From positions 1,054,001 to 1,118,000 of the forward strand of contig OY282456.1 in the NCBI GenBank assembly GCA_958296225.1: a DNA stretch of 64,000 nt, given 5' to 3'. Made by a program: the position numbers and the translations under genes. Of this stretch, positions 1 to 64,000 are shown in pieces. Origin of the DNA: an uncultured Dehalococcoidia bacterium (GTDB lineage Bacteria; Chloroflexota; Dehalococcoidia; Lucifugimonadales; UBA3495). The notes beneath the pieces were generated by a model, which was given only the letters and a program-made list of their open reading frames with translations, did not search any database and was not told where the DNA came from. The stretch's first letter is position 1. Every line of letters starts with the position of its first letter.

Positions 1-32
1 GGATTGGCAGGATTTGACGGAACTGTACCGGG

Positions 33-851
33 TTACTGCGGTTCCTGCAATTGGCGCAGCTGCTCGCGGAGCCTCTGGATTTCGGCTTCGGCGGCTTCCG
101 CACGGGCTTGAGCCGCTTCCTGCGCAGCCCGTGCCGAGTCGGCTCTATCTTCGGCCACTTCCCGCGCCGTCCGTTCCTCGTCGGCTCTATCTTCGGCCAC
201 TTCCCGCGCCATCCGTTCCTCGTCATAGCTCCGCAGCCATTCGCCCGTCGCCGGGTCGTAAAAACGCAGCCGGCCGTTGTCCCACACCAAATCCAGGCCC
301 AACGTTGGGCTGCGGCCGCGCGGGCGCCCCTCCGCGTCGGGGGCTACCGGCAGACGCTGGTACGCGCCGTTGACCAGATGTTCCCCGACCAGCGGCTCGC
401 CGTAAAATTCGCTGTCGTCCGTAGCGTCGTAGCGCCAGTATTCGCCGATGCCGATTTGGGCGTACAGGACGCGCTTGGCGTTGAGGTCGCGGCCAGCCGT
501 GCTTTCGGAGGCGATTTCCAGCGCGAAGTCCGGCGGCTTGCCAACGGCCCAGACGCGGTAGGTGTTGTGGTAAAGGATAATAGCAACGTCCACGTCAAAG
601 GCCACGTAGCAATCCGGCGAGATGCTGCGCTGGGGATTGCTCCGTTCGTAGTAGATGAAGGTGTTGCCGCTGACCGCAGTGTTGGGCCGCCCCGCGAAAT
701 GGGCGTTCAAGGGAGCGACTGCGTCGTACATGAGCGGGCTTTGCGTGTATCCGTCGGGCAAGGGTACACCGTCCTCATCGGGGTAAAAAACGCCGTCTTC
801 GTAAAGATGGGCCAGCGGCAGGTCAACGGCCCGCGCGGGTTTGGTGGTCAT
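33..851 (-). CDS. Uma2 family endonuclease-like protein, copy 1
   Basis: A 272-residue Uma2 (DUF820) protein of the PD-(D/E)XK nuclease fold. Asp80 (SPD), Glu112 (LEIAS) and Lys126 (NAKR), followed by GEYWRYD, fit the family's active-site layout. The last ~60 residues are an Ala/Glu/Arg-rich coiled coil containing a 14-residue tandem repeat. The start is ATG at 851 behind an AGGA ribosome site. It is nearly identical to the next gene upstream on the same strand (903-1637) and is the longer copy. The cellular role of Uma2 proteins is unsettled; the nuclease fold is family knowledge and activity here is inferred. Confidence 0.88.
   Translation of the reverse strand: MTTKPARAVDLPLAHLYEDGVFYPDEDGVPLPDGYTQSPLMYDAVAPLNAHFAGRPNTAVSGNTFIYYERSNPQRSISPDCYVAFDVDVAIILYHNTYRVWAVGKPPDFALEIASESTAGRDLNAKRVLYAQIGIGEYWRYDATDDSEFYGEPLVGEHLVNGAYQRLPVAPDAEGRPRGRSPTLGLDLVWDNGRLRFYDPATGEWLRSYDEERMAREVAEDRADEERTAREVAEDRADSARAAQEAAQARAEAAEAEIQRLREQLRQLQEPQ
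139..222. repeat. 42-bp tandem repeat, two units, in Uma2 copy 1
   Basis: Units 139-180 and 181-222 differ at one base. On the minus strand each encodes 14 residues (AREVAEDRADEERT), that is two heptads of the C-terminal coiled coil. The unit is absent from the paralog at 903-1637, so the coil length differs between the copies while the reading frame is kept. Confidence 0.9.
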
Positions 852-1637
852 AAGCGTCAGTCCTCAAAGGGAGTGCAGGGCAATGGGCAATGGCCATACA
901 GGTTACTGCGGTTCCTGCAATCGGCGCAATTGCTCGCGGAGTTGGCGGATTTCGGCTTCGGCGGCTTCCGCGCGGGCATCGGCGGCTTCGCGCGCGGCGC
1001 GTTCCTCATCATAGCTCCGCAGCCATTCGCCCGTCGCCGGGTCGTAAAAACGCAGCCGGCCGTTGTCCCACACCAAATCCAGGCCCAACGTTGGGCTGTG
1101 GCCGCGCGGGCGTCCCTCCGCGTCGGGGGCTACCGGCAGACGCTGGTACGCGCCGTTGACCAGATGTTCCCCGACCAGCGGCTCGCCATAAAATTCGCTG
1201 TCGTCCGTAGCGTCGTAGCGCCAGTATTCGCCGATGCCGATTTGGGCGTACAGGACGCGCTTGGCGTTGAGGTCGCGGCCAGCCGTGCTTTCGGAGGCAA
1301 TTTCCAGCGCAAAGTCCGGCGGCTTGCCAACGGCCCAGACGCGGTAGGTGTTGTGGTAAAGGATGATAGCAACGTCCACGTCAAAGGCCACGTAGCAATC
1401 CGGTGAGATGCTGCGCTGGGGATTGCTCCGTTCGTAGTAGATGAAGGTGTTGCCGCTGACCGCAGTGTTGGGCCGCCCCGCGAAATGGGCGTTCAAGGGA
1501 GCGACTGCGTCGTACATGAGCGGGCTTTGCGTGTATCCGTCGGGCAAGGGTACACCGTCCTCATCGGGGTAAAAAACGCCGTCTTCATAAAGATGGGCCA
1601 GCGGCAGGTCAACGGCCCGCGCGGGTTTGGTGGTCAT
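229..1637. repeat. Segmental tandem duplication of the Uma2 gene
   Basis: Bases 229-851 and 1015-1637 are about 98-99% identical with a constant offset of 786 bp. I counted roughly eight substitutions in 623 bp. The parts encoding the coiled-coil tail (33-228 versus 903-1014) differ by indels. This is a recent tandem duplication in which only the coil region has diverged in length. Confidence 0.9.
903..1637 (-). CDS. Uma2 family endonuclease-like protein, copy 2
   Basis: A 244-residue paralog of the gene at 33-851 with the same Asp80/Glu112/Lys126 active-site pattern and a nearly identical catalytic domain. The coiled-coil tail is 28 residues shorter because the 14-residue repeats are missing. 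The start is ATG 1637 with an AGGA site upstream. The two copies are separated by only ~50 bp and are probably co-transcribed. Confidence 0.88.
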   Translation of the reverse strand: MTTKPARAVDLPLAHLYEDGVFYPDEDGVPLPDGYTQSPLMYDAVAPLNAHFAGRPNTAVSGNTFIYYERSNPQRSISPDCYVAFDVDVAIILYHNTYRVWAVGKPPDFALEIASESTAGRDLNAKRVLYAQIGIGEYWRYDATDDSEFYGEPLVGEHLVNGAYQRLPVAPDAEGRPRGHSPTLGLDLVWDNGRLRFYDPATGEWLRSYDEERAAREAADARAEAAEAEIRQLREQLRRLQEPQ

Positions 1638-1790
1638 GGTAAAGCATCCTCTGCAAAGTTGGGGCAGGTTGCCAGCAGTTGAATACTATCAGGTCAATCG
1701 GCCTTTTGCCGGTTGGTCATATTAGATGTACTCCTCTTTAGAGTACCAGCTCCCGGTTTTGGTCGGAATGACGGAAGACGTCGATAGAAC

Positions 1791-2339
1791 CTAAAACACC
1801 TGGTTCAATGCAACTCGCAACCCCGGCAGCAACGGCGTGGTGAGCGTGTCGCCGCGCTCGTAGTATCCGGCGTTCACGAACTGCCCGTTTTCCAGCCGCA
1901 AGACGGCAACGGTTTGGCTGAGGGGATACGCCAGCCAGTATTCCAGCACCCCAAAGCGCTCGTACAGCTCTTGCTTCACCGTGCGGTCAGCATCCTGCGT
2001 ACTCGGAGAGGCAATCTCAATCACCAGGTCCGGCGCTCCCTGAATGTTGGTTTCGGTGATGATGTGCGCCCGCGCCGTGGACACGAACAACAGGTCCGGC
2101 TGCACCACGTTGGTATCGGACAGGTACACGTCAAGCGGGGCGGCAAACAGTTCGCCCAGGCCATGCTCACGGATGAAAGGCCCCAGCAGATTGGAGAAGT
2201 TCATCGAGGCCCTTTGGTGGCGTGGAACCGGCGTTGGCGCCATAATCAATTTCCCCGCAATCAGTTCGTACCGGACATCATCCGGCGTCAGCAGGTAATC
2301 CGCATAGGTGAACGGCCCCTGCTGGGTCTGCGTAACCAT
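1791..2339 (-). CDS. Uma2 family endonuclease-like protein (short form)
   Basis: 182 residues from ATG 2339, chosen over a start 14 codons upstream because GGAGG lies just before it. The Uma2 signature is clear: VQPD (Asp82), VIEIASPST (Glu108) and Lys122, then LEYW. It lacks the coiled-coil tail of the neighbours and is clearly divergent from them, so it is a separate Uma2 lineage rather than part of the tandem duplication. Confidence 0.87.
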   Translation of the reverse strand: MVTQTQQGPFTYADYLLTPDDVRYELIAGKLIMAPTPVPRHQRASMNFSNLLGPFIREHGLGELFAAPLDVYLSDTNVVQPDLLFVSTARAHIITETNIQGAPDLVIEIASPSTQDADRTVKQELYERFGVLEYWLAYPLSQTVAVLRLENGQFVNAGYYERGDTLTTPLLPGLRVALNQVF

Positions 2340-2405
2340 AACCTGCCCTCCCGTGTGGCGCCGCCGGGGCCATTGTATCAAGCCATCAGTGCAGTGGAGA
2401 CAACA

Positions 2406-4715
2406 TCAGCGCAGTTGGACGTAGAACTGTGCCGGGTCGACTCCAAACTTCTCAAGCAATGCTCTGCTGCGTTTGGCAATGTTTGTGCAGGTATAGTTGG
2501 TATCCACGAACATACCATTTGCCAAATCACGAGGATGGGACATTTTCCTACCGTCCTGGAAATGAGGTTCAGTATTGATGAGACACTTTTTGGAGCGTCC
2601 CAGATATAGCGGGCAATGATACGGCAAAAGCCGATCTTCCTCTATCAGCCAGTTAGCAATCGTTCTGATAACTTCGTTCCAACGGTTGAGTGCCTTTACC
2701 GTGCCGTCAGGACATTTCATTGCGGTGGGGGGGTTGTCTCCGGAATTAGGCTGGAATTCTGACAGCGGCAGCCATTCACCACTATTGTCATCTAGCGGTG
2801 CGGATTGATAGTTTGACAGAATTGGGGATATGGCGCCGGGATTGCGAAAACGGCGGTTATTTTCGGCCGGCGCATCGCCGGCCGGGTAATTGCTCGCCAT
2901 TAGACCGGCCGATTGCGCTGCGCCCCGCAACAGGTATAACGCCTTGTTCCGCACGCTGTTGAATATCGCCGGCTTGTCAACCGGCCGGTTTTCCAGTTCC
3001 GCCAGTTCAGATTGCCAGCCCGCCAGTTCAGACCGCAGATTGCCTTCCCAATCTGCAATCATACGACTTTCCTGAAAACGGTTCTCTGGTCGCTCCGTTT
3101 CCGGTAATGCGGCGATGTGTTTGTTGAACAGCGTTTCCAATTCGCGGTCATCGCCTAATTCCGCCTGGCGCTCTTCAATAAGCCGGCGCAGTTCGTTGCG
3201 TCTGGCATCGTCGGCGCCGGCGATGGTTTGCCGTTCTGCCTCCAGAAGTTCGCTGAACAATGCCGACAGCCGATTAGCGAGGTCGTCGTCAATCTCAACA
3301 TCGCTTGGGAGCGTCATTTCGTCCTCCGGGTCATACTGGTCAACCAGCGCGTCCAGCGGCGGGGCGACGGGCAGGTGGGCCTGGATGTGGGCGTCGATGT
3401 GGCACAGGTCGCAGACCAGTTGGTGTATGTCGCCGCAGTGTTTTTCGTAATGCCAGCGTCGCCAGGAGCGCCATTTGCCGCAGCGGTCGCAGTCTTTGCC
3501 GAAAGCGTGGCCGCAGACCCGACAATTATGGCTGGCCGCGTGGGACGCCGCTCCGCACCAGTCCGTGGGACACCAGACTACCGGAGCTTCGCCCAGTTTC
3601 TGCGCGCCGCGCGGTTGCAGCGACCATTCCCGGTAATCCTCCGGCAGCCCGTGCGTCACCGAGTTGGCCGCCAAATCCAGAATCAGGCAGTCGCCGTCGC
3701 CGTCTTTGGGGCGCAGGCCCCGGCCTACCATCTGCAAGTACAGGGCCAGGCTCATGGTGGGGCGGGCGATGATGATGCAGGCGGCATCGGGCAAGTCAAA
3801 CCCCTCGGTGGCGACGATTACGTTGACCAGCGCTTTGATTGTGCCGTCTCTGAACCCGGCGATGGCTTTATCCCGTTCTTCCCGATTGGTGTCGCCGAGG
3901 ATAACCGCCGCCGGGATACCGGCCTTATTAAACATTGCCGCCAGATTGTGGGCGTGGTCAACGGATACGGCGTAGGCGATGGTAGGCCGGTCGCCAGAGT
4001 GTTTCTGCCAGAATGCCAAGGCGCCGGCGGTCATAACGTCCGGGCGGTCGCGGTTGGCCTGTTCAATGCCGGCTTCGGTGTAGTCGCCGGTGCGGTCAAC
4101 CGCGCCGCCGCTGATGCGTTGTTCCGGAGGCGGGATGAACACCTGCGCCTCGCATAGCGAGCCGAGGGCCTGCAAGTCGGCAACCTGCGGGCCGCAGAGC
4201 AAGTCGCCAAACAGGTGGTCGAACCCTTCCTTTTCCGACAGACGCCAGGGGGTGGCGGTCATCCCGACGACGGGGCCGGGCCATTGCCGCATCGCTCGCG
4301 CCCAGCCGTCGGCGGCGGCGTGGTGGGCTTCATCAATCACCAGCAGGTCATTGGCGTTATAGCGGTTCCAGACTTCCCGCTGGGCGGTGCGGCGGCTGAC
4401 GGTTTGCGCCATCAGGATGACTGCGCCGCCGGCCATTGCAGGAGCATCCTCGCCGGGAGTCCAGTTGACGTTGGTAATGGCCGGGACGCCGGCACTGGCC
4501 AGCATCCCGCGCGTCTGCTCGGCCAGTTCCTTGCGGTGAGTCAGCCAGACGGCTTTGCGCCGGCCGGCGAGCCAGTCGGCCAGCAGCGCGCCGGCAATGA
4601 CGGTTTTGCCGCCGCCGGTGGGCAGCTGCAGCATTACGCGCGCTTCGGAGTCGCCGGCCAGCGCATCCTGCGTGCGTCGGAGCAAGGTTTGTTGATAGGG
4701 GCGGAGCTGCGGCAT
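2406..4715 (-). CDS. Superfamily 2 DEAD/DEAH-box helicase with zinc-ribbon insert
   Basis: About 769 residues. Numbered from ATG 4715: Walker A LPTGGGKT (31-38), DEAH (128-131), TAT motif (153-155), and a C-terminal RecA domain with VGRGLRPKDGDG. A Cys-rich stretch with CxxC pairs (CDRCGK, CDLCH) follows. The long C-terminal part is a charged coil plus an uncharacterised domain rich in Cys/His. It resembles Rad3/type III restriction-like helicases (UvrB/ResIII family), but no methylase or nuclease is adjacent. A TTG start at 4736 is possible. A TACAAT ~14 nt before ATG 4715 suggests a leaderless message. The substrate is unknown. Confidence 0.82.
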   Translation of the reverse strand: MPQLRPYQQTLLRRTQDALAGDSEARVMLQLPTGGGKTVIAGALLADWLAGRRKAVWLTHRKELAEQTRGMLASAGVPAITNVNWTPGEDAPAMAGGAVILMAQTVSRRTAQREVWNRYNANDLLVIDEAHHAAADGWARAMRQWPGPVVGMTATPWRLSEKEGFDHLFGDLLCGPQVADLQALGSLCEAQVFIPPPEQRISGGAVDRTGDYTEAGIEQANRDRPDVMTAGALAFWQKHSGDRPTIAYAVSVDHAHNLAAMFNKAGIPAAVILGDTNREERDKAIAGFRDGTIKALVNVIVATEGFDLPDAACIIIARPTMSLALYLQMVGRGLRPKDGDGDCLILDLAANSVTHGLPEDYREWSLQPRGAQKLGEAPVVWCPTDWCGAASHAASHNCRVCGHAFGKDCDRCGKWRSWRRWHYEKHCGDIHQLVCDLCHIDAHIQAHLPVAPPLDALVDQYDPEDEMTLPSDVEIDDDLANRLSALFSELLEAERQTIAGADDARRNELRRLIEERQAELGDDRELETLFNKHIAALPETERPENRFQESRMIADWEGNLRSELAGWQSELAELENRPVDKPAIFNSVRNKALYLLRGAAQSAGLMASNYPAGDAPAENNRRFRNPGAISPILSNYQSAPLDDNSGEWLPLSEFQPNSGDNPPTAMKCPDGTVKALNRWNEVIRTIANWLIEEDRLLPYHCPLYLGRSKKCLINTEPHFQDGRKMSHPRDLANGMFVDTNYTCTNIAKRSRALLEKFGVDPAQFYVQLR

Positions 4716-4856
4716 AATGCCGCATTGTACCAACAAAAGGGAAACCAGCCAGCGGCTCCCTTACGTGTCGCTACGCAACGAGATTCCATCGTCCGCCTAT
4801 GGCGGTCTCGGAATGATAGCTTAATAAGATAGGTGCGCGCGAATCTGGCCACGGCG

Positions 4857-5285
4857 TCAGGAGAGCTCGCCGGAGTCGTTGAGCAACCGCTCCACGCCCT
4901 CCGGGTTGATGGTAATAACCCCCGTCTTGGGGTCTTTCTGCCCATACCGGGCAAGGATGTCCCGCAACCGGGCGCGCTCCGCATTGCGCTCCTGGCTTTT
5001 CGCTTTTTCCCACGCTTGCGGAATCAGCAGCACCATACAGCCTGGCACCTCCAAGATGATTGCAACCAGTAGGGCGAAGCCTGCGGACACGTTGCAGACA
5101 GCGGCCAGTAAGTACAACGTCCGGCTTTGCTGGCCAACGTTCCACTGCAGTTGTCCCCAATAATGCCACAACAACGCTCCAACACTAAATACATAGACCA
5201 GATAATAAACGACCGATATCTGACCGTGCAGCGAGCAAGTGTCAATCGCCGCCGGCGACGCCAGCGGTAAGGCTACTGCCGTCAA
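4857..5285 (-). CDS. Small membrane protein, unknown function
   Basis: 142 residues with two or three hydrophobic segments (around residues 25-45 and 55-90), then a charged C-terminal region with a short motif linking DPKTGVITINPEG to the end. The only reasonable start is TTG 5285, which overlaps the TGA of the small gene upstream (TGTTGACG), suggesting translational coupling. It is the third gene of an apparent transporter/small protein/membrane protein operon. I do not recognise the family. Confidence 0.6.
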   Translation of the reverse strand: MTAVALPLASPAAIDTCSLHGQISVVYYLVYVFSVGALLWHYWGQLQWNVGQQSRTLYLLAAVCNVSAGFALLVAIILEVPGCMVLLIPQAWEKAKSQERNAERARLRDILARYGQKDPKTGVITINPEGVERLLNDSGELS

Positions 5286-5425
5286 CAGCCCGGTTGCCCG
5301 TGATTGCCGCAGCAGCTCTGCCGCGTCCGCAACTTGCGCCAGTTGTTGGCGACGATGGTTGCCAGCAGCCGACGCCAGGGCAGGCCGCTGCCTCGCAGGT
5401 TGGCGATGGGAGCTAGACGAGGCAT
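5282..5425 (-). CDS. 47-residue Cys-rich small protein
   Basis: ATG 5425 to TGA 5282 encodes 47 residues beginning MPRLAPIANL, with a basic middle (NNWRKLRTRQ) and ending SCCGNHGQPGC. The C-terminal CC-G-N-x-G-x-PGC pattern looks like a conserved metal- or redox-binding tail that I associate with small proteins in Chloroflexota-like genomes; that association is from memory and unverified. It lies 10 bp after the queuosine-precursor transporter and overlaps the start of the next gene. The tight packing supports a real gene. Confidence 0.6.
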   Translation of the reverse strand: MPRLAPIANLRGSGLPWRRLLATIVANNWRKLRTRQSCCGNHGQPGC

Positions 5426-5435
5426 GATGATACGG

Positions 5436-6206
5436 TCAGTCGTCCGCCGCGCCGGGCGCGGCGGCGGCGTTGCGGTCGGGGCCGCTGCCGAAGACGCCGA
5501 AGGGGTTCAGCGAGTGGGGCCCATCGTAGGCGTCCATTCTCTCGGTGCGCTTCAACCAGCCTACCACCAGATAGGTCAGCGGGGTGGCGACGATTTCGTA
5601 CCCCGACTTGGCAAGCCACCCGCAGACGGCGGCGTTGAACACCAGCGCCCAGGAGCCGTCATCGGCTACCCACAGGCCCGAAACGCCGAAAGCGATGGTG
5701 AAAAAGAGGATGGAATCGATGCCCTGTCCGACTACCGTGGAGGATATGGTGCGTAGCCACAGCATCCGGCCCTGCGTCCGGTTTTTGAGCAGTACCATAA
5801 CGAATGCGTTGGTGAACTCCCCAACTATGTAGGCAACGAACGAACCGAGCAAAATCCAGCCGGTGGCGCCCAGGATGGTTTCGTAAGACGCCTCATCCTC
5901 CCAGAAAACGGCGCCGGGGATGATGTTGCCCAGCCCGAACAGGAACACCATCAGCACATTGCACACAAACCCCAGCCAGATGACGCCCCGGGCCACCCGG
6001 AACCCGTACACCTCGGTCAGGATGTCGCTGATGATATAGCCAACGGGAAAGCAGACGATGGCCGCCGATACCACGAACAGGTTGCTGCCGATGAAAGTGA
6101 ACGGCAGCGTGAACAACGCCACCGGCTTGATGGCGATGATGTTGCTCACCAGCAGCACGGTGACCGCCAGCGCGGCGATGATGACCAGCTTTCCGGAGAA
6201 CTGCAC
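5436..6206 (-). CDS. yhhQ: Queuosine precursor transporter (YhhQ/VUT family)
   Basis: 256 residues, six or so hydrophobic helices, with the family hallmark DILTEVYGFRVAR after the third segment and VGQGIDSILFFTIAF in the fifth. YhhQ imports 7-cyano/7-aminomethyl-7-deazaguanine for queuosine modification of tRNA. The start is GTG 6206. The C-terminal ~25 residues are hydrophilic and rich in Ala and Gly. No other queuosine gene is in the window. Confidence 0.9.
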   Translation of the reverse strand: MQFSGKLVIIAALAVTVLLVSNIIAIKPVALFTLPFTFIGSNLFVVSAAIVCFPVGYIISDILTEVYGFRVARGVIWLGFVCNVLMVFLFGLGNIIPGAVFWEDEASYETILGATGWILLGSFVAYIVGEFTNAFVMVLLKNRTQGRMLWLRTISSTVVGQGIDSILFFTIAFGVSGLWVADDGSWALVFNAAVCGWLAKSGYEIVATPLTYLVVGWLKRTERMDAYDGPHSLNPFGVFGSGPDRNAAAAPGAADD

Positions 6207-6247
6207 AGGTAGCCTCGGCTGTTGACGGGTCAGCGGCGGAACGGTGA

Positions 6248-7087
6248 TTATTGCGGTTCGGGTCGGCTTTCCTGCAAACGCTGCAGCTCGGCCTGCAGCT
6301 GCAGCACTTGGGCTTCAGCGGCAGAGCGGGCGGTCTGCTCGGCAGTCAAGGCGGCTTCAGCATTCTCGCGCGCCGTTTCGGCAAGCTCCCGAGCCACCCG
6401 CTCGGCCGCCAGGGAGGCTTCCGATTCCGACAGAGTGCGGAGATATTCCCCGGCCGCCGGGTCATAAAAACGCAGTTGGTCACCCGACACGCAGATGTCC
6501 AGTCCCAGCGCCGGGCTGTACGCCCAAATCAGGCCGTCCGCTCCCGGCGCCACCGGCATCGGACGGTATTCCCCGTCCACCAGCCGCTCCCAAGCCAGGG
6601 GCTGCCCGTAGTTTGCCCCGTCGTCGGGGTCAAACAGCCAGTATTCCCCCGCGCCCATCCAGTGGTAGGCGTCCCGCTTGTACCCCAGGTCGGCCCGCCG
6701 CGTGCTGGGCGATGCGATTTCCATGATAAAGTCCGGCGGCTGGCCTACCTCGCATAACGAAAGGCCGTAGCGGTCGCGATATTGCGCTACATCCGGGCTA
6801 AAGATGGCCAGGATGTCCGGGGCCAGCGCCCGGCGAAGGTCGGCCTCGTCCCGATAGTAAATGAAAACGTCCCCGCTGATGAGAGCGTCGGTACGTCGGT
6901 CAAAGTGGGTATGGAGCGTGGTCAGCGCTGCGCTAACCAGCGACTCCCGTTTCACGGCATCGGGCACGGGTTCATCCTTGTACGGGTAACCTTCCGGCGG
7001 GCCGCCGCCCGGCTCCTGCAAGTCCCGGCGGATGGTGAGGTCTAGGCCCGCCACCGGCACCGGGGGCAGCGATATTTTACTGGTCAT
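6248..7087 (-). CDS. Uma2 family endonuclease-like protein with coiled-coil tail
   Basis: 279 residues. Active-site pattern is Asp91 (APD), Glu123 (MEIASPST) and Lys137 (GYKR), then GEYW. The tail from ~residue 215 is an Ala/Glu-rich coiled coil built like those of the Uma2 genes at 33-1637, but sequence identity to them is moderate, so this is an older paralog. The start is ATG 7087 behind GAGGG. Confidence 0.87.
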   Translation of the reverse strand: MTSKISLPPVPVAGLDLTIRRDLQEPGGGPPEGYPYKDEPVPDAVKRESLVSAALTTLHTHFDRRTDALISGDVFIYYRDEADLRRALAPDILAIFSPDVAQYRDRYGLSLCEVGQPPDFIMEIASPSTRRADLGYKRDAYHWMGAGEYWLFDPDDGANYGQPLAWERLVDGEYRPMPVAPGADGLIWAYSPALGLDICVSGDQLRFYDPAAGEYLRTLSESEASLAAERVARELAETARENAEAALTAEQTARSAAEAQVLQLQAELQRLQESRPEPQ

Positions 7088-7142
7088 TGCAAACCCTCAA
7101 GAGATTTCTCCAATGGTAGCACAAGCCGGCAACCGGCACGGC

Positions 7143-8483
7143 CTACAGCAGCGGCAGGTATCGTGAAATCTCGTAATCCGTCACCGTTGAACGATACTGC
7201 TCCCACTCCTGCTTTTTGTTGCGAATGAGCGTCTTGAAAACGAAATCTCCCAACGTCTGGCGCAGCAATGCGCTATCCTCTGCCAGCGCGATGGCCTCCC
7301 CCATGCTGGTGGGCAGCCGGCTGATTCCCCGCGCCGCGCGCTCTTCGGCCGGCATACCGGCGACATCGGCGGTGATGGGGGACGGCAGCGGGTACTCCTC
7401 CGCGATGCCCTGCAACCCCGCCGCCAGCAGGACGCTGAAGGCCAGGTAGGGGTTGCAGGCGGGGTCCGGCGCGCGGTATTCCACCCGCAGGGAGGTCTCG
7501 TAGCCCGTTTTGTAGGAAGGCACCCGGATGAGGTCCAGCCTGTTGGATACCGTCCATGACACGTGCACCGGCGCTTCGTAGCCGGGCACCAGCCGCTTGT
7601 AGGAATTGACCCACTGGTTGGTAACCAGCGTGATTTCCGACGCATGGCGCAGCAGGCCGGCGATGAACCGCTTGCCGATGACCGAAAGGTGCAAGTCGTC
7701 GTCCGGGTCATAGAAGGCGTTGTTATTGCCGCGAAACAGGGATTGGTGGGTGTGCATCCCGCTGCCGTTGTGGCCGGTGAAGGGCTTGGGCATAAAGGAA
7801 GCGTACACGCCCTGCTGCTGCGCCAGCTCTTTGATGACCAGGCGCGCCGTCATCACGTTGTCGGCCATAGTCAGCGCGTCGGTGTATTGCAGGTCGATTT
7901 CGTGCTGGCTGGGCGCGCCTTCGTGGTGGGAATACTTGACGGGGATGCCCATTTCGGCCAGGTTCAGCACCGTGTCGCGGCGCAGGTCGGAGGCGGGGTT
8001 GCTGGACAGCTGGTCGTAATAGCCGTAGGTATCCAGCGGCTCCGGCTTTTCGGCGTCGCGCAGGTAGAAATACTCCAGCTCCGGCCCCACGTAGTAGATG
8101 TAACCGAGGCTGGACAGCCGTTCCAGATTGCGCTTGAGCACGTGGCGAGGATCGCCGATGAACGGCTCGCCCCGTGGCGTGCGGATGTCGCAAAAGATGC
8201 GGGCCACGGCGTTGCGGCGGGGACGCCAGGGCAACAGCGTGAACGTTGTGGGGTCGGGGAAAGCGCGCATATCGCTCTCTGCATCCGTGGTGAACCCCTC
8301 GATGGCGGCGCCGTCAAAGCCGACGCCCAGCTCCAGGGCGTCCTCCAGGTCGTCCACGGTGATGGCAAAGCCTTTCAGGTTGCCGAGGATGTCCGTGAAC
8401 CACAGGCGCACGAACTTGACGTCAAAGTCGCGGGCGCTGCGGAGCACGTACTCGCGCTCGGCGGCGTGGTGGTCGGTTAGCAC
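7143..8483 (-). CDS. glnA: Glutamine synthetase, type I, non-adenylylated form
   Basis: ATP-dependent ligation of ammonia to glutamate. 446 residues from GTG 8483, preferred because AGGAG sits 7 nt upstream and the length matches GSI-alpha enzymes; the longer ATG 8540 start would overlap hicA by 32 bp. GS landmarks are visible: GVGFDGAAIEGF, the EleYFYL metal site, NGSGMHTHQSL, and KRLVPGYEAP. The adenylylation-site tyrosine motif of GSI-beta is absent (ARGISRLPTS in its place). It follows hicBA closely. A second, different GS lies at 10172-11596. Confidence 0.92.
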   Translation of the reverse strand: MLTDHHAAEREYVLRSARDFDVKFVRLWFTDILGNLKGFAITVDDLEDALELGVGFDGAAIEGFTTDAESDMRAFPDPTTFTLLPWRPRRNAVARIFCDIRTPRGEPFIGDPRHVLKRNLERLSSLGYIYYVGPELEYFYLRDAEKPEPLDTYGYYDQLSSNPASDLRRDTVLNLAEMGIPVKYSHHEGAPSQHEIDLQYTDALTMADNVMTARLVIKELAQQQGVYASFMPKPFTGHNGSGMHTHQSLFRGNNNAFYDPDDDLHLSVIGKRFIAGLLRHASEITLVTNQWVNSYKRLVPGYEAPVHVSWTVSNRLDLIRVPSYKTGYETSLRVEYRAPDPACNPYLAFSVLLAAGLQGIAEEYPLPSPITADVAGMPAEERAARGISRLPTSMGEAIALAEDSALLRQTLGDFVFKTLIRNKKQEWEQYRSTVTDYEISRYLPLL

Positions 8484-8508
8484 GGGTACTGCTCCTGTTC
8501 TATTTCTA

Positions 8509-8769
8509 TCAAACTTGAAATCGGGTAGGTATTTCGCCATCCAGCGCCATTAGAAACTCTGCGTCAGTAACCCCGGACCTGTGAACCATGCGGGCTACTG
8601 TGCCCTGCGGAATGACGCCCCGGTGCCGGTGAATAGACACGGATAACCCTAGCCTGTCGTGGCGCAACTTGTTGTGCGACCCTCGTCCGCTGCCGACGGG
8701 CCGGAAACCCAGCCGGAGGAAAGCGGATAGCGCTTCCGCCGTGCTCAAGTTGCGAAAATACGGCGGCAT
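8509..8769 (-). CDS. hicA: HicA-type mRNA interferase toxin
   Basis: 86 residues with the HicA double-stranded-RNA-binding-like fold: GFRPVGSGRGSHNKL (catalytic His in the GSHNKL segment) and the VSIHRHRGVIPQGT strand, where HicA usually has the VPxHxxxxIxxGTL signature. The ATG overlaps the TGA of hicB (TGATG). Order is antitoxin then toxin, the reverse of the E. coli arrangement. Its 3' end lies 26 bp from the GTG of glnA. Confidence 0.82.
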   Translation of the reverse strand: MPPYFRNLSTAEALSAFLRLGFRPVGSGRGSHNKLRHDRLGLSVSIHRHRGVIPQGTVARMVHRSGVTDAEFLMALDGEIPTRFQV

Positions 8770-9122
8770 CAGACGATTGGCGACTCAATGGGCTCAAGGT
8801 GTGGGTTGTTGCGGATTTCCTCCTCCGTCATAAACCGGGGTTCAACCCAGTGCAATTCGGTAGTTCCGCCTTCTTCGCGGCATTCGGCGAGGGTTATTTC
8901 TTTTTCAGCTCGCGTTTGTTCCGCGTCAAGAATTACAACCTCCCATCCCGGTCCCTCTTCCAGGTACAGGGCCATGGCGTCGGCGATCATTTGCAGCGCC
9001 TCCGCGCGGGTTTGGCCGTCGGAAACGCAGCCCCGCATGGCCGGGCAGACCGCCGTCCACCAGAGGTTATCCGGGTACTCGGCATCCGGGTACTTGACCA
9101 ATATCACTTCGAACTTTGCCAT
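8769..9122 (-). CDS. hicB: HicB-type antitoxin
   Basis: 117 residues. The N-terminal half is the HicB partial RNase H-like fold (VCPAMRGCVSDGQTRAEALQMIADAMALYLE). The C-terminal half is acidic and has no obvious helix-turn-helix or ribbon-helix-helix, so autoregulation is uncertain. The start is ATG 9122 behind GGAGGA. It pairs with hicA by 1-bp overlap. Confidence 0.82.
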   Translation of the reverse strand: MAKFEVILVKYPDAEYPDNLWWTAVCPAMRGCVSDGQTRAEALQMIADAMALYLEEGPGWEVVILDAEQTRAEKEITLAECREEGGTTELHWVEPRFMTEEEIRNNPHLEPIESPIV

Positions 9123-9128
9123 CAGCAG

Positions 9129-9536
9129 TCACTCCTCCTGAGCTTCACGCTTGATGTCGTCCCAATGCACCATCCGGTTAACGAAAACGGCGCCGTTGGG
9201 GAACAGATACCCGGTCAAATAGCTGTCCCACAGCAGGCCCATTCCGGCATAGGGCGGCCGATCCGTCTCTACCACGTTCACGGGGATGGGCCCGTCGTGC
9301 CACTCTACATAGGCGATGTAGGATAGCGTTGCGCCGGAGGTGCCGTTGAGCCGCAAATCGGTGTCATCCGACAGCATAAGACCCAGCTCAGCGATTTCCT
9401 GCGGCGACAGCCCCAATCCGTCATCGCTGGCGGTATCAATCTCAACCTGAATCTCCCGGAAGGGCGCCTCACCATTGGAAACGCTGACCGGGATAGTCAA
9501 ACGCCGGTTGACGTTGCACCGGCCCATAATCGGCAT
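9129..9536 (-). CDS. Clan AA retropepsin-like aspartic protease (cassette 1)
   Basis: 135 residues. The fold resembles small single-domain retropepsin-like proteins: N-terminal TIPVSV strand, then VEIDTASDDGLGLSP at the position of the usual hydrophobic-D-T/S-G motif, then GLLWDSYLTGYLF as the distal segment. The active-site Gly is replaced by Ala (DTA). It follows the double-repeat gene at 9548-10084 by 11 bp with its own AGGAGC site. The same gene pair recurs at 62624-63521, where the motif is DTG. Physiological substrate unknown. Confidence 0.68.
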   Translation of the reverse strand: MPIMGRCNVNRRLTIPVSVSNGEAPFREIQVEIDTASDDGLGLSPQEIAELGLMLSDDTDLRLNGTSGATLSYIAYVEWHDGPIPVNVVETDRPPYAGMGLLWDSYLTGYLFPNGAVFVNRMVHWDDIKREAQEE

Positions 9537-9547
9537 AATCGCTGCTC

Positions 9548-10084
9548 CTATGCCCGTCCATCGTGGGTGGTCTGATAGCCGATGCGAAATCCAAAGAAGG
9601 GTGGCTTCTCGCCTTTTGGTATCTGAAACCGTTCCCGCATCCGCAGGCCGGCTACGGCCAGGTTGGCGTCAATCTCGTAGTCGTGGGTTTCCATGTGCAG
9701 CACCAGGTACTTGCCGTTATGCTCCGGTTCTACCAGATGCTTGATTTTGGCGTCGTAGATGGCGTGGGCCCGGCCCGGCAGGCTTTGCGGCCATTCCTCA
9801 GGCGGAATCGGCGTCCCTACTATCCGCGGCCGCCGGTCGAAAGTCGTCGGGTAGCCGATGCGGAAGGCAAAGAAGGGCGGCTTTTCTCCCCTCGGTATCT
9901 GGAACCGCTCCCGCATCCGCACGCTGGCCATGGCCAGGTTATCGTCAATGTCGTAATCGCCGGTTTCCATATTGAGCACCAGGTACTTGCCGTTATGCTC
10001 CGGCTCCACCAGCTGCTTGATGTCGGCGTCATAAATGGCGTGTGCCCGGCTGCGCACGCTTGCGCCCTGGTCGGTAGCCATCAT
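9548..10084 (-). CDS. Double-repeat protein, unknown function (cassette 1)
   Basis: 178 residues made of two ~80-residue copies of one domain. Each copy runs RAHAIYDAxIKxLVEPEHNGKYLVLxME, xDYxID, then RMRERFQIPxGEKPPFF and FRIGYxTT. The repeats start near residues 13 and 105. No signal peptide or membrane segment. I do not recognise a named domain. The same domain duplicated in the same way occurs at 62994-63521, again immediately upstream of a clan AA protease, so the two genes probably act together. ATG at 10081 is an alternative start. Confidence 0.75.
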   Translation of the reverse strand: MMATDQGASVRSRAHAIYDADIKQLVEPEHNGKYLVLNMETGDYDIDDNLAMASVRMRERFQIPRGEKPPFFAFRIGYPTTFDRRPRIVGTPIPPEEWPQSLPGRAHAIYDAKIKHLVEPEHNGKYLVLHMETHDYEIDANLAVAGLRMRERFQIPKGEKPPFFGFRIGYQTTHDGRA

Positions 10085-10104
10085 CGTACTCCTGCCTGCC
10101 GATG

Positions 10105-10134
10105 CGTAGGGGCGAATGATGATTCGCCCCTACG
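10105..10134. repeat. Palindromic repeat, GGGGCGAAT hairpin
   Basis: Perfect 13-bp stem (10105-10117 with 10122-10134) and a 4-nt loop in the gap between glnA (10172) and the double-repeat gene. The core GGGGCGAAT/ATTCGCCCC recurs at 57265-57292. It could act as a transcript 3'-end element, but no T-tract follows. Confidence 0.85.
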
Positions 10135-10171
10135 TCTTTCATTCGGTGTCCGGCGATTATACCAGCCGGCG

Positions 10172-11596
<1,425 letters not shown>

Positions 11597-11683
11597 TTGG
11601 AGTGCCTCCTTGGGGATTAGTTTGAGTTGCGTTGTGGCGCCGTCATTGCCGCGCCGGCGGGAATCCGGCAGCCGGGGCCGGCC

Positions 11684-12904
11684 CTACTGGTTCAAGCCTT
11701 CGCCGTGCTGGGTCAAGTCAATCCCAATCTCTTCCTCGTCGTCGGTGATGCGCAGCCCGATGGTGTACTTGAGGGCCAGCAGGATGATACAGGATACGAC
11801 GAAGGACCAGGCGAAAGCGGCGCCGATGCCGATAATCTGGTACAGGACTTGTTCGAGGCGGGAAACGTCGGCGTCCAGCGCGCCGAAGCCGACGCCCACG
11901 AAGATGCCCGTGGCCAGCGCGCCCCACATTCCCCCGATGCCGTGGATGCCGAAGACGTCCAGCGAGTCGTCGATGCGGAGCTTGTGGATAATTTCCACGG
12001 CGATGAAACAGGCGCCGCCGGCGCCGGCGCCGATGATGATGGCCGGCATCACGCCCACGAACCCGGCCGCCGGGGTGATGGCGACCAGTCCCGCCACGGC
12101 GCCGGCGGCGGCCCCGGAGGCCGATGGCCGTCGCGTAATTATCCAGGACACAATTGACCACGAGGACATGGCCGTGGCCGCCGCAACGTTGGTAACGACG
12201 AAAGCGTTGGCCGCGCCGTCGGTGGAGAGGTTGAAACTGCTGCCGGCGTTGAATCCGAACCAGCCGAACCAGAGCAACCCGGCTCCCAGCAGCACCAGCG
12301 GCACGTTATCGGGGGTCAGGGTTGCGGTGCCGAAGCCGCGGCGGCGGCCCACGATGAATGCGGCCGCCAGCGCCGCCGTGCCCGAGGCGATATGCACTAC
12401 GGTTCCGCCGGCGAAGTCCAGCGCGAAACCGGCCTCGCTCATCCCCAGCACGCTGCCCAGGTTGCCCAGCCAGCCGCCGCCCCAAACCCAGTGGCAGAGG
12501 GGGGCGTAAACAATCGTTACCCACAGCGCGGAGAATATTATGTAAGCAGAGAATTTGAACCGCTCGGCGAACCCGCCAGCGATGAGGGCGACGGTGATGA
12601 TGGCGAACATTCCCTGGAAGGCCATGAAAGCCTGCTCGTCCGGGCCGACGCCCACCATGCCGAACTTGGTCAGGTCGCCCACGAACCCCAGGCCGCCCAC
12701 GCTGGCGCTGAACGCCAGGCTGTAACCCCACAACACCCACAGCACGCTCACCACGCCAATGGCCGTGATGGAGTGCATCATCGTTCCGATGACGTTTTTG
12801 TGGCGAACCAGCCCGCCATAGAACAGCGCCAGTCCGGGCACCATAACGAACACCAGCGCCGCCGAGATTAGGAAGGAGAATACCTCCAGTTCGCTGAACT
12901 CCAT
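11684..12904 (-). CDS. amt: Ammonium transporter, Amt family (1)
   Basis: 406 residues, about eleven membrane segments. Amt hallmarks: PGLALFYGG near the N-terminus, CHWVWGGGWL, DFAGGTVVHIASG (pore His region) and FGIHGIGGMWG (second pore His). No cleavable signal peptide. The cytoplasmic tail ends DEEEEIGIDLTQHGEGLNQ, which in Amt proteins contacts PII. No glnK is adjacent. The start is ATG 12904 with GAGGGG upstream. Confidence 0.94.
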   Translation of the reverse strand: MEFSELEVFSFLISAALVFVMVPGLALFYGGLVRHKNVIGTMMHSITAIGVVSVLWVLWGYSLAFSASVGGLGFVGDLTKFGMVGVGPDEQAFMAFQGMFAIITVALIAGGFAERFKFSAYIIFSALWVTIVYAPLCHWVWGGGWLGNLGSVLGMSEAGFALDFAGGTVVHIASGTAALAAAFIVGRRRGFGTATLTPDNVPLVLLGAGLLWFGWFGFNAGSSFNLSTDGAANAFVVTNVAAATAMSSWSIVSWIITRRPSASGAAAGAVAGLVAITPAAGFVGVMPAIIIGAGAGGACFIAVEIIHKLRIDDSLDVFGIHGIGGMWGALATGIFVGVGFGALDADVSRLEQVLYQIIGIGAAFAWSFVVSCIILLALKYTIGLRITDDEEEIGIDLTQHGEGLNQ

Positions 12905-12993
12905 ATATCATCCCCTCACTGATGATGGCTGCCAAGTGCGCCGGCTCCCGCGGCGCCGTCGCGGCAATGTGGCCGTGCCGCCGGCGGTGAATG

Positions 12994-12999
12994 ATTATA
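12994..12999 (-). promoter_or_regulatory. Candidate -10 box for the amt-glnA operon
   Basis: TATAAT on the minus strand at 12999-12994, about 90 bp before the amt ATG. No consensus -35 hexamer lies 15-19 bp upstream. This fits an activator-dependent promoter served by the phased box at 13044-13081. Confidence 0.5.
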
Positions 13000-13043
13000 C
13001 AGTTGCCAGCAGAAAAAGCACTAATAAAGTGTAGATTTCCGGT

Positions 13044-13081
13044 GTTACGTACAAATGACGGAAATGTTACAAAGTTGTTAC
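13044..13081 (-). promoter_or_regulatory. GlnR-box-like operator upstream of amt-glnA
   Basis: On the minus strand four 5-mers are spaced by exactly 6 nt: GTAAC (13081-13077), GTAAC (13070-13066), GTCAT (13059-13055), GTAAC (13048-13044). Actinobacterial GlnR boxes are gTnAC-n6-GaAAc repeats with this same 11-bp phase. The array is centred about 65 bp upstream of the likely transcription start, an activator position. Seen in sequence; the regulator assignment is inferred. Confidence 0.6.
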
Positions 13082-13152
13082 GCGCCCTGGCCGCCACGCT
13101 TTCCCGCCGTCCGTCATTCCCGCGCCGGCGCCGGCGCCACCGCCGGCCGCCA

Positions 13153-13193
13153 ACCAAAACGAGGGCCGGGGGCGGCCACAGCCCCCGACCCTC
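13153..13193 (-). terminator. Rho-independent terminator of amt (2)
   Basis: On the minus strand a 13-bp stem (13193-13181 with 13173-13161, one G-T wobble, 7-nt loop) is followed by CGTTTTGG. It lies 35 bp past the stop of the amt gene at 13228-14574 and separates it from the amt-glnA operator, so the two amt genes are independent transcription units. Confidence 0.82.
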
Positions 13194-13227
13194 GCAGTAA
13201 GGAGGAGGAAATTTCCGGTTTAGAGGT

Positions 13228-14574
13228 CTAGCTGACGGCGGTGGCCTCCGGGTAGGTCTGGATGCCGTGCTCGGAGATGTCCAGCCCTTCCATTTCCTCG
13301 GCCTCGCTGACGCGCACGCCCATGGTGAACTTCAGCAGGTAGAACATTGCCAGGCCCGTAACCAGCGCCCAGATGACAACGGCGAGGATGCTGACAATCT
13401 GCGGGCCAATGAGCGTTGCGCTGCCGCTGACCAAACCGCCCTCTTTGGCGAAGATGGCAACGGCCAGCAGTCCCCACAGGCCGGTGAACCCGTGTACGCT
13501 GATGGCGCCCACCGGGTCGTCAACTTTCAGGACGCGCTCGACGAACATCACGGAGAAGTACATCACGGGGGCGGCGATGGCGCCGATGACTACGGCGGCC
13601 CACGGGTCAACGAAGCCGACGGGGGCGGTGATGCCCACCAGGCCGGCCAGCGCGCCGTTGCAGGCCATCAGGATGTCGGCTTTGCCTTTGACAATCAACG
13701 TGATGTACAGGGCGACTACCGCTCCGGTGGCGCCGGCCAGCAGCGTGTTGACCGCGTTCAGGCCGATGTCGTCGCCCCAGCCGACGTTGAAGCCGAACCA
13801 GCCGAAGAAGAGGATGAACGTGCCGGCGACCACGAAAGGCGTGCTGTGAGCCGGCATCTCCTGGGCGCGTCCGTTGATGAACTTGCCGATGCGCGGCCCA
13901 ACCACCCAGGCGCCGGCCAGGGCAATGAAGCCGCCGACGGCGTGCACCACACCGGAACCGGCGTAGTCCAGAGCGCCCATATTAGCCAGCCAGCCGCTGC
14001 CCCAGACCCAGTGACCGTAGATGGGGTAAATCAGGGCGGAGACGATGAAGCTGTAGGCCAGATAAGCCTGCAGCTTGGTCCGCTCGGCCATGGCGCCGGC
14101 TACGATGGTGGCGGCGGTGGCGGCGAAGACCATCTGGAAAATCCAGCCCACGTAGTCGCCGCTGGTCAGGAACCATCCGGTGATTCCGATGATGCCGCCG
14201 GCGGTATCGCCCAGCATAAAGGCGAAGCCGAAGGCCCAGAAGCCCAGGGACGCAATGGCAAAGTCCATAAAGGACTTGGTGAGGTAGTTGGTCGTGTTCT
14301 TGGAGCGGATAAGACCGGCGCCCAGGAAGGCGAAACCGGCCTGCATAAAGAAGACCAGCGCCGCGGCAACAACCGTAACGATGTCGTCGGAGTAGCCCTT
14401 GAGCCACTCGGTAGTGGGACCATCGTCCTGAGCGAAGGCGATGTTGAAGGACGCCAGCAACCCGATTGCCAGCAGTCCCACCGCCAACGCCAGCAGCGTG
14501 CGCCGCAGGGAGAAGGGGTACTCTTTCACCGCGGCTGCGCCGTGGCTGAATACGGATGATGTGGCCGAAAGCAT
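13228..14574 (-). CDS. amt: Ammonium transporter, Amt family with N-terminal signal-like segment (2)
   Basis: 448 residues. A hydrophobic leader (LLALAVGLLAIGLLASFNIAFA, given here as residues ~28-48) precedes the first Amt helix, as in many bacterial AmtB precursors. Pore regions: YGHWVWGSGWL, DYAGSGVVHAVGG and ISVHGFTGLWG. The C-terminal tail contains EEMEGLDISEHG, a PII-contact-type tail. It differs strongly from the first amt, so the pair is not a recent duplication. Start ATG 14574 after AGGAGG. Confidence 0.93.
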   Translation of the reverse strand: MLSATSSVFSHGAAAVKEYPFSLRRTLLALAVGLLAIGLLASFNIAFAQDDGPTTEWLKGYSDDIVTVVAAALVFFMQAGFAFLGAGLIRSKNTTNYLTKSFMDFAIASLGFWAFGFAFMLGDTAGGIIGITGWFLTSGDYVGWIFQMVFAATAATIVAGAMAERTKLQAYLAYSFIVSALIYPIYGHWVWGSGWLANMGALDYAGSGVVHAVGGFIALAGAWVVGPRIGKFINGRAQEMPAHSTPFVVAGTFILFFGWFGFNVGWGDDIGLNAVNTLLAGATGAVVALYITLIVKGKADILMACNGALAGLVGITAPVGFVDPWAAVVIGAIAAPVMYFSVMFVERVLKVDDPVGAISVHGFTGLWGLLAVAIFAKEGGLVSGSATLIGPQIVSILAVVIWALVTGLAMFYLLKFTMGVRVSEAEEMEGLDISEHGIQTYPEATAVS

Positions 14575-14919
14575 TTTTGCCTCCTAATCAGTTTTGAGGC
14601 GTCGTCTCGCAGCGCGTGGCCATCCGCCAGTGGCGGACTGCGGGCCGGCGTCCCGTTGGAATGTGACCAGCCCGATTCTATGGGCCGGGTATTAAACGGT
14701 GATTGCGGCCCGATTAACAAACTATTGCCGATAAGTAACCCCTGTGTTTCCCCCATCCGCCGATTACCACCATTGCCAGCGGTTATGTTACTAATAGAGC
14801 AGTGCCGGGCCGGTCTTGTCCGGTCACATAATCCGTAACCCCGGAAACGCGGCGCGGGGAACGAAAAGCGCGCTGGCATTGTCACAGGGGTTATGCAAAT
14901 GGCCGGGTAGGCAGTCCCC
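14575..14919. other. Intergenic region upstream of amt (2)
   Basis: 344 bp without a gene. It holds the phased box at 14713-14750, a TAGAAT hexamer (minus strand, 14680-14675) as possible -10, and a perfect 7-bp hairpin at 14623-14637 in the presumed amt leader. Nothing else recognised. Confidence 0.6.
14713..14750 (-). promoter_or_regulatory. GlnR-box-like operator upstream of amt (2)
   Basis: On the minus strand: GAAAC (14750-14746), GTTAC (14739-14735), GCAAT (14728-14724) and TTAAT (14717-14713), each separated by exactly 6 nt. The first two are the exact GlnR half-site types; the last two are degenerate. The same 11-bp phase as the box before the other amt gene makes shared nitrogen control plausible. 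Confidence 0.55.
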
Positions 14920-17900
14920 CTAATCGGCGGTGACGATTACGCTGCCGCCCAGCGTTTCGCCGCGCCAATGCGGGCGGTAGTAAGAGTAGGCTTGGGACGT
15001 TACCGGCCGGGCGCGCACCGGGTATTGGGCGCGGGCGTCAAAGCGCAGTTCCAGCTCCGCGCCGGGCGGGAGGTTTGACAGGTACAGTATTACCTTGCGG
15101 CCGGCTATCTCATAGCGTTTGACCCGATTATAGTCGGCCACCAGTCGCTCCACCGTCCCGGTTACGGCGGCGAAGCCGGTCGGAATCGCCACGTCCAGCA
15201 CAACCATCCCGGCGTCCGGCCCGGCGTCCCCGGCACCGTGCACCTGACTCTCCGGCAGGGACGGCGGCGGCGTGAAGGCAAAGCGGGCGGTCACCTCAAT
15301 GGTGTCGTCAACCGCCACGTGGTCGGCGCTGTAGGCAACGTCAATCCGGAACATCTCGATTTCCGGCTCTACCACCGCCGGCAGGTTGAACCGGCGCACC
15401 ACCTGCGCCACTACCCGGCCGGAGCCGGCTGCCGTCGCATTCAGGTTCGCCCCCGCCGGCAGTTCGACAATCTGCACTACGTCGGCGTTGGCCGCGTTTA
15501 TCGTAATCTGCCGGTTCCAGTCGCCGGCGGCCAGCGTCACCGTCATAGCGACGTCAAACTTGGCTTGCGCGGCATACGCAATGAGTCCTTGCAGGCCCAC
15601 CACGGTGTCTTGAGTCGAGCCGTAGCCGCCGAATGCGTTGCGCTGGGTCGCCAGCCAGCGGGCGGCGCGGCCGGCGTTGAGGCCGTCGCCCCGCTCCAGC
15701 AGGGACAGCAGGGCGTAGCCGGTGGTTTCAACGGCGGCCTCGTTGTTCCAGTGCAGCCCGTTGTCGTCGGCGATTGCCAGGTCCAGCAGCGCCCGGCTGG
15801 CGTCGCCGGCGCGGGGGCTGCCGGCCAGTTCCAGCGCGTAGGCGACGATGGCCATGGTGTACGGGTCGGCGATGTCGTCCAGTCGGCTTTCCAGGTAGGC
15901 GATAGAGGCGGCGGTTTCACCGGCGGCGCCGGCCTCGCGCAGAGCGATGGCAGCGTAGGCCGTCAGCGCCGTATTGCCTTGCAGACCGCCCAACAGTTCC
16001 TGGTGATGCAGGAAGCCGACGGGTTCAAAAGAACCGTCGCTCCGCCGGTGGGAGAGTATCCAGTCGGTAGCCTCTCGCAGCACGGTTTCGTCTATGTAGA
16101 TGAGGCCGTCGGCCTGGGCAAAGGACTTGAGCACAAAGGCCGTGAGCCACAGGCTGCCCTGCGGGTCGGATTCGCCAAAGGCCGAAAAACTGCCGTCGCT
16201 GCGCCGGTAGGTCAGTTCCCGCTGGTAGCCCGTGGTCATCAGCTGCTCGGCCCGGGCCATTATTGCGGGCTGCAGCTGGCCGGTGGCCTCCAGGTAGCGG
16301 GCCACGAATATGTTGGGCGCAAAGAGAATCATATTCTGCTCGCCGCAGCCGTAGGGCATCTGCAACAGGTTTTCCAGCCCGTCGATGGTCTGGGCCAGGT
16401 AGCTGCCGGTGAGGGCGACGTAGGCGCGGCCGGAGCCGGGAATGGCGTCCGGCGGCGCGGCGAGGTCAAAGTCGAGCCGGTCGCCCGGCGCGAGGATGGC
16501 GTTGTCCACCGTCTCCTGCGCTACGCCCTCCGGCTCCACCAGCAGGTTGCGGATGACCGCATCCGCCGCCGCCCGGCTGCGGGCCGTCACCTTGATGGGC
16601 AGGCTGCCCAGCCCCGTCAGCCGGATGTCAAAGGCAACTCCGCCCACGTCGTTGGGCGGCACCGTAACCGTCCGGGCGCGGTTGCCCCGCAGCATAAAGC
16701 CTGCCGATTCCTCCAGCTCCACATAGAACTCCTGCGGCGTGTCCAGGTAGTTGTACAGGGCGACTTTGACCGGAAACTCCTCGCCCCGGATGGCGGAGTA
16801 GGGCAAATCCACTTGCAGAAAGAAAGGCTGGAACACGGTCAGCGCGGCGTCGGCAATGCCCAGCCCGTGCTCCGGCGACACGCCCACCGCGCGCAGCTGC
16901 CAGGTGGTGATGCTGTCCGGCGCTTCCGCCGGCAGCACGGCCCGCCCCGTTTCGTCGGTCACCACGTCGGCCCACAGCCAGGTTTCGGGGAAAAACTGCC
17001 GCACCCGCCGCACTTCGGCCAGGCCGGCGGGTCCGCCCGCATCCGCCCGATCGCTGGTAGCCATCGCCTCCTCCACCATTTCCAGCTCTGCCATCGGCGT
17101 GGGACTATAAGGTACAAATTCGACTCCTTCGGGAACGGATTTGTTGCTCAGCACTACCAGGCCGGCATCGCGGAAAGTTTCGGCGGCCCCGCGCGTGGCG
17201 ACTTGACGGGGCAGGCTCTCGTAGTGGATTTCGGCTTGCGGCTGCTGGTACAGTCGTTCCAGTTCGGCGAAAACCTGCTGCAGATTGAGCCGGTTCTCGG
17301 CCGGAATGAACACCGAGCGGTCCACCGCCGCCAGCCCCACTTTGGCCGGCCCCGCCGTCTGCACGCTGATGTCCACCGCTGCGCCGGGCATTGCCTCGTC
17401 GCTGCTGAACGCAACCTGCACCGGCATCGGATAATCGCCCGATGCGGTGAAAGGAATAAAGTCGGCGGCCACCTCGTTGTCCGGCATAATCTGGTACACC
17501 AGCAGACGGGCCGCCGGCGTCATCGCCGGCGTCAATTCAAAGGCGATGTCCGGCGTCCGGGAAACGGCGGAGAAAACTACCCCGCCCCGCGCCACCACCT
17601 CATAATAAAAGTTGCGCGCTTCGGCGGTGGAATGAACCCGGAAAGAGGCCCGCTCCCCCACCGACAGCCCGGCGTCGCCCGTCTGCGCCACGTGAATAAA
17701 GCTGCCCGACGGCGAATAGCCGGCCGTCAGCGCCAGGGAATCGTGAGCGTCGTTTGAGGATGCCATGACGGTCAACGCTACGGCGTCCTCCGGCGGGGAC
17801 AGTTCCAGCAGGGCGCTGCCGCCGTCGCCGGTTGCAATGTCGTGGGATACATCGTCGATAATCTCAAACTCCTGGTCAACATAGCCCACGGTCACGCTCA

Positions 17901-19125
17901 CGTCGGCAGAGACAGGCCGGTTGTCCGGCGCTTCGGACACCAACAGCAGGGAGAATGGCAGCCCCGGCTTGAACACCCGGCTCTCCGGTATCAGCTGCAG
18001 GTTCACGGGCTGCTCGGCCACCGTCAGCAGCCGGGTAACGCGCTCCGCATAGCCGGTGGCCGGTTCCCGCACCGTAACGTCCAGCTGCACGTTGCCCTGC
18101 CCGCCGGCCGCCGGCGTTCCGGCCAAGTAGCCCGCCGCCGGCAGCTCAAAGGACGCCGCCCCGTCAATCTCTTTGGTCAGGCGAGCGTACTCCTCCCACA
18201 CGCCCACGTACCGGGAGGCCACAATTTCCAGAGTCCCCCGCACCGGCTTGCCGAAACTGTACTCGGCGGACACCGCGCCAACGACAGGCTCGCCGGCCAG
18301 CGCCCACTCTTGCGGCAAATCCACGCTGACCTCGTACCTGGGCAGCGTGTACTCCGCAACGCGCGCGTCCAGTTGCGTAGATTGTCCGGCGGCGTCGGCG
18401 GTTATTTTCCAGACGCCCAGATTAGGCTCGCCGGATAGCGGCAGGCTGGCGCCGGCCATCCCGAACTGGTCGGCCTCAACCGTCCCCTGGTACACCTTGA
18501 TGCCTTTGGCGTCCTGGATGGACACCGTTACCGGCCCCGGCAGCGGCTTCAGGTCGGAGTCCAGCCGCAGGGCGCGCAGGCGTATCCGCTGCCCCGGTTT
18601 GTAGATGGGCTTGTCGGTCTCCAGGAACAGCAGCCCCGGAGCATCGGCCACCCGCACGCTGGCCGCATCGGCAAAAGCCCGGCGGCCGGCGGCGTCGGTG
18701 GCCTCAATATGCAGCGTATATCGACCCTGGGGCAGCGCCGGTACGGCCAGCGGAATGGTTCCGCTCCCCGGCACCGGCCCGCCGGCTTCGGCCACCAGAG
18801 TGCCGCGCCGCAGCAGCCGCAGTCGCACCGTGCCCGGCGCCGGTTCCGCCCCCTGGAACAGCGACACCGACACCTGCTCCGTCCGTCCGGCCCGCAGCAT
18901 CGCCGGCACCGTAACCAAATAGCCGTCCACCCGTTCCGAATATGCAACCGCTTCGGGCGTTGCCGTCGGCGGGGCGGTGGGTTCCTGACCGGGTTCGGGT
19001 GAGGCGGCCGGCCGCGTCAGCGCTACGGCGGGAGCGCCGGTATCCACCGCCCCGGTGCAGCCGACCGCCCCCGCCGCAAAGACGACTACCACTGCCGCAA
19101 TGCCGATTAACAGTTTAAAGCGCAT
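14920..19125 (-). CDS. Alpha-2-macroglobulin family lipoprotein with intact thioester
   Basis: 1401 residues from ATG 19125 (GAGGAT upstream). A lipobox ending AVGC puts Cys23 as the lipidated residue, followed by a Pro/Thr-rich linker. The MG-domain region begins near residue 60 (TDKPIYKPGQ, a typical A2M motif). A variable stretch around 600-680 could be the bait region. The thioester CGEQ is at ~927-930. An alpha/alpha toroid follows, and the C-terminal part (last ~130 residues) resembles a receptor-binding domain. It presumably traps proteases at the cell surface. The usual partner pbpC is not adjacent. Confidence 0.92.
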   Translation of the reverse strand: MRFKLLIGIAAVVVVFAAGAVGCTGAVDTGAPAVALTRPAASPEPGQEPTAPPTATPEAVAYSERVDGYLVTVPAMLRAGRTEQVSVSLFQGAEPAPGTVRLRLLRRGTLVAEAGGPVPGSGTIPLAVPALPQGRYTLHIEATDAAGRRAFADAASVRVADAPGLLFLETDKPIYKPGQRIRLRALRLDSDLKPLPGPVTVSIQDAKGIKVYQGTVEADQFGMAGASLPLSGEPNLGVWKITADAAGQSTQLDARVAEYTLPRYEVSVDLPQEWALAGEPVVGAVSAEYSFGKPVRGTLEIVASRYVGVWEEYARLTKEIDGAASFELPAAGYLAGTPAAGGQGNVQLDVTVREPATGYAERVTRLLTVAEQPVNLQLIPESRVFKPGLPFSLLLVSEAPDNRPVSADVSVTVGYVDQEFEIIDDVSHDIATGDGGSALLELSPPEDAVALTVMASSNDAHDSLALTAGYSPSGSFIHVAQTGDAGLSVGERASFRVHSTAEARNFYYEVVARGGVVFSAVSRTPDIAFELTPAMTPAARLLVYQIMPDNEVAADFIPFTASGDYPMPVQVAFSSDEAMPGAAVDISVQTAGPAKVGLAAVDRSVFIPAENRLNLQQVFAELERLYQQPQAEIHYESLPRQVATRGAAETFRDAGLVVLSNKSVPEGVEFVPYSPTPMAELEMVEEAMATSDRADAGGPAGLAEVRRVRQFFPETWLWADVVTDETGRAVLPAEAPDSITTWQLRAVGVSPEHGLGIADAALTVFQPFFLQVDLPYSAIRGEEFPVKVALYNYLDTPQEFYVELEESAGFMLRGNRARTVTVPPNDVGGVAFDIRLTGLGSLPIKVTARSRAAADAVIRNLLVEPEGVAQETVDNAILAPGDRLDFDLAAPPDAIPGSGRAYVALTGSYLAQTIDGLENLLQMPYGCGEQNMILFAPNIFVARYLEATGQLQPAIMARAEQLMTTGYQRELTYRRSDGSFSAFGESDPQGSLWLTAFVLKSFAQADGLIYIDETVLREATDWILSHRRSDGSFEPVGFLHHQELLGGLQGNTALTAYAAIALREAGAAGETAASIAYLESRLDDIADPYTMAIVAYALELAGSPRAGDASRALLDLAIADDNGLHWNNEAAVETTGYALLSLLERGDGLNAGRAARWLATQRNAFGGYGSTQDTVVGLQGLIAYAAQAKFDVAMTVTLAAGDWNRQITINAANADVVQIVELPAGANLNATAAGSGRVVAQVVRRFNLPAVVEPEIEMFRIDVAYSADHVAVDDTIEVTARFAFTPPPSLPESQVHGAGDAGPDAGMVVLDVAIPTGFAAVTGTVERLVADYNRVKRYEIAGRKVILYLSNLPPGAELELRFDARAQYPVRARPVTSQAYSYYRPHWRGETLGGSVIVTAD

Positions 19126-19443
19126 ACCAAATCCTCGCCGTCCGCCAATTCCGTTCAACCCTGCTACGCCCGGCAACCCAAGTCGGATTGCATCCGCCGT
19201 CCTACCCTATTCATCCTGTAGGTCGGACGGGCCGCAAACCCGGCCCACACCCGATGCCGCAGCTCTTTGCTGCTCCACACCACGGTCATCACGGCAAAAG
19301 TCGTCGCCACCGTCATCCCTTCGTGCCACTACCCGGACAGCCCATTACATTACACGTCGGTATTCTTGACACTGCGGCTTGGCAAGCCTACCCTTGCCCC
19401 ATCATTTGTAGTTGCGCTTTCACCGCCTGGAAGGAGTACCCTC
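19126..19443. other. Divergent intergenic region
   Basis: 318 bp between the macroglobulin gene (minus) and an LLM oxidoreductase gene (plus). The plus-strand promoter candidate is listed separately; no clear minus-strand promoter or palindrome was found. Confidence 0.6.
19366..19394 (+). promoter_or_regulatory. Candidate sigma70 promoter for LLM oxidoreductase
   Basis: TTGACA at 19366-19371 and TACCCT at 19389-19394 with a 17-bp spacer, about 50 bp before the ATG at 19444. The -35 is consensus; the -10 is weak. Confidence 0.45.
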
Positions 19444-20538
19444 ATGCAATTCGGCCTGTTTATGATGCCGCTGCATCCGCCGCACCGTTCCTACGCTGAT
19501 TCCTACGACCGCGACCTTGACCTGCTGCAGGAGGCTGACCGTCTCGGTTTTCACGAAGCCTGGATTGGCGAGCACTTGACCGAGCGTTGGGAGAACGCGC
19601 CCTTCCCCGACCTGTTGATTGCCAAAGCCTCGGCGCTCACCGAGCGCATCCGCCTGGCCACCGGCGTTACCCTGCTGCCTATCCACAACCCGGTGGAGCT
19701 GGCCCACCGCATCGCTATGCTGGACCACCTGACGCGGGGCCGCCTGTATTGGGGCATCGGCCATCGCGCCATCCCGACCGACTTGCAGCTGTTTGGCATG
19801 GACCCCAGCCAGGGCGAGGACGTGCGCCGTCGCGCCGCCGAAGTACTGGACATCGTGTTGAGCATCTGGGCTGCGGAGGGCAAGTTCTCCTACCACGGGG
19901 AGTTTTTCAACATCGACGCGCCGGAGCTGGACCCGGTGCTGGAGCGGGGCCTGCACATGAAGCCCTTGCAGCAACCCCATCCGCCCATCGGCGTGGCCGC
20001 CACGTCCATCGGCAGCAGCAGCATCCGCGTGGCCGGCCGTGAGGGTTGGATTCCCATGAGCAGCAGCAATTTGGCCCCGCAGTACCTGAGCGACCACTGG
20101 ACTACCGTTGAGGACGCCGCCGCCGAAGCCGGCCGGGAGGCGCATCGCTCTGACTGGCGCATCGGTCGGGACGTGTTCGTAGCCGAAACCGGCGCAGAGG
20201 CGCGGGAGCGGGCCTACGCCGTTCTGGGCCGCAACTATCTGCAACACCAGCTGCCCAACCGCCTGGGTTCCGGGTTGATTCAGGCCACCAAGATTGACCC
20301 CAACATGAGCGACGACGACCTGACCGTTGACTACATGATGGACAACATCTGGATTGTGGGCGACCCGGACGAGTGCGCCCAACGCATCCGCCAGCTTTAC
20401 GACGGCGTGGGCGGCTTCGGGCACCTGCTGTGCATCACGCAAGACCCGGACGACCACCAGTGGGAACTGGACTGTCTGCGGCTCATTGCCGAGGAGGTGG
20501 CGCCGCGGGTCAGCGATCTGACGGGGGAGCCGGCATAA
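19444..20538 (+). CDS. LLM-class flavin-dependent oxidoreductase
   Basis: 364 residues of the luciferase-like monooxygenase TIM-barrel family, which uses FMNH2 or F420. Visible: MQFGLFMMP first strand, DRLGFHEAWIGEH, LATGVTLLPIHNPVELAHRIAMLDHLTRGRLYWGIG. ATG 19444 is chosen over an upstream in-frame start because AAGGAGT lies before it. The substrate cannot be told; similarity of the opening to alkanal/alkane monooxygenase-like members is only general. Confidence 0.9.
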   Translation: MQFGLFMMPLHPPHRSYADSYDRDLDLLQEADRLGFHEAWIGEHLTERWENAPFPDLLIAKASALTERIRLATGVTLLPIHNPVELAHRIAMLDHLTRGRLYWGIGHRAIPTDLQLFGMDPSQGEDVRRRAAEVLDIVLSIWAAEGKFSYHGEFFNIDAPELDPVLERGLHMKPLQQPHPPIGVAATSIGSSSIRVAGREGWIPMSSSNLAPQYLSDHWTTVEDAAAEAGREAHRSDWRIGRDVFVAETGAEARERAYAVLGRNYLQHQLPNRLGSGLIQATKIDPNMSDDDLTVDYMMDNIWIVGDPDECAQRIRQLYDGVGGFGHLLCITQDPDDHQWELDCLRLIAEEVAPRVSDLTGEPA

Positions 20539-20564
20539 TCACGACAAGCCTTTCCGCCTGCGCC

Positions 20565-20592
20565 GGGGCAACCCTTGTGGTTGCCCCTTATT
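20565..20592 (+). terminator. Rho-independent terminator
   Basis: Perfect 9-bp stem (20565-20573 with 20579-20587), 5-nt loop, then TTATTC, 27 bp after the LLM gene's stop. Its 3' end touches the stop of the convergent gene at 20588. Confidence 0.7.
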
Positions 20593-21514
20593 CGTCCTCG
20601 TATTCGGGCGCTTCATTTCGGATAAGAACTACGCCCAATCGGCGGGCCGCTTCGTTCGCCTCATCCGGCCAGGCGTGATGAGTGGCAACAAAAGCGTCGG
20701 TTCGCGCGCCGGTGACCCGGCCGATTATTTCGGCGCGGCGGGCGGCAGTTTCCAAGTCGCCCTGGTTGAAAGTAATTGACACTTCAACGACCGCAAATCG
20801 GGCAGTTTGGCTTTCGTCATCCCCATCTCTGGCGATGATGTCCACTCTGAGGCCGTCCTGGTATTCGTTCCGACTAATTTCATTGTTCCGGCGGGCTTGC
20901 AGGAGCAGGCGGTCAATTTGCCCGCGGTCGGCAAGTGCGGGGCGGTCAAGCAGCCCGTCCAGAATCACGCTGATTTCCCGGCGGCACAAGTCTTCGTAAG
21001 ACTGGCCCAGCAATCGCCCGACGTGCCCGCGCAACGTTCGGACGATGCGCGTGTTTTCGTCCAGCTTGCGATTGGTTTCTGCCAGGCCGCGCGTGTTTTC
21101 GTCCAGCCGGCGCGTGTTTTCGTCCAACCGGCGATTGGTTTCTGCCAGGCCGCGCGTGTTTTCGTCCAGCCGGCGCGTGTTTTCGTCCAGCCGGCGATTG
21201 GTTTCTGCCAGGCCGCGCGTGTTTTCGTCCAGCCTGCGATTGGCTTCCGCCAGGCCGCGCGTGTTTTCGTCCAGCCGTTCGTTCACTTGGCGGAACTGCT
21301 CCCGGGTTTCCTCCCGGAACTCCTCGAAATTCTCACGCAGTTCGCCCAACTGCTCCTGCACTTCATTCATCCGGCCCGGCAGCGCCAGAAAATCCTCGGT
21401 GAGCAGAACACGCAACAGCGGCTCGCGCAGCTCCGGGTGGGCGGCTAGGGTGTCCATTATCTGCCGCAACGGGTGTTCCGGCGGCAGGTCCAGTTCCGAT
21501 ATGCTAGATGTCAT
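20588..21514 (-). CDS. Coiled-coil protein with PD-(D/E)XK-like C-terminal domain (1)
   Basis: 308 residues. Residues ~75-165 are eleven consecutive 7-residue repeats alternating LDENTR and GLAETNR types, a long coiled coil. The C-terminal domain (from ~170) has a VDIIARDG strand followed by FAVVEVSITF and an ETAARRAEIIG helix, as in DUF3782/restriction-like nuclease folds, but the ExK lysine is not present (EVS). Same architecture as 31500-32396, with unrelated repeat sequences. Start ATG 21514. Function unknown. Confidence 0.78.
   Translation of the reverse strand: MTSSISELDLPPEHPLRQIMDTLAAHPELREPLLRVLLTEDFLALPGRMNEVQEQLGELRENFEEFREETREQFRQVNERLDENTRGLAEANRRLDENTRGLAETNRRLDENTRRLDENTRGLAETNRRLDENTRRLDENTRGLAETNRKLDENTRIVRTLRGHVGRLLGQSYEDLCRREISVILDGLLDRPALADRGQIDRLLLQARRNNEISRNEYQDGLRVDIIARDGDDESQTARFAVVEVSITFNQGDLETAARRAEIIGRVTGARTDAFVATHHAWPDEANEAARRLGVVLIRNEAPEYEDE
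21048..21278. repeat. In-frame 21-bp tandem repeats forming a 63-bp higher-order unit
   Basis: About eleven 21-bp units encode heptads of the coiled coil. Seven read LDENTR and four read GLAExNR; the order RLDENTR-RLDENTR-GLAETNR recurs as a 63-bp block that is nearly identical at DNA level. Every unit is a multiple of 21 bp, so copy-number change preserves frame and heptad register. Confidence 0.9.
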
Positions 21515-21606
21515 CGTGGTTGTCCTGGCGTTGGTTGGCGCCGGCGGCTTGCGGGCGTTGTATTAATCTACCACACGCGCAAGCCTGCCGGCGTTGCCCG
21601 TGGCAA

Positions 21607-22755
21607 TCACTTGAAATGCGGGAACACGTGCTTGCCGAACATTGCAATGGATTCCATCACTTTGTCGTGGGCCACCGTTTCGGTAGCCATCAGGAACTGG
21701 AGCTGGTCAACGCCGGTGGCTTCGTGCAGTTTGGCGGCTTTGATGCAGCTGTCCGGGTCGCCGGCTACGATTACGCCCCGGTCGGCCAGGGTGTCGGCGT
21801 CGAACTCTTCCCAGATTTTCTGCGCCAGGGCGGTGCCGCCGGACAGGTCAACGGCTCCCGCATCGTCCGAACCGCCCTCGCCGGACACATCAATATAGCG
21901 GGCGAAGTTCTGTTGCAGATGGTCGGGGATGCCGCCCCACTGGTCCAGCAGGCGGGCGTACACGTCCTTCTGGTCCTGGACGTAGGGGCGGCCGGGGCCG
22001 AAGAAGGTTTTGAGGGAATCGGCGCAAAGTTGGCGGGTGGCGGTGTCGTCAGCGCCGCACAGGCCGAATACGGAGCTGAGCCACTGGTTGTTGACGTACT
22101 GGCCCACCGGCTGGGCGTTCTTGATGTTCTCCCGGTAAGCGGCGATGTGGGGTTCCAGGACGGACGGCGCGCTGATGCCCAGCGCCATTACGCCGATGCC
22201 GCGCTGGGCGGCCAACTCGTAAGTGGACGGCTGGAGGGCCGCCACCCAGATGGGCGGGTGCGGCTGCTGGTAGGGCTTGGGCAGCACCTGGCGGGGCGGC
22301 ACATTCCAGTACCGGCCTTCCCATTCGAAGTAGTCGGATTTCCAGATTTCGGGAATCATTTTCAGGGATTCTTCCCACATCTCACGGGTTTCGCGGGGGT
22401 CGATGCCCATGCCGGTCTGCTCGTAGGCGGCGCTGCGGCCCGTGCCCATGTCCACCCGCCCGTTGGTGAGGTGGTCCACCATGGCCACCCGCTCGGCGAC
22501 GCGCACCGGGTGGTGATAGGGCAGGATGATGACGCCGAAGCCCAGGCGGATGCGCTTGGTCAGTCGGCTCAACGCGCCGAATATCACCTCGGGGCAGGGG
22601 GACATACTGAACGTGGTGAGGAAATGATGCTCGACGAACCAGACGTAATCGAAACCCATCTCGTCGGCCAGGCAAACCTGCTCGATGGTCTCCTCAATTA
22701 CGGCGTGGTCGTCCAGTTCGGGACGCTGCATTTCGTAAGCCAGGCCGAATTTCAT
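21607..22755 (-). CDS. LLM-class flavin-dependent oxidoreductase
   Basis: 382 residues from ATG 22755 (GGAGCA upstream). Bacterial luciferase-like features: MKFGLAYEMQRP, EMGFDYVWFVEHHFL, LGFGVIILPYHHPVRVAERVAMVDHLTNGRVDMGTGRS. Together with the other three LLM genes here it suggests broad flavin-dependent oxidation capacity. Substrate unknown. Confidence 0.9.
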   Translation of the reverse strand: MKFGLAYEMQRPELDDHAVIEETIEQVCLADEMGFDYVWFVEHHFLTTFSMSPCPEVIFGALSRLTKRIRLGFGVIILPYHHPVRVAERVAMVDHLTNGRVDMGTGRSAAYEQTGMGIDPRETREMWEESLKMIPEIWKSDYFEWEGRYWNVPPRQVLPKPYQQPHPPIWVAALQPSTYELAAQRGIGVMALGISAPSVLEPHIAAYRENIKNAQPVGQYVNNQWLSSVFGLCGADDTATRQLCADSLKTFFGPGRPYVQDQKDVYARLLDQWGGIPDHLQQNFARYIDVSGEGGSDDAGAVDLSGGTALAQKIWEEFDADTLADRGVIVAGDPDSCIKAAKLHEATGVDQLQFLMATETVAHDKVMESIAMFGKHVFPHFK

Positions 22756-22884
22756 GGTTGACTGCTCCCTTGATGTAGGCTTTGGGGAGATTCTAACGTT
22801 GCGGGGCGGTAGGGGCAACGGCTCACCGATGCGGTATGATTAAAATCAACCCGCCTGTCCAGCCAAACCGTGGAGACGAACGTC

Positions 22885-23727
22885 ATGCACTTTTCCCGTT
22901 ACGCCGCTCTCGCGGCAATAATTACCGTCCTCGCCCTGACTTTGTTCGCAGTCGCCTGTGGCGGCCCTCAAACCGAACCGGCGGCAGCGCCAACTGCTCC
23001 AACTGAGCCTGCCGATACCGTCGCCGCTGCCACGGCAACGGCAACCGCGCCGGCCCCGGCGGCCGCTCCCGCCCATACTGCCACCGCCGCAGCCACCGCT
23101 CGGCCCACCGTCGCCGCGACGGCGACGCCGGCGGCAGCCCCTACGACAGCGCCCGCCGAGGAACCCGCCGCGACTGCCGACGGCGTGGCCGTTTTCACGT
23201 TGGCCGAGGGCGCCATCGCCCGCTACAAGGTTGAGGAGGTGCTGGCGCGGACGGGGTTCAAGGTGGCTACTGGCGAAACAACCGACGTGTCGGGCCGCAT
23301 TGCCGTTGACGCAGAGGGGAATATAGTGACCGGCGAGAGCAGCATCGTGGTGCAAGCGGCGACGCTGCGGACGGACAGCAACCGCCGCGACGGTTACGTG
23401 CGCAACCGGACCCTGGAAACCGATACCTACCCGGAGGTTGTTTTCCGGCCCACGGCGGTTGACGGCCTGCCTCCGTCGCTGGCCGACGCCAACGGTGCGG
23501 TCGAGTTCACCATCGCCGGCGACCTGACCATTCGCGACCAGACCCGCCCCGTGACCTGGAACGTCGCCGCCGATTTCGCCGGCGACGGCGCCGTAACCGG
23601 CCAGGCCAGCGTGGAGTTCACCTTTGACGATTTCGGTATGGACAAGCCACGGGTGGCCGTGGTGCTCAGCGTGGAGGACACCATCCGGCTGGAGCTGGAC
23701 TTTGTGGGGACGGTTGCCCCGCGCTAA
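22885..23727 (+). CDS. YceI-domain lipoprotein
   Basis: 280 residues from ATG 22885 (GGAG 9 nt upstream; a GTG 15 bp earlier is possible). The lipobox ends AVAC, giving Cys25. A low-complexity Ala/Pro/Thr linker covers ~30-95. The C-terminal ~185 residues form a YceI lipocalin-like domain, with TLETDTYPEVVFRPT and the ending VEFTFDDFGMDKP. YceI proteins bind isoprenoid-type lipids; the ligand here is unknown. Divergent from the LLM gene at 21607-22755. Confidence 0.88.
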   Translation: MHFSRYAALAAIITVLALTLFAVACGGPQTEPAAAPTAPTEPADTVAAATATATAPAPAAAPAHTATAAATARPTVAATATPAAAPTTAPAEEPAATADGVAVFTLAEGAIARYKVEEVLARTGFKVATGETTDVSGRIAVDAEGNIVTGESSIVVQAATLRTDSNRRDGYVRNRTLETDTYPEVVFRPTAVDGLPPSLADANGAVEFTIAGDLTIRDQTRPVTWNVAADFAGDGAVTGQASVEFTFDDFGMDKPRVAVVLSVEDTIRLELDFVGTVAPR

Positions 23728-23737
23728 CGGCCGGCCG

Positions 23738-24910
23738 CTATCCGATAAGCACAATGTCCCGCTGCACGGGCGATGAGGCGTAGGGGCCATCCGCGCTCAT
23801 ATAGGCGTCAATCTCCGAGCGGACGCCGAACTCCGGCAGGTAGATGCCCGGCTCAATGGAGAACCCCACGCCGGGGATGATGCGGCGGGTGTCGTGGGTC
23901 TCGAAGTTGTCCAGGTTGACGCCCTCGCCGTGGACGGTGTGGTGGATGCTGTGGCCCAGGCGGTGGGTGAAGTAGTCGCCGTAGCCGCGCTCGGTGATGT
24001 AGCGGCGGGCCACGTCGTCAACCTGCCAGCCCTGCACATCGTCGCCGCGACGGTGGCAATCTTGCAGGAAGGACAGGGCGGCGTCGCGGGCGCCCAGCAC
24101 GATGTCGAAAACCTGCCGGTGGCGTTCCGGTGGCCGGCTGCCTACGTAGGCCGTCCAGGTGATGTCGGCGTACACGCTGCCGGGAGTATCCTCCCGCGCC
24201 CACAGGTCGATAAGCGCCCAATCGCCCGGACGGATAACGCTGCTGCCTTCCGGCGCGGGTTCGTAATGCGGGTCGGAGCAGTGGGCGTTGGTGGAGACGA
24301 TGGGGCCGTCGGTGAACGTGAGGCCCTCCTCGCGGAAGCGGCGGCGGATGAACTCGGCGATTTCAAACTCGGTGGGGCCGTCGGCCAGGCGCTGGCCGAT
24401 GCGGGCGAATGCCTCGTTGACGATGCGGCCCAGGCTATGCGCCGCCCGCCGGTGTCCGGCCAGCTGCTCGGCTGACCAGCACTGCGTGGCGTACTGCATC
24501 AGGTCAGCGGAGGAGACTACCTCCGGGCCCATGCTCCGCACCAGCTCCACCGTGCCGGCGTCAACTCTGGAGACGCGGGGCAGGCTGTTGCGCGGGGAGT
24601 ATTCCATTGCGATACGGGAGCAGCCGGCCAACGTATCCCGCAAGGCGGCTTCCAGCGTGGCTCGGCTGCTGTACACCACCATATCCAGGCCGGCGCCGGC
24701 GAACTTGCCGGCGTCCACGTGGTGGGTCAGCAGGCAAGGGTCGCCCTCGGCCGGAACGAACAGGAAGACGGGGCGGGTTACGTGGCCCGAGGGAGTCGCC
24801 ACCTGGGCCAGCACGGGGTTGCAGCCGAGGTAGTCGTAGATGAGCCAGCCGGGGAGGACTTCGGACAGCAGAAATTCCTGAGCATCCTGCAGCATCCTGG
24901 AGTTAGCCAT
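23738..24910 (-). CDS. M24 family metallopeptidase (Xaa-Pro aminopeptidase-like)
   Basis: 390 residues from ATG 24910. The N-terminal creatinase-like domain is followed by a pita-bread domain with the five metal ligands in order: Asp in ALIDLW, Asp in YADITW, His in RLGHSIHH, Glu in SIEPGIYL and Glu in VRSEID. Probably a cytoplasmic proline dipeptidase. It converges tail to tail with the YceI gene (10-bp gap) and lies downstream of the SDR and CoA transferase genes on the same strand. Confidence 0.92.
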   Translation of the reverse strand: MANSRMLQDAQEFLLSEVLPGWLIYDYLGCNPVLAQVATPSGHVTRPVFLFVPAEGDPCLLTHHVDAGKFAGAGLDMVVYSSRATLEAALRDTLAGCSRIAMEYSPRNSLPRVSRVDAGTVELVRSMGPEVVSSADLMQYATQCWSAEQLAGHRRAAHSLGRIVNEAFARIGQRLADGPTEFEIAEFIRRRFREEGLTFTDGPIVSTNAHCSDPHYEPAPEGSSVIRPGDWALIDLWAREDTPGSVYADITWTAYVGSRPPERHRQVFDIVLGARDAALSFLQDCHRRGDDVQGWQVDDVARRYITERGYGDYFTHRLGHSIHHTVHGEGVNLDNFETHDTRRIIPGVGFSIEPGIYLPEFGVRSEIDAYMSADGPYASSPVQRDIVLIG

Positions 24911-24962
24911 TAGCGGGTTCTCCTGCGGCAACCGGGCCCGGTGTTGTCCGGCCCGTCGCATT

Positions 24963-25790
24963 TCAGGCGTAGTTGTGGTGGATGCCGCCGTCCACAATGA
25001 TGTTGGCGCCCGTCAGGTAAGAGGCTTGGGCGGAGGCAATCATGCACACTATGTCGCCAATCTCGTGGGGGTTGCCCATGCGCCGCATCGGGGCGCCGGC
25101 GGCGATTTCCTGGAGCTTGGCTTCGGTGCGGGCCTGGATTGCGGCGTCGTCGCCGGGGTTGTCAAGCTCCTGGGCGGCTTGCGCGCGCAGGGTAATTTCG
25201 GTTTCTTTGCAGTGAACCCCGGCGTAGATGACGTTGTTGACGGTAATGTTGTGGGGCGCCAGTTCCGATGCCAGGCCCTTGGAGTAGGCCAGCACGGGCG
25301 CGAGGCTCAGCGAGGACAGGGTGTTGCGGGGCGACACTTCCATCGCGGCGAGGGGAATCAGATTGATGATGCGGCCCATGCCAAAACGCTTCATGTGGGG
25401 AATGACTTCACGGGTCAGATGCACGGTGGACATAAAGTTGCGGGCCAGGGCCGGTTCGATGCGCTCGTCATCCAGTTCGCTGGCCGGCGCCGTTTCCTGT
25501 TCCAGGACGGTAGTAACCAGCACGCCGACGTCGCCCTGGCGATGCAGGGTTTCGCGAACCAGGCGGTAAATGTCCTGTTCCCGGTCGAGGTTGGCGATGA
25601 CGGCGCGGAATCGCTCCTGAGCGATGTGCTTGCGGGCCAGTTCCAGCTCAACGTGCCGCATCTGGTAGTTGTCGGGCGCGGTCAAGGACAGCAGCGCGCC
25701 CTCTTCGCCCAGAGCGGTGGCGGCGGCGGTGGCAATTGCCAGGTGGGAATCGACCACCAACGTTACTTTGTCTTGCAACCCCAGGTCCAT
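24963..25790 (-). CDS. Atypical short-chain dehydrogenase/reductase family protein
   Basis: 275 residues with an SDR-like ending (YLTGANIIVDGGIHHNYA), the NNVIYAG segment after the active site and a Rossmann N-terminus. Key motifs are altered: TGxxxGIG is replaced by VDSHLAIA, and the lysine of LAYSKGLA lacks Tyr four residues before it (Leu instead; Tyr is at -2). Cofactor binding and catalysis are therefore doubtful. Start ATG 25790 after GGAGGA. It sits between a CoA transferase and a peptidase in a probable three-gene operon. Confidence 0.82.
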   Translation of the reverse strand: MDLGLQDKVTLVVDSHLAIATAAATALGEEGALLSLTAPDNYQMRHVELELARKHIAQERFRAVIANLDREQDIYRLVRETLHRQGDVGVLVTTVLEQETAPASELDDERIEPALARNFMSTVHLTREVIPHMKRFGMGRIINLIPLAAMEVSPRNTLSSLSLAPVLAYSKGLASELAPHNITVNNVIYAGVHCKETEITLRAQAAQELDNPGDDAAIQARTEAKLQEIAAGAPMRRMGNPHEIGDIVCMIASAQASYLTGANIIVDGGIHHNYA

Positions 25791-25828
25791 CTCGGCTTCC
25801 TCCCTGCCTGCCCTGACGGTGGCCGGAG

Positions 25829-27025
25829 CTAGATAACTCCGGCGCTCGCCATCTGCGTAACGTCCGCGTCCGTATAGCCCAGTTCAGTCAGGATTTGACG
25901 GTTGTGTTCACCCAGCAGCGGGGGCGGTTTGTCCAGTCCGCCGGGGGTTTCGGAGAATTTGACGGGCAGGCCCGTCTGCTTGATTGGCCCCAGGGTGGGG
26001 TGCGGTATTTCCAGAAGCATCTCGCGGTGCAGCACCTGGGGGTCGTTGAAAACGTCGGCCAGGTCGTTAATGGGGCCGGCGGGCACGCTGACCGCTTGCA
26101 GGTCGGCAACCCAATCATCGGCGTCACGGGTCAGGAAATATTCCTGGAGCAGGGGCACCAGTTCGGAACGATGATTGACCCGCTCGCCATTGCTGACGTA
26201 GTTGGGGTGTTCGTGCAAGTCCATCCGGTTGATGCCGGCGCAGAAACGGTCCCAGAGGCGGTCGGAACCCACCGCGATGTTGAAGTATTTCCCATCCTTG
26301 CCCATAAACGCCTGGTACGGCACGAGCGTGGGATGGGCCGCGCCGAGGCGTTGGGGGGCCTGGCCGGTGGCGAAGTAGTAGCCGGCCTGATAGGTCATCC
26401 AGGCAACCTGAGCGTCCAGCATGGAGAGGTCGATGTACTGTCCGGCGCCGTTTCCGTTCGCGCCGGCGCGATGGAACAGGGCGGTCATAACGGCAAAGGC
26501 GGCCCACATACCGGCGCCGATGTCGGCTACGGCGATGCCCACCTTCTGAGGGTCGCCGCCCAGGTCGCCGGTAATGCTCATCAGGCCGCTGATGCCCTGC
26601 ATAATCTGGTCGTAGGCGGGCCGGCTCCGGTAGGGGCCGCTGGCGCCGAAGCCGGATATGGAGCAATACACCACTGCCGGGTTGACGCTTTTGACCGCAT
26701 CGTAACTGAGGTTGAAGCGGCCCATTACGCCGGGGGTGAAGTTCTCCACAATTACGTCGGCGTCGGCGGCCAGTTGCAGGAAAATTTGCTGGGCCTTTTC
26801 GTCCCGCAGGTTCAGGGTCAGGCTGCGCTTGTTGCGATTCACCGACAGGAAGTAGGCCGACTCCTCGCCGACGAAGGGCGGTCCCCACTTGCGGGTGTCG
26901 TCGCCGCTGCCGGGCAGCTCAATTTTGATAACGTCAGCGCCGTAATCGCCCAGCATCGTAGTGCAGAACGGGCCGGCCAGGGCGCGCGTCAAGTCCAGTA
27001 CCTTTATGCCTTCCAAAGGTTTCAT
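25829..27025 (-). CDS. CaiB/BaiF-type CoA transferase (family III)
   Basis: 398 residues from ATG 27025 (GGGAC upstream). Family III features: MKPLEGIKVLDLTRALAGPF start, GADVIKIE, NRNKRSLTLNLR, the nucleophile region PAYDQIMQG with Asp139, and a VLHREMLLEIPHPTLG C-terminal segment. Moves CoA between organic acids through an aspartyl-CoA thioester. The acid substrate is unknown. First gene of an apparent operon with the SDR and M24 peptidase. Confidence 0.92.
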   Translation of the reverse strand: MKPLEGIKVLDLTRALAGPFCTTMLGDYGADVIKIELPGSGDDTRKWGPPFVGEESAYFLSVNRNKRSLTLNLRDEKAQQIFLQLAADADVIVENFTPGVMGRFNLSYDAVKSVNPAVVYCSISGFGASGPYRSRPAYDQIMQGISGLMSITGDLGGDPQKVGIAVADIGAGMWAAFAVMTALFHRAGANGNGAGQYIDLSMLDAQVAWMTYQAGYYFATGQAPQRLGAAHPTLVPYQAFMGKDGKYFNIAVGSDRLWDRFCAGINRMDLHEHPNYVSNGERVNHRSELVPLLQEYFLTRDADDWVADLQAVSVPAGPINDLADVFNDPQVLHREMLLEIPHPTLGPIKQTGLPVKFSETPGGLDKPPPLLGEHNRQILTELGYTDADVTQMASAGVI

Positions 27026-27088
27026 ATCCGATTGTCCCTCCAATCGTCCTGATTGGCAATTTTCCCCGGCAAAGCGGTTGCGGCGCAT

Positions 27089-27115
27089 ATTATAGCGCAG
27101 GTTTCCATAAAGCAA
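27089..27115 (-). promoter_or_regulatory. Candidate promoter for CoA transferase operon
   Basis: On the minus strand a TATAAT (27094-27089) is preceded at 15 bp by TTGCTT (27115-27110). The -10 is consensus and sits 64 bp before the ATG at 27025; the spacer is short. Confidence 0.45.
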
Positions 27116-27802
27116 TCATAATTTCACCGAAATTGAGGATAGGGTCGGCCCGGACGGGCGATGCGAGGCGCGGGCGCACCGATGCTACCAGGGGCACCGA
27201 TGCTACAATGATAAGCAGACGGGATAAGCAAAGGGCATTGGAATAAAGGGCAGGCTTGAAATGGAAAAGGTTTTTATCTATTGGGACAACTCCAACATTT
27301 TCATCAGCGCACAGCAGGCAGCCATTGACCAGGAAGGCGAAACGGCTCGTTACCGGACGCGTATTCACTTCCGCAATTTGCTGGAGTTGGCGCATGGCGG
27401 ACGGGAGATTGAGCGCGCTATCGCTGTTGGTTCCGTCCCACCGGAGCTACGGCACGTCTGGAATCGTTTGGAAAACGAAGGCGTGACCGTACAACTGCTG
27501 GAACGCGGCGCGATACAGGGCGGCGAACAGGGTGTGGACCAGACGCTGCAAACCGCGATGCTGCGTGATGGATTCCGCTATAACGGAGACCCTGGCATCG
27601 TTGTAATGCTCACCGGCGACGGCGCTGGCTATGCCGACGGAGTCGGCTTTCACGCTGATCTGGAGCTGATGCACGACCGCGGCTGGCGTATTGAAGCGCT
27701 GTCCTGGCGGCGCAGCTGTAGCCGCCGGATGCGCGAATGGGCGCAGGAGAATGGCAAGTTTATCGCCTTGGACGACTTCTACGATAGCATAACCTTTCTG
27801 GA

Positions 27803-27827
27803 GGTAGCGTTCCGTTTTAGGTGGTTT
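27803..27827. repeat. Left terminal inverted repeat
   Basis: Exact reverse complement of 28854-28878. The similarity continues about 5 bp further inward with one mismatch. Confidence 0.95.
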
Positions 27828-27881
27828 AGTTGTAGGATGGCTGCAAATACCGGCTCCGAAGTCAGAGGGAGGGACGCTGCC

Positions 27882-28864
27882 ATGGGACTACTTTACGACT
27901 TGGAAACCCGGCTGGAGCAGCAAATACCCGTCCAGCTGCAGCAGTCGTTGCAGCAGGCTTTGGATGATTACCAGCCCCTCTGCCCGGACTGCGGTTTAGC
28001 GATGCACCGGCATCATCGGTACGCCCGTACTATCACCACCCGCTATGGGGCAATACGGTTGCAGATGCCCGTGTTCCGCTGCGGTCAGTGCGGCCGGATG
28101 GCCAGCGGCGCCGACCTGCTGGGCGAAGCAGAGCGTCATCAAAGGTACTCAAAAAAACCCGCGAACTAGCCATCAAACTGGCGGCGCAGGGGTTGAGCTA
28201 CGCCCAGAGCGGCCAGTGGTTCGGGTTCGTTAAAAGCACTATGTGCCGCTGGCTGCGACGGGAGCCAATAGCGCAGCCGGAGTTGCGGGGGCGGGTGTTG
28301 GAGCTCGACGGATTGTGGACCAGAACGCGGGCGGGAGCTACGGAATTGAAGGTCATCCGAGATGAAAACGGCGTGGCGCTGGGGTCCTTTGGGAGTTGGG
28401 AAGGGGTGATTGACCAGGCCTGGCGGCAGGGAGCGGTTCAGCCGGCGCATCTGGTGAGCGACGGGGATGCGGCCATCGCCGCGGGCATCCGGATGGTCTA
28501 TGGCCGGCAAGCGCCCCACCAGCTCTGCCATTTTCACCTGCTGCGGGAGTACCGGCGGAACATTGGGGAGACTGGTTGGCGGGAGGCGCGGCGACTGCTG
28601 GCGTCGTCCGGCCTGGCGGAGGCCCGGGGCTATGCGGCGCGGGTGGCCGCGTTGACCGGAGGCCAGGGGACGTACTGGTGCCGGAAAGCCCTGGAGAAAG
28701 GACTGCGCCATTTGGCCACCGGGCAAGCGCGATTCAAGACAACCTCCCCTTTGGAACGGCACAACCGGGAGTTGCGGCGGCGGGAAAAGATGGGCACCGT
28801 ATGGACACCGCACAACCTGCTGGTATTGCTCCAAAACCGGGGCCTGCTCAACCAAACCACCTAA
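27882..28864 (+). CDS. IS transposase, expressed by -1 frameshift
   Basis: ATG 27882 lies behind GGGAGGG. The first frame runs to TAG at 28167-28169 and encodes a zinc-finger module (CPDCG, FRCGQCG). The second, -1 relative, continues from the A7 at 28151-28157 to TAA 28862-28864 inside the right repeat. The fused product is ~327 residues. The second part has VLELDGLW, LVSDGDAAI, CHFH and SPLERHNRELRRR, fitting a DDE/RNase H-like core with a mutator-type C-x-x-H. The NYN frame upstream reads through into the transposase frame. Confidence 0.88.
28151..28157 (+). other. A7 slippery heptamer for -1 frameshifting
   Basis: A_AAA_AAA in the zero frame of the transposase N-terminal part, ten bases before that frame's stop. 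Shifting -1 here enters exactly the long second frame. This is the classical site used by many insertion sequences. Confidence 0.85.
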
Positions 28865-28878
28865 AACGGAACGCTACC
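28854..28878. repeat. Right terminal inverted repeat
   Basis: Perfect partner of 27803-27827. It contains the transposase stop codon at 28862-28864. Confidence 0.95.
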
Positions 28879-28990
28879 CTTTCTGGAACCGCCGGCTCCG
28901 GGCCGTCCAATCGCCGACCCGCGCTATGCTGTGCCGCTGGATTTGAGCCGGCGCCCGTGAACGACCGGCGCGCTTTACCCGCATCACAAG

Positions 28991-29018
28991 GGCGGTTCTC
29001 AAGCCGCCTTTATCTTTA
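28991..29018 (+). terminator. Probable terminator after the NYN gene
   Basis: Stem GGCGGTT/AGCCGCC (28991-28997 with 29002-29008, one wobble), 4-nt loop, then a T-rich stretch. It is 31 bp after the original NYN stop. Confidence 0.45.
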
Positions 29019-29073
29019 TGGTAATATGACGCCATTCACGCTTATGCCAACCCACACCATTGCGAGGTGAATT

Positions 29074-31407
29074 ATGACCACCACTCAGCAATCTCCTGCT
29101 ACCGAAGGCTACAGCGTCATCGGGAGCCGCCCTATTCGCCACGACGGAACCGACAAGGTTACCGGGCGGGCGCAGTACGGGGCCGACTTGCGGCTGCCGG
29201 GAATGCTGCACGCCAAAGTCCTGCGGAGTCCCCACGCCCACGCGCGCATCAAGAGCATCGACACCAGCCGGGCCGAGGCTATGCCGGGCGTCCACGCCGT
29301 GGTGACGTCCGCCGACCTGCCCCAGGCTGCGGGCCGCGTCCTTGACCTGGGCGAAGGGGCGATGATTAACCCCAAGTTCCTCAGCAACAACTGTCTGGCC
29401 GCCGAAAAGGCCCTGTACAAAGGCCACGCCATTGCCGCCGTCGCCGCCGACAGCGCCCACGAGGCGGAGCTGGCCCTGGCCCTCATCGACGTGGACTACG
29501 AGGCGCTGCCCCCGGTGACCGACGTTCTGGAGGCGATGCGCGATGACGCTCCGCTGGTGCACGAGCGGCTGGCCAACCTGAACGACCCCAACGTGCGCCC
29601 CGGCGGGCTGCTGGGCGAGGGCGACGCCGGCAAGGTGGGCAACGTGCCCAACCGCTATTTCTACGAAATTGGCGACCTGGAGGCCGGTTTTGCCGCCGCC
29701 GACGTAGTTATCGAGCGCGAGTTCCGCACCAAGGCCGTCCACCAGGGCTACATTGAACCCCACGCCGCCACCGCCCTGTGGAACGCCGACGACACCCTGC
29801 ATCTCTGGTGCAGCAGCCAGGGCCATTTCAACGTCCGCGACCAGACGGCGACCATCCTGGGCATCCCCGTGTCCCGCGTCCTGGTTACGCAGCTGGAAAT
29901 TGGCGGCGGGTTCGGCGGCAAGACGCTGGTCTATCTGGAGCCGGTAGCGGCGGCGCTGTCCCGCAAGACGGGCCGCCCGGTCAAAATCCAGATGTCCCGC
30001 ACCGAGGTCTTTGAGGGCACCGGCCCCACTTCGGGCGGCTATATGCGCGTCAAGATGGGCGTGGCCAACGACGGCCGGATTACCGCCGCCGACGTAACCC
30101 TGTTTTACGAAGCCGGCGCTTACCCCGGCTCTCCGGTGAACCCCGGCGCGCAGTGCGCCCTGTCCTGCTACAACATTTCCAACGGCCGCATTGAGGCGGC
30201 GGACGTGGTGCTGAACCACCCCAAAACGGCGGCTTACCGCGCCCCCGGCTCGCCGGCGGCGGCCTTTGCCGTGGAGTCGGTGGTGGACGAAATCTGCGAA
30301 ACCATCGGGATGGACAAGCTGGAGTTCCGCGCGCGGAACGGCGCCAAAGAGGGTGACCGCCGGGTCACCGGGCCGCAGTTCGGCAGCATCGGCTGGCTGG
30401 AAACCATCCAGGCGGCGCGGGAGCATGACCATTGGAACGCGCCCCTGGACCGCACGCCGGAGGCCGCGGGCAAGAAAGTCGGCCGGGGCATCGCCGGCGG
30501 CTTCTGGTTCAACGGCACCGGCCCCGCCAGTGCCATCGTCAGCGTCCTCGCCGACGGCACGGTAAGCCTGGTGGAGGGTTCCCCCGACATCGGCGGCAGC
30601 CGCGCCGTGGCCGCCATGCACGTGGCCGAAGTGCTGGGCCTCGCCGCCGAGGACGTCAGCCCGGCGGTGGGCGACACCAACTCTATCGGCTGGACTTCAA
30701 TGACCGGCGGCAGCGGCGTCGCTTTCAAAACCGGCTGGGCGTCGTATGAGGCGGCGCAGGACGTCAAGCAGCAGATGATTAACCGCGCCGCCCGCATCTG
30801 GGACATTGCGCCGGAGAACGTGGAGTACGCCGACGGCGTGATACAGCACAAGTCGGAACCAGAGCTGCGGTTCACCTTCCGGCAGCTGGCGGCCCGGCTC
30901 AACGGCACCGGCGGCCCCATCGTCGGGCGGGCCAACGTGTCGCCCACCGGCGTCGGCGGCGCGTATGCCCTGCATATTGCCGACGTGGCCGTGGACGAGG
31001 ACACCGGCAAGGTGGACATCCTGCGCTACACCGCCCTCCAGGACGCTGGCACCGCCATTCACCCCTCCTACGTGGAAGGGCAGATTCAGGGCGGCGCGGT
31101 GCAGGGCATCGGCTGGGCGCTGAACGAGGAGTATTTCTTCAACGACGACGCCCAGATGCAGAACTCCAGCTTCCTGGACTACCGAATGCCCACGGCGCTG
31201 GACCTGCCGATGATTGACACGGTGGTAGTGGAAGTGCCCAACCCCGGCCACCCCTACGGCGTGCGCGGCGTGGGCGAAGTGCCCATAGTCCCGCCCATGG
31301 CCGCCATCGCCAACGCCATCCACGACGCCACCGGCGTGCGGATGCCCAACCTGCCCATGAATCCGGGGGCGGTGTTGGAAGCGCTGTGGGAACAGAACGG
31401 CGGCTAA
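29074..31407 (+). CDS. Molybdopterin-binding large subunit, xanthine dehydrogenase/aldehyde oxidase family
   Basis: 777 residues. Family landmarks: RHDGTDKVTGRAQYGAD, GGGFGGK (Moco site, ~290), AYRAPGSPAAAFAVES in the position of the CoxL AYRCSFR loop, so not a form I CO dehydrogenase, and GVGEVPIVPP with the catalytic Glu. ATG 29074 is behind GAGGTG. Hydroxylases of this family need an FAD subunit and a 2Fe-2S subunit, neither of which is in the window, so partners must be elsewhere. Substrate unknown. Confidence 0.92.
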   Translation: MTTTQQSPATEGYSVIGSRPIRHDGTDKVTGRAQYGADLRLPGMLHAKVLRSPHAHARIKSIDTSRAEAMPGVHAVVTSADLPQAAGRVLDLGEGAMINPKFLSNNCLAAEKALYKGHAIAAVAADSAHEAELALALIDVDYEALPPVTDVLEAMRDDAPLVHERLANLNDPNVRPGGLLGEGDAGKVGNVPNRYFYEIGDLEAGFAAADVVIEREFRTKAVHQGYIEPHAATALWNADDTLHLWCSSQGHFNVRDQTATILGIPVSRVLVTQLEIGGGFGGKTLVYLEPVAAALSRKTGRPVKIQMSRTEVFEGTGPTSGGYMRVKMGVANDGRITAADVTLFYEAGAYPGSPVNPGAQCALSCYNISNGRIEAADVVLNHPKTAAYRAPGSPAAAFAVESVVDEICETIGMDKLEFRARNGAKEGDRRVTGPQFGSIGWLETIQAAREHDHWNAPLDRTPEAAGKKVGRGIAGGFWFNGTGPASAIVSVLADGTVSLVEGSPDIGGSRAVAAMHVAEVLGLAAEDVSPAVGDTNSIGWTSMTGGSGVAFKTGWASYEAAQDVKQQMINRAARIWDIAPENVEYADGVIQHKSEPELRFTFRQLAARLNGTGGPIVGRANVSPTGVGGAYALHIADVAVDEDTGKVDILRYTALQDAGTAIHPSYVEGQIQGGAVQGIGWALNEEYFFNDDAQMQNSSFLDYRMPTALDLPMIDTVVVEVPNPGHPYGVRGVGEVPIVPPMAAIANAIHDATGVRMPNLPMNPGAVLEALWEQNGG

Positions 31408-31499
31408 CGCTGCCGGGCAACATCAGCCCACCAGGCCGGGGTGTACAATAGTACGCCCCGGCGCTATTTTCCAAATCCGCTAGAGTGAGGATATGTTCG

Positions 31500-32396
31500 A
31501 TGACCGCTATGCAGACGCCGCAGGATGAAATTGCGGCCATACAGGCAACGCTGGCCCTTCACGCCGAGGACATAGAACTCATCAAGCAGCGGTTGCCCGA
31601 AATCACCGGCGAAGTGCGCCAAGCTCTGGAAGAGCAGGCGGCAGAGTTCGCCATTGCCCACGCGCGCATTGAGCGGGAGCTGATTGCCATACGCGAAGCG
31701 CAAGCCAACACTGACCGCGAAATCGCCGGCATCAAGAACGATATTACCCGCATCGACGGTCATATCGTCCGCATTGATGGTCATATCGTCCGCATCGACG
31801 GCCATATCGTCCGCATTGATGGTCATATCGTCCGCATCGACGGCGAAATCACCAGCATTAAGGAGATGCTGGCGGTTCTGGTCAGCAATACCGACGATAT
31901 GATTGCCCGGATGGATACGATGTCCAGAGAACTTACGGAAACCAGTAGCCGTGTCGGCAATCTCACCGGGAGCCGGTTTGAACGCCGCGTTGCCAGGAAT
32001 ATCCGCGGCGCTCTGCGTCGCTCCGTTGGACTGTCACAAGCGCAGGTGCTGCATCGGGATTGGGGCGAAACGGACGATAACCTAATCGACCTCCTTGACG
32101 ATGCCGACGAACGTGGCGCCATCACCCGGCAGGAACGCGAGGATGTACTGGACGCCGACCTTATTGCCACCGGCGCCAACCCCGACGGCCAGCGCGCCTA
32201 CGCCGTCATCGAAATCGGCGTCACCGTAGCCAGCGCCGACGTCAACCGCGCCGCCCGCCGCGCCCGGACAATGGCAAAAGCAACCGACGCCCAATGCAGC
32301 GCCCTGGTCGTAGGCAGCGAAATCCCGGACGCCGAGCGGGAGCGGGCCATGCGGGCCGGGGTTACGATTGCCGCCGTGGCCATACCTGCGGACTGA
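31500..32396 (+). CDS. Coiled-coil protein with PD-(D/E)XK-like C-terminal domain (2)
   Basis: 298 residues from ATG 31500. An N-terminal helical region is followed by four RIDGHIV heptads and a fifth (RIDGEIT), then a second coil. The C-terminal domain (from ~165) has VLDADLIATG and AYAVIEIGVTV, matching the fold core of the protein at 20588-21514 (VDIIARDG, FAVVEVSITF); ExK lysine again missing. Both proteins carry a different heptad motif on a related C-terminal domain. A possible role in DNA or membrane association is speculation. Confidence 0.76.
   Translation: MTAMQTPQDEIAAIQATLALHAEDIELIKQRLPEITGEVRQALEEQAAEFAIAHARIERELIAIREAQANTDREIAGIKNDITRIDGHIVRIDGHIVRIDGHIVRIDGHIVRIDGEITSIKEMLAVLVSNTDDMIARMDTMSRELTETSSRVGNLTGSRFERRVARNIRGALRRSVGLSQAQVLHRDWGETDDNLIDLLDDADERGAITRQEREDVLDADLIATGANPDGQRAYAVIEIGVTVASADVNRAARRARTMAKATDAQCSALVVGSEIPDAERERAMRAGVTIAAVAIPAD
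31749..31853. repeat. Five 21-bp tandem repeats (RIDGHIV heptads)
   Basis: Units 1 and 3 use ATC-GAC and units 2 and 4 use ATT-GAT for the same Ile-Asp, so the array grew by duplication of a 42-bp two-heptad block. The frame and coil register are preserved. Confidence 0.92.
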
Positions 32397-32565
32397 AACC
32401 CTCTCCCGGCAATGCGGAGCAAAACTATGACTACCAAAACCGCCCTCCCCTGTAACCCAAATGCCAGAATTTCCGGTGTGATGCAGAGCTATAGAGCTAT
32501 ATGGAATGGGGGGCCGGCTCGTATAATTGCGGGCGTTGCATCGCCAACCCAAAGGAGGCAGGCAA

Positions 32566-33639
32566 ATGACAACCGTGGAACTGGGGCAGATTGAGTCGGT
32601 GGGCGTCCGCAACCTGTGGGCCGATAACCGGCTGGAGTTCTCCCGCTGGCTGTCGGAAAACCTGCAACTGCTTGGCGAAGTGCTGCATATGGACCTGGAG
32701 CTGGTGCAGCTGCAGCCCCCGACCGGCTGGTTTGACCTCGACATCCTGGCCAAAGAGGTCGGCAGCGACTCTACGGTTGCCATCGTCACGCAACTGCATC
32801 AGTCGCACCATATCGCGCTTGGGAAGTTGCCCGGAAATGCGGCGGCCCAGGGCGCCAGCGTCCTCATCTGGGTAACCCCGGACTTCCGGTCGGAACACCG
32901 CAAAACCCTGGAGTGGCTCAACGAATGGACTGACGCGGGGATTGAAGTGTACGGCCTGGAAGCGCACGCCATCAGGATTGGAGATTCGCTCCCGGCCATC
33001 GAGTTTCGTCCGGTAGTTTTAAGCAGCGCCTGGGCCAAGCGGGAACGCCAGGCCGCCAGCGGGCTGACGCCGGCATCTTACCGACGCTTGAGTTTCTTTC
33101 AACCCCTGGTCGAGAATTTGTGGAGTGCCGGCTTCACTAATCGGAGCACGGCGCGGGCCAGCGGTGGGCAGTCGTTTCCATCCGGGTTTCCCGGCATCTC
33201 CTACATTGCCGATTTCTCACAGGGCAAGGCTTTGGTGCACCTTTGGATTTCGGCTGGGGAGTATAGCAAGAGCGTGCGTATCTACGATGCGCTACTCCAG
33301 TACCAAGCAGAGTTGAAAAGCGAACTGGAAGACCTCCAGTTTGATTTGATAGGTCAACATGACGGCTTGCGCCGGGTGAGCTTGGGCGTTATGCGCGACG
33401 GTTCATTGAACGCGCCGGATGAGGAACTTGTCGAGATTAGAGAGTGGATGCGGGAAAATCTGCTTAACCTCAAAGCCGCCGTCCAGCCGTGGCTGGAAAA
33501 GGTAATGCGCGAATTGCCGGCCGACGATGCTGCCGAAACCGGGGATGCCAATTCCGATGCGCCGCCGGAGGACGGGCCTGGCTACGCAGCAGACACGCCG
33601 GGTGTGAACGCGATAGCCGGGCAACAGGAGGAAAATTAG
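32566..33639 (+). CDS. DUF4268-type nuclease-like protein with altered active site (A)
   Basis: 357 residues from ATG 32566 (AAAGGAGG). The N-terminal PD-(D/E)XK-like domain (~10-160) has LGEVLHMDLEL and FDLDILAK; the C-terminal domain (~190-320) has FFQPLVENLW and is of DUF4268 type. Where paralogs B and C read VxIENQLEPSD, this protein reads VAIVTQLHQSH: the catalytic Glu is Val, so it is probably inactive. The tail is acidic and low-complexity. It is the first of three tandem paralogs, 2 bp before B. Confidence 0.82.
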   Translation: MTTVELGQIESVGVRNLWADNRLEFSRWLSENLQLLGEVLHMDLELVQLQPPTGWFDLDILAKEVGSDSTVAIVTQLHQSHHIALGKLPGNAAAQGASVLIWVTPDFRSEHRKTLEWLNEWTDAGIEVYGLEAHAIRIGDSLPAIEFRPVVLSSAWAKRERQAASGLTPASYRRLSFFQPLVENLWSAGFTNRSTARASGGQSFPSGFPGISYIADFSQGKALVHLWISAGEYSKSVRIYDALLQYQAELKSELEDLQFDLIGQHDGLRRVSLGVMRDGSLNAPDEELVEIREWMRENLLNLKAAVQPWLEKVMRELPADDAAETGDANSDAPPEDGPGYAADTPGVNAIAGQQEEN

Positions 33640-33641
33640 CG

Positions 33642-34106
33642 ATGGCAAGGCCGGAACTGGGCAATGTCCAGCAAGTTCGCCTGCGCGAAATCTGGCCCCA
33701 CGAGGGCCGTGATTTCACGCCGTGGCTCGCCGCAAATATCTCGCTGCTGGGCGATGCCCTGGGGATGGAACTGGAAGCGGTGACCACCGAGGCGTCCACG
33801 GGCAACTTCTCCCTCGATATACTGGCGCGCGACCGCAGCGGCGCATACGTCGCCATCGAGAACCAGCTGGAACCAAGCGACAACAGCCACCTGGGGAAGA
33901 CCCTGACCTACGCCGGGCATTTCAACGCCCGCACGCTGATTTGGGTGTCGCGCAAATTTGACTACGTGCATCGCGCCGCTATTGACTGGCTCAACCGCCA
34001 CACCGCGCCCGAAATCAAAATCTACGGCGTTGAAGTCAGCGCCATCAAAATCGGCGAATCGCTTCCCGCTGTGATATTCCGCCCGGTAGTTTTTCCCGCA
34101 TCCTGA
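33642..34106 (+). CDS. DUF4268-family nuclease domain only (B)
   Basis: 154 residues: just the N-terminal nuclease-like domain, with IWPHEGRDFTPWLAANISLLG, FSLDILARD and VAIENQLEPSD. The reading frame stops before the C-terminal DUF4268 domain found in A and C. AGGAGG precedes ATG 33642, two bases after gene A's stop, so A-B are translationally linked. It could be a stand-alone nuclease domain or a truncation; downstream sequence shows no clear remnant of the missing half. Confidence 0.78.
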   Translation: MARPELGNVQQVRLREIWPHEGRDFTPWLAANISLLGDALGMELEAVTTEASTGNFSLDILARDRSGAYVAIENQLEPSDNSHLGKTLTYAGHFNARTLIWVSRKFDYVHRAAIDWLNRHTAPEIKIYGVEVSAIKIGESLPAVIFRPVVFPAS

Positions 34107-34206
34107 CAGCAGGGAAAGACCGGGCGCAGCCTTTGAACGGGAGGATTTGCCGGATGCCGGCATTATCGACCTGCTTGCTATGGTAAAATGCGCCCGCGCA
34201 GCTACT

Positions 34207-34555
34207 ATGGAATTTCATTACGCTGCCGCCGCAAAGCGGAACAGGAGCTTGCGCAAAGCGATATGCTGACAGCCGCCGGAATGATGTGGGGCGTTGTCGT
34301 GCACACGCCATCAAGTTTTTTGCCCAGCGGTACACCAGGACGATGTTGTACTCGCACCGTGAGCTAAAGCAAGCACTGCCGGAAATTGACGCGCAAATTC
34401 CAAACGTGAATTTGCGACAGCTTTTCGGAAGTGGAGAGACACTGCACCGTTACTTTTACCGTGTGCATCTCGCCAACCATCAGGTCAGAAACAACTTTCG
34501 CCAGTGCCAGCGGTGCTGGATGTATTGCTGGCATAGCCTAAAAGGGAGAATTGTC
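34207..34555 (+). pseudogene. Frameshifted HEPN-like small protein remnant
   Basis: Translating in three frames recovers one protein: MEFHYAAAAKR in frame 1, AEQELAQSDMLTAAGMMWG in the next, then HAIKFFAQRY and onward to NNFRQCQ in a third. Two frameshifts near 34240 and 34305 break it. The pattern of an alpha-helical ~120-residue protein with a WG-x-x-x-H helix is like HEPN/PaREP1-type proteins, and resembles the gene at 52923-53321. The last frame runs without a stop into gene C. Confidence 0.55.
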
Positions 34556-35548
34556 ATGACGAGCGCGAATAGTGGCGAACCGGAATCCGTGAGCTTGAGA
34601 AAGGTTTGGCCTGATGAGACACTCAATTTCACGCCTTGGCTGGCGGAAAACCTGCACCTGCTGGGCGAAGCGGTGGGGATGGAACTGTCGCTAGTTCAGA
34701 GGGAAGCGTATGGCTGGTCCGGTTTTCTGGACATTCTGGCAGAATCCGCAGATCGGGGCAAAGTGGTCATTGAGAATCAGTTGGAGCCTTCGGACAGCGA
34801 TCATCTTGCCAGGCTTATCGGCTACGCTGCTAATCACGATGCGCGCGTCCTGGTTTGGGTGGCGCCGCAATTCCACGAATACCACCAAAGGATGCTGGGA
34901 TGGCTCAAGGATACGATGTCCGGCAGTAAAGAAATCTATGCCGTCGAAGTGCGTATTGAGCGCGGTGGGGATCTACGCCCTGCGGACGGAGATGTAGCAG
35001 CTCTCGGCTTCCACCCGGTATTCACGGCTATCGAATTGCACAGCGATTGGCCGAGTGCCGAGGCGAGTCGCGATACCGGCCAAACGGGGGTACCGAACAG
35101 GTTCTACCTTTTCTACAAACCCCTGGTTGAGCGATTGTTAGCGGCAGACATCAATCCGCTGCCCACGGTCCACGGAGGTTTCACCGGGCAGTGGCGCTCC
35201 TTCGCCACGGGCTACGACGGCATTGTCTATGTGCTTGGAATCGGTACTGGCGGAGGAAACGAGAAAACTTCAGTTTTCCTGCGGGTTGCAACCGAGAACC
35301 GCCAACTGATTTACGACGCCCTTTGTGAACGCAAATCTGCAATACAACTGGACGGTGCAGAAGTGGAATGTTGGAAAAACGATGACCTCAATCTCAATGG
35401 TTTGAGCATATCAACTGATGCGTCGGTTGATGATCCGGAGGAAAGGCAGGAAGAGACCAGGGCGTGGATGTTCGAAAACTTGCCGCGTTTCAGAGCCGCA
35501 GTTCAACCCCACCTGGACATAGTAACGGCAGAGTTGCAATCCGAATAA
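34556..35548 (+). CDS. DUF4268-type nuclease-like protein (C)
   Basis: 330 residues from ATG 34556, chosen over the longer frame because GGGAGAA precedes it and the family starts here. The nuclease-like domain has VWPDETLNFTPWLAENLHLLGEA, FLDILAESA and VVIENQLEPSD, with motif residues intact. The C-terminal DUF4268 domain begins near 185 (FYLFYKPLVERLL) and ends with RFRAAVQPHLD. Full length for the family. Proteins of this type are often found among restriction-like genes, but no methylase is nearby. Confidence 0.85.
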   Translation: MTSANSGEPESVSLRKVWPDETLNFTPWLAENLHLLGEAVGMELSLVQREAYGWSGFLDILAESADRGKVVIENQLEPSDSDHLARLIGYAANHDARVLVWVAPQFHEYHQRMLGWLKDTMSGSKEIYAVEVRIERGGDLRPADGDVAALGFHPVFTAIELHSDWPSAEASRDTGQTGVPNRFYLFYKPLVERLLAADINPLPTVHGGFTGQWRSFATGYDGIVYVLGIGTGGGNEKTSVFLRVATENRQLIYDALCERKSAIQLDGAEVECWKNDDLNLNGLSISTDASVDDPEERQEETRAWMFENLPRFRAAVQPHLDIVTAELQSE

Positions 35549-35598
35549 TAACCGATAACGACGAACCTTTTCGGCATCATCGCACCCGGAGACGTCCC

Positions 35599-35955
35599 AT
35601 GAACCTAACCCAACTCATCGCCAACGCCCCCTGGCGTGAAGCCGTCACCTACCGTCATACCTGGCCCCACGAGTATGTCCTGCTGCAAAAGGACGGCCAG
35701 CGGGAGCTGTTGCAGGCCGTGTGTGCGCGCTTTCGCGACGGCGAGGGTGTGCCCGGCCGGTTTTTCACGATGGACAACGTGTACCTCTTTATCGGCGATT
35801 ACAAATACTGGCTGATGATACCTCACGATAAAGTTGATTGGGATAACGAGGAAGTGCTCAACCGCGCGCCCTTGTATCGTGACCGCCGCGACTTTATCAT
35901 CCAGCCCGGCGATACCGGCAAGCGCGAGGACTACCCGGCTAACCCGCCCATTTAG
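35599..35955 (+). CDS. Conserved hypothetical protein
   Basis: 118 residues from ATG 35599, preceded by GGAGA. It opens MNLTQLIANAPWREAVTYR and contains TWPHEYVL and YLFIGDYKYWLM. It looks cytoplasmic and I recognise no domain. It follows the DUF4268 genes by 50 bp on the same strand and may belong with them. The TWPHEYV segment is reminiscent of the VWPHE motif in the neighbours, but the rest is unrelated. Confidence 0.65.
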   Translation: MNLTQLIANAPWREAVTYRHTWPHEYVLLQKDGQRELLQAVCARFRDGEGVPGRFFTMDNVYLFIGDYKYWLMIPHDKVDWDNEEVLNRAPLYRDRRDFIIQPGDTGKREDYPANPPI

Positions 35956-35961
35956 CCCGCC

Positions 35962-35981
35962 GTTCCGGCTTTTGCCGGAAC
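35962..35981. repeat. Short palindrome after the hypothetical gene
   Basis: Perfect 8-bp stem GTTCCGGC/GCCGGAAC with a TTTT loop, 7 bp after the stop. No T-tract follows. It belongs to the general class of CCGG-rich intergenic palindromes in this window. Confidence 0.7.
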
Positions 35982-36033
35982 CTACAATCCTGTCCATCCT
36001 TCTCATTGATGCAAAAACAAAGGAGCAGCCACA

Positions 36034-36432
36034 ATGACCACCGCAATCCCCGTCCAAACCGACGCCAAGCCTTATGTCGTCCACACCGTCGGCGACGCCT
36101 CCGAAACCGTCCAGACCCCCGGCATGGTGCGCCAGCCGGCCATTATGCCCGGCAAGGGCGATACCACCAAAATCTGGATGGGCAAAGTAACCGCCGCGCC
36201 CCGCGAAAAAGGGCCGCCCCATACCCACCTGGAAGCCGAAACTGCCGCCTACGTACTCCAGGGTCACGTCCGCGTCTGGTTCGGCGAGAACTTTGAGCAA
36301 TGGATTGAGGCCGGGCCGGGCGACTTCATCTTTGTGCCCGCGAACACGCCGCATATTGAGGAAAACCCCTACGACGAGGAGCAGGTCGGCATCCTCTGCC
36401 GCGCCCCGGACAACCTGGTGGTTAACCTCTAA
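36034..36432 (+). CDS. Cupin-domain protein
   Basis: 132 residues. The cupin core is visible: GPPHTHLEAETAAYVLQG (His, His, Glu metal ligands) and the second motif PGDFIFVPANTPHIEENP. Single-domain cupins of this sort are small metal-binding isomerases or oxygenases, or ligand sensors; substrate not predictable. Preceded by AAAGGAG. A separate unit between the nuclease-like genes and the CDGSH gene. Confidence 0.88.
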   Translation: MTTAIPVQTDAKPYVVHTVGDASETVQTPGMVRQPAIMPGKGDTTKIWMGKVTAAPREKGPPHTHLEAETAAYVLQGHVRVWFGENFEQWIEAGPGDFIFVPANTPHIEENPYDEEQVGILCRAPDNLVVNL

Positions 36433-36558
36433 CGCCGTCCAGCACAGGATTGCAATTGACCGGCGTTGAGATTTGGTGAATAATCAGCGGGCCGGCTGCC
36501 CGCGCCACTGACCGCGGCAGACGGCCCTTTACCCATCAGAATTGAGGAGGAATCAAAA

Positions 36559-36765
36559 ATGGCAGACGTCAAAGTGGAAATCCGCGGCAACGGCCCCCTG
36601 CGGGTCATCGGAGAAATCGAGATTGTTGACCAGAGCGGCAACAACTACGCCATCCCCGAAGGGCAGTGGGTTTCCTTCTGCCGCTGCGGTCAGTCCGGCA
36701 ACAAGCCCTTCTGCGACGGCACCCACCGCGACTGCGGGTTTGAGGCGGCCAGCGAGGCCCGGTAG
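36559..36765 (+). CDS. CDGSH iron-sulfur domain protein
   Basis: 68 residues. The signature CxCGxSxxxPFCDGTH places the 2Fe-2S ligands at Cys41, Cys43, Cys52 and His56. Bacterial CDGSH proteins act in redox or iron-sulfur handling. GAGGAGG lies before ATG 36559. Possibly co-transcribed with the hydratase gene downstream, although a palindrome (36791-36812) separates them. Confidence 0.92.
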   Translation: MADVKVEIRGNGPLRVIGEIEIVDQSGNNYAIPEGQWVSFCRCGQSGNKPFCDGTHRDCGFEAASEAR

Positions 36766-36790
36766 CCGGAACTGCCAGCGTCGTATCCTG

Positions 36791-36812
36791 GGGGCGGTTC
36801 GTGAACCGCCCC
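36791..36812. repeat. Palindromic repeat, GGGGCG hairpin
   Basis: Perfect 10-bp stem (36791-36800 with 36803-36812) and a 2-nt centre, flanked by CCTG and TATG. It resembles the GGGGCGAA palindromes at 10105 and 57265 and lies in the CDGSH-hydratase gap. Confidence 0.8.
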
Positions 36813-36857
36813 TATGTCTAACGGATTTCATCACGCCGGATTTATCAGGGGGAGCGC

Positions 36858-37658
36858 ATGGTTACTACGACACCGGCCCGCCGGGCCGCCGAAATGATTT
36901 TCGACCGCTACAAGGCCGTCCGGCCCTTTGACCGGCTGCCCGACGAGCTTTTCCCGAAGACCCTGGATGACGCTTACGCCATCCAGCTGGAACTGCACTG
37001 TATGTTGTCCGGGATTCTGGGGCCACTGGCCGGGTACAAATTGGCTTACACTACTCCCGTGATGCAGGAACGGGCCGGCCTGGACCATCCGGTGCTGGGC
37101 GGCGTGTTCCGGAAGACTATCCTGCGCTCGCCCGTGGTGCTCAACTTCACCGAGTACGTGAACCTGGGCATCGAGCTGGAGATTGGCGTTACGCTGGGTC
37201 AGGACTTGCCGGCTTCGGGCGCGCCCTATGACCGGGAAAAGGTGGCGGCCGCCGTGGCCGAGGTTGCGCCGGCCTTCGAGATTGTCGATATGCGAACGCC
37301 GGACGACCTGACCACCGAGGAACGTACCCTGCTCAGCGTCGCCGTCAACATCCTCAACTCCGGCGTCGTGCTGGGCGACCCTATCACCGACTGGCAAAGC
37401 CGGGATCTGGTGAACTGCAAGGGCGTGATGACCATTAATCACGAGCACGTGGGCGAAGGCTACGGTCGGGACGTGATGGGCCACCCCTTTGAGCCGCTGG
37501 TCTGGCTGGCTAACGAATTGTCGGCGCGGAATCACCCGTTGCGGGCCGGCGATACCGTCATCACCGGCAGTCTGGTGCCGCCCACGTCGCTGGGGTTCGC
37601 TTCGGAAGCGCGGATTGCGATTGAAGGGCTGGGCGACGCGGTGGTCGTGTGCGCCTAG
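36858..37658 (+). CDS. 2-keto-4-pentenoate hydratase family protein
   Basis: 266 residues with the MhpD/HpcG fold: AYAIQLEL near 45, AGYKLAYT, ELEIGVTLGQDL with acidic metal ligands, PAFEIVDMR, and RAGDTVITGSLVPP. These enzymes hydrate dienoates in meta-cleavage pathways or decarboxylate 4-oxalocrotonate. No companion ring-cleavage genes are nearby, so the substrate is open. Start ATG 36858 behind GGGGGAG. It overlaps the end of rsmI by 4 bp, tail to tail. Confidence 0.88.
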   Translation: MVTTTPARRAAEMIFDRYKAVRPFDRLPDELFPKTLDDAYAIQLELHCMLSGILGPLAGYKLAYTTPVMQERAGLDHPVLGGVFRKTILRSPVVLNFTEYVNLGIELEIGVTLGQDLPASGAPYDREKVAAAVAEVAPAFEIVDMRTPDDLTTEERTLLSVAVNILNSGVVLGDPITDWQSRDLVNCKGVMTINHEHVGEGYGRDVMGHPFEPLVWLANELSARNHPLRAGDTVITGSLVPPTSLGFASEARIAIEGLGDAVVVCA

Positions 37659-38548
37659 TCGCCGGCGGTTTCCAGCCACAGGGCATAGACGGTGCGGCGG
37701 GGCAGGCCGGTTGCCGCAACTACCTCGGCCACCGCGTCGCGGCCGCGCATCCCGGCGCCGCGACGCCGGACTAGAGCCTCGCGTGCGGCGGCGACCGTAA
37801 TCGCCGGCGCCGGGGCCGGCTCAGGCGGCGTCTTGCTAACTCCAATTACAATCGTGAACTCCCCCCGGGGCGCAGTGAAGTAGTCCAGGGCAGCGGAGGC
37901 CGCGCCGCGCCAGATTTCCTCGTGCAGTTTGGTCAGCTCGCGGCACACCGCCAGCGGCGGGTCGTTCAGAGTATCGGCAATATCCGCCAGCGTCGCCCTC
38001 AGCCGGTGGGGGGCTTCGAAGAGCGCCAGCGTTTGCCCGCTGTCGCCAGCCCGGTTAAGGGCGGCGATGCGTTCCGCCCGGCGTCGCGGCAGAAAGCCCA
38101 GAAACCCGAACCGGTCTGCCGGAAATCCGGCCACCGCCAACGCCGCCGTTACCGCCGAAACGCCGGGAACGCTGACTACCTTATGCCCGGCGCCAGCGAC
38201 GGAGGCCACCAATCCGGCGCCGGGGTCGCTGACGGCCGGCGCGCCGGCGTCGGTCACCAGCGCCGCATCGCCGTCGGCCAGCGCGGCCAGCAACGCCGGC
38301 AGGCGGCGCGGCCAGTTGTGTTCGTTGCAGCTGACCAGCCGGGGATTGGCCCCCACCCGCGCCAGCAAACGCCGCGTAACCCGCGTATCTTCGGCCGCCA
38401 CCAGCGGAACCGCCGCCAAAATCCGGGCGGCCCGGAAGGTCAGGTCGTCCAGGTTGCCGATTGGCGTGCCGATTACGTAGAGAGCGCCCACGCCGTCCAG
38501 TATAACCGCGGCCGGGGGCAACGGGCGCTGTGATAACATTGCCGTCAT
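37655..38548 (-). CDS. rsmI: 16S rRNA (cytidine(1402)-2'-O)-methyltransferase
   Basis: 297 residues from ATG 38548; ATG 38539 or a GTG closer to GALYVIGTPIG are alternatives because no strong ribosome site is seen. Family motifs: ALYVIGTPIGNLDDLTFRA, AAEDTRVTRRLL, DAGAPAVSDPG, GVSAVTAALAVAG, FLPRRRAER and CRELTKLHEE. RsmI uses S-adenosylmethionine to 2'-O-methylate C1402 in the ribosomal decoding centre. Divergent from the TPP enzyme gene. Confidence 0.93.
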   Translation of the reverse strand: MTAMLSQRPLPPAAVILDGVGALYVIGTPIGNLDDLTFRAARILAAVPLVAAEDTRVTRRLLARVGANPRLVSCNEHNWPRRLPALLAALADGDAALVTDAGAPAVSDPGAGLVASVAGAGHKVVSVPGVSAVTAALAVAGFPADRFGFLGFLPRRRAERIAALNRAGDSGQTLALFEAPHRLRATLADIADTLNDPPLAVCRELTKLHEEIWRGAASAALDYFTAPRGEFTIVIGVSKTPPEPAPAPAITVAAAREALVRRRGAGMRGRDAVAEVVAATGLPRRTVYALWLETAGD

Positions 38549-38594
38549 TCCGCTGCGGGCCGCCGCGCCCGCCGTTTCGTACAGGAGTATCTTT

Positions 38595-40259
38595 ATGCCG
38601 GAATTGAACGGGGGCCACCTCTTTATCCGCTGCCTGAAGCAGGAAGGCGTCCAAAAAGTCTTTACCATCGTCGGCGACACTATCCTGCCCCTGGTGGACG
38701 CCGCCGCCGATGAGGGCATCGAGTTTATTGACACCAGGCACGAAGGCGCGGCGATGCACATGGCCGACGGCTACGCCCGCATCACCGGGCAGCCGGCGGT
38801 GGCCCTGTTCACCGGCGGCCCCGGCTTTGCCAACGCCATCTCCGGCCTGCCGGCCATTTACACGTCGGAAAGCCCGGTGATTTTCGTCGCCGGCTGCGCC
38901 GAGCTGCCGGAGAAGGGCCAGGCCACTTTCCAGGAGATTGACCAGGTGGCGATGGCGGCCCCCGTGTCTAAAGGCTCCTGGCTGATTCACGACACCCGCC
39001 GCATCCCGGAGTTTGTCGCCACCGCTTTCCGCACTGCCATGAGCGGGCGGCCCGGCCCGGTGCATCTGACGCTGCCCATCGACTTGCAGGAAGCCCCCGT
39101 CAGCGAAGAAGACCTGCCGCCTTTCCTGCCCCGCGAGTACCGCAACATGGGCCGGCCCCAGGGCGACCCGGCGCTGATTGAGCAGGCCGTGTCGCTGCTG
39201 GCCAACGCCCGGCGTCCGGTCATCGTCGTGGGCAACCCGGCCCGCTACTCGGTGGCGCCGGCGCAGCTGGAAGCGCTGGCCGAGGCTACCGGCGCGCCCA
39301 TCTTTACCGTCGAGCAGGCCCGCGGCCTCATCGACGACCTGCACCCGCTTTGCTTTGGGTATGCCGACGGCGCTCTCAATCATACCGCCCGGAAGTTTCG
39401 CGAGGCCGACGTTGTACTACTGCTGGGCAAGCGCCTCGACCACCGCTATCGCTACGGCGGCGTATTCTCGGCGGACGCCAAACTGATTCAGGCCGACCCG
39501 TCGCCGGCGGAGATTGGCCGCAACCGGGGCGTGGCCGTGGGCCTGCTGGGTGACCTGGGCGCCATCGTGGACCAGCTGACGGCGACGGCCCAGCCCAACC
39601 GCAGCCTGGGGCCGTGGCTGGACGCCCTCAGGCAGGAACGGACGGCCTGGCTGGACAGTCTCCGCAGCAATGCGGCCGGCGAGTCCCCGATGCACCCGCT
39701 GGACGTGTACACGCGCATTGAGCATCTAATCGACGAGGATACTTTCATCGTGCTGGACGGCGGCGACTATGTGCAGTGGGGCCGCTGCTACCTGCCGGCC
39801 CGCGCGCCGGGCCACTTCATGCGGCTGGGGCCGTTGAGCCACCTGGGCGGCGCCATCCCTTACGCCATGGCGGCCAAACTGGCCTATCCTGACAGCAAGG
39901 TGCTGGCCTTCATGGGCGACGGCTCCTTCGGGTTCTACTCTATGGAGTACGACACCTGCATCCGCCACAACCTGGCCATCACCGGCATCATGGGCAACGA
40001 CAGCAACTGGGGCATCGACAAGACCTTCCAACTGGCCTACTTCGGTCGCGATGTAGGCACGTCGCTGCGATACGTGCGCTACGACCAGGTGGTGGAGGGT
40101 ATCGGCGGATATGCCGAGCTGGTGGAGCAGCCAGAGGACGTGGCGCCGGCGGTGGAGCGCGCCATCAATTCCGGCCGGCCGTCGCTGGTGAATATCACGG
40201 TGAAGTCCGGCGCGAGTCCGCTGGCCGATGCGATGATTGCGCGGCGGACGGGGGGGTGA
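38595..40259 (+). CDS. Thiamine-diphosphate-dependent enzyme, acetolactate synthase/2-hydroxyacyl-CoA lyase-like
   Basis: 554 residues with the three-domain POX-type fold: catalytic Glu50 (RHEGAAMHMADGYAR), the middle domain, and the TPP-Mg motif GDGSFG(x)n-NDSNWG at ~441-471. No regulatory subunit follows, so biosynthetic acetolactate synthase is unlikely; oxalyl-CoA decarboxylase, glyoxylate carboligase or benzoylformate decarboxylase types remain possible. Start ATG 38595 behind AGGAG. Divergent from rsmI with a 46-bp gap. Confidence 0.9.
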   Translation: MPELNGGHLFIRCLKQEGVQKVFTIVGDTILPLVDAAADEGIEFIDTRHEGAAMHMADGYARITGQPAVALFTGGPGFANAISGLPAIYTSESPVIFVAGCAELPEKGQATFQEIDQVAMAAPVSKGSWLIHDTRRIPEFVATAFRTAMSGRPGPVHLTLPIDLQEAPVSEEDLPPFLPREYRNMGRPQGDPALIEQAVSLLANARRPVIVVGNPARYSVAPAQLEALAEATGAPIFTVEQARGLIDDLHPLCFGYADGALNHTARKFREADVVLLLGKRLDHRYRYGGVFSADAKLIQADPSPAEIGRNRGVAVGLLGDLGAIVDQLTATAQPNRSLGPWLDALRQERTAWLDSLRSNAAGESPMHPLDVYTRIEHLIDEDTFIVLDGGDYVQWGRCYLPARAPGHFMRLGPLSHLGGAIPYAMAAKLAYPDSKVLAFMGDGSFGFYSMEYDTCIRHNLAITGIMGNDSNWGIDKTFQLAYFGRDVGTSLRYVRYDQVVEGIGGYAELVEQPEDVAPAVERAINSGRPSLVNITVKSGASPLADAMIARRTGG

Positions 40260-40329
40260 TTTTGAGCCCGGCCCGGATTCACGACATTTTGTCCGGTTGT
40301 GCCGGGATGGATTTGCAAGGAGGGGACCG

Positions 40330-41702
40330 ATGTCTAAACCCAATACGCTGCTCTGTACCATCGGGACGAGTTTGTTCTATCCCAATCTCTCCAACCTTGA
40401 CCAGAATGTTCACGCCGATTTGGCGCAAGCGTACCGCGAAAAGGACTGGCGGAAGGTGGCGGAGCAACTGCGTCAAATCACGCCCGCCAATCGGCTCTGC
40501 GGCGCGGAGATTAACTCAGTAACGGACTTGCTCAGGGAAGGCGCGATTGAGAAGGTTCGCCTCCATCTGCTTTATTCGGATACTGTTGACGGGAATGCGA
40601 TTGCCGAAATCCTGCAAGCCTACTTTCGGGCGGATGGCTGGCAGGTGGATATTCATCGCGTGGCGGGCTTGCGTGATGACGACACGAAAATCTTTCGCAC
40701 GCAGGGCCTGCGCAACCTGGCAAAAATTTTCGGCGAGCGAGTGCGCGAATCCGGGGGGCCGGCTTTTGCGCAATCAACGCCACGGGCGGCTATAAAGCCC
40801 AGATTGCCATTGCCGTTCTGATGGGCCAGGCTCTGGACATTCCGGTGTATTACAAGCACGAACGCTTTGACGCCATTATCGGATTTCCCCCGATGCCCGT
40901 GGCCCTGGACTTCTCAATCTGGCAGCGGGCCAGCGGTATGCTGATGGCGCTCAACAAACCCGGCGCCGCAGAACCATACGAACACTTCCAGGAGGACTGG
41001 GATGAACGCTTTGAGCCGCTGGTTAATCGGGAAGATATTGATGGCAAGAGCTATCTGGAACTGTCGGCCACAGGCCAGATTTTCCACGAAACCTTCCGCT
41101 CCCGTTTCCAGCAGCTGAAGGACGCCGGCCTGCCCCGTCCGGCAGCAAACACGGAGAAAAGAAGGCCGAACCTGGGCCAGCACAGCTACCAACAGGCGCG
41201 GGAGCCCATTCTGCGTTTCCTGGAAAAGCTCGGGGATGAAGTGCCTTATGTCCGCTTCTGCCATACCATTTATTGGAACCCGGACTTGTCCCAAACGCCC
41301 CGGTTCCGGTTGCAGGATGACGTGGTGAACTGCCGCGCGTCGCTCGCGCCCGAAATGGCTATACGTCTTGACCTGGCGTTTGGCGGCCACGCCCAGCAGT
41401 GGTACGCCCTCCTGGCCAATTACGACGTGGCCAACGTGGCTATGGAGCGGGCGCACAAAATCAAAGTGCGCCGGTTGTGGCGGCAGAACCCGGAAACCCG
41501 CGAACCCATCCTGCTGGGCGCGCCGGATCAGGGCCCAAGCCCCACCGGACGCCCCCGGCCTGCGGCCCAGGGATGCCGGGTTATCCGGGCCGGCGCAAGC
41601 CGGAACGCCGGGCCGTTGCTGCAAACAGTCCGTTTCAGCCGTCTCGGCGACGCAATTCGTAACGCGGGCAAATTCATTTCGGGAATTGCCGGTAATTGTT
41701 GA
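40330..41702 (+). pseudogene. CARF-domain CRISPR-associated protein (APE2256-like), frameshifted
   Basis: Start ATG 40330 behind AAGGAGG. The first frame begins with TLLCTIGTSLFYPN, a CARF-type strand, and runs to FGERVRESGG. The continuation INATGGYKAQIAIAVLMGQ is found only in the -1 frame (upstream of 40821), so one frameshift lies at or near the G6 run 40753-40758. From there the protein continues ~290 residues, including a region around LDLAFGGHAQQW. The family senses cyclic oligoadenylate or degrades RNA. No other cas gene or CRISPR array is present. The frameshift could be real decay, phase variation or a sequencing error. Confidence 0.78.
40753..40758. other. G6 homopolymer at the CARF frameshift
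   Basis: Run of six G at the point where the reading frame changes by one. Loss or gain of one base here restores a single ~455-codon reading frame. Confidence 0.6.
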
Positions 41703-41726
41703 CAAAGGCGGTAGCAAGGGTATAAA
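41699..41726 (+). promoter_or_regulatory. Strong sigma70 promoter before the first iron-sulfur reductase
   Basis: TTGACA (41699-41704), 16-bp spacer, TATAAA (41721-41726), 55 bp before ATG 41782. It lies within the end of the CARF reading frame. Confidence 0.75.
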
Positions 41727-41781
41727 TTGCCCCAAATGCAACCGCTCCCGAGCGGAAAAGCCAACTAGCGAGGAGGCTAAT

Positions 41782-43059
41782 ATGCTAACCATTGGGCATG
41801 AGGTTGTCCGTCCCGGCAGGCACTGGGGGGACGCCCAAATCACCATTCCCGTTCCCGAGGAGCTGGAAACTGTCCCCGGCATCCCGACGACCGGCCGTGA
41901 GGTTGACTGGTACGCCCGCGAGTATCCGCTGGAAACCATGAACATCACCGAGCGCGCCTCCCGGGACTGGTCGAACACCCTGCGCGACCTCCACGCCGAG
42001 ATGCGTGAAATCCGCAAGGAGCACGACAAGCTCAACAGCAACCTGATTATGGCCGCCCGCGCGACCGCTGAGATGGACGCCACTGCTGAGCCCACCGGCG
42101 AGGACATCTCGCAGCTCATCAAGGACAAGGCTCGCCAGCTTGGTTACCTGGAAGTGGGTATCACCTCCTATGACCCGCGCTATGACTACAAGAGCAAGCG
42201 CGGCTTCACGGTGCTGCCCCACGCCATCTGCCTGTGCTACGAGCAGGACTTTGAACCCACCCAGACTATCCCCAGCGTTGACGCCGAGATTGTGCACTCC
42301 AGCACCTATCGGACGCAGGCTGCGGCCGGCCTGGAACTGGGCAACTTCATCCGCTCCCTGGGCTACAAGGCGCACGTTGTCCACTCCAGCGACGCCACCG
42401 GCCCGGTCATCCCCATGTTCGTGGCGGCCGGCCTCGGCTCCCTGGGCGCCTGCGGCTACCTGCTGTCCCCGCACACCGGCAACCGGATGCGGCTGATGAT
42501 GGTCACCACCGACGCCAAGGTGACCTATGACGACCCGGTGGACTACGGCATCCATGCCTTCTGCCAGGTGTGCCAGGTCTGCGTGAACCGCTGCCCCGGC
42601 CGCGCCCTGATGCGCGACAAGGTCTGGTGGCGCGGGATTGAGAAGAACAAGCTGTACTTCAAGCGCTGCCGTCCGGTCATGGCCCGCTATCTCGGCTGCG
42701 GCGTCTGCATGAAGGTCTGCCCCATCCAGAAGTATGGCCTGAAGAACGTCATGGAGCACTACGCCGCCACCGGCCAGGTTCTCGGCAAGGGTACCCACGA
42801 CCTCGAAGGCTACAACCTGGAAGGCAAGGGCTACTTTGGCCCCGGCGAACTCCCCGTCTTCGAGCGCAACTTCTTCGATATGCCCCACGGCAACTCCGAC
42901 GAGTGGGCCTTCGACGAGATGAAGGAAGTCGCCCGCGAGAACGACGGTGAGATTCCCGACGAGATGCTGGGCAACCTCAAGTTGCAGATCCAGCGCGCCA
43001 TCGAGTTGCAGTCCGGCGACGTACTGCAGATGATGGCCGAGGACCAGGACTACATCTAG
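41782..43059 (+). CDS. Reductive dehalogenase/QueG-like iron-sulfur protein (1)
   Basis: 425 residues from ATG 41782 (GAGGAGG). The C-terminal half matches the cobamide-dependent reductase fold: LELGNFIRSLGYKAHV, FVAAGLGSLGACGYLLSP, RLMMVTTDAKV, then a ferredoxin-like pair of 4Fe-4S motifs (Cys261, 264, 267, 271 and Cys296/306/309/313). The N-terminus is specific (PVPEELETVPGIP, TMNITERASRDW). No twin-arginine signal and no small membrane-anchor gene, unlike respiratory RdhA. Codons strongly favour C endings, suggesting high expression. Paralog at 49133-50407. Confidence 0.85.
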   Translation: MLTIGHEVVRPGRHWGDAQITIPVPEELETVPGIPTTGREVDWYAREYPLETMNITERASRDWSNTLRDLHAEMREIRKEHDKLNSNLIMAARATAEMDATAEPTGEDISQLIKDKARQLGYLEVGITSYDPRYDYKSKRGFTVLPHAICLCYEQDFEPTQTIPSVDAEIVHSSTYRTQAAAGLELGNFIRSLGYKAHVVHSSDATGPVIPMFVAAGLGSLGACGYLLSPHTGNRMRLMMVTTDAKVTYDDPVDYGIHAFCQVCQVCVNRCPGRALMRDKVWWRGIEKNKLYFKRCRPVMARYLGCGVCMKVCPIQKYGLKNVMEHYAATGQVLGKGTHDLEGYNLEGKGYFGPGELPVFERNFFDMPHGNSDEWAFDEMKEVARENDGEIPDEMLGNLKLQIQRAIELQSGDVLQMMAEDQDYI

Positions 43060-43095
43060 TAGCCCCGGCATATCTCGCCACACCGGCAAACCAGG

Positions 43096-43126
43096 GCCGG
43101 CGGGAGCAATCCCGCCGGCTTTTCTT
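43096..43126 (+). terminator. Rho-independent terminator of the iron-sulfur reductase gene (1)
   Basis: Perfect 10-bp stem (43096-43105 with 43110-43119), GCAA loop, then TTTTCTT, 37 bp after the stop. The palindrome also ends the decayed gene on the other strand. Confidence 0.9.
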
Positions 43127-43506
43127 AGCGACTGAAGGCTTCCTGTACAGAAAGCCTGTTTTGTAGCAACGGCAACAGCAGAGTGCGTAGCTCACGAGCG
43201 TGCGCTTCACCCCTATCGGGTTGCGCTGCGTAGATAGACGCGTGGCCCGGATTATCAGGGAGGCCAGTGTCGATTACGACAAAAGCGCGCTGACCGTTTA
43301 GCAGCAGTTTGCGAATTTTTGCCGTAAGCGTATCGCAACGCCTTCGTCAGTCCAAGGCTCTCCGCTACGCGGGCGGAAAAGGGCATCATCGCGGGTTGAA
43401 TAAAGCGCGGAGGAGCCGCTCGTCGTCCTGCACAGTACCCGGCAACAATCGGGTGCTGCGCTGACGCTCTCGTCAAGGTGAAGTGGGAGGGGAGGCAATT
43501 GAAAGT
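43125..43506 (-). pseudogene. Frameshifted remnant of a conserved hypothetical gene
   Basis: Reading the minus strand in two or three frames gives one continuous-looking protein: LPPLPLHLDESV and SGEPWTDEGVAIRLRQKF, then in another frame KLLLNGQRAFVVIDTGLPDNPGH, RELRTLLLPLLQ and SVQEAFSR before TAA at 43127-43125. At least one indel lies near 43305 and another near 43430. It directly follows the gene at 43507-44013. I do not know the function. Confidence 0.6.
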
Positions 43507-44013
43507 TCAGACCCTGATGAGATTTGCTATCTCGCCGGGCAAACCGCGCCATGCCGGGACATCGTCGCCGTAGAACTTTTGCTCGCTCCTGGCCCGCGCG
43601 AAATAGGAAAATGTACCCGTGCCGTATAGGGCAAGGTCAATGTGGACGCCATCGTTGGCCCAAAGGAAGTTAATCTCGCCGTCATCGGCTAACCCCATGT
43701 TGGGGAGATGGATGGGGCCAGGCGGCAGACTCTGGATGAAGGAGCGGGCATCCGCAAAAGCTTGTTCACTCGGCCAATCGGCTGCGGGCCAGCGTTCCGA
43801 CTCAGGCGTGTTTTGAAGCGCGTCCAACTGTCGTCGTAACGACCATTGATGTGGCGCAGGCGTGGTTGTGTCAATCGCCAAGGGCAAATCCCGCTGCCCG
43901 TAAACAGGGGGGCGAGTGGACAGCGGACATTCGGGATCAAACGGGCGTACCCGTGTACCGATTCCAATATCCACTGCCGTCAGAGGGGCGTCCAGCAACG
44001 TAGAGGTCGTCAT
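43507..44013 (-). CDS. Conserved hypothetical protein next to TIGR04255-like gene
   Basis: 168 residues. The C-terminal part has the readable core LPNMGLADDGEINFLWANDG, HIDLALYGTGTFSYFARA and KFYGDDVPAW. No membrane segment. It overlaps the 3' end of the TIGR04255-like gene by 77 bp, on the same strand, and is the middle of a decaying three-gene unit. ATG 44013 has no strong ribosome site. Probably the only intact member of the set. Confidence 0.6.
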   Translation of the reverse strand: MTTSTLLDAPLTAVDIGIGTRVRPFDPECPLSTRPPVYGQRDLPLAIDTTTPAPHQWSLRRQLDALQNTPESERWPAADWPSEQAFADARSFIQSLPPGPIHLPNMGLADDGEINFLWANDGVHIDLALYGTGTFSYFARARSEQKFYGDDVPAWRGLPGEIANLIRV

Positions 44014-44845
44014 TTTGCAACCCGATTTTAATGCTCATTTCTGGCGTTAGCAGATCACATAGAATCATTTTGCTCCTGTCATGGAGCTGGTCCAGGATGG
44101 CATCAAACCCGGCGTTTTCGTCTAGTGGTTTAAGGAGGGCATCAGTTGATTGACGCGGCGCGTTCAATTGAAATACTGCGTTGTGGTCGATAGTGATGGT
44201 AGGGCATTGGTCAACGACTGTGCTGGCAACATTGAGATGATTCAGAACTCGACCGCAGCCATGAGCATCGTCGAACCAGCCGGTATGGCAATGCCACAGG
44301 GGGCCGGCGGTGAAGCAGCGTTCCGCAATGTATTTATTATCGTCTTGAAACAGCAGGCTGGCGTTAGCGGCGCCAAGATCGCCGCTGAATGCGTATCGGT
44401 TAATGAATTGCAAGTTGGCGGCCATAATTGGATTTGCATCCAGTGGCAGGTGCGACATCACGGTTAGCATATAGGTAATGCTATCCCTGCGCGCAATTTC
44501 CCAGGACTCGTAGTCCAAAATGCTAACTGACAACAGATTGTCCGCGAGCCGGAGTATTCGTGCGGGCTGACCGTTCCCTGTAATCCTAGAACGCTCAAAT
44601 CCGACAAATCCGACCAAGCGAGCCGGTGCGGTTGACGTGTGTATCGGAGTATCCGGGTTGGTGGTGTCAAACGTAATTTCGCCCCCACGCACTTCGGCGG
44701 CTCACGGCAGATCCAGCTTCAAATCCGCTTCGGCCATCCATCGTGCGCGTTCAACGTCGAACTGGTGGAACGCACGTTGAAAATGGACGGCGACCCGCGC
44801 TTCTTGGATTGAGTGATGATCAGAATATGGTAGATACTCGTTCAT
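43937..44845 (-). pseudogene. TIGR04255-like protein with an in-frame stop
   Basis: A start at ATG 44845 (GGGAGAAG upstream) gives 47 codons (MNEYLPYSDHHSIQEARVAV and onward), then TGA at 44704-44702. The same frame continues from codon 49 to 43937 with LVGFVGFERSRIT and WNRYTGTPV, which resembles the TIGR04255 family in layout. The stop is a single nonsense change with no frame shift. No selenocysteine hairpin is evident just downstream, so a nonsense mutation is most likely; a restart downstream (GTG 44692) is possible. Confidence 0.6.
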
Positions 44846-44984
44846 CGCCGCTTCTCCCATTGCATCGGGTTCCCTCTGATAGTATAAACTATCCTTGGCG
44901 TTTTTGCGGGGGGTTCAATGTCACATCCGACGCGCGTCCGCAGTTAGCGCGCTATGACTACCACCGACCTCTCGGCCGCCTCAT
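44846..44984. other. Short intergenic region
   Basis: Between the TIGR04255-like gene and the aminotransferase remnant. It probably holds the promoter of the minus-strand unit (TATAAACTATCC region near 44883); no gene was found. Confidence 0.4.
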
Positions 44985-45492
44985 CTCCATCCCAGAGGGC
45001 GCAATGACCTGGGCAGGGGCCGCCCTTTCGCCCCGCTTGCATCCAACGGCCCTGGCCGCTGCTGTCGCGTGCCTTCTGGGCCGGGAGTCAGCGGTTCCCT
45101 TACAGTACGGCGCGACGCAGGGCTACGGACGGCCCCCTGCTGGAAAGCCTGGCTGCATACCAGTCCACACGGTAGGCTTACGGCGGATGGACGGTTAATC
45201 CGGCATCGCTGTTTCGCACTGCCGGGGCCTCGCCCTCGGTGAATCCGGCCGCCACGCTGTGGGCCCGCGCCGGGGATACCACATCCAGGTGGAAGAGCCT
45301 ACTTGCTACTTCATCGGGTGCATCTTTCTGGACCACGGACTGAACGTTGTCGTCGTGCCTACCCGACGGGGATGGCCTGGATACTGACGTTCTGGTGCAG
45401 ATGCAGGCCGATGGCGTCCGGCCCCGGCTGCTGTATGTCATCCCCGCTTACCAGAACCCCACCGGAGCGGCGCGGCCCCTGGCCCGGCGACG
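44985..45492 (+). pseudogene. Decayed PLP-dependent aminotransferase (class I/II) N-terminal part
   Basis: Fragments in different frames line up as one protein: SAVPLQYGATQGYG, then PLLESLAAYQSTR, then a region near VNPAATLWARAGDT, then FLDHGLNVVVVPT, VLVQMQADGVRPRLLYVIP and AYQNPTG. These are in the order found in 2-aminoadipate transaminase-like enzymes, up to the NPTG substrate-pocket motif. The lysine-containing C-terminal half is missing. At least four frameshifts. The sequence then switches abruptly into a di-heme oxidoreductase fragment at ~45475-45492. Confidence 0.7.
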
Positions 45493-45922
45493 GCATCTCC
45501 GGGCAGGCTAATATGGTGACGCCCCCCAAGTTCGTCAGGACGCGGGGCTGTTCCTCCAGGCGGGCTGTGCGGCCTGCCATACGCCCGGCCATACCACCGG
45601 CGACAGTCCCATTGCGGCCCGGTCGGGACAGGCCATCTTGCCCTACACCGATTTGCTGCTGCATGATATGGGCGCGGGACTGGCCGATGGCCGGCCCGAC
45701 TTTCTGGCCGGCGGCCGGGAATGGCGCACGCCGCCGCTGTGGGGCATCGGGCCGGTGGACAACGTGAACGGCCACACCCGGTTTTTGCACGATGGACGCG
45801 CCCGCAGCATCGCCGAGGCCATCCTGTGGCATGATGGCGAAGGACTGGCGGCGCGCGAGGCGTTCCGCAATATGTCCCGTGCGGAACGAGCGGCGGCGCT
45901 GCGTTTTCTGGAGTCGCTGTGA
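45475..45922 (+). pseudogene. N-terminally truncated di-heme thiol oxidoreductase (DUF1111)
   Basis: Begins inside the family at the PGDGISGQANMV segment, then in another frame reads AGCAACHTPGHTTGD (CxxCH heme motif), LPYTDLLLHDMG, GREWRTPPLWGIG, GHTRFLHDGRARS and ALRFLESL. The N-terminal two thirds, including the first heme, are missing and one frameshift lies near 45535. In intact genomes this gene is followed by imelysin, as here (TGATG overlap). A 94-residue intact frame (45638-45922) remains. Confidence 0.75.
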
Positions 45923-46992
45923 TGCGGATTTGCGCTATTGTCATCCTCCCCTTGCTGCTGTGCCTGCTGGCCGGCGTCGCCTGTGCCGCCGAATCCCCGC
46001 CGTCTCGCCAGGATGTGCTGGTCAGCCTGACCGACCTGGTAATCGTGCCCCGGTTCCAGTCGGTGGCGGATGAGATGAACGGCCTTAAGGATGCCCTGCA
46101 TACCCTCTGCGCCGGCCCGTCGCCGGCGACGCTGGACGGCGCCGGCGCCCCCTGGATGCGCGCGCCGGCGATGTGGCTCGGGCCGGCAATGGAACGACGT
46201 TCGCGTTCACTGGTGGACTGGTCGCCCATTGACCCGGAGCGGATTGAGGCGATGCTGGCGGACCGGGACGCCGTTATGGCCGCGGACGTGCGCGAATTTC
46301 TGGCGTCCACCCAACGGGGGCTGGGCGCAATTGAGTACGTTATATTTGGCGATGACGGCGCGGTTCTGGCGGCGCTCGGACAACCCGACGGGATACGCTG
46401 CCAGTATCTGGCGGCGCTGGGCGATGTGGCGGCGGCGGAAACGGACGGCGTGCTGGCCGACTGGACGGGGGCCAATCCGGACGGCAAAGCCTACGCCGGC
46501 TATTTCAACGGCACGGCGGCCCATTCCCTGCTGGACAAAGCCGCCGTGGACGAGCTGGTTCGCACGTCGGTTTTCCTGACGCGCAGCATTACGGATCTGA
46601 GGTTGGGCCAGGCGTTGGGGGCCAATAACGGCCCGCCGGAACCGGCGGCCATCCCCGGCGGGGCCGGCCAGAATGCGGTTGCCGATCTGCGAAACCAGGC
46701 GCCGGGGATGCAGGACGTGTATCTGGGCAGCGGCCCCGGGTATGGGCTGAGCGCGCTGGTGCGGGGGGTGTCCCCGGACGCCGACGACCGGACGATTGCC
46801 GGTTTTAAAGCAGCACTGGCGGCGATTGACCAGCTGGAGGAGCCATTGCCGGCTACTATAGTGGACAATCCCGAACCGGCCCGGATGGCACACGAAAGGT
46901 TGCAGCATTTCCAGCGGGCGCTGAATACCGAGGTCGTCAGCCTGCTGGGCGTATCGGTCGGGTTCGCGGACACCGACGGGGATAGCGGCTAG
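45922..46992 (+). CDS. Imelysin-family lipoprotein/iron-regulated protein
   Basis: 356 residues from ATG 45922, overlapping the preceding TGA. The signal peptide contains a lipobox-like LLAGVAC at residues ~13-19. The imelysin domain has the early motif DLVIVPRFQSVADEM, then WFGP-like MWLGPAME, and GLGAIEYVIFGDDG. Imelysin proteins are linked to iron or heme uptake and to DUF1111 oxidoreductases. The partner upstream is truncated, so the pathway may be non-functional in this strain. Confidence 0.85.
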   Translation: MRICAIVILPLLLCLLAGVACAAESPPSRQDVLVSLTDLVIVPRFQSVADEMNGLKDALHTLCAGPSPATLDGAGAPWMRAPAMWLGPAMERRSRSLVDWSPIDPERIEAMLADRDAVMAADVREFLASTQRGLGAIEYVIFGDDGAVLAALGQPDGIRCQYLAALGDVAAAETDGVLADWTGANPDGKAYAGYFNGTAAHSLLDKAAVDELVRTSVFLTRSITDLRLGQALGANNGPPEPAAIPGGAGQNAVADLRNQAPGMQDVYLGSGPGYGLSALVRGVSPDADDRTIAGFKAALAAIDQLEEPLPATIVDNPEPARMAHERLQHFQRALNTEVVSLLGVSVGFADTDGDSG

Positions 46993-48330
46993 GGCGGCTG
47001 GCGGGTTTCTCGCTCGTTGGGAGCGTAGGGCAGCATCCATTGCTTGGGCGCAACGCCGGGCTTGATGGCGGCGAGGTTGGCGTCGGAGTCAATCAGCCGG
47101 GCGTTGGCGCGCCCGTTGAACGCGGCGAAGGCGTCGACAGTTACGGCCACGTCGGGATAGCCCTGACGGTGGAAGTCGGCGGCGATGATGTGGGCGGTAT
47201 GCAAAATCAGGTCAGGCCGTATCGCCATCCGCTCGGTTTGCAATGGGGTCAGTACTTGTCAGGAACGACCAGCCACGTTTGGCCGGAGTCAGTATAGCGC
47301 ACGTGATACTGCACGAAGCGGGTCTTTTCGGTGAGCATTACCCGCCAGGCGAAGCGGTAGCCCACCTCGTTCCAGCGGATGTTGCCGGGGTAAGCGTAAT
47401 GGCGCAGGGCATTGCCAGCTGTACCAGAGCGAACAGGGCCAGGGCGGCGGCGCGGGTGGGCCGGGGAGAACCGGCGGGTGGAGGCGGATAAGCATTTGTC
47501 CCGGCATTGGCACGGATGGCACCACGGCGCGGCGCGACAGCGAGCAGACGGCGGGGCCAGTCAGGGCAGAAAAAGATGAGTGCGCCGCCAATCATCAGCC
47601 ACGGGAAAATGCCCAGCCGGGGGAACAGGAGCCACGTCATCAAATGGAAGATGACCAGGATGACGTAAGCCCAAAGGCGCGAGCGGCGCCACAGCAGCCA
47701 GCCCACGATGGTCAGGTCGAAGAATGCGCCGCCCCAGCTCATGGCGTAAGCGACCCACGCCTCTTGCAGCAGTGTCCCAATCAGCGGGAGGTCGCCGTGC
47801 TGGTACAGCCAGATACGCAGGGGCAGGGCGTGGAGCAGCCAGTCGGGGTTCAGTTTGGCGATGCCGGCGAACACATAGACGACGCCCACCTGGGCGCGCA
47901 ATGTCCATATTGCCCAGTGCGGCACGGTCTGGCGATGCAGCGGCAGCAATGCCAGCAACAGGCTGACCAGGCTCATCCAGTAGTAATGATTGAGGTAGGT
48001 AGTCCGGTCGATTAACTCAACATAGGTGAAGCCGACAAAGAACAGGCCGGCGCAGAGCCGGCAGCGATAGCCGACGGCAATGCCTACGCTGAGCAGGCCC
48101 AGGGCCGCAAAATGCGCGTACATTCCCCAGCCGGGCCAGGGTTCCAGCCAGGCGAAACCCGGATAGCTGAAATGATAAACCGGCGCGATGTACAGCTCCT
48201 CGATCCAGCCGTGGGCAAAAAAGCGGAGGACGGCAGCCAGCCCCAGCAGTCCGAACAGGACGCGAAAGGCGGTGACGGACGCGCCGGCAACGGGGCGTGA
48301 GCCCAGTTTTGCCAACTTGTCAACGACCAT
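46989..48330 (-). pseudogene. HTTM/vitamin K-dependent gamma-carboxylase-like protein, two frameshifts
   Basis: 48330 to ~47410 encodes an intact multi-helix HTTM domain with HFSYPGFAWLEPWPGWGMY and YLNHYYW. The expected continuation RHYAYPGNIRWNEVGYRFAWRV is in a second frame (shift near 47410), and stops at TGA near 47262. A third frame then gives LTPLQTERMAIRPDLILHTAH to IIAADFHRQGYPDV and the natural C-terminus at 46989. Loss of one C near 47262 would explain the second break. A decayed insertion sequence sits 9 bp upstream of ATG 48330, cutting off its original promoter. Confidence 0.8.
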
Positions 48331-48339
48331 AGTTATGCC

Positions 48340-48951
48340 GGCAGCGTTCCGTTTCAGGTGGTTTGGTTATTCCTCTGAGGTGGTGGTGAGGTGGTGGGCT
48401 GGGTTCATTGGCAATGCTCCTTGCTGGTTCGGGCGGTTGGCGGGATATGGTGTGCGGGCCAGAGGTTACCGGTCATTGTCAGCCCCACGGCCGGGGGATT
48501 TACGCAAGGTTTTGCTCCGATGGTTCGTGAACTGCGCTTTAAGGCGCAGCCACGCAGCGCGGTGGCAGTCGCTGTTGGCCGGTTAGACCGTTCTCGCGTA
48601 AGCATTGGACGAGGGGTCTCCACGACGCCGGTATGCGATTTTGTGCTGACTGGCCGTTGATGACCGGTTGACCTCTGGCTGGACTGGGATTCACGTGACA
48701 GGTTGCAGTATAGTACCGATGTTCGCGGTTGTCAAAGGGGGGTTGTCAGTGGGCAGGGACGTTGCAAAGTTCGGGCGGCGGGTTTTGCGGGCGCCGGAGC
48801 GGGAGGGCTACCCCTCTCCCAACCCTCTCCCGCAAGGGGAGAGGGCAGCCAGCCCCGGGCAGAGGGCTACCCCTCTCCCAACCCTCTCCCACAGGGGGAG
48901 AGGGCTTTAATGACTTTGCAAAACCCCGACCGCCGGCAACGGAACGCTACC
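48340..48951. mobile_element. Degenerate relic of the 27.8-kb insertion-sequence family
   Basis: The left end (48340 onward, GGCAGCGTTCCGTTTCAGG and so on) matches the TIR of the element at 27803 with few changes over ~30 bp; the right end (to 48951, ending AACGGAACGCTACC) matches the other TIR over 14 bp. Flanks GTTATGCC (48332-48339) and ATTATGCC (48952-48959) agree at 7 of 8 bases, as an aged target duplication. The 612-bp interior keeps no transposase frame and contains the C-rich palindromes at 48805-48905. Confidence 0.72.
48805..48905. repeat. Two copies of a CCCTCTCCC/GGGAGAGGG palindromic repeat
   Basis: Two ~45-bp units about 57 bp apart, each reading CTACCCCTCTCCCAACCC then CTCTCCC, a short loop, and GGGGAGAGGG. 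Widely distributed C-rich hairpins of this kind occur between genes in many bacteria. They lie in the relic element. Confidence 0.85.
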
Positions 48952-49056
48952 ATTATGCCCATAGGTGAAACTCGCGGAGCGCATTTTACCCGGACTCCGC
49001 CGCTGGTCTATAATCATCATCAAGCAATGGAATATGATTATTTTGGCGGCGGAGTA

Positions 49057-49085
49057 TTGACATCGGGAAACCGGGCCGGTATCTT
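49057..49085 (+). promoter_or_regulatory. Strong sigma70 promoter before the second iron-sulfur reductase
   Basis: TTGACA (49057-49062), 17-bp spacer, TATCTT (49080-49085), 47 bp before ATG 49133. The leader ends AAGGAGGAGG. Confidence 0.7.
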
Positions 49086-49132
49086 GGCCTGAAATCGGGC
49101 GTATCTACGCAGTCCAACTGAAGGAGGAGGAT

Positions 49133-50407
49133 ATGCTAACCATAGGCCATGAGGTACGGCGACCCGGCAAGTATCTGGGCCACGAACCGATCACTATCCC
49201 GGTGCCCGAGGAGTTGGAAACGACCCCCGGTATCCCGATGAACCAGCGCGAGGTTGACTGGTACTCCCGCGAGTACCCCGTCGAGACCATGAACATCACC
49301 GAGCGCGCCTCCCGGGACTGGGCCAACACCCTGCGCGACCAGCACGCCGAGATGCGCGAGATTCGCAAGGAACACGACAAGCTGAACCGCAACCTGGTTA
49401 TGGCCGCCCGCCTGACCGGCGAACTGGAGCCTACCGACGAGCCCACCGGCGAGGACGTCTCCGAAGTCATCAAGCAGAAGGCCCGCGAGCTCGGTTTCAT
49501 CGAAGTCGGCATCACCGCCTTTGACATCCGCTACGTATATCAGAGCAAGAAGGACTGGGTGCGCTTCCCCCATGTCGTCTGCCTGGCTTACGAGCAGGAC
49601 TTTGAACCCACCCAGACCATCCCCAGCATTGACGCCGAGATTGTGCACTCCAGCACGTACCGGACGGAAGGCGCGGCCGGCCTGGAGCTGGGCAACTTCA
49701 TCCGCAGCCTCGGCTATCGCGCCCAGGTTCACAGTCCCAACGACAACACCGGCCCCTACATTCCCATGTTCGTGGCCGCCGGTCTCGGCTCCCTGGGCGC
49801 CTGCGGCTACCTGCTGACGCCCCACGTCGGCTCCCGCTGCCGCATCATGATGATTACCACCGACGCCAATGTCACCTATGACGAGCCGGTGGACTACGGC
49901 ATCCACGCCTTCTGCCAGGTGTGCCAGGTCTGCGTGAACCGCTGCCCCGGTCGCGCCCTGATGCGCGACAAGGTCTGGTGGCGCGGGATTGAGAAGAACA
50001 AGCTGTACTTCAAGCGCTGCCGCCCGGTCATGGCCCGCTACCTCGGCTGTGGCGTCTGCATGAAGGTCTGCCCCATCCAGAAGTACGGGATGAAGGCCAC
50101 GATGGAGCACTACGCCGCTACCGGCCAGGTTCTCGGCAAGGGCACCCATGACCTCGAAGGCTACAACATTGAAGGCAAGGGCTACTTTGGCCCCGGCGAA
50201 CTCCCCGTCTTCGAGCCCGGCTTCTTCGATATGCCGCACGGCGACACCGGCGAATGGGCCTTTGACCAGTTGAAGGACGCCGCCCGCGCCAATGGGAATG
50301 ACGTCACCGACGATATGCTGGCCGAGTTCCGCGCGCACGTGGTACGCGGTCTGAACCAGAGCACCGACAACGTCGATATGATGTACGAAGAGGAAGACTA
50401 CATCTAA
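49133..50407 (+). CDS. Reductive dehalogenase/QueG-like iron-sulfur protein (2)
   Basis: 424 residues, alignable end to end with the protein at 41782-43059 with almost no gaps. Same N-terminus (MLTIGHEV), same cobamide-reductase core (AGLGSLGACGYLLTP) and both 4Fe-4S motifs (FCQVCQVCVNRCP and YLGCGVCMKVCP). The segment encoding the clusters is nearly identical at DNA level to its paralog, more than the flanks. No export signal. Own promoter and terminator, so monocistronic. The pair may act together or on related substrates. Confidence 0.85.
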   Translation: MLTIGHEVRRPGKYLGHEPITIPVPEELETTPGIPMNQREVDWYSREYPVETMNITERASRDWANTLRDQHAEMREIRKEHDKLNRNLVMAARLTGELEPTDEPTGEDVSEVIKQKARELGFIEVGITAFDIRYVYQSKKDWVRFPHVVCLAYEQDFEPTQTIPSIDAEIVHSSTYRTEGAAGLELGNFIRSLGYRAQVHSPNDNTGPYIPMFVAAGLGSLGACGYLLTPHVGSRCRIMMITTDANVTYDEPVDYGIHAFCQVCQVCVNRCPGRALMRDKVWWRGIEKNKLYFKRCRPVMARYLGCGVCMKVCPIQKYGMKATMEHYAATGQVLGKGTHDLEGYNIEGKGYFGPGELPVFEPGFFDMPHGDTGEWAFDQLKDAARANGNDVTDDMLAEFRAHVVRGLNQSTDNVDMMYEEEDYI

Positions 50408-50454
50408 ACGGTGTAGGCAACCAAATCGGTCGGTTCCATCGCACGGCTAAATGG

Positions 50455-50484
50455 GGGGAGGGGCAACCCTCCCCTCTTTAGTTT
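50455..50484 (+). terminator. Rho-independent terminator of the iron-sulfur reductase gene (2)
   Basis: Perfect 8-bp stem (50455-50462 with 50467-50474), GCAA loop, then TCTTTAGTTT. The loop is the same GNRA tetraloop as in the terminator of the paralog at 43096. Confidence 0.85.
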
Positions 50485-50508
50485 GGCCGGGCCGCACAGG
50501 GTGAAAGA

Positions 50509-50546
50509 CGGCGGGGCGACAAATCTGCCGCCCCGCCGGTTTGAGT
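50509..50546 (-). terminator. Terminator of the pentapeptide-TIR gene
   Basis: Perfect 10-bp stem (50538-50529 with 50518-50509), 10-nt loop, followed on the minus strand by TCTTTC. It is 25 bp after the stop at 50563. Confidence 0.6.
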
Positions 50547-50562
50547 GTGGGTTTGGCGAGGA

Positions 50563-51846
50563 TTAGAGCTGCAGCCGCCGGGGGTCAACCGCGCGGCGCG
50601 GCGGCGCGCTGGCGCTGGCGGGCTGCTCAGCGCGCAGGTTGGTCGCCAGGTCGTCCAGGGTGGTTTGATAGTCTTCGGTTGCTTCGGCCTGGCCGGTCAG
50701 GTTGAAGATGCGGAAATCTTCGGCCAACAGGCGGGCGCTGCGAACGCGGCCGCCGGCCATTACCCCGTCGGCGTCGATGAGGAACATAGTCCAGCGGTCG
50801 GAAGTATTTTGCACTTCCTGAGCCGCGGTGATGTCGTTGCGGACGGTTTCGCTGTCCAGGCCGGCGGCGGAGCAAACTACCACCAGGCGGTCATAGTGGC
50901 GAACCCACCGCTCGATTTCTTCCTCGCCGGAGGTGGCCCGGCGGTCCACCAGAGGATTGCCTCGGAACCCCTCAGCGAATACCCAACTGCGGATTCCCTG
51001 GGCGCGGAGGTTGTTTTCCAGTTGACGGGCGAAGGCGATATCGGCGTTGGCGCAGGAGATATGCACTTCCAGGGTGGAAACGGGAGCGTCGGCCACGGAT
51101 TCCTGCAGGCCGACGACCGCGGCCGGCACGCCCGAGCCCAAAATGAAGGATTCCGGCAAGGCGCCGCGGGAACGCAGCAGAGTGTCAAGGCCGATGGTGC
51201 TGGGAGCGTCGTGGCGAACGTTGTCCAGCCCGATGGCCTCGTCCAGCGCGCAGTTCTGGAATACGGTGTAGCCGATGATGCAATTGCGGAAATCGGCTTC
51301 CCCGGTCAGCACGTCATTGAGCACGGCCTCGTAGAAGTCCGCTTCGTTGAGTACGGAGGCCGAGAGATTGCTGCGGGAGAGGTTGGCGCCGTTGAGACTA
51401 GCGCCGGTGAGGTTGGCGCCGGTGAAGTTGCTTCGGTCGAGGTTGGCCCGGTCGAGGTTGGCGTTGGTCAGGTCGGCGCCGGAGAGGTTGGCCTCGGAAA
51501 GGGTAGCCCGGTCGAAGTTGATGCCGGAGAGGTTGGCGTTACGCAGGTCGGCGCCGCGGAGGTTGGCGCCGGAGGCGATAGCCCGGCTGAGGTTGGCTTC
51601 GCGCAGGTCGGCGCGGTAGAAATGGGCATCGTTGAGGTAGCCGTTGGAAAGGTCGGCGCGCCGTATCATCGCGCCCATAAAGTCGCCGCCGCGCATATCG
51701 GCACCCCGCAGATTGACCAGCGGGATGCGAGCGTGGCTCATGTAGCAGGCGTTCAGGTCCATAATGCGATTCGGGTTCTCTTCACGCCAGGCGGTTACCG
51801 CATCTCGTCCCCGCTTGACGATTTGGACCAGTTCTATGTCGGCCAT
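50563..51846 (-). CDS. Pentapeptide-repeat protein with C-terminal TIR domain
   Basis: 427 residues. After a short N-terminal segment, ~160 residues (40-200) are A(D/N)Lxx pentapeptide repeats forming a quadrilateral beta-helix. The C-terminal domain (~250-380) is TIR-like: EVHISCANADIAFARQLENNLRAQGIRSWVF, an acidic SGEEEIERW helix that may hold the NADase Glu, and RLVVVCSAAGLDSETVRNDI. TIR domains cleave NAD+ in many antiphage systems; the pentapeptide part may be a recognition or scaffold module. It stands alone, without an obvious sensor partner. Start ATG 51846 behind GGAG. Confidence 0.86.
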   Translation of the reverse strand: MADIELVQIVKRGRDAVTAWREENPNRIMDLNACYMSHARIPLVNLRGADMRGGDFMGAMIRRADLSNGYLNDAHFYRADLREANLSRAIASGANLRGADLRNANLSGINFDRATLSEANLSGADLTNANLDRANLDRSNFTGANLTGASLNGANLSRSNLSASVLNEADFYEAVLNDVLTGEADFRNCIIGYTVFQNCALDEAIGLDNVRHDAPSTIGLDTLLRSRGALPESFILGSGVPAAVVGLQESVADAPVSTLEVHISCANADIAFARQLENNLRAQGIRSWVFAEGFRGNPLVDRRATSGEEEIERWVRHYDRLVVVCSAAGLDSETVRNDITAAQEVQNTSDRWTMFLIDADGVMAGGRVRSARLLAEDFRIFNLTGQAEATEDYQTTLDDLATNLRAEQPASASAPPRRAVDPRRLQL

Positions 51847-51903
51847 GGGTAAGTCTCCACAAGGGTTTTCGGGTTGATTTTAGCATAAAGGATTTATCCC
51901 GTC

Positions 51904-51923
51904 ATTCCGGCGGCCGCCGGAAT
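51904..51923. repeat. CCGGAAT-type palindromic repeat
   Basis: Perfect 20-bp palindrome with ATTCCGG arms, preceded by GTC. A related imperfect version is at 11641-11671 (GTCATTGCC with CGGGAATCC). These look like dispersed intergenic palindromes. Confidence 0.8.
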
Positions 51924-52071
51924 CCGGCATTCTGTTTATCAAAGGCGTTCTGGATTCCCGGCCCGTATCAAGTACGGGGTGGCGTTCTTTTGCCGGAATC
52001 CAAAGCTTTGCCGTCAGTGAAGTGCCGGCAATAATCGACTTTGCGCCAGCCCGCCGGAATACACTCCTATT

Positions 52072-52100
52072 TTGACAAGCGCCGCGCGATACTTTACCAT
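52072..52100 (+). promoter_or_regulatory. Sigma70 promoter for the DUF6159-like gene
   Basis: TTGACA (52072-52077), 17-bp spacer, TACCAT (52095-52100), 50 bp before ATG 52150. Confidence 0.6.
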
Positions 52101-52149
52101 CGCAACGGTAGAGAATGCCGGCCGGGACACGCCGGTGTGCGGGGTAAAT

Positions 52150-53019
52150 ATGTTTGACACGATTCGCCGGAGCTTCAGGCTCGTTAAAGTTTGCCTTCAC
52201 GTCCTGGCGGTTGACAAGGAGCTCGTCCTGTTTCCCATCTTTTCTTCAATCGGAGTGGTTCTTGTCCTGCTGACGTTCGTGGGAGTCGGGGTCGGGAGCG
52301 GCGCTTTCAATCGGATTGGGGCCGCCGACCTTGTTGTCGTCTTCGTGTTCTATGTCCTCGCCTACTTCATCATCATCTTTTTCAACAGTGCGCTCGTGTT
52401 TGCCGCGCACGAGAGGCTGGCCGGGGGCGACCCTAATATCCGCTCCGGCCTGGAGGGAGCATCGCGCCGTATTGGCACAATACTAGTGTGGGCCCTCATC
52501 GCGGCAACCGTCGGGCTAATCCTGAACATCCTGTCAAATCAGGCGCGCGAGCGCGGCGGCGTCACGGGCTTTATCAGCGAGATTATCATTTCCTTATTAG
52601 GGGCCGCCTGGACGCTCACGACCTACTTTATTGTACCGCTGATGGTCATTGAGCAGCGTCCGCTCGGTGATGCGTTCAAGACGTCGCTCTCAATGCTCCG
52701 TCGCACATGGGGCGAGCAAGTGGTGGCCGGCTTTGGCCTGGGCCTCGTGGCGTTGGTGGCCTACATCGCGGCCGGCGTGGTCACCGTGCTGCTGCTGATT
52801 ATCCTGTCGTCCCTGGGCGCCGTTGGCATCATCACGGCGGTTGTCATTGGCGTTGTGCTGTTCGCCAGCGTTTTCCTGATATTGACGACGGTGGAGGGTA
52901 TCTACAAGGCAGCGCTATACAACTACGCCACCAACGGCGAGGTTCCGAGCCTGTTCCCGGACGACGTAATACGGGGCGCGTTCCGCGCGAGAGATAGAGA
53001 AATAGTTCGGGATTTTTGA
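52150..53019 (+). CDS. DUF6159-like integral membrane protein
   Basis: 289 residues from ATG 52150, where the family start MFDTIRRSFRLVK lies; no Shine-Dalgarno is seen. Six or so hydrophobic segments: around 30-50, 60-85, 120-140, 160-185, 215-240 and 245-270. A conserved GEQVVAGFGLG precedes the last pair. Such proteins resemble glycerophosphodiesterase membrane-domain or DUF6159 families of unknown role. Its last 97 bp overlap an opposing reading frame. Conserved C-terminus EVPSLFPDDVIRGAF. Confidence 0.8.
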   Translation: MFDTIRRSFRLVKVCLHVLAVDKELVLFPIFSSIGVVLVLLTFVGVGVGSGAFNRIGAADLVVVFVFYVLAYFIIIFFNSALVFAAHERLAGGDPNIRSGLEGASRRIGTILVWALIAATVGLILNILSNQARERGGVTGFISEIIISLLGAAWTLTTYFIVPLMVIEQRPLGDAFKTSLSMLRRTWGEQVVAGFGLGLVALVAYIAAGVVTVLLLIILSSLGAVGIITAVVIGVVLFASVFLILTTVEGIYKAALYNYATNGEVPSLFPDDVIRGAFRARDREIVRDF

Positions 53020-53321
53020 TGCGCTCGCCTTGAGCATCCCGCAGCTGCGGGATGGCAGTCGGGTTTGTGCAGGTCGCTGGCAGAGTTGAATTCCGTGGTT
53101 AACAGCGGCTCAGACAACCGCCGTTGCAACCGACTTACTACCCGAAACAGGTCGCGGTGGCTTGCGTTCGTCCATCCGTAATGATTAGCGGCAGCCTTGA
53201 CGTTGTGGGCGGTGGCGCACCACAGCATTTCCGACCTGATGAGTGGGGCGGCGGCGATGGAGTAATCGCCGGCGGCGTCCAAGAACTGGTAAGCGGCGCG
53301 GAGATGAGTTACCGCATCCAT
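52923..53321 (-). pseudogene. HEPN-like small helical protein, C-terminus lost
   Basis: The first ~85 residues (ATG 53321, MDAVTHLRAAYQFLDAAGDY, then HNVKAAANHYGWTNASHRDLF, EPLLTTEFNSASDLH) form a plausible all-helical HEPN/PaREP1-like domain. After SASDLH the sequence turns to low-quality residues and runs into the end of the opposite gene, so the C-terminal helix is missing or displaced by indel. Related in layout to the remnant at 34207-34555. Homologous part likely ends near 53060. Confidence 0.5.
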
Positions 53322-53506
53322 CAGCCCGCCGGCTCCATTTGCTGCATAGTGGGTTCCTCCTGCTTTGCCTATTCTGCTGCGATTACCCCGTCGTCCGAAT
53401 TATTTATAACGACGTGCCGGATAGACTGGGATTATACTATCCGTCCGTTGCCGCCCGCTGCTTCGCCATTTATAATGCCGGCGACACCGAACCGGCTGGA
53501 TTAACG

Positions 53507-54349
53507 ATGCTGCTTACCATTGACATCGGCAACACTGCCGTTACCATTGGCGTGTTTCGCGACGGGACTGACGCTAACGGCGCCAGCCCGGCCGAAAGGC
53601 TGGCTACGACGCTGCGGGTGGCTACGGATTCGCGCCGGCTGGCCGACGAATACGGAATCCTGTTGAAAAACCTGCTGGAGTTTCGCGGTATTGCCGCCAC
53701 TGACATCAGCGCCGCCAGCATCTGCTCGGTGGTTCCGCCCCTTACCGGGCTGTTTGAGGATTTGTGCCGCCGGTTTTTTGGAGTTACGCCGCTGCAAGTT
53801 ACCTCGCAGATTGACTTGGGGATGCCGGTGCGCTATGACAACCCGCGGGACGTGGGGGCCGACCGCATCGTGGACGCCGTGGCGGCGGTGCGGCTCTACG
53901 GCGCGCCGGTCATCGTCGTTGACCTGGGCACCGCCACCGTATTTGATGCCGTTTCCCGGGATAAGGAATACCTGGGCGGGGCCATCGCGCCGGGTATCAA
54001 CCTGTCGGCCGACGCTCTGTATTACAACACGTCGCAACTGCGTCGGGTCGAATTGGTGGCGCCTCAGGAAGCGGTGGGGCGGAACACCACCACGTCGCTG
54101 CAGTCGGGCATTGTGCTGGGCTACGCCGGGCTGGTTACGGCGATGGTGGAGCGGTTCAAGGCCGAAATCGGCGCTGATGCCAGGGTGGTAGGCACGGGCG
54201 GACTGGTTACGGTCATATCCGACCATGCGCCGGTGTTTGACGACATCAACCAGGAATTGACGCTGGTGGGACTGGACATAATCTATCGGATGAATATGGT
54301 CAACACCCCTCACACCAGGCCCGCTCCGGCTGTGGTGAGCGGGGCTTAA
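53507..54349 (+). CDS. coaX: Type III pantothenate kinase
   Basis: 280 residues from ATG 53507. Acetate/sugar kinase-like actin fold: MLLTIDIGNT phosphate-1 motif, VIVVDLGTATVFDAV, GGAIAPGINLSADALYYNTSQL and RVVGTGGLV. Catalyses the first step of CoA biosynthesis; type III enzymes need a monovalent cation and are not feedback-inhibited by CoA. It is followed after 13 bp by coaBC, so the two form a CoA operon. TATACT at 53433-53438 may be the -10. Confidence 0.93.
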   Translation: MLLTIDIGNTAVTIGVFRDGTDANGASPAERLATTLRVATDSRRLADEYGILLKNLLEFRGIAATDISAASICSVVPPLTGLFEDLCRRFFGVTPLQVTSQIDLGMPVRYDNPRDVGADRIVDAVAAVRLYGAPVIVVDLGTATVFDAVSRDKEYLGGAIAPGINLSADALYYNTSQLRRVELVAPQEAVGRNTTTSLQSGIVLGYAGLVTAMVERFKAEIGADARVVGTGGLVTVISDHAPVFDDINQELTLVGLDIIYRMNMVNTPHTRPAPAVVSGA

Positions 54350-54362
54350 TCAGGTGGCTGCT

Positions 54363-55574
54363 ATGGAATCGGCGCTGGCCGGGAAAAATATTGTTCTGGG
54401 GGTTACGGGCAGCATTGCGTGCTACAAGGCGCTGGACCTGGCCAGCAAGCTGGCGCAGGCCGGGGCCAACGTTGAAACGATGCTGAGTTACGGGGCCACT
54501 CAGTTTGTTACGCCGCTGGCTTTTCGCAGCCTGACGCACCGGAGCGTCGTTACCGATACGTTTGACGCCGACTCAGAGCATAGCGTTGAGCACGTTGCCC
54601 TGGCGCGCTGGGCCGACATCGTGGTGATTGCGCCGGCGACGGTGCATTGCATCGCCAAGCTGGCCGCCGGGTTGGCCGACGACCCGTTGACTACCACGGT
54701 TATTGCCACCGCGGCCCCGCTGCTGGTGGCTCCGGCGATGGACGCCAATATGTATGACCATCCGGCGACGCGGGAAAACGTGGCCCGGCTGCGCAGCCGG
54801 GGCGTGTTTCTGGCCGGGCCGGCGCCGGGCCGGTTGGCGTCCGGGCTGATGGGCATGGGTCGGCTGGTGGAGCCGGCCGACTTGCTGGGTCATATCGCCG
54901 CCGCGCTGGGCAAGGACGGCGACCTGGCCGGGCGCCGGGTTATCGTCAGCGCCGGCGGCACGCAGGAGGCCATTGACCCGGTGCGGGTGATTACGAACCA
55001 TTCCTCCGGGCGCATGGGGTTCGCCGTGGCCGAGGCGGCGCGAGACCGGGGCGCGGACGTGGTGCTGGTGACCGCTCCAACTGCTCTGCCCCCCCTCCCA
55101 CTGGTGCGGGTAGTGCCGGTGCGCTCGGCGCAGGATATGTGCGACGCAGTGCTGGCGGAAACGCCGGCGGCGGATGCGCTGATAATGGCCGCCGCCGTCG
55201 CCGATTACCGCCCGGCAATGGCAGCCGAGCAGAAAATCAAAAAGACCGCCGCCGATGAGATGTCCATCGACCTGGAGAAGACCACCGATATTCTGGCTAC
55301 CGCCAGGGGAAACTTCATCAGGGTTGGGTTTTCTGCGGAGAGTGAAAATCTGGAGGCCAACGCCGCCGACAAGGTGCGCCGCAAGGAGCTGGACCTCATC
55401 GTTGCCAACGACATCACGGAAGAAGGCAGCGGCTTCGGCGTTGACACGAACCGGGTGGTTTTGATTGACCGGGAGTTGCAGGCCGAACGGCTGCCGCTGC
55501 TCAGCAAATACGAGGTTGGGCACCGGATACTGGACCGGGTATCGGCGCTGCTGCGGGGCCGGGTTACGAACTGA
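54363..55574 (+). CDS. coaBC: Bifunctional phosphopantothenoylcysteine decarboxylase/phosphopantothenate-cysteine ligase
   Basis: 403 residues from ATG 54363 (AGGTGG upstream). CoaC flavoprotein half: VLGVTGSIACYKALDL, APATVHCIAKLAAG (catalytic His region), PAMDANMYDHPATRENV. CoaB half from ~185: VIVSAGGTQEAIDPVRVITNHSSGRMG and the KIKK motif with an acidic tail. Converts 4'-phosphopantothenate to 4'-phosphopantetheine with Cys. Third and second step enzymes are fused as usual. Forms an operon with coaX. Confidence 0.94.
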   Translation: MESALAGKNIVLGVTGSIACYKALDLASKLAQAGANVETMLSYGATQFVTPLAFRSLTHRSVVTDTFDADSEHSVEHVALARWADIVVIAPATVHCIAKLAAGLADDPLTTTVIATAAPLLVAPAMDANMYDHPATRENVARLRSRGVFLAGPAPGRLASGLMGMGRLVEPADLLGHIAAALGKDGDLAGRRVIVSAGGTQEAIDPVRVITNHSSGRMGFAVAEAARDRGADVVLVTAPTALPPLPLVRVVPVRSAQDMCDAVLAETPAADALIMAAAVADYRPAMAAEQKIKKTAADEMSIDLEKTTDILATARGNFIRVGFSAESENLEANAADKVRRKELDLIVANDITEEGSGFGVDTNRVVLIDRELQAERLPLLSKYEVGHRILDRVSALLRGRVTN

Positions 55575-55958
55575 CCGGGATGCAACAGGATGGACAGGAT
55601 GATGCCGATTGCGCTGTACCGGATTCCGGCGCAAGAGGGGTTCAGCCTGGTTGGGGATGGCGGCTCCTTTGGCTTTGGCGCCTTTGGGGATTTGGTCGGC
55701 GATGGTCAGGCGATAGGGTGCGATGTCGGGCGAAAGGTTTGCGGTGGACCGGGTTTCAGGGATTATCAGCCCTACGGCCGGAGGTTCTGCGCTGGGGTTT
55801 TTAGCTCGGTATTTTCCATGCCCGAAGCATGGGGCGCTGTGGCTGACGCCGTGGCCGGAGCGACTACGCCGGTTAATGAGATCGGCGACAGTCTCAACGA
55901 GCCGGTAGCGACTTGGATGCTGAAAGTGGCCGTGATTACCTGAAACCCGGTCGGGGTC

Positions 55959-55986
55959 TTGCTTTTTCGCCTGACGTGGCTATAAT
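55959..55986 (+). promoter_or_regulatory. Promoter-like pair in the gene-free region
   Basis: TTGCTT (55959-55964), 16-bp spacer, TATAAT (55981-55986). It points at no clear gene; a short transcript or the distant LLM gene at 56323 could be its product. Confidence 0.4.
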
Positions 55987-56172
55987 AGCACGGGAGTTCT
56001 GGCGGGCGCAAGGGGCAATTTTACAGCGATGGACAGGATTTTTCTGATGGGGACGGGCAGGATTAGCATAGTGCATATACTGTACCCTGACGAGTCCGGC
56101 CCAGCTAAAAACTCTAACGACGACCATTGCATTTTTGCCGGGGTTGCGGTTTTCGTCGGCGGAGTTTATCAC

Positions 56173-56200
56173 TTGACTAGAGCGGTAGAAGACCTATGGT
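56173..56200 (+). promoter_or_regulatory. Candidate promoter for the LLM gene
   Basis: TTGACT (56173-56178), 16-bp spacer, TATGGT (56195-56200), about 120 bp before ATG 56323. The leader between is GC-rich with self-complementary CCGGCC/GGCCGG segments. Confidence 0.45.
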
Positions 56201-56322
56201 ATGGTATCAGGGAACCTCTCCGTTCGCTTGACCGGCAATGCTGTCGCCCGGCCGGTATGGCCCGGTGGCATGGCCGGACGGGGCAACGGTGGCAGGTTTA
56301 ATCACTTTACCGGAGATTGCAA

Positions 56323-57258
56323 ATGCGTATTGGCGTTTTCGTGGGCGCATCCGTCGCCGATTTGATGGGGCTGGATGAACTTATCGACCGTATCAAGCAG
56401 GCCGAAACCGATGGGTTCGACAGCTTTTGGGTACCCCACATCTCGGCCCGCGGCTATGATGCCTTGACCGTGCTGGCACTGGCCGGCGCGCAGACCAGCC
56501 GCATTGAGCTGGGCGTGGGCGTGGTGCCTACTTATCCGAGGCACCCGGCGGCGCTGGCGCAGCAGGCGTTGACCACGGCAGCAGCAGCCGGCAGCCGGTT
56601 GGTCCTGGGTATCGGCCCGTCGCATCGTCCGGGCATTGAGGATAGTTTCGGCTTGTCCTACGACCGTCCGGCCCGGCATATCCGGGAGTACCTGTCTGTC
56701 CTGCGCCCACTGATGGCGGAGGGGCGCGTCCGGTTTTCCGGCGAGTTTTACAACGTGAACGCCGAGTTGGACGTGCCTAATCGTCCGACGTGCCCGGTGT
56801 TGATTGCGGCACTGGCGCCCCGGATGCTGCGTCTGGCCGGCGAACGGGCCGACGGCACCATCACCTGGATGGCCGGGCCGCGCACGATACGGGAACACAT
56901 TGCGCCGCGCATCAACGGCTCTGCCGATGCCGCCGGGCGGGAGGCCGCGCCGCGCATCTGCGTCGGCCTGCCCACTACGGTATGCGACGATGAGGCCGCG
57001 GGCCGGCGGGAGGCGGCTGAGTCATACGGGCGCTACGGCCAGCTGGTCAACTATCGCCGGGTACTGGACATTGAGGGTGTGGAAGGGCCGTCGGAGGTGG
57101 CAGTGGTGGGCAATGAGGATTCATTGCGCCGGCAGCTGGAGGAGTTCGCCGCCGGCGGCGCTACCGATTTTGTCGCCAACATTTTTGCGGCCGGCAATGA
57201 CGCGGAGTCCGGCGCGCGCACCTACGCCGCCCTCAAAGACCTGGTGGGCAAGGTATAA
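56323..57258 (+). CDS. LLM-class F420-dependent oxidoreductase
   Basis: 311 residues from ATG 56323 (GGAGATT upstream). LLM TIM-barrel with the F420-type features MRIGVFVGAS, FDSFWVPHISARGYDALTVLALAG, LGVGVVPTYPRHPAALAQQALT and LVLGIGPSHRPGIED. Similar to TIGR03564-type F420-linked oxidoreductases by layout. A convergent second F420-type gene lies at 57321-58187, with a palindromic repeat between. Substrate unknown. Confidence 0.88.
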   Translation: MRIGVFVGASVADLMGLDELIDRIKQAETDGFDSFWVPHISARGYDALTVLALAGAQTSRIELGVGVVPTYPRHPAALAQQALTTAAAAGSRLVLGIGPSHRPGIEDSFGLSYDRPARHIREYLSVLRPLMAEGRVRFSGEFYNVNAELDVPNRPTCPVLIAALAPRMLRLAGERADGTITWMAGPRTIREHIAPRINGSADAAGREAAPRICVGLPTTVCDDEAAGRREAAESYGRYGQLVNYRRVLDIEGVEGPSEVAVVGNEDSLRRQLEEFAAGGATDFVANIFAAGNDAESGARTYAALKDLVGKV

Positions 57259-57264
57259 ATAGAT

Positions 57265-57292
57265 GCCGGGGCGAATAGTTATTCGCCCCGGC
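57265..57292. repeat. Palindromic repeat, GGGGCGAAT hairpin
   Basis: Perfect 12-bp stem (57265-57276 with 57281-57292) and a 4-nt loop, between two convergent LLM genes. It shares the GGGGCGAAT/ATTCGCCCC core with 10105-10134. It could end both transcripts although no T-run is present. Confidence 0.85.
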
Positions 57293-57320
57293 CCGGCTGC
57301 CGGCGGTGTCCGGGCAGTTG

Positions 57321-58187
57321 CTAGCTGACGGCCTCTTTGAATCTGCGGATGGCATCGATATGCTGGTCGGGGCCTTTGAGGCCGGCGCGCATAGTGTTGA
57401 AGGACAGGTGCGTTGCGCCGGCATCATCCCAGGCGCTGCCGAGACGGTTCCAGTCGTCCGGGTTGTCGCTGTCCATAAGGGCGACGCGGCCCTCGATGCC
57501 GATGTCGGCCGGGTTGCGACCGTAGCCTTCGGCCAGGGCGCGCATCTCGGCGATGCGTTCCTGACCGGCGCCGTCGGGCTGGAACTGGGGGAACCAGCCG
57601 TCGCCCATGCGGGCGATGCGCCGGACGACCTGGGGCGCGCCGCCGCCGAACCATACCGGGATGGGCCGCTGGACGGGCAGAGGGTTGATGCCGGCGTGGG
57701 TAATTTTGTGGTAGCGCCCTTCGTAGTTGACCACTTCCTGAGTCCAGAGCAGGCGCAGGACTTCAATCTGCTCGGCGGAGCGGCGGCCCCGGTTCTCCCA
57801 GGTTTCGCCCAGGGCCTCGTATTCAACATTGTTCCAGCCGACGCCGATGCCCAGGCGCAGGCGGCCGCCGGTGAGCACGTCCACCTCGGCGGTTTGCTTG
57901 GCCACCAGGGCGGTTTGACGCTGGGGCAGGATGATGATGCCGGTGCACATCTCGATTTTCTCGGTAACGGCGGCCAGGTATCCGAACATTACGAAGGGTT
58001 CATGGAACATATCGTCGCTGCTGTAGGGGCGGTCCCATCCGGGCCGCTGGCTGATGTCAGCGCCCAGCACGTGGTCGAATACCAGCAGATGCGCGTAGCC
58101 CAGTTCCTCGGCGGCCTGGGCAAAATCCTTGACGGCGGCCGGGTCGGCGCCGATTTCGGTTTGGGGGAAGATGGCTCCCAGTTGCAT
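57321..58187 (-). CDS. LLM-class F420-dependent oxidoreductase (TIGR03619-like)
   Basis: 288 residues. Features of the TIGR03619 group: MQLGAIFPQTEIGADP, ELGYAHLLVFDHVLGAD, FGYLAAVTEKIEMCTGIIILPQRQTALVAKQTAEVDVLTGGRLRLGIGVGWN (given by position ~75-125) and PVWFGGGAP. Start ATG 58187 behind GGAG. Downstream of the small gene at 58203 by 15 bp, probably co-transcribed. Confidence 0.9.
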   Translation of the reverse strand: MQLGAIFPQTEIGADPAAVKDFAQAAEELGYAHLLVFDHVLGADISQRPGWDRPYSSDDMFHEPFVMFGYLAAVTEKIEMCTGIIILPQRQTALVAKQTAEVDVLTGGRLRLGIGVGWNNVEYEALGETWENRGRRSAEQIEVLRLLWTQEVVNYEGRYHKITHAGINPLPVQRPIPVWFGGGAPQVVRRIARMGDGWFPQFQPDGAGQERIAEMRALAEGYGRNPADIGIEGRVALMDSDNPDDWNRLGSAWDDAGATHLSFNTMRAGLKGPDQHIDAIRRFKEAVS

Positions 58188-58202
58188 GGTGAGGCTCCTG
58201 AT

Positions 58203-58550
58203 TTAGTTGGGGTTTTCGAGGTTGACGTTTGACCAGTTGGTGGCAAAGACCTGGAGGACAATGCCGCCCCAGAAAAGGGGGAGGTTGTCGCTACTGGTAA
58301 TCGTTTCGTCGGGGAGCCAACCCGCGCCTGGCATCCGGGTCTTTTCGTTAACTGCCAGCGCGGAGAGCCACGGCAAACCTTTCGGGCGGCAGATTTCGTC
58401 CCTGATGTAATTGAGTTGGCGGCCAAGGCCCATAGGCATCAGCCCGACTTCATCCGCAATTTCGAGATAGGTAGCGGTTCGCCTTTCGCCGGCACATTGT
58501 TTCAGGTATTCAAACACGTCTAGGGTTTTAGCGGGCATTAGGCCGGGCAT
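58203..58550 (-). CDS. Small winged-helix-like hypothetical protein
   Basis: 115 residues from ATG 58550, chosen because GGAGG precedes it; a TTG 63 bp earlier is possible. Contains an HTH-like unit (TATYLEIADEVGLMPMGLGRQLNYIRDEIC) followed by GLPWLSALAVNEKTRMPGAGW, a layout shared with small proteins resembling the DNA-binding part of alkyltransferase-like proteins, but without a PCHR motif. The C-terminal half is Trp/Phe-rich. Function unknown. Confidence 0.7.
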   Translation of the reverse strand: MPGLMPAKTLDVFEYLKQCAGERRTATYLEIADEVGLMPMGLGRQLNYIRDEICRPKGLPWLSALAVNEKTRMPGAGWLPDETITSSDNLPLFWGGIVLQVFATNWSNVNLENPN

Positions 58551-58765
58551 ATCAATCGCCTCCAATTGGGCTAGTATCGGAGCTAGTATCCCTTGGCCCT
58601 GACATATCGTCAAGGGCAGAGGGGCACTCGCGTACCCGCTTTCGGCGTGTTTCGCGGCGAGCCACGAAACACCCTACTTGTCGGCCCAACTGCATCCATT
58701 CCCTCTATCCCCTATCCCAGAAAATCAATCACCCAAAATCTTGCCCATCCTGCCTATCCCTGACG

Positions 58766-58795
58766 TTGCAGCTATTGGGCCGGCTCTGGTATAAT
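58766..58795 (+). promoter_or_regulatory. Promoter of tRNA-Gln
   Basis: TTGCAG (58766-58771), 18-bp spacer, TATAAT (58790-58795), 11 bp before the mature tRNA 5' end at 58807. Confidence 0.7.
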
Positions 58796-58806
58796 CAACC
58801 CGACGC

Positions 58807-58880
58807 TGGGGATTAGTCTAGCGGTAAGACGCCTGACTCTGGATTAGGTATCACAGGTTCGAATCCTGTATCCCCAGCCA
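58807..58880 (+). tRNA. tRNA-Gln (anticodon CTG)
   Basis: Full cloverleaf: acceptor TGGGGAT/ATCCCCA with U1-A72 typical of glutamine tRNAs, D arm with AGCGGTAAG, anticodon stem CCTGA/TTAGG with loop CTCTGGA giving CTG, T arm ACAGG-TTCGAAT-CCTGT, discriminator G, CCA encoded (58878-58880). Confidence 0.96.
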
Positions 58881-58907
58881 TTTTTCGTGACCGTTGGCCG
58901 TTGCGGG

Positions 58908-59660
58908 TCAGAGTTTGCCAGCGGAGCGCAACTGCCGCCGCGCTTTGCCGACGCCGCCGAACTTGAGGCGGAGCAGGCCCTTCACGTCCTCCCAGGCAGT
59001 GCGGATGATGCGGACGCGGCTATCGGGGTCGTCGGTCCAGCGCACCGGAACCTCACGGATGCGGTAGCCGCATTGCTGCGCCAGTATCAGCAGCTCGGAA
59101 TCGAAGAACCAGCCGTTGTCCTCCACCAGTGGCGCCAAGTCGTCCGCTGCCCGTCGGCCCACCGCCTTGAACCCGCATTGGGCGTCGCGGAATGGGGTGA
59201 AGAACAGGGCGCGAAAGAGCAGGCTGTATCCCCGCGACGTAATCTCCCGTTTCAAGGTACGCCCGATGACGTTGGAATCGGGCAGCAGCCGGGAGCCGAT
59301 GGCGATGTCGCAGTTCCCGTTGGCGATGGGGCCGACTAACTCCGGCAGGTGGCGCAGGTCGGTGGACAGGTCAACGTCCATGTAGGCCACGATGTCGGCG
59401 GCGCTTTCCGTCCACGCCCGGCGCAGGGCGCGTCCCCGGCCCCGCTGCTCCAAACGGATATAGCGCACCTCCGGGAGGGCGTCGGACAGCGCGGCGGCGG
59501 CGGCCAGCGTGCCATCGGTGGAACCGTTGTCGGCGACGACGATGCCCCAATCGTAGCCGGACATTTGAGACGACATAAAGTCGTGGAGCCGCCGCACGCT
59601 GACGGGCAAGGCGCGCTCCTCGTTAAGGCAAGGGATTACTGCGTCGAGAGTGGTGGGCAT
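58908..59660 (-). CDS. Family 2 glycosyltransferase (DPM1/DPG synthase-like)
   Basis: 250 residues. GT-A fold: DAVIPCLNEERALP, VVADNGSTDGT, GRGRALRRAW, and the DxD site YMDVDLSTDL; then SRLLPDSNVIGRTLKRE and FRDAQCGFKA. It resembles polyprenyl-phosphate glycosyltransferases that make lipid-linked sugar donors, but no membrane helices follow. TATAAT lies 10-16 bases before ATG 59660, suggesting a leaderless transcript. Convergent with the tRNA. Confidence 0.88.
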   Translation of the reverse strand: MPTTLDAVIPCLNEERALPVSVRRLHDFMSSQMSGYDWGIVVADNGSTDGTLAAAAALSDALPEVRYIRLEQRGRGRALRRAWTESAADIVAYMDVDLSTDLRHLPELVGPIANGNCDIAIGSRLLPDSNVIGRTLKREITSRGYSLLFRALFFTPFRDAQCGFKAVGRRAADDLAPLVEDNGWFFDSELLILAQQCGYRIREVPVRWTDDPDSRVRIIRTAWEDVKGLLRLKFGGVGKARRQLRSAGKL

Positions 59661-59727
59661 GGCGCGCGCATTATACCAACGGCGGCGGGGAATTGGGGCG
59701 GAATGGGGTTGCGCCGGGTTTTTAAAA

Positions 59728-59757
59728 TTGACAAGCGGCGGAATGCGGTGCTATATT
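59728..59757 (+). promoter_or_regulatory. Strong sigma70 promoter of korAB
   Basis: TTGACA (59728-59733), 18-bp spacer, TATATT (59752-59757). Transcription would start near 59764. Confidence 0.75.
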
Positions 59758-59856
59758 CCGTGTGCTAAACATTCGGCGCAATCGTGTTCACAGCGTTGAC
59801 TAGCGCATCGTTGACTCGAATGCAGCCCAACGGGGCATTTTTCCCGCGAAACAGAG

Positions 59857-59907
59857 GTTGGCGACCAACAACACCATCCCACCAGTCCGGGGGACGGTGT
59901 TATTTTG
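59857..59907 (+). promoter_or_regulatory. Hairpin leader with terminator-like structure
   Basis: A small hairpin GTTGG-CGA-CCAAC (59857-59869) is followed by an 11-bp stem with one mismatch (59870-59880 with 59891-59901, 10-nt loop) and ATTTTG. The layout resembles a transcription attenuator ~140 nt into the korA leader. No known riboswitch consensus was recognised. Confidence 0.45.
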
Positions 59908-59989
59908 TAACTACATTCGCCGACGTCCTGCTTGCGATTGGCGCCGCCCAGCAGTTAGCAGATTCCAGCCGGTTCGGAGGAACCCCCAG

Positions 59990-61699
59990 ATGCAGATGAA
60001 CGACTTCGTCGTCCGGTTCGCCGGTGAGGGTGGACAGGGCGTCGTTACTTCAGCCGAAGGACTGGCCCAGGCTTCCACCCAGGTAGGCTATCATGCCCTG
60101 ACCTACGCCACCTTCCCCTCACAGATTCTCGGTGGCCCGACCTGGACCCAGGCCCGAATTTGTACCGAACCCATTCTGAGCTCCGGCGACGAGGTGGACG
60201 TCCTGGTTGCTTTCAACGAGGAAGCCTACGAAACCCACGCCGAAGAGGTCAGGGACGGCGGCGTTATCATCTATAACGCCGACGATTTTACGATGACCGA
60301 CCCCCGCTCCTTTGGCTTGGCGGTGGATACGCTGGCCCGCTCTACCGGCAACAACCGGGCCGCCAACATGGTGGTCATCGGCGCGCTGGCTCAGCTGGTC
60401 CATATGCCCCAGCAGTACCTGGAGGACTTTGTGGAGGCCCGTTTCCGTCGGGGCCGGGCCAACGACGACGAAATCATTTCTTCCAACATCGCGGCAATGG
60501 AGCTGGGCCGGCAGCACGCCGCCGAAAGCGGCTTCGTGCTGGGCGACCTGGCCCCGCCCAGCCCGCCGGAATATCAGCAGCTGATGCTGAAAGGCAACGA
60601 GGCCATTGCCCTGGGCGCCACCCACGCCGGCCTGGGCTTTTACGCCGGTTATCCCATCTCCCCCGCCACGACCATCCTGCTCTGGATGGAGCGCAACCTG
60701 GTGGGAGCGGACAAGTTCGCCTATCAGGTTTCCTCGGAAATCGAGGCCATCACCGCCATTATGGGCGCCGGCTACGCCGGCAAAAAGGCGATGACCGCCA
60801 CCGCCGGCCCCGGCATCTCCCTGATGAGCGAGGGCCTGGGCCTGGCCTGGATGGCCGAGATTCCGCTGGTGGTGGTGGACGTGCAGCGGGGCGGCCCGGC
60901 CACGGGCCTGCCCACCAAGACCGAGCAATCCGACCTGATGGCCTGTATGTACCCGGCCCACGGCGACGTGCGAATGCCGGTTATCGCGCCGGGTTCGGTG
61001 GAAGAATGTTTCTATGGGGCCATTCACGCCCTCAACTGGTCGGAACGCTACCAGGGGCCGGTCATCCTGATGAGCGAAATGTCTATGGCCGAACGGGTGC
61101 AGAACATCCCGCGTCCCGACCTGTCTAAAGCCCCGGTGGAGGAACGGCTGACTTACGAAGGCAGCAACGGCTATCACCGCTACTCCGGCCGCGAGCTGTC
61201 GCCCATGCCCCTCCCCGGCACGCCGGGCGCTTACGTCGCCAACGGCAGTGAGCACGACGAGATGGGCGACACCACGCACCTGCCAAGCCGACACATCCAG
61301 ATGACGGAGCGGCGGTTCAGCAAGCTCAGGCTGCTGGAAGAGGACAACTACGAGGCGGAGAATACCGCGGCCCGCATCGCCTTGATGCCCTGGGGCGGTT
61401 CCAAAGGGCCGGTTCGGGAAGCCTACGATGCGCTGCGCCAACAGGGCGTGGACATCGGCTGGTACTTCTCCATGTTCCTGAATCCGCTGCCGCCCAAATT
61501 GCGGGAAGAGCTGCGGAGCAAAGACCTGGTAATCGTGCCGGAATTGAACTATCAAGGACAGTGGGCCGGCATCCTGCGTTCCGAGGGCGTCAAGGCGCAG
61601 GCAATCACTCAGTACACGGGATTGCCCTTCAAGGTCAGCAACCTGGTGTCCCGAATCAACGACCTTGTATCCCCTGCCAAGGAGGTAGCCCGGGTATGA
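59990..61699 (+). CDS. korA: 2-oxoacid:acceptor oxidoreductase, fused gamma-alpha subunit
   Basis: 569 residues from ATG 59990 (GGAGG 9 nt upstream). The N-terminal gamma domain (~1-190) has RFAGEGGQGVVTSAEGLAQA; the alpha domain follows with GNEAIALGATHAGLGFYAGYPISPATTI and TATAGPGISLMSEGLGLAWMAEIPLVVVDVQRGGPATGLPTK (positions ~310-350), then the C-terminal domain with VPELNYQGQW. Oxidatively decarboxylates 2-oxoglutarate or another 2-oxoacid with CoA and ferredoxin, or runs in reverse for CO2 fixation. The ATGA overlap with korB shows coupled translation. Confidence 0.92.
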   Translation: MQMNDFVVRFAGEGGQGVVTSAEGLAQASTQVGYHALTYATFPSQILGGPTWTQARICTEPILSSGDEVDVLVAFNEEAYETHAEEVRDGGVIIYNADDFTMTDPRSFGLAVDTLARSTGNNRAANMVVIGALAQLVHMPQQYLEDFVEARFRRGRANDDEIISSNIAAMELGRQHAAESGFVLGDLAPPSPPEYQQLMLKGNEAIALGATHAGLGFYAGYPISPATTILLWMERNLVGADKFAYQVSSEIEAITAIMGAGYAGKKAMTATAGPGISLMSEGLGLAWMAEIPLVVVDVQRGGPATGLPTKTEQSDLMACMYPAHGDVRMPVIAPGSVEECFYGAIHALNWSERYQGPVILMSEMSMAERVQNIPRPDLSKAPVEERLTYEGSNGYHRYSGRELSPMPLPGTPGAYVANGSEHDEMGDTTHLPSRHIQMTERRFSKLRLLEEDNYEAENTAARIALMPWGGSKGPVREAYDALRQQGVDIGWYFSMFLNPLPPKLREELRSKDLVIVPELNYQGQWAGILRSEGVKAQAITQYTGLPFKVSNLVSRINDLVSPAKEVARV

Positions 61700-62562
61700 G
61701 CAAGAAGAACCCGGAATATGACTTCAAATGGTGTCCCGGTTGTGGAGACTTTGGGGTGCGCCGCGCCCTGGAGTTCGCCATGATTAACCGGCTGGAAGAA
61801 ACCGGCCAACCCATTGAGAACAATGTGGTGGTCGCCGGAATCGGCTGCAGCGGCAACCTGGTACACCTGCTCGAAGGCCAGCAGCCCTACGGTTTCCACG
61901 GCATCCACGGGCGCACCTTGCCGGTAGCAATGGGCGTCAAGATGGCCCGGCCCGAGCTGAATGTGATTGTTGTAGCCGGCGACGGCGACTTTCTCAGCAT
62001 CGGCGGCGAGCACATCGCGCCGCAGGCCGCGCGCAACCTGAACATCACCGCCGTCATTATGGACAACGGCGTGTATGGCCTGACCAAGGGCCAGAGCTCG
62101 CCCACCACCGAGATGGGCGCCATCACCAGCAGCACGCCCTTCGGCAAGATTGAAGAGGATTTGGACCCGCTGGAACTCTACCTCACGCTGGGCGTGTCGT
62201 TCATCGCGTCGGGATTCTCCGGACAACCGCGCGTGCTGGCCAAGCTCATCAACGACGGCATGAACCACCAGGGTATGTCGATGATTCACGTGCAATCGCC
62301 GTGCGTCACCTACAACGACACCTACCAGCTCATCAAGGGCAACGCCCGAGAGGGCATCGCTCCGGCCTTGTGGGACATCCCCGAAGACCACGACCCCGGC
62401 AGCAAGCAGGCGGCCTACGACCTGGTGCAGCAGGGGGGCCTGCCGGTGGGAATCCTTTACAAGGACGAGACGCGGGCCTCGCTGGAGGCCAATATGGATA
62501 CCATCCGCGCCAAGGCGCGGGAGCGCACCATGGAGCAGCTGATGAACGCTTACACGTTCTAA
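61696..62562 (+). CDS. korB: 2-oxoacid:acceptor oxidoreductase, TPP-binding beta subunit
   Basis: 288 residues from ATG 61696, sharing ATGA with korA. CPGCGDFG (Cys13, Cys16) and a third Cys in GIGCSGN supply part of the 4Fe-4S site; GDGDFLSIGGEH with NNGVYG-like MDNGVYGLTKGQ is the TPP motif. It completes the two-gene KorAB enzyme; no separate delta ferredoxin subunit is present. Confidence 0.93.
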   Translation: MSKKNPEYDFKWCPGCGDFGVRRALEFAMINRLEETGQPIENNVVVAGIGCSGNLVHLLEGQQPYGFHGIHGRTLPVAMGVKMARPELNVIVVAGDGDFLSIGGEHIAPQAARNLNITAVIMDNGVYGLTKGQSSPTTEMGAITSSTPFGKIEEDLDPLELYLTLGVSFIASGFSGQPRVLAKLINDGMNHQGMSMIHVQSPCVTYNDTYQLIKGNAREGIAPALWDIPEDHDPGSKQAAYDLVQQGGLPVGILYKDETRASLEANMDTIRAKARERTMEQLMNAYTF

Positions 62563-62590
62563 ACCCCGGCGCGCGAATCGGGAACCAATG

Positions 62591-62627
62591 CGCCCCCGGC
62601 GGGATGTGCCAACGGGGGCGTTTCTAT
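62591..62627 (+). terminator. Rho-independent terminator of korAB
   Basis: Perfect 8-bp stem CGCCCCCG/CGGGGGCG (62591-62598 with 62613-62620), 14-nt loop, then TTTCTATT, ~30 bp after korB. It overlaps the end of the convergent protease gene. Confidence 0.75.
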
Positions 62628-63001
62628 TCGGGGAGCGGGGTGATGGCGACCTGGCCGCCATATTCCCAGTCAATGGTCAGCGAGGTTTCCCAGAGCAGGT
62701 TGGCGCCAATGAGCGGAAGGTCGCGCGCGGCGATGATTTCGACCCCTCTGGAATTGCCCAGCCACGGCACGGTTGCGGCGTACACATCGGCGTGAACCTC
62801 TTGCCCGTCAGCTAAAATTGTCCTGCTGGTGGTAACGAGCGGCAGATTGAGCCGGGTGATGTCGGCAATGGGGAGTTGCAGGTCGCCATTGAACCCGGTG
62901 TCGATGACAGGATTGAACCTGGCAAATTGCTGGCCGGCGGGGTTCAGTACGATGATGGGCACCGTGGCCTGCCGGGCCCGGTTGATGCTGCCGTTAATCA
63001 T
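62624..63001 (-). CDS. Clan AA retropepsin-like aspartic protease (cassette 2)
   Basis: 125 residues from ATG 63001, overlapping the upstream gene by 8 bp (ATG 63010 is an alternative). Active-site motif VIDTGFNGDLQLP, then VTTSRTILADGQEVHADVY and LIGANLLWETSLTIDW. This is the DTG form of the retropepsin-like fold, unlike the DTA seen in cassette 1. It is directly coupled to the double-repeat gene, as at 9129-10084. Confidence 0.78.
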   Translation of the reverse strand: MINGSINRARQATVPIIVLNPAGQQFARFNPVIDTGFNGDLQLPIADITRLNLPLVTTSRTILADGQEVHADVYAATVPWLGNSRGVEIIAARDLPLIGANLLWETSLTIDWEYGGQVAITPLPE

Positions 63002-63521
63002 TGCCGTCATTCGGCAATACCGTTTCGTAGCCGATGCGGAACAGGATGAGGGGTTTCCCAGGCATTCCCTGGTCAACGTCGAAGCCGGCTTTCATGATGT
63101 CCTCATGGATCCCGTACTCGCCGCTGTCCGGGTCCAGGGCAAGGTATTTGCCACTGTGGAGCGGCTCAACCAGGTGACGGATTTCCGCGTCATAGAGAGC
63201 CCGACCGCGCTCCATGTAATCGCCATATTTGGCCTGGGCTTCGTCAATTTCCTGCTGGGTATAGTCCACCCGCCCACGTACCCCGGTGATGGCGGCTCTA
63301 TGGCCGATGCGGATTACGTGTAGAAACTTGCCGGGCAACTTTGCCCGCAAGTCGAGCGCGGCATCCAAAATCCTGTTTCCGATTTCGTAGCGGCCGCTTT
63401 CCGGTTCGATGGCAATAAACTTGCCGGTGTGCTGCGGCTCGACCAGATGCCGGATGCTGGCCTCATAAACGGCCTGGGCGCGCGGCCCGACATTCTCGCG
63501 GGTTGTGGGCGTATCAAACAT
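62994..63521 (-). CDS. Double-repeat protein, unknown function (cassette 2)
   Basis: 175 residues from ATG 63521, preceded by GGAGG; the longer upstream frame is not favoured. Two domain copies: RAQAVYEASIRHLVEPQHTGKF then RALYDAEIRHLVEPLHSGKYLA, each followed by D/E-x-G-x-Y-x-I, a helix, and a FL/LI-x-x-IG-x-x-x-x segment. It matches the protein at 9548-10084 in length, domain order and neighbour. Its stop lies just inside the protease gene's start. Function unknown. Confidence 0.78.
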   Translation of the reverse strand: MFDTPTTRENVGPRAQAVYEASIRHLVEPQHTGKFIAIEPESGRYEIGNRILDAALDLRAKLPGKFLHVIRIGHRAAITGVRGRVDYTQQEIDEAQAKYGDYMERGRALYDAEIRHLVEPLHSGKYLALDPDSGEYGIHEDIMKAGFDVDQGMPGKPLILFRIGYETVLPNDGND

Positions 63522-63543
63522 TGCTGACCTCCGTTCTCCTTGG

Positions 63544-64000
63544 CTAGTAATTTGCGCCGGGTACTCCCGCGCCGGGGGCCAAGTCCGGGTTTTCCGCCGG
63601 CAGCGACTGGTACTTGGACGGGCATTTGACCAGAATGTTGTCGGTGGCAAAAGTCCGGTGCTCAGCATCATAGCGCCCTTCCAGGATGATTTCCGAGTGC
63701 GGGTTGAAAAACAGGTCGGGCAGCACGCCGACATAGCTGGCTTGGAGGCGGGGGCTGCCGGCGGTCAGGCCGGGGGCGTCGGGCCGTTTGTCGCCCAGGG
63801 CGAAGCGGGAGCGGGTGGAGCCGTCGTCTCTGCGGAAGGTGCCGGGAGCGAGGGCGCCGGCTATGCGGAGCGTTTGCCCGTCTTGCAGCCCGGGGTCGTT
63901 CAGGAACTCGCTGACGGTTACGAAGTAGAGGGCGTTGCCGGGGAAAGCGGCGTAAACCATGTAGGCTACGGCCAGCGCGACTACCCCGGCCAGGATGATG
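63544..64000 (-). CDS. ccmE: Cytochrome c maturation protein CcmE, Cys-type heme site (partial)
   Basis: The 5' end lies beyond 64000. The frame stays open to the window edge with the membrane segment IILAGVVALAVAYMVYAAF. The OB-fold heme chaperone domain includes LRIAGALAPGTF, LPDLFFNPHSEIILEGRYD and ILVKCPSKYQ. The heme-linking motif is C-x-x-x-Y instead of the H-x-x-x-Y of E. coli CcmE, as known in archaeal-type and some deltaproteobacterial proteins. After TAG 63544 lies the double-repeat gene on the same strand. Confidence 0.88.
   Translation of the reverse strand, partial: IILAGVVALAVAYMVYAAFPGNALYFVTVSEFLNDPGLQDGQTLRIAGALAPGTFRRDDGSTRSRFALGDKRPDAPGLTAGSPRLQASYVGVLPDLFFNPHSEIILEGRYDAEHRTFATDNILVKCPSKYQSLPAENPDLAPGAGVPGANY

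Follow-up and report, generated by a model that had tools for sequence, protein, structure and literature searches.

Retropepsin-like clan AA protease genes paired with a small upstream repeat-domain gene: a candidate toxin-antitoxin-like module in bacteria

Two-gene units in which a protease is encoded beside a dedicated partner are known from the ImmA/IrrE (COG2856) Zn-protease and its Xre-family partner, a pair linked to toxin-antitoxin genes (PMC2701414); when Makarova et al. catalogued type II systems in 2009, they named this Zn-protease with its Xre partner, not an aspartic protease (PMC2701414). The pair described here, a repeat-domain gene (REP) followed by a gene for a retropepsin-like clan AA protease (PRO), shares this protease-partner layout, but the ImmA/IrrE enzyme is a HEXXH metalloprotease with an HTH partner, whereas PRO is an aspartic protease (D[TS]G) and REP has no HTH match. 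REP-PRO also resembles the type II systems HicBA, ParDE and VapBC, being made of two small coupled genes that occur in several copies and on plasmids, with solitary antitoxins left after toxin decay. To our knowledge, no type II toxin-antitoxin system has a clan AA protease as its toxin.

Most known retropepsins are retroviral, with a few bacterial enzymes besides, and the clan AA proteases of bacteria largely lack an assigned function; a dedicated, coupled partner offers a direct way into the roles of many of them. The closest solved retropepsin-like fold to PRO is that of APRc from Rickettsia conorii (PDB 5c9b), for which we know of no REP-type partner. By sequence, PRO resembles TIGR03698/COG5550 (AF_0612 type), sharing a catalytic DTG and a length of about 120 aa, with a best match to the model at E ~4e-15; the paired proteases differ from it in forming a separate high-scoring, REP-tied group, apart from the solitary TIGR03698-like proteases of the same genomes. 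A survey of clan AA describes the prokaryotic COG3577 and COG5550 groups as little known (PMC2642776). In the open-licence literature searched, we found no description of the REP-PRO pair.

The window copies and their paralogues

The window, the whole 64,000-nucleotide stretch of Dehalococcoidia DNA analysed here, holds two REP-PRO pairs (Table 1), both with the repeat ORF followed by the protease ORF on the minus strand, as the first-pass annotation of this DNA had reported. The 11-bp spacing given there separates the REP end from the PRO start in copy 1, but does not apply to copy 2: its likely PRO start codon (ATG) is at 63001 or 63010, giving an overlap of 8 or 17 nt with the end of REP. 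The DTA noted in PRO copy 1 is real. Searched alone against family profiles, PRO copy 1 matched no family; it gave a full-length match of 98.7 bits to the profile of paired proteases, a profile that includes PRO copy 1 itself. PRO copy 2 matched TIGR03698 at E = 6e-15 and 55.4 bits (55.4-56 across searches; cut-off 57.35).

Table 1 REP-PRO pairs of the window and the toxin-antitoxin-type genes next to copy 1 (positions in the window).
Feature	Coordinates	Strand	Description
HicA toxin gene	8509..8769	-	PF07927 E = 3.5e-7, above cut-off; partner of the HicB-like gene
HicB-like antitoxin gene	8769..9122	-	PF15919 E = 0.0011, below curated cut-off
PRO copy 1	9129..9536	-	135-aa ORF, retropepsin-like clan AA protease, DTA replacing DTG
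REP copy 1	9548..10084	-	178-aa ORF, two REP domains of ~65 residues, unnamed family
PRO copy 2	62624..63010	-	Retropepsin-like protease, DTGF; ORF end at 62624
REP copy 2	62994..63521	-	Double-domain REP gene

Through iterative profile search, 20 REP domains in 18 genes were found in the window's genome (G000; 3.97 Mb, one contig). A near-full-length PRO lies directly downstream, on the same strand, of 15 of these 18 genes; a truncated PRO stands behind two more (at 1603184 and 2470284), and the remaining gene sits in a REP-REP-PRO run. Because of these counts, the pairing in G000 is not attributable to chance. Clan AA proteases that stand alone are encoded in the genome as well, and these look different (MGTF...VDTGA). 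One domain is the norm (16/18 REP genes), so the double-domain copies of the window are variants, and the double repeat, by which the first-pass annotation described the protein, was rejected as a defining family trait. At G000:C1:56862-59050, three REP-PRO pairs stand in tandem and are apparently recent duplicates.

Distribution, gene overlap and protein families

Within the class, REP was found in 13 of 148 genomes, with PRO directly downstream of nearly every REP. When 84,980 species genomes were scanned with a three-sequence REP alignment, a query that favours one REP subtype and intact REP in the resulting set, 63 REP loci were returned, most with PRO directly downstream; by their MAG labels these belong to Chloroflexi, Planctomycetota, Latescibacterota, Poribacteria, Gemmatimonadota, Omnitrophota, KSB1, Acidobacteria, Proteobacteria and others. 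REP also occurs on plasmids of Nostoc, Tolypothrix, Trichormus and Oscillatoria where, if annotated, it is called "hypothetical protein" and PRO "clan AA aspartic protease". No relative was found in a scan of IMG/VR and in phage records, and there is therefore no evidence for phage carriage.

The association is reciprocal. Among 31 genomes searched with both profiles, nearly all PRO matches of at least 57 bits lie directly downstream of REP, the exceptions being two contig ends in G162 and a broken gene (G166:C159), and most matches below ~42 bits come from clan AA proteases of the generic kind that stand alone; an equivalent association was seen in G000 and 12 class genomes. Three contig-end loci (L176, L187 and L188) have a fragment of paired-type PRO but show no REP. 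REP always comes first, and in 47 of 53 pairs outside G000 the PRO start overlaps the REP stop by exactly 4 nt, as it also does in four annotated cyanobacterial plasmid pairs; spacing in G000 is more varied (-20 to +15). The pair is thereby arranged like a type II toxin-antitoxin system, with adjacent coupled genes and the putative antitoxin (REP) upstream. The first-pass annotation had proposed a conserved functional unit, to be abandoned if homologues were rarely adjacent or if the repeat domain belonged to a known family with an unrelated role. The former is the opposite of what we see, namely near-constant adjacency across many phyla, mostly with a 4-nt overlap; as for the latter, no named family was matched, the sole lead being a weak, sub-threshold likeness to DUF5678.

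This distribution also bears on a deflationary account, in which REP-PRO would be a housekeeping or metabolic pair without a toxin-antitoxin-like role, amplified by chance. Copies near ordinary genes (glnA, ferredoxin oxidoreductase) would suit such a pair, but the patchy distribution within the class, the plasmid carriage, the lack of a fixed chromosomal context and the frequent decay described below speak against it, and we regard it as very improbable.

REP matched no family in Pfam, NCBIfam or PADLOC, in agreement with the first reading of it as a protein without a nameable domain, and Pfam recognised neither an HTH nor an RHH nor any further known domain in it. Its predicted structure is alpha-beta-beta-alpha-beta-beta, of fair confidence (pLDDT 85, pTM 0.75), and comparison of this model with the PDB by Foldseek and VIA-align gave nothing prominent (best E 1.4, best Z 3.6), a result that does not by itself make the fold a new one. 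The best sequence matches of REP in the PDB were to designed trefoil proteins over 26 residues, which we took as chance. For PRO, AlphaFold modelling of a read-through REP-PRO chain (L128) predicted both domains to be folded (pLDDT 91), with an orientation that is not fixed (pTM 0.62); the model therefore speaks neither for nor against binding between REP and PRO. The PRO part of this model matches the retropepsin 5c9b (Foldseek E 2.3e-4, prob 1.00), followed by retroviral proteases; the retropepsin fold is thus present in the predicted chain. Sequence homology of PRO to TIGR03698 is clear, with 14 of 15 aligned PRO of the genome matching at E <= 0.1, whereas strict membership does not apply (0/27 matches in G000 above 57.35 bits).

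A second family, DUF5678 (PF18929), occupies a parallel position: in genomes of the same class, at least 14 of 19 DUF5678 loci have another clan AA protease immediately downstream. DUF5678 shares with REP its small size and its place ahead of a clan AA protease gene, and its G-[KQ]-[YFW]-V-A core resembles that of REP. The two profiles align over this core with a profile-profile score of 17.0, which none of 200 column-permuted controls reaches; the hhalign probability is low (3.5%), and in Pfam no REP member matched DUF5678 even at E <= 5, let alone at the gathering cut-off. The DUF5678-paired proteases differ, scoring weakly against the REP-paired profile and having other active-site surroundings (DTGAD/DTGAH, others). 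Judged from the sequences, common ancestry of REP and DUF5678 is plausible. In G000 itself, DUF5678 stands directly 5' of a second retropepsin-like type at C1:301930, 2531991 and 825286 (L136-L138), the third of these proteases being truncated.

Co-divergence and one-sided decay

In a set of 15 paralogous pairs from one genome, distances between REP copies correlate with those between the PRO copies (Mantel r = 0.77, P = 2e-4; r = 0.64 with tandem copies left out), and the pairs therefore diverge as units. In close pairs outside G000, dN/dS is ~0.07-0.19 for both genes; among the tandem copies of G000 it is 0.25-0.45. The catalytic Asp is invariant in all 62 aligned paired PRO. The D[TS]G motif of clan AA is carried by nearly all paired PRO, window copy 2 included, while the DTA of window copy 1 departs from the strict motif. 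The first-pass annotation took this DTA as a hint that one protease may be altered, a suggestion weakened by the motif counts among 68 paired PRO (DTG 64, DTA 3, DSG 1); since DTA recurs in other pairs, L067 and L172 among them, we rejected the view of PRO copy 1 as uniquely degenerate.

Decay of the pair is strongly one-sided. On inspection of doubtful loci at the DNA level, intact REP with a broken or missing PRO was found at ~20 loci (2 in G000, 6 in class genomes and ~12 in other genomes), against a single reverse case (G176:C552), which has an in-frame TGA in REP and an intact PRO; the counts were compiled by hand, and MAG assembly errors may account for some of the breaks. Loci through which genomes were chosen are excluded from these counts because the scan alignment is biased towards intact REP. 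A binomial calculation weighted for gene length gives P ~2e-4 for one or no reverse case among 21. Both genes are broken at four loci. The only full-length PRO without REP (G064:C112) has its catalytic DTG changed to VTG, and at L066, L070 and L091 a deletion took the catalytic part of PRO, leaving the PRO tail next to REP. REP is likewise intact and PRO truncated on plasmid pOSCIL6304.01.

In type II systems the toxin is not kept alone, whereas solitary antitoxins are tolerated; the decay counts agree with this, and the pattern favours an antitoxin or inhibitor role for REP. One-sided decay would also arise if REP were an effector and PRO its regulator, a form of regulated proteolysis in which PRO cleaves and switches REP, as ImmA cuts the repressor ImmR. 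REP could then go on working once PRO is lost, solitary REP genes are indeed common, and coupled, co-diverging partners would suit a protease and its own substrate. Set against these points are the lack of a regulator-type domain in REP, the toxin-antitoxin and defence neighbours described below, which regulated proteolysis does not predict, and the fate of REP in two genomes sharing a PRO loss (L118 and L129): here REP dN/dS is 0.50 versus ~0.1 elsewhere, which in this single case suggests that REP is of little use alone. We consider regulated proteolysis, the main rival reading, unlikely, though worth keeping in view.

Genomic setting and proposed role

Toxin-antitoxin and defence genes adjoin several copies. 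The HicB-like and HicA genes of the window (Table 1) are neighbours of copy 1 and lie outside the REP-PRO module; as the HicB-like gene begins 6 bp past PRO copy 1, REP-PRO-hicB-hicA may share one transcript. ParDE lies beside the pair on Trichormus plasmid A, RelE and Uma2 beside it on a Nostoc commune plasmid, and on plasmid pNSMS101 of Nostoc sp. MS1 (L195) REP-PRO sits within a BREX-1 locus, with pglX on one side and pglZ on the other. Among small neighbours, ~7-8 toxin-antitoxin-type proteins were counted over 306 kb and none over the 120 kb that served as a small control; the enrichment near the pairs is slight.

Taken together, the translational coupling, reciprocal association, one-sided decay, invariant Asp, distance correlation, setting and predicted retropepsin fold lead us to propose that REP-PRO may be a toxin-antitoxin-like module in which REP restrains the retropepsin. 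Gene order, overlap, near-obligate association, co-divergence, the conserved catalytic Asp and the direction of decay are direct observations; the setting comprises the multiplicity of copies within a genome, their patchy occurrence, carriage on cyanobacterial plasmids, ParDE, RelE, HicBA and PIN neighbours, and the BREX-1 locus. Counted against the proposal are the unfixed orientation of the two domains in the read-through model, the lack in REP of a recognisable DNA-binding domain, which type II antitoxins commonly though not always have and use for autoregulation, and the modest size of the toxin-antitoxin enrichment. It is the simplest account, and we give it about an even chance of being right.

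The module would work as follows. A translationally coupled gene pair, probably spread horizontally, would encode a small aspartic protease of retropepsin type, presumably a dimer, which could harm the cell if its activity went unchecked. REP, the product of the upstream gene, would be made first and would bind or otherwise restrain its own PRO; loss or breakdown of REP, for example under stress or phage attack, might then free PRO to act on its target.

The same near-obligate association and coupling would be expected if REP were instead an adaptor, chaperone or activator, required for the folding, dimerisation or substrate finding of a defence or stress protease; the pair would then be directed at an outside target rather than at the cell itself. 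The pair inside the BREX-1 locus would fit such a protease, and the DUF5678-retropepsin pairs share the design. REP often outlasts PRO, however, where a chaperone or adaptor would be expected to vanish together with its client, and we hold this alternative to be improbable.

If REP does restrain a harmful PRO, the pair would define a toxin-antitoxin class with an aspartic protease as the toxin, its two proteins currently annotated in many phyla as "hypothetical protein" and "clan AA aspartic protease". More broadly, we tentatively suggest, at somewhat less than an even chance, an undescribed toxin-antitoxin or abortive-infection class in which a retropepsin effector is held by a dedicated small partner drawn from at least two families (REP, DUF5678) that follow a common plan, across many phyla and plasmids.

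Several further neighbours were recognised by eye. At L081:3518-4136 a truncated PRO is followed by small RHH-like and PIN-like ORFs, a VapBC-type pair. In the window, copy 1 lies between two glutamine synthetase-like genes (7143-8540 and 10172-11596, minus strand), two ammonium transporter-like genes occupy 11684-14574 further upstream, and a Uma2-type endonuclease-like gene lies at 6248-7087 (minus strand); a gene of similar kind adjoins the pair on a Nostoc plasmid (L199).

Follow-up and report, generated by a model that had tools for sequence, protein, structure and literature searches.

A four-box array in front of an ammonium transporter and a glutamine synthetase gene of a SAR202-type Dehalococcoidia bacterium is very probably the operator of a GlnR-type promoter, through which an OmpR-family regulator is predicted to activate the gene pair, amt2-glnA, under nitrogen shortage. 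GlnR-type control outside Actinobacteria is well supported at the sequence level because the array is rare, is associated with amt and glutamine synthetase (GS) genes, has a -10 element at a +10 spacing, and is accompanied by GlnR-like regulators. We are evenly divided on a wider proposal, namely that these bacteria possess an undescribed GlnR-like regulon with two paralogous readers, together with a family of membrane microproteins of 27 to 33 residues, encoded by the first gene behind the array, that may tune Amt or GS.

Genes and the four-box array

The window, meaning the whole stretch of DNA analysed, covers 64 kb (G000:C1:1054001-1118000) of a 3.97-Mb genome with a listed contamination of 7.75%. 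The features discussed below are as follows.

10172..11596, minus strand: glnA, glutamine synthetase, 474 aa (Pfam PF00120, E 8.4e-137)
11684..12904, minus strand: amt2, ammonium transporter, 406 aa (Pfam PF00909, E 5.9e-117)
12994..12999, minus strand: TATAAT, probably not the regulated -10; not conserved in the congener G094
13028..13033, minus strand: -10 element TACACT of amt2, separated from the array by exactly 10 nt; identical in G094
13044..13081, minus strand: four-box array, predicted GlnR-type operator of amt2-glnA from its sequence, rarity, and conservation in G094
13156..13194, minus strand: predicted intrinsic terminator of amt1, GC-rich hairpin followed by UUUU (fold -36 kcal/mol, z -4.2)
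13228..14574, minus strand: amt1, second ammonium transporter, 448 aa (Pfam PF00909, E 3.2e-117)
14675..14680, minus strand: TAGAAT, -10 element of amt1, at a distance of 10 nt from its array
14691..14750, minus strand: degenerate six-box array before amt1 (GAAAC, GTTAC, GCAAT, TTAAT, GCAAT, TTAAT) at an 11-bp period

The preliminary description had reported four phased 5-mers at 13044-13081 preceding nitrogen genes, and both points hold. By direct reading and script rescoring, the minus strand carries GTAAC-n6-GTAAC-n6-GTCAT-n6-GTAAC at an 11-bp period, and this is the sole four-box array with at least 16/20 matches to GTAAC on either strand of the 64-kb window. The amt2-glnA pair is encoded on this strand and begins 140 bp downstream of the array. 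The gap from amt2 to glnA is 87 bp, a spacing at which the two are probably cotranscribed. Between amt1 and amt2 lies a strong hairpin followed by a U tract, which suggests two transcription units, amt1 and amt2-glnA; the hairpin is also recognizable in the alignment with G094. The window encodes a second glutamine synthetase domain (7158-8156, minus strand; PF00120), near which no match to boxes plus -10 appears among the matches listed from the genome-wide search.

Four copies of GTAAC with up to three mismatches occur at 5 sites in the 3.97-Mb genome, versus 0 for the reversed control. The stricter pattern GTAACN6GTAACN6GTNA has 2 sites, one before amt2-glnA and the other 110 bp before P0001, a regulator gene described below, in the interval between P0001 and a nirA-like nitrite/sulfite reductase gene (PF01077). 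Two boxes alone have no discriminating power (82 matches versus 111 in the control); one such GTAAC-n6-GTAAC pair is found in L064 (G000:C1:3226541). In G094, the array differs at 1 of 38 positions, in a spacer, and the flanking DNA has diverged.

The array takes the form of a GlnR box, GTnAC-n6-G[TA]nAC at an 11-bp period and often in two tandem copies. Its likeness to actinobacterial GlnR sites, noted at the outset, is confirmed by its fit to the published consensus, and the same architecture is seen across the arrays of relatives. Box 3 in the window (GTCAT) deviates from the consensus, which counts against reading the array as a GlnR operator.

Promoter geometry

The promoter as first described was placed at a TATAAT. 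That hexamer exists (12994-12999), but its lack of conservation in G094 led us to reject it as the regulated -10. The -10 that G094 does conserve is TACACT, at a distance of 10 nt from the array. Of 91 arrays, 65% have a YAnnnT at precisely 10 nt beyond their last box, versus 2.5% at offsets of 20 to 90. Taken as the -10, YAnnnT would put the boxes at about -60 to -23, with boxes 3 and 4 flanking the -35 position. Boxes and -10 combined in one pattern give 13 matches genome-wide, versus 2 in the control. Only amt1 and P0001 match without mismatch, amt2 having one; the match at amt1 comprises the last four boxes of its array and the -10. The amt1 promoter of G094 has the same boxes, followed by TAGCAT.

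A sigma54/NtrC promoter, Pho boxes, and the Firmicutes MerR-type TnrA/GlnR were set aside because the boxes repeat directly instead of forming palindromes and are followed, at a fixed spacing, by a -10 of sigma70-like form.

Arrays in related genomes

Across 118 genomes of the order, the pattern of four GTAAC copies with up to three mismatches had 142 matches, versus 17 in the control. Merging of overlaps leaves 122 arrays, counts that are not independent because the genomes are kin to each other. At least 61 of the 122 lie within 800 bp upstream of amt or GS genes on the same strand (at least 44 for amt and at least 17 for GS). With the strand flipped, 0 of 122 have such a gene within 800 bp among the gene matches listed, and 0.04 is expected from gene density. 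The arrays thus placed are in promoters of nitrogen assimilation genes, and further boxes of the same phase were found, as had been anticipated, at amt1 and P0001 (by nirA) and, in relatives, before amt, glnA, and other GS genes. The opposite outcome, absence of the regulator from this genome together with a motif commonly placed before unrelated genes, did not emerge from the searches.

The 30 best relatives of amt2 are bimodal. Fourteen have arrays scoring 16 to 19, which 0 of 60 shuffles reached; the others, roughly half, have scores close to or at background level within ~500 bp upstream. Among the other genes directly behind arrays are single cases with a likeness, judged by eye, to a PII-like protein, a urea-type ABC binding protein, and amidases.

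Outside the class, the array is weakly enriched phylum-wide, and we therefore make no claim for all Chloroflexota. Two Chloroflexota families that do not belong to the class (G133, G152, G161, and G179 in one; G172, G213, and G236 in the other) have array-like sites, which may be further GlnR-type regulons.

Within G000, two near-identical GTAAC-rich arrays lie 894 bp apart at L145:7160 and 8054 (G000:C1:1950159 and 1951053). The array at 7160 precedes a gene resembling, by eye, a DUF820/Uma2-type protein, and the pair is probably a local repeat rather than two members of the regulon.

GlnR-like regulators

The genome encodes 4 OmpR-family DNA-binding domains above the Pfam cutoff (PF00486). 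By alignment, L003 and L005 are canonical response regulators. The OmpR-type GlnR homologue that the preliminary description envisaged is present twice, in the form of two divergent paralogues of which P0001 only has an array upstream.

L007:8535-9224: P0001 (family A), adjoining nirA, with an array upstream
L009:7639-8310, minus strand: P0002 (family B), beside a recG-like gene, away from nitrogen genes, without an array

Both have an OmpR-type winged helix that is closest to GlnR (PF00486 and PDB searches). The best PDB match of P0001 is GlnR, with 104 bits versus 81 for MtrA, and that of P0002 is also GlnR, with 115 bits versus 96 for RegX3; the top matches of both are 8hig, 8hih, and 8hml. 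No matching GlnR model for either was found in NCBIfam, and no histidine kinase gene was recognizable by eye in the open reading frame lists around them. In the alignment, families A and B share with GlnR the helix GGTRTVDVH[VI]RRLR, a loop two residues shorter, and NVGY near the C terminus. The receivers of all three lack the conserved Lys of true response regulators. The acidic pair is missing as well from those of A and B (GlnR was compared without its N-terminal part), which are thus atypical receivers without the canonical phosphorylation pocket. A model of family A, of moderate confidence (pLDDT 66), has a receiver-like alpha/beta order; it was set aside as evidence for GlnR at that confidence because generic OmpR-family regulators make up most of its full-length matches. 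A tree with two GlnR sequences, both partial, places GlnR, A, and B apart from true response regulators with moderate support (82/90) and leaves their branching order undecided. Relatives of P0001 are labelled, for example, SAR202 cluster bacterium or Dehalococcoidia, and the name SAR202-type rests on these labels.

Regulators and arrays occur together. When any OmpR-type gene close to P0001 is counted (cutoff, 1e-15), with A and B pooled, arrays are present in 66 of 105 genomes with a match versus 1 of 13 without (p = 0.00016). Among small genomes alone, the figures are 11 of 25 and 0 of 11 (p = 0.015). Family B, defined as the best remaining P0001-like match per genome, is widespread; the tree confirms 38 of these sequences as one group. 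Of 69 B genes, 22 are located no more than 3 kb from amt or GS, versus 0.36 expected.

Family A might regulate the window promoters alone, with family B an unrelated housekeeping regulator. In this genome, arrays are strongest at amt1, amt2, and A itself; an array (at -61 to -184) stands before each A gene whose upstream DNA could be read; and B here has none and sits beside the recG-like gene. We nevertheless consider sole control by A rather unlikely, as arrays stand before amt and GS genes in many genomes without an A gene, and B adjoins amt or glnA in several of these genomes. Binding of the boxes by a phosphate-type response regulator (PhoB/RegX3-like), with a secondary link to nitrogen, is far less probable still. 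Pho boxes share the 11-bp direct-repeat design and GTCAT looks like a pho-box core, but most of the targets identified are amt or GS genes or their GlnR-like regulators, and arrays are almost absent upstream of the true response regulators that were sampled. That the phased boxes match by chance or reflect intrinsic DNA curvature, with no cognate regulator, can be practically dismissed: A/T-rich tracts phased at 11 bp can bend DNA, and a few arrays do precede unrelated genes (the two at G000 1950159 and 1951053 are an example), but strand specificity, the fixed -10 spacing, the footprint in G094, and the co-occurrence with regulators all speak against it.

Proposed mechanism

On the reading that we prefer, GlnR-type activation, regulator B, A, or both would bind the array. 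Four winged-helix domains of the OmpR-family regulator would sit head to tail on one DNA face, one per 11-bp box; binding in four copies is proposed because of the analogy with the GlnR transcription complex (PMC10704036). No good -35 accompanies the -10, and the bound domains would replace the missing contact, recruiting RNA polymerase of the sigma70 type to the -10 located 10 nt beyond the array. Transcription of amt2-glnA, and of amt1 from its own array, would follow at nitrogen shortage. Activation, and nitrogen limitation as its signal, are suggested by the genes controlled and by analogy with Actinobacteria. Family B (P0002 here) is most likely the reader across the order. Family A (P0001) is probably an autoregulated paralogue that reads the same boxes, by comparison with GlnRII in Streptomyces.

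Microproteins behind the arrays

The first open frame behind many arrays encodes a protein of 27 to 33 residues with the consensus MExILAGAAFxGLFxLWVVVPxxxxK; in G000 and G094, its length is 49 to 61 aa. Read from the sequence, it has a single hydrophobic span of predicted membrane type, and the family has no match in Pfam or NCBIfam. A profile search found 43 places in 36 genomes at E values of ≤0.001. Of these, 34 lie within 2.5 kb of amt or GS and 26 directly behind a listed array, counts biased towards arrays because the profile was built from array-adjacent copies. G000 has two copies near 1970 kb behind a third array (L144; G000:C1, about 1969985-1970309, minus strand). Further loci are L036 to L039, L046, L096, L100, L150, L151, and L156.

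Significance and comparison with known systems

SAR202 bacteria abound in the deep ocean, and the array with its -10 rule provides a motif for rebuilding their nitrogen regulon from genomes alone. The array also bears on the origin of GlnR, either before the split of Actinobacteria and Chloroflexota or by transfer, and the linked microprotein is a candidate small regulator of ammonium uptake. In the literature searched, which mostly excludes subscription journals, no paper was found on GlnR together with Dehalococcoidia; those found for GlnR with Chloroflexi or Chloroflexota seem unrelated, as far as their titles and abstracts go. The SAR202-type nitrogen regulon is apparently new to the literature.

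PhoB of enterobacteria, an OmpR-family winged-helix protein, binds the pho box, which consists of 11-bp direct repeats in an array ~10 bp upstream of the -10. The system described here has the same kind of winged helix, repeat, and array-to-10 spacing. It differs in having GTAAC instead of the TGTCA core, nitrogen instead of phosphate genes, and, in A and B, receivers without canonical phosphorylation residues.

The likeness to actinobacterial GlnR extends further. In Streptomyces venezuelae, the promoters of amtB and glnA contain four tandem copies of GTnAC-n6 (PMC3087709), and in the GlnR activation complex, four DNA-binding domains lie head to tail on four boxes (PMC10704036). Common to both systems are 5-mers at an 11-bp period, in tandem fours before amtB and glnA (PMC3087709, PMC10704036), and an OmpR-family regulator with an atypical receiver and nitrogen assimilation targets. 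The box of the actinobacterial GlnR regulon is gTnAc-n6-GaAAc, or GTnAC-n6-GTnAC in S. venezuelae, whereas box 3 here is often GNAA[CT]. Unlike the actinobacterial system, the present one belongs to another phylum and has two divergent regulator families, of which A is apparently autoregulated through an array and B lies beside amt or glnA in many genomes, and microprotein genes follow many of its arrays. GlnRII of Streptomyces, a second GlnR-like paralogue next to glnII, binds the same promoters as GlnR (PMC3087709); family A, in contrast, is linked to nirA and carries its own array.
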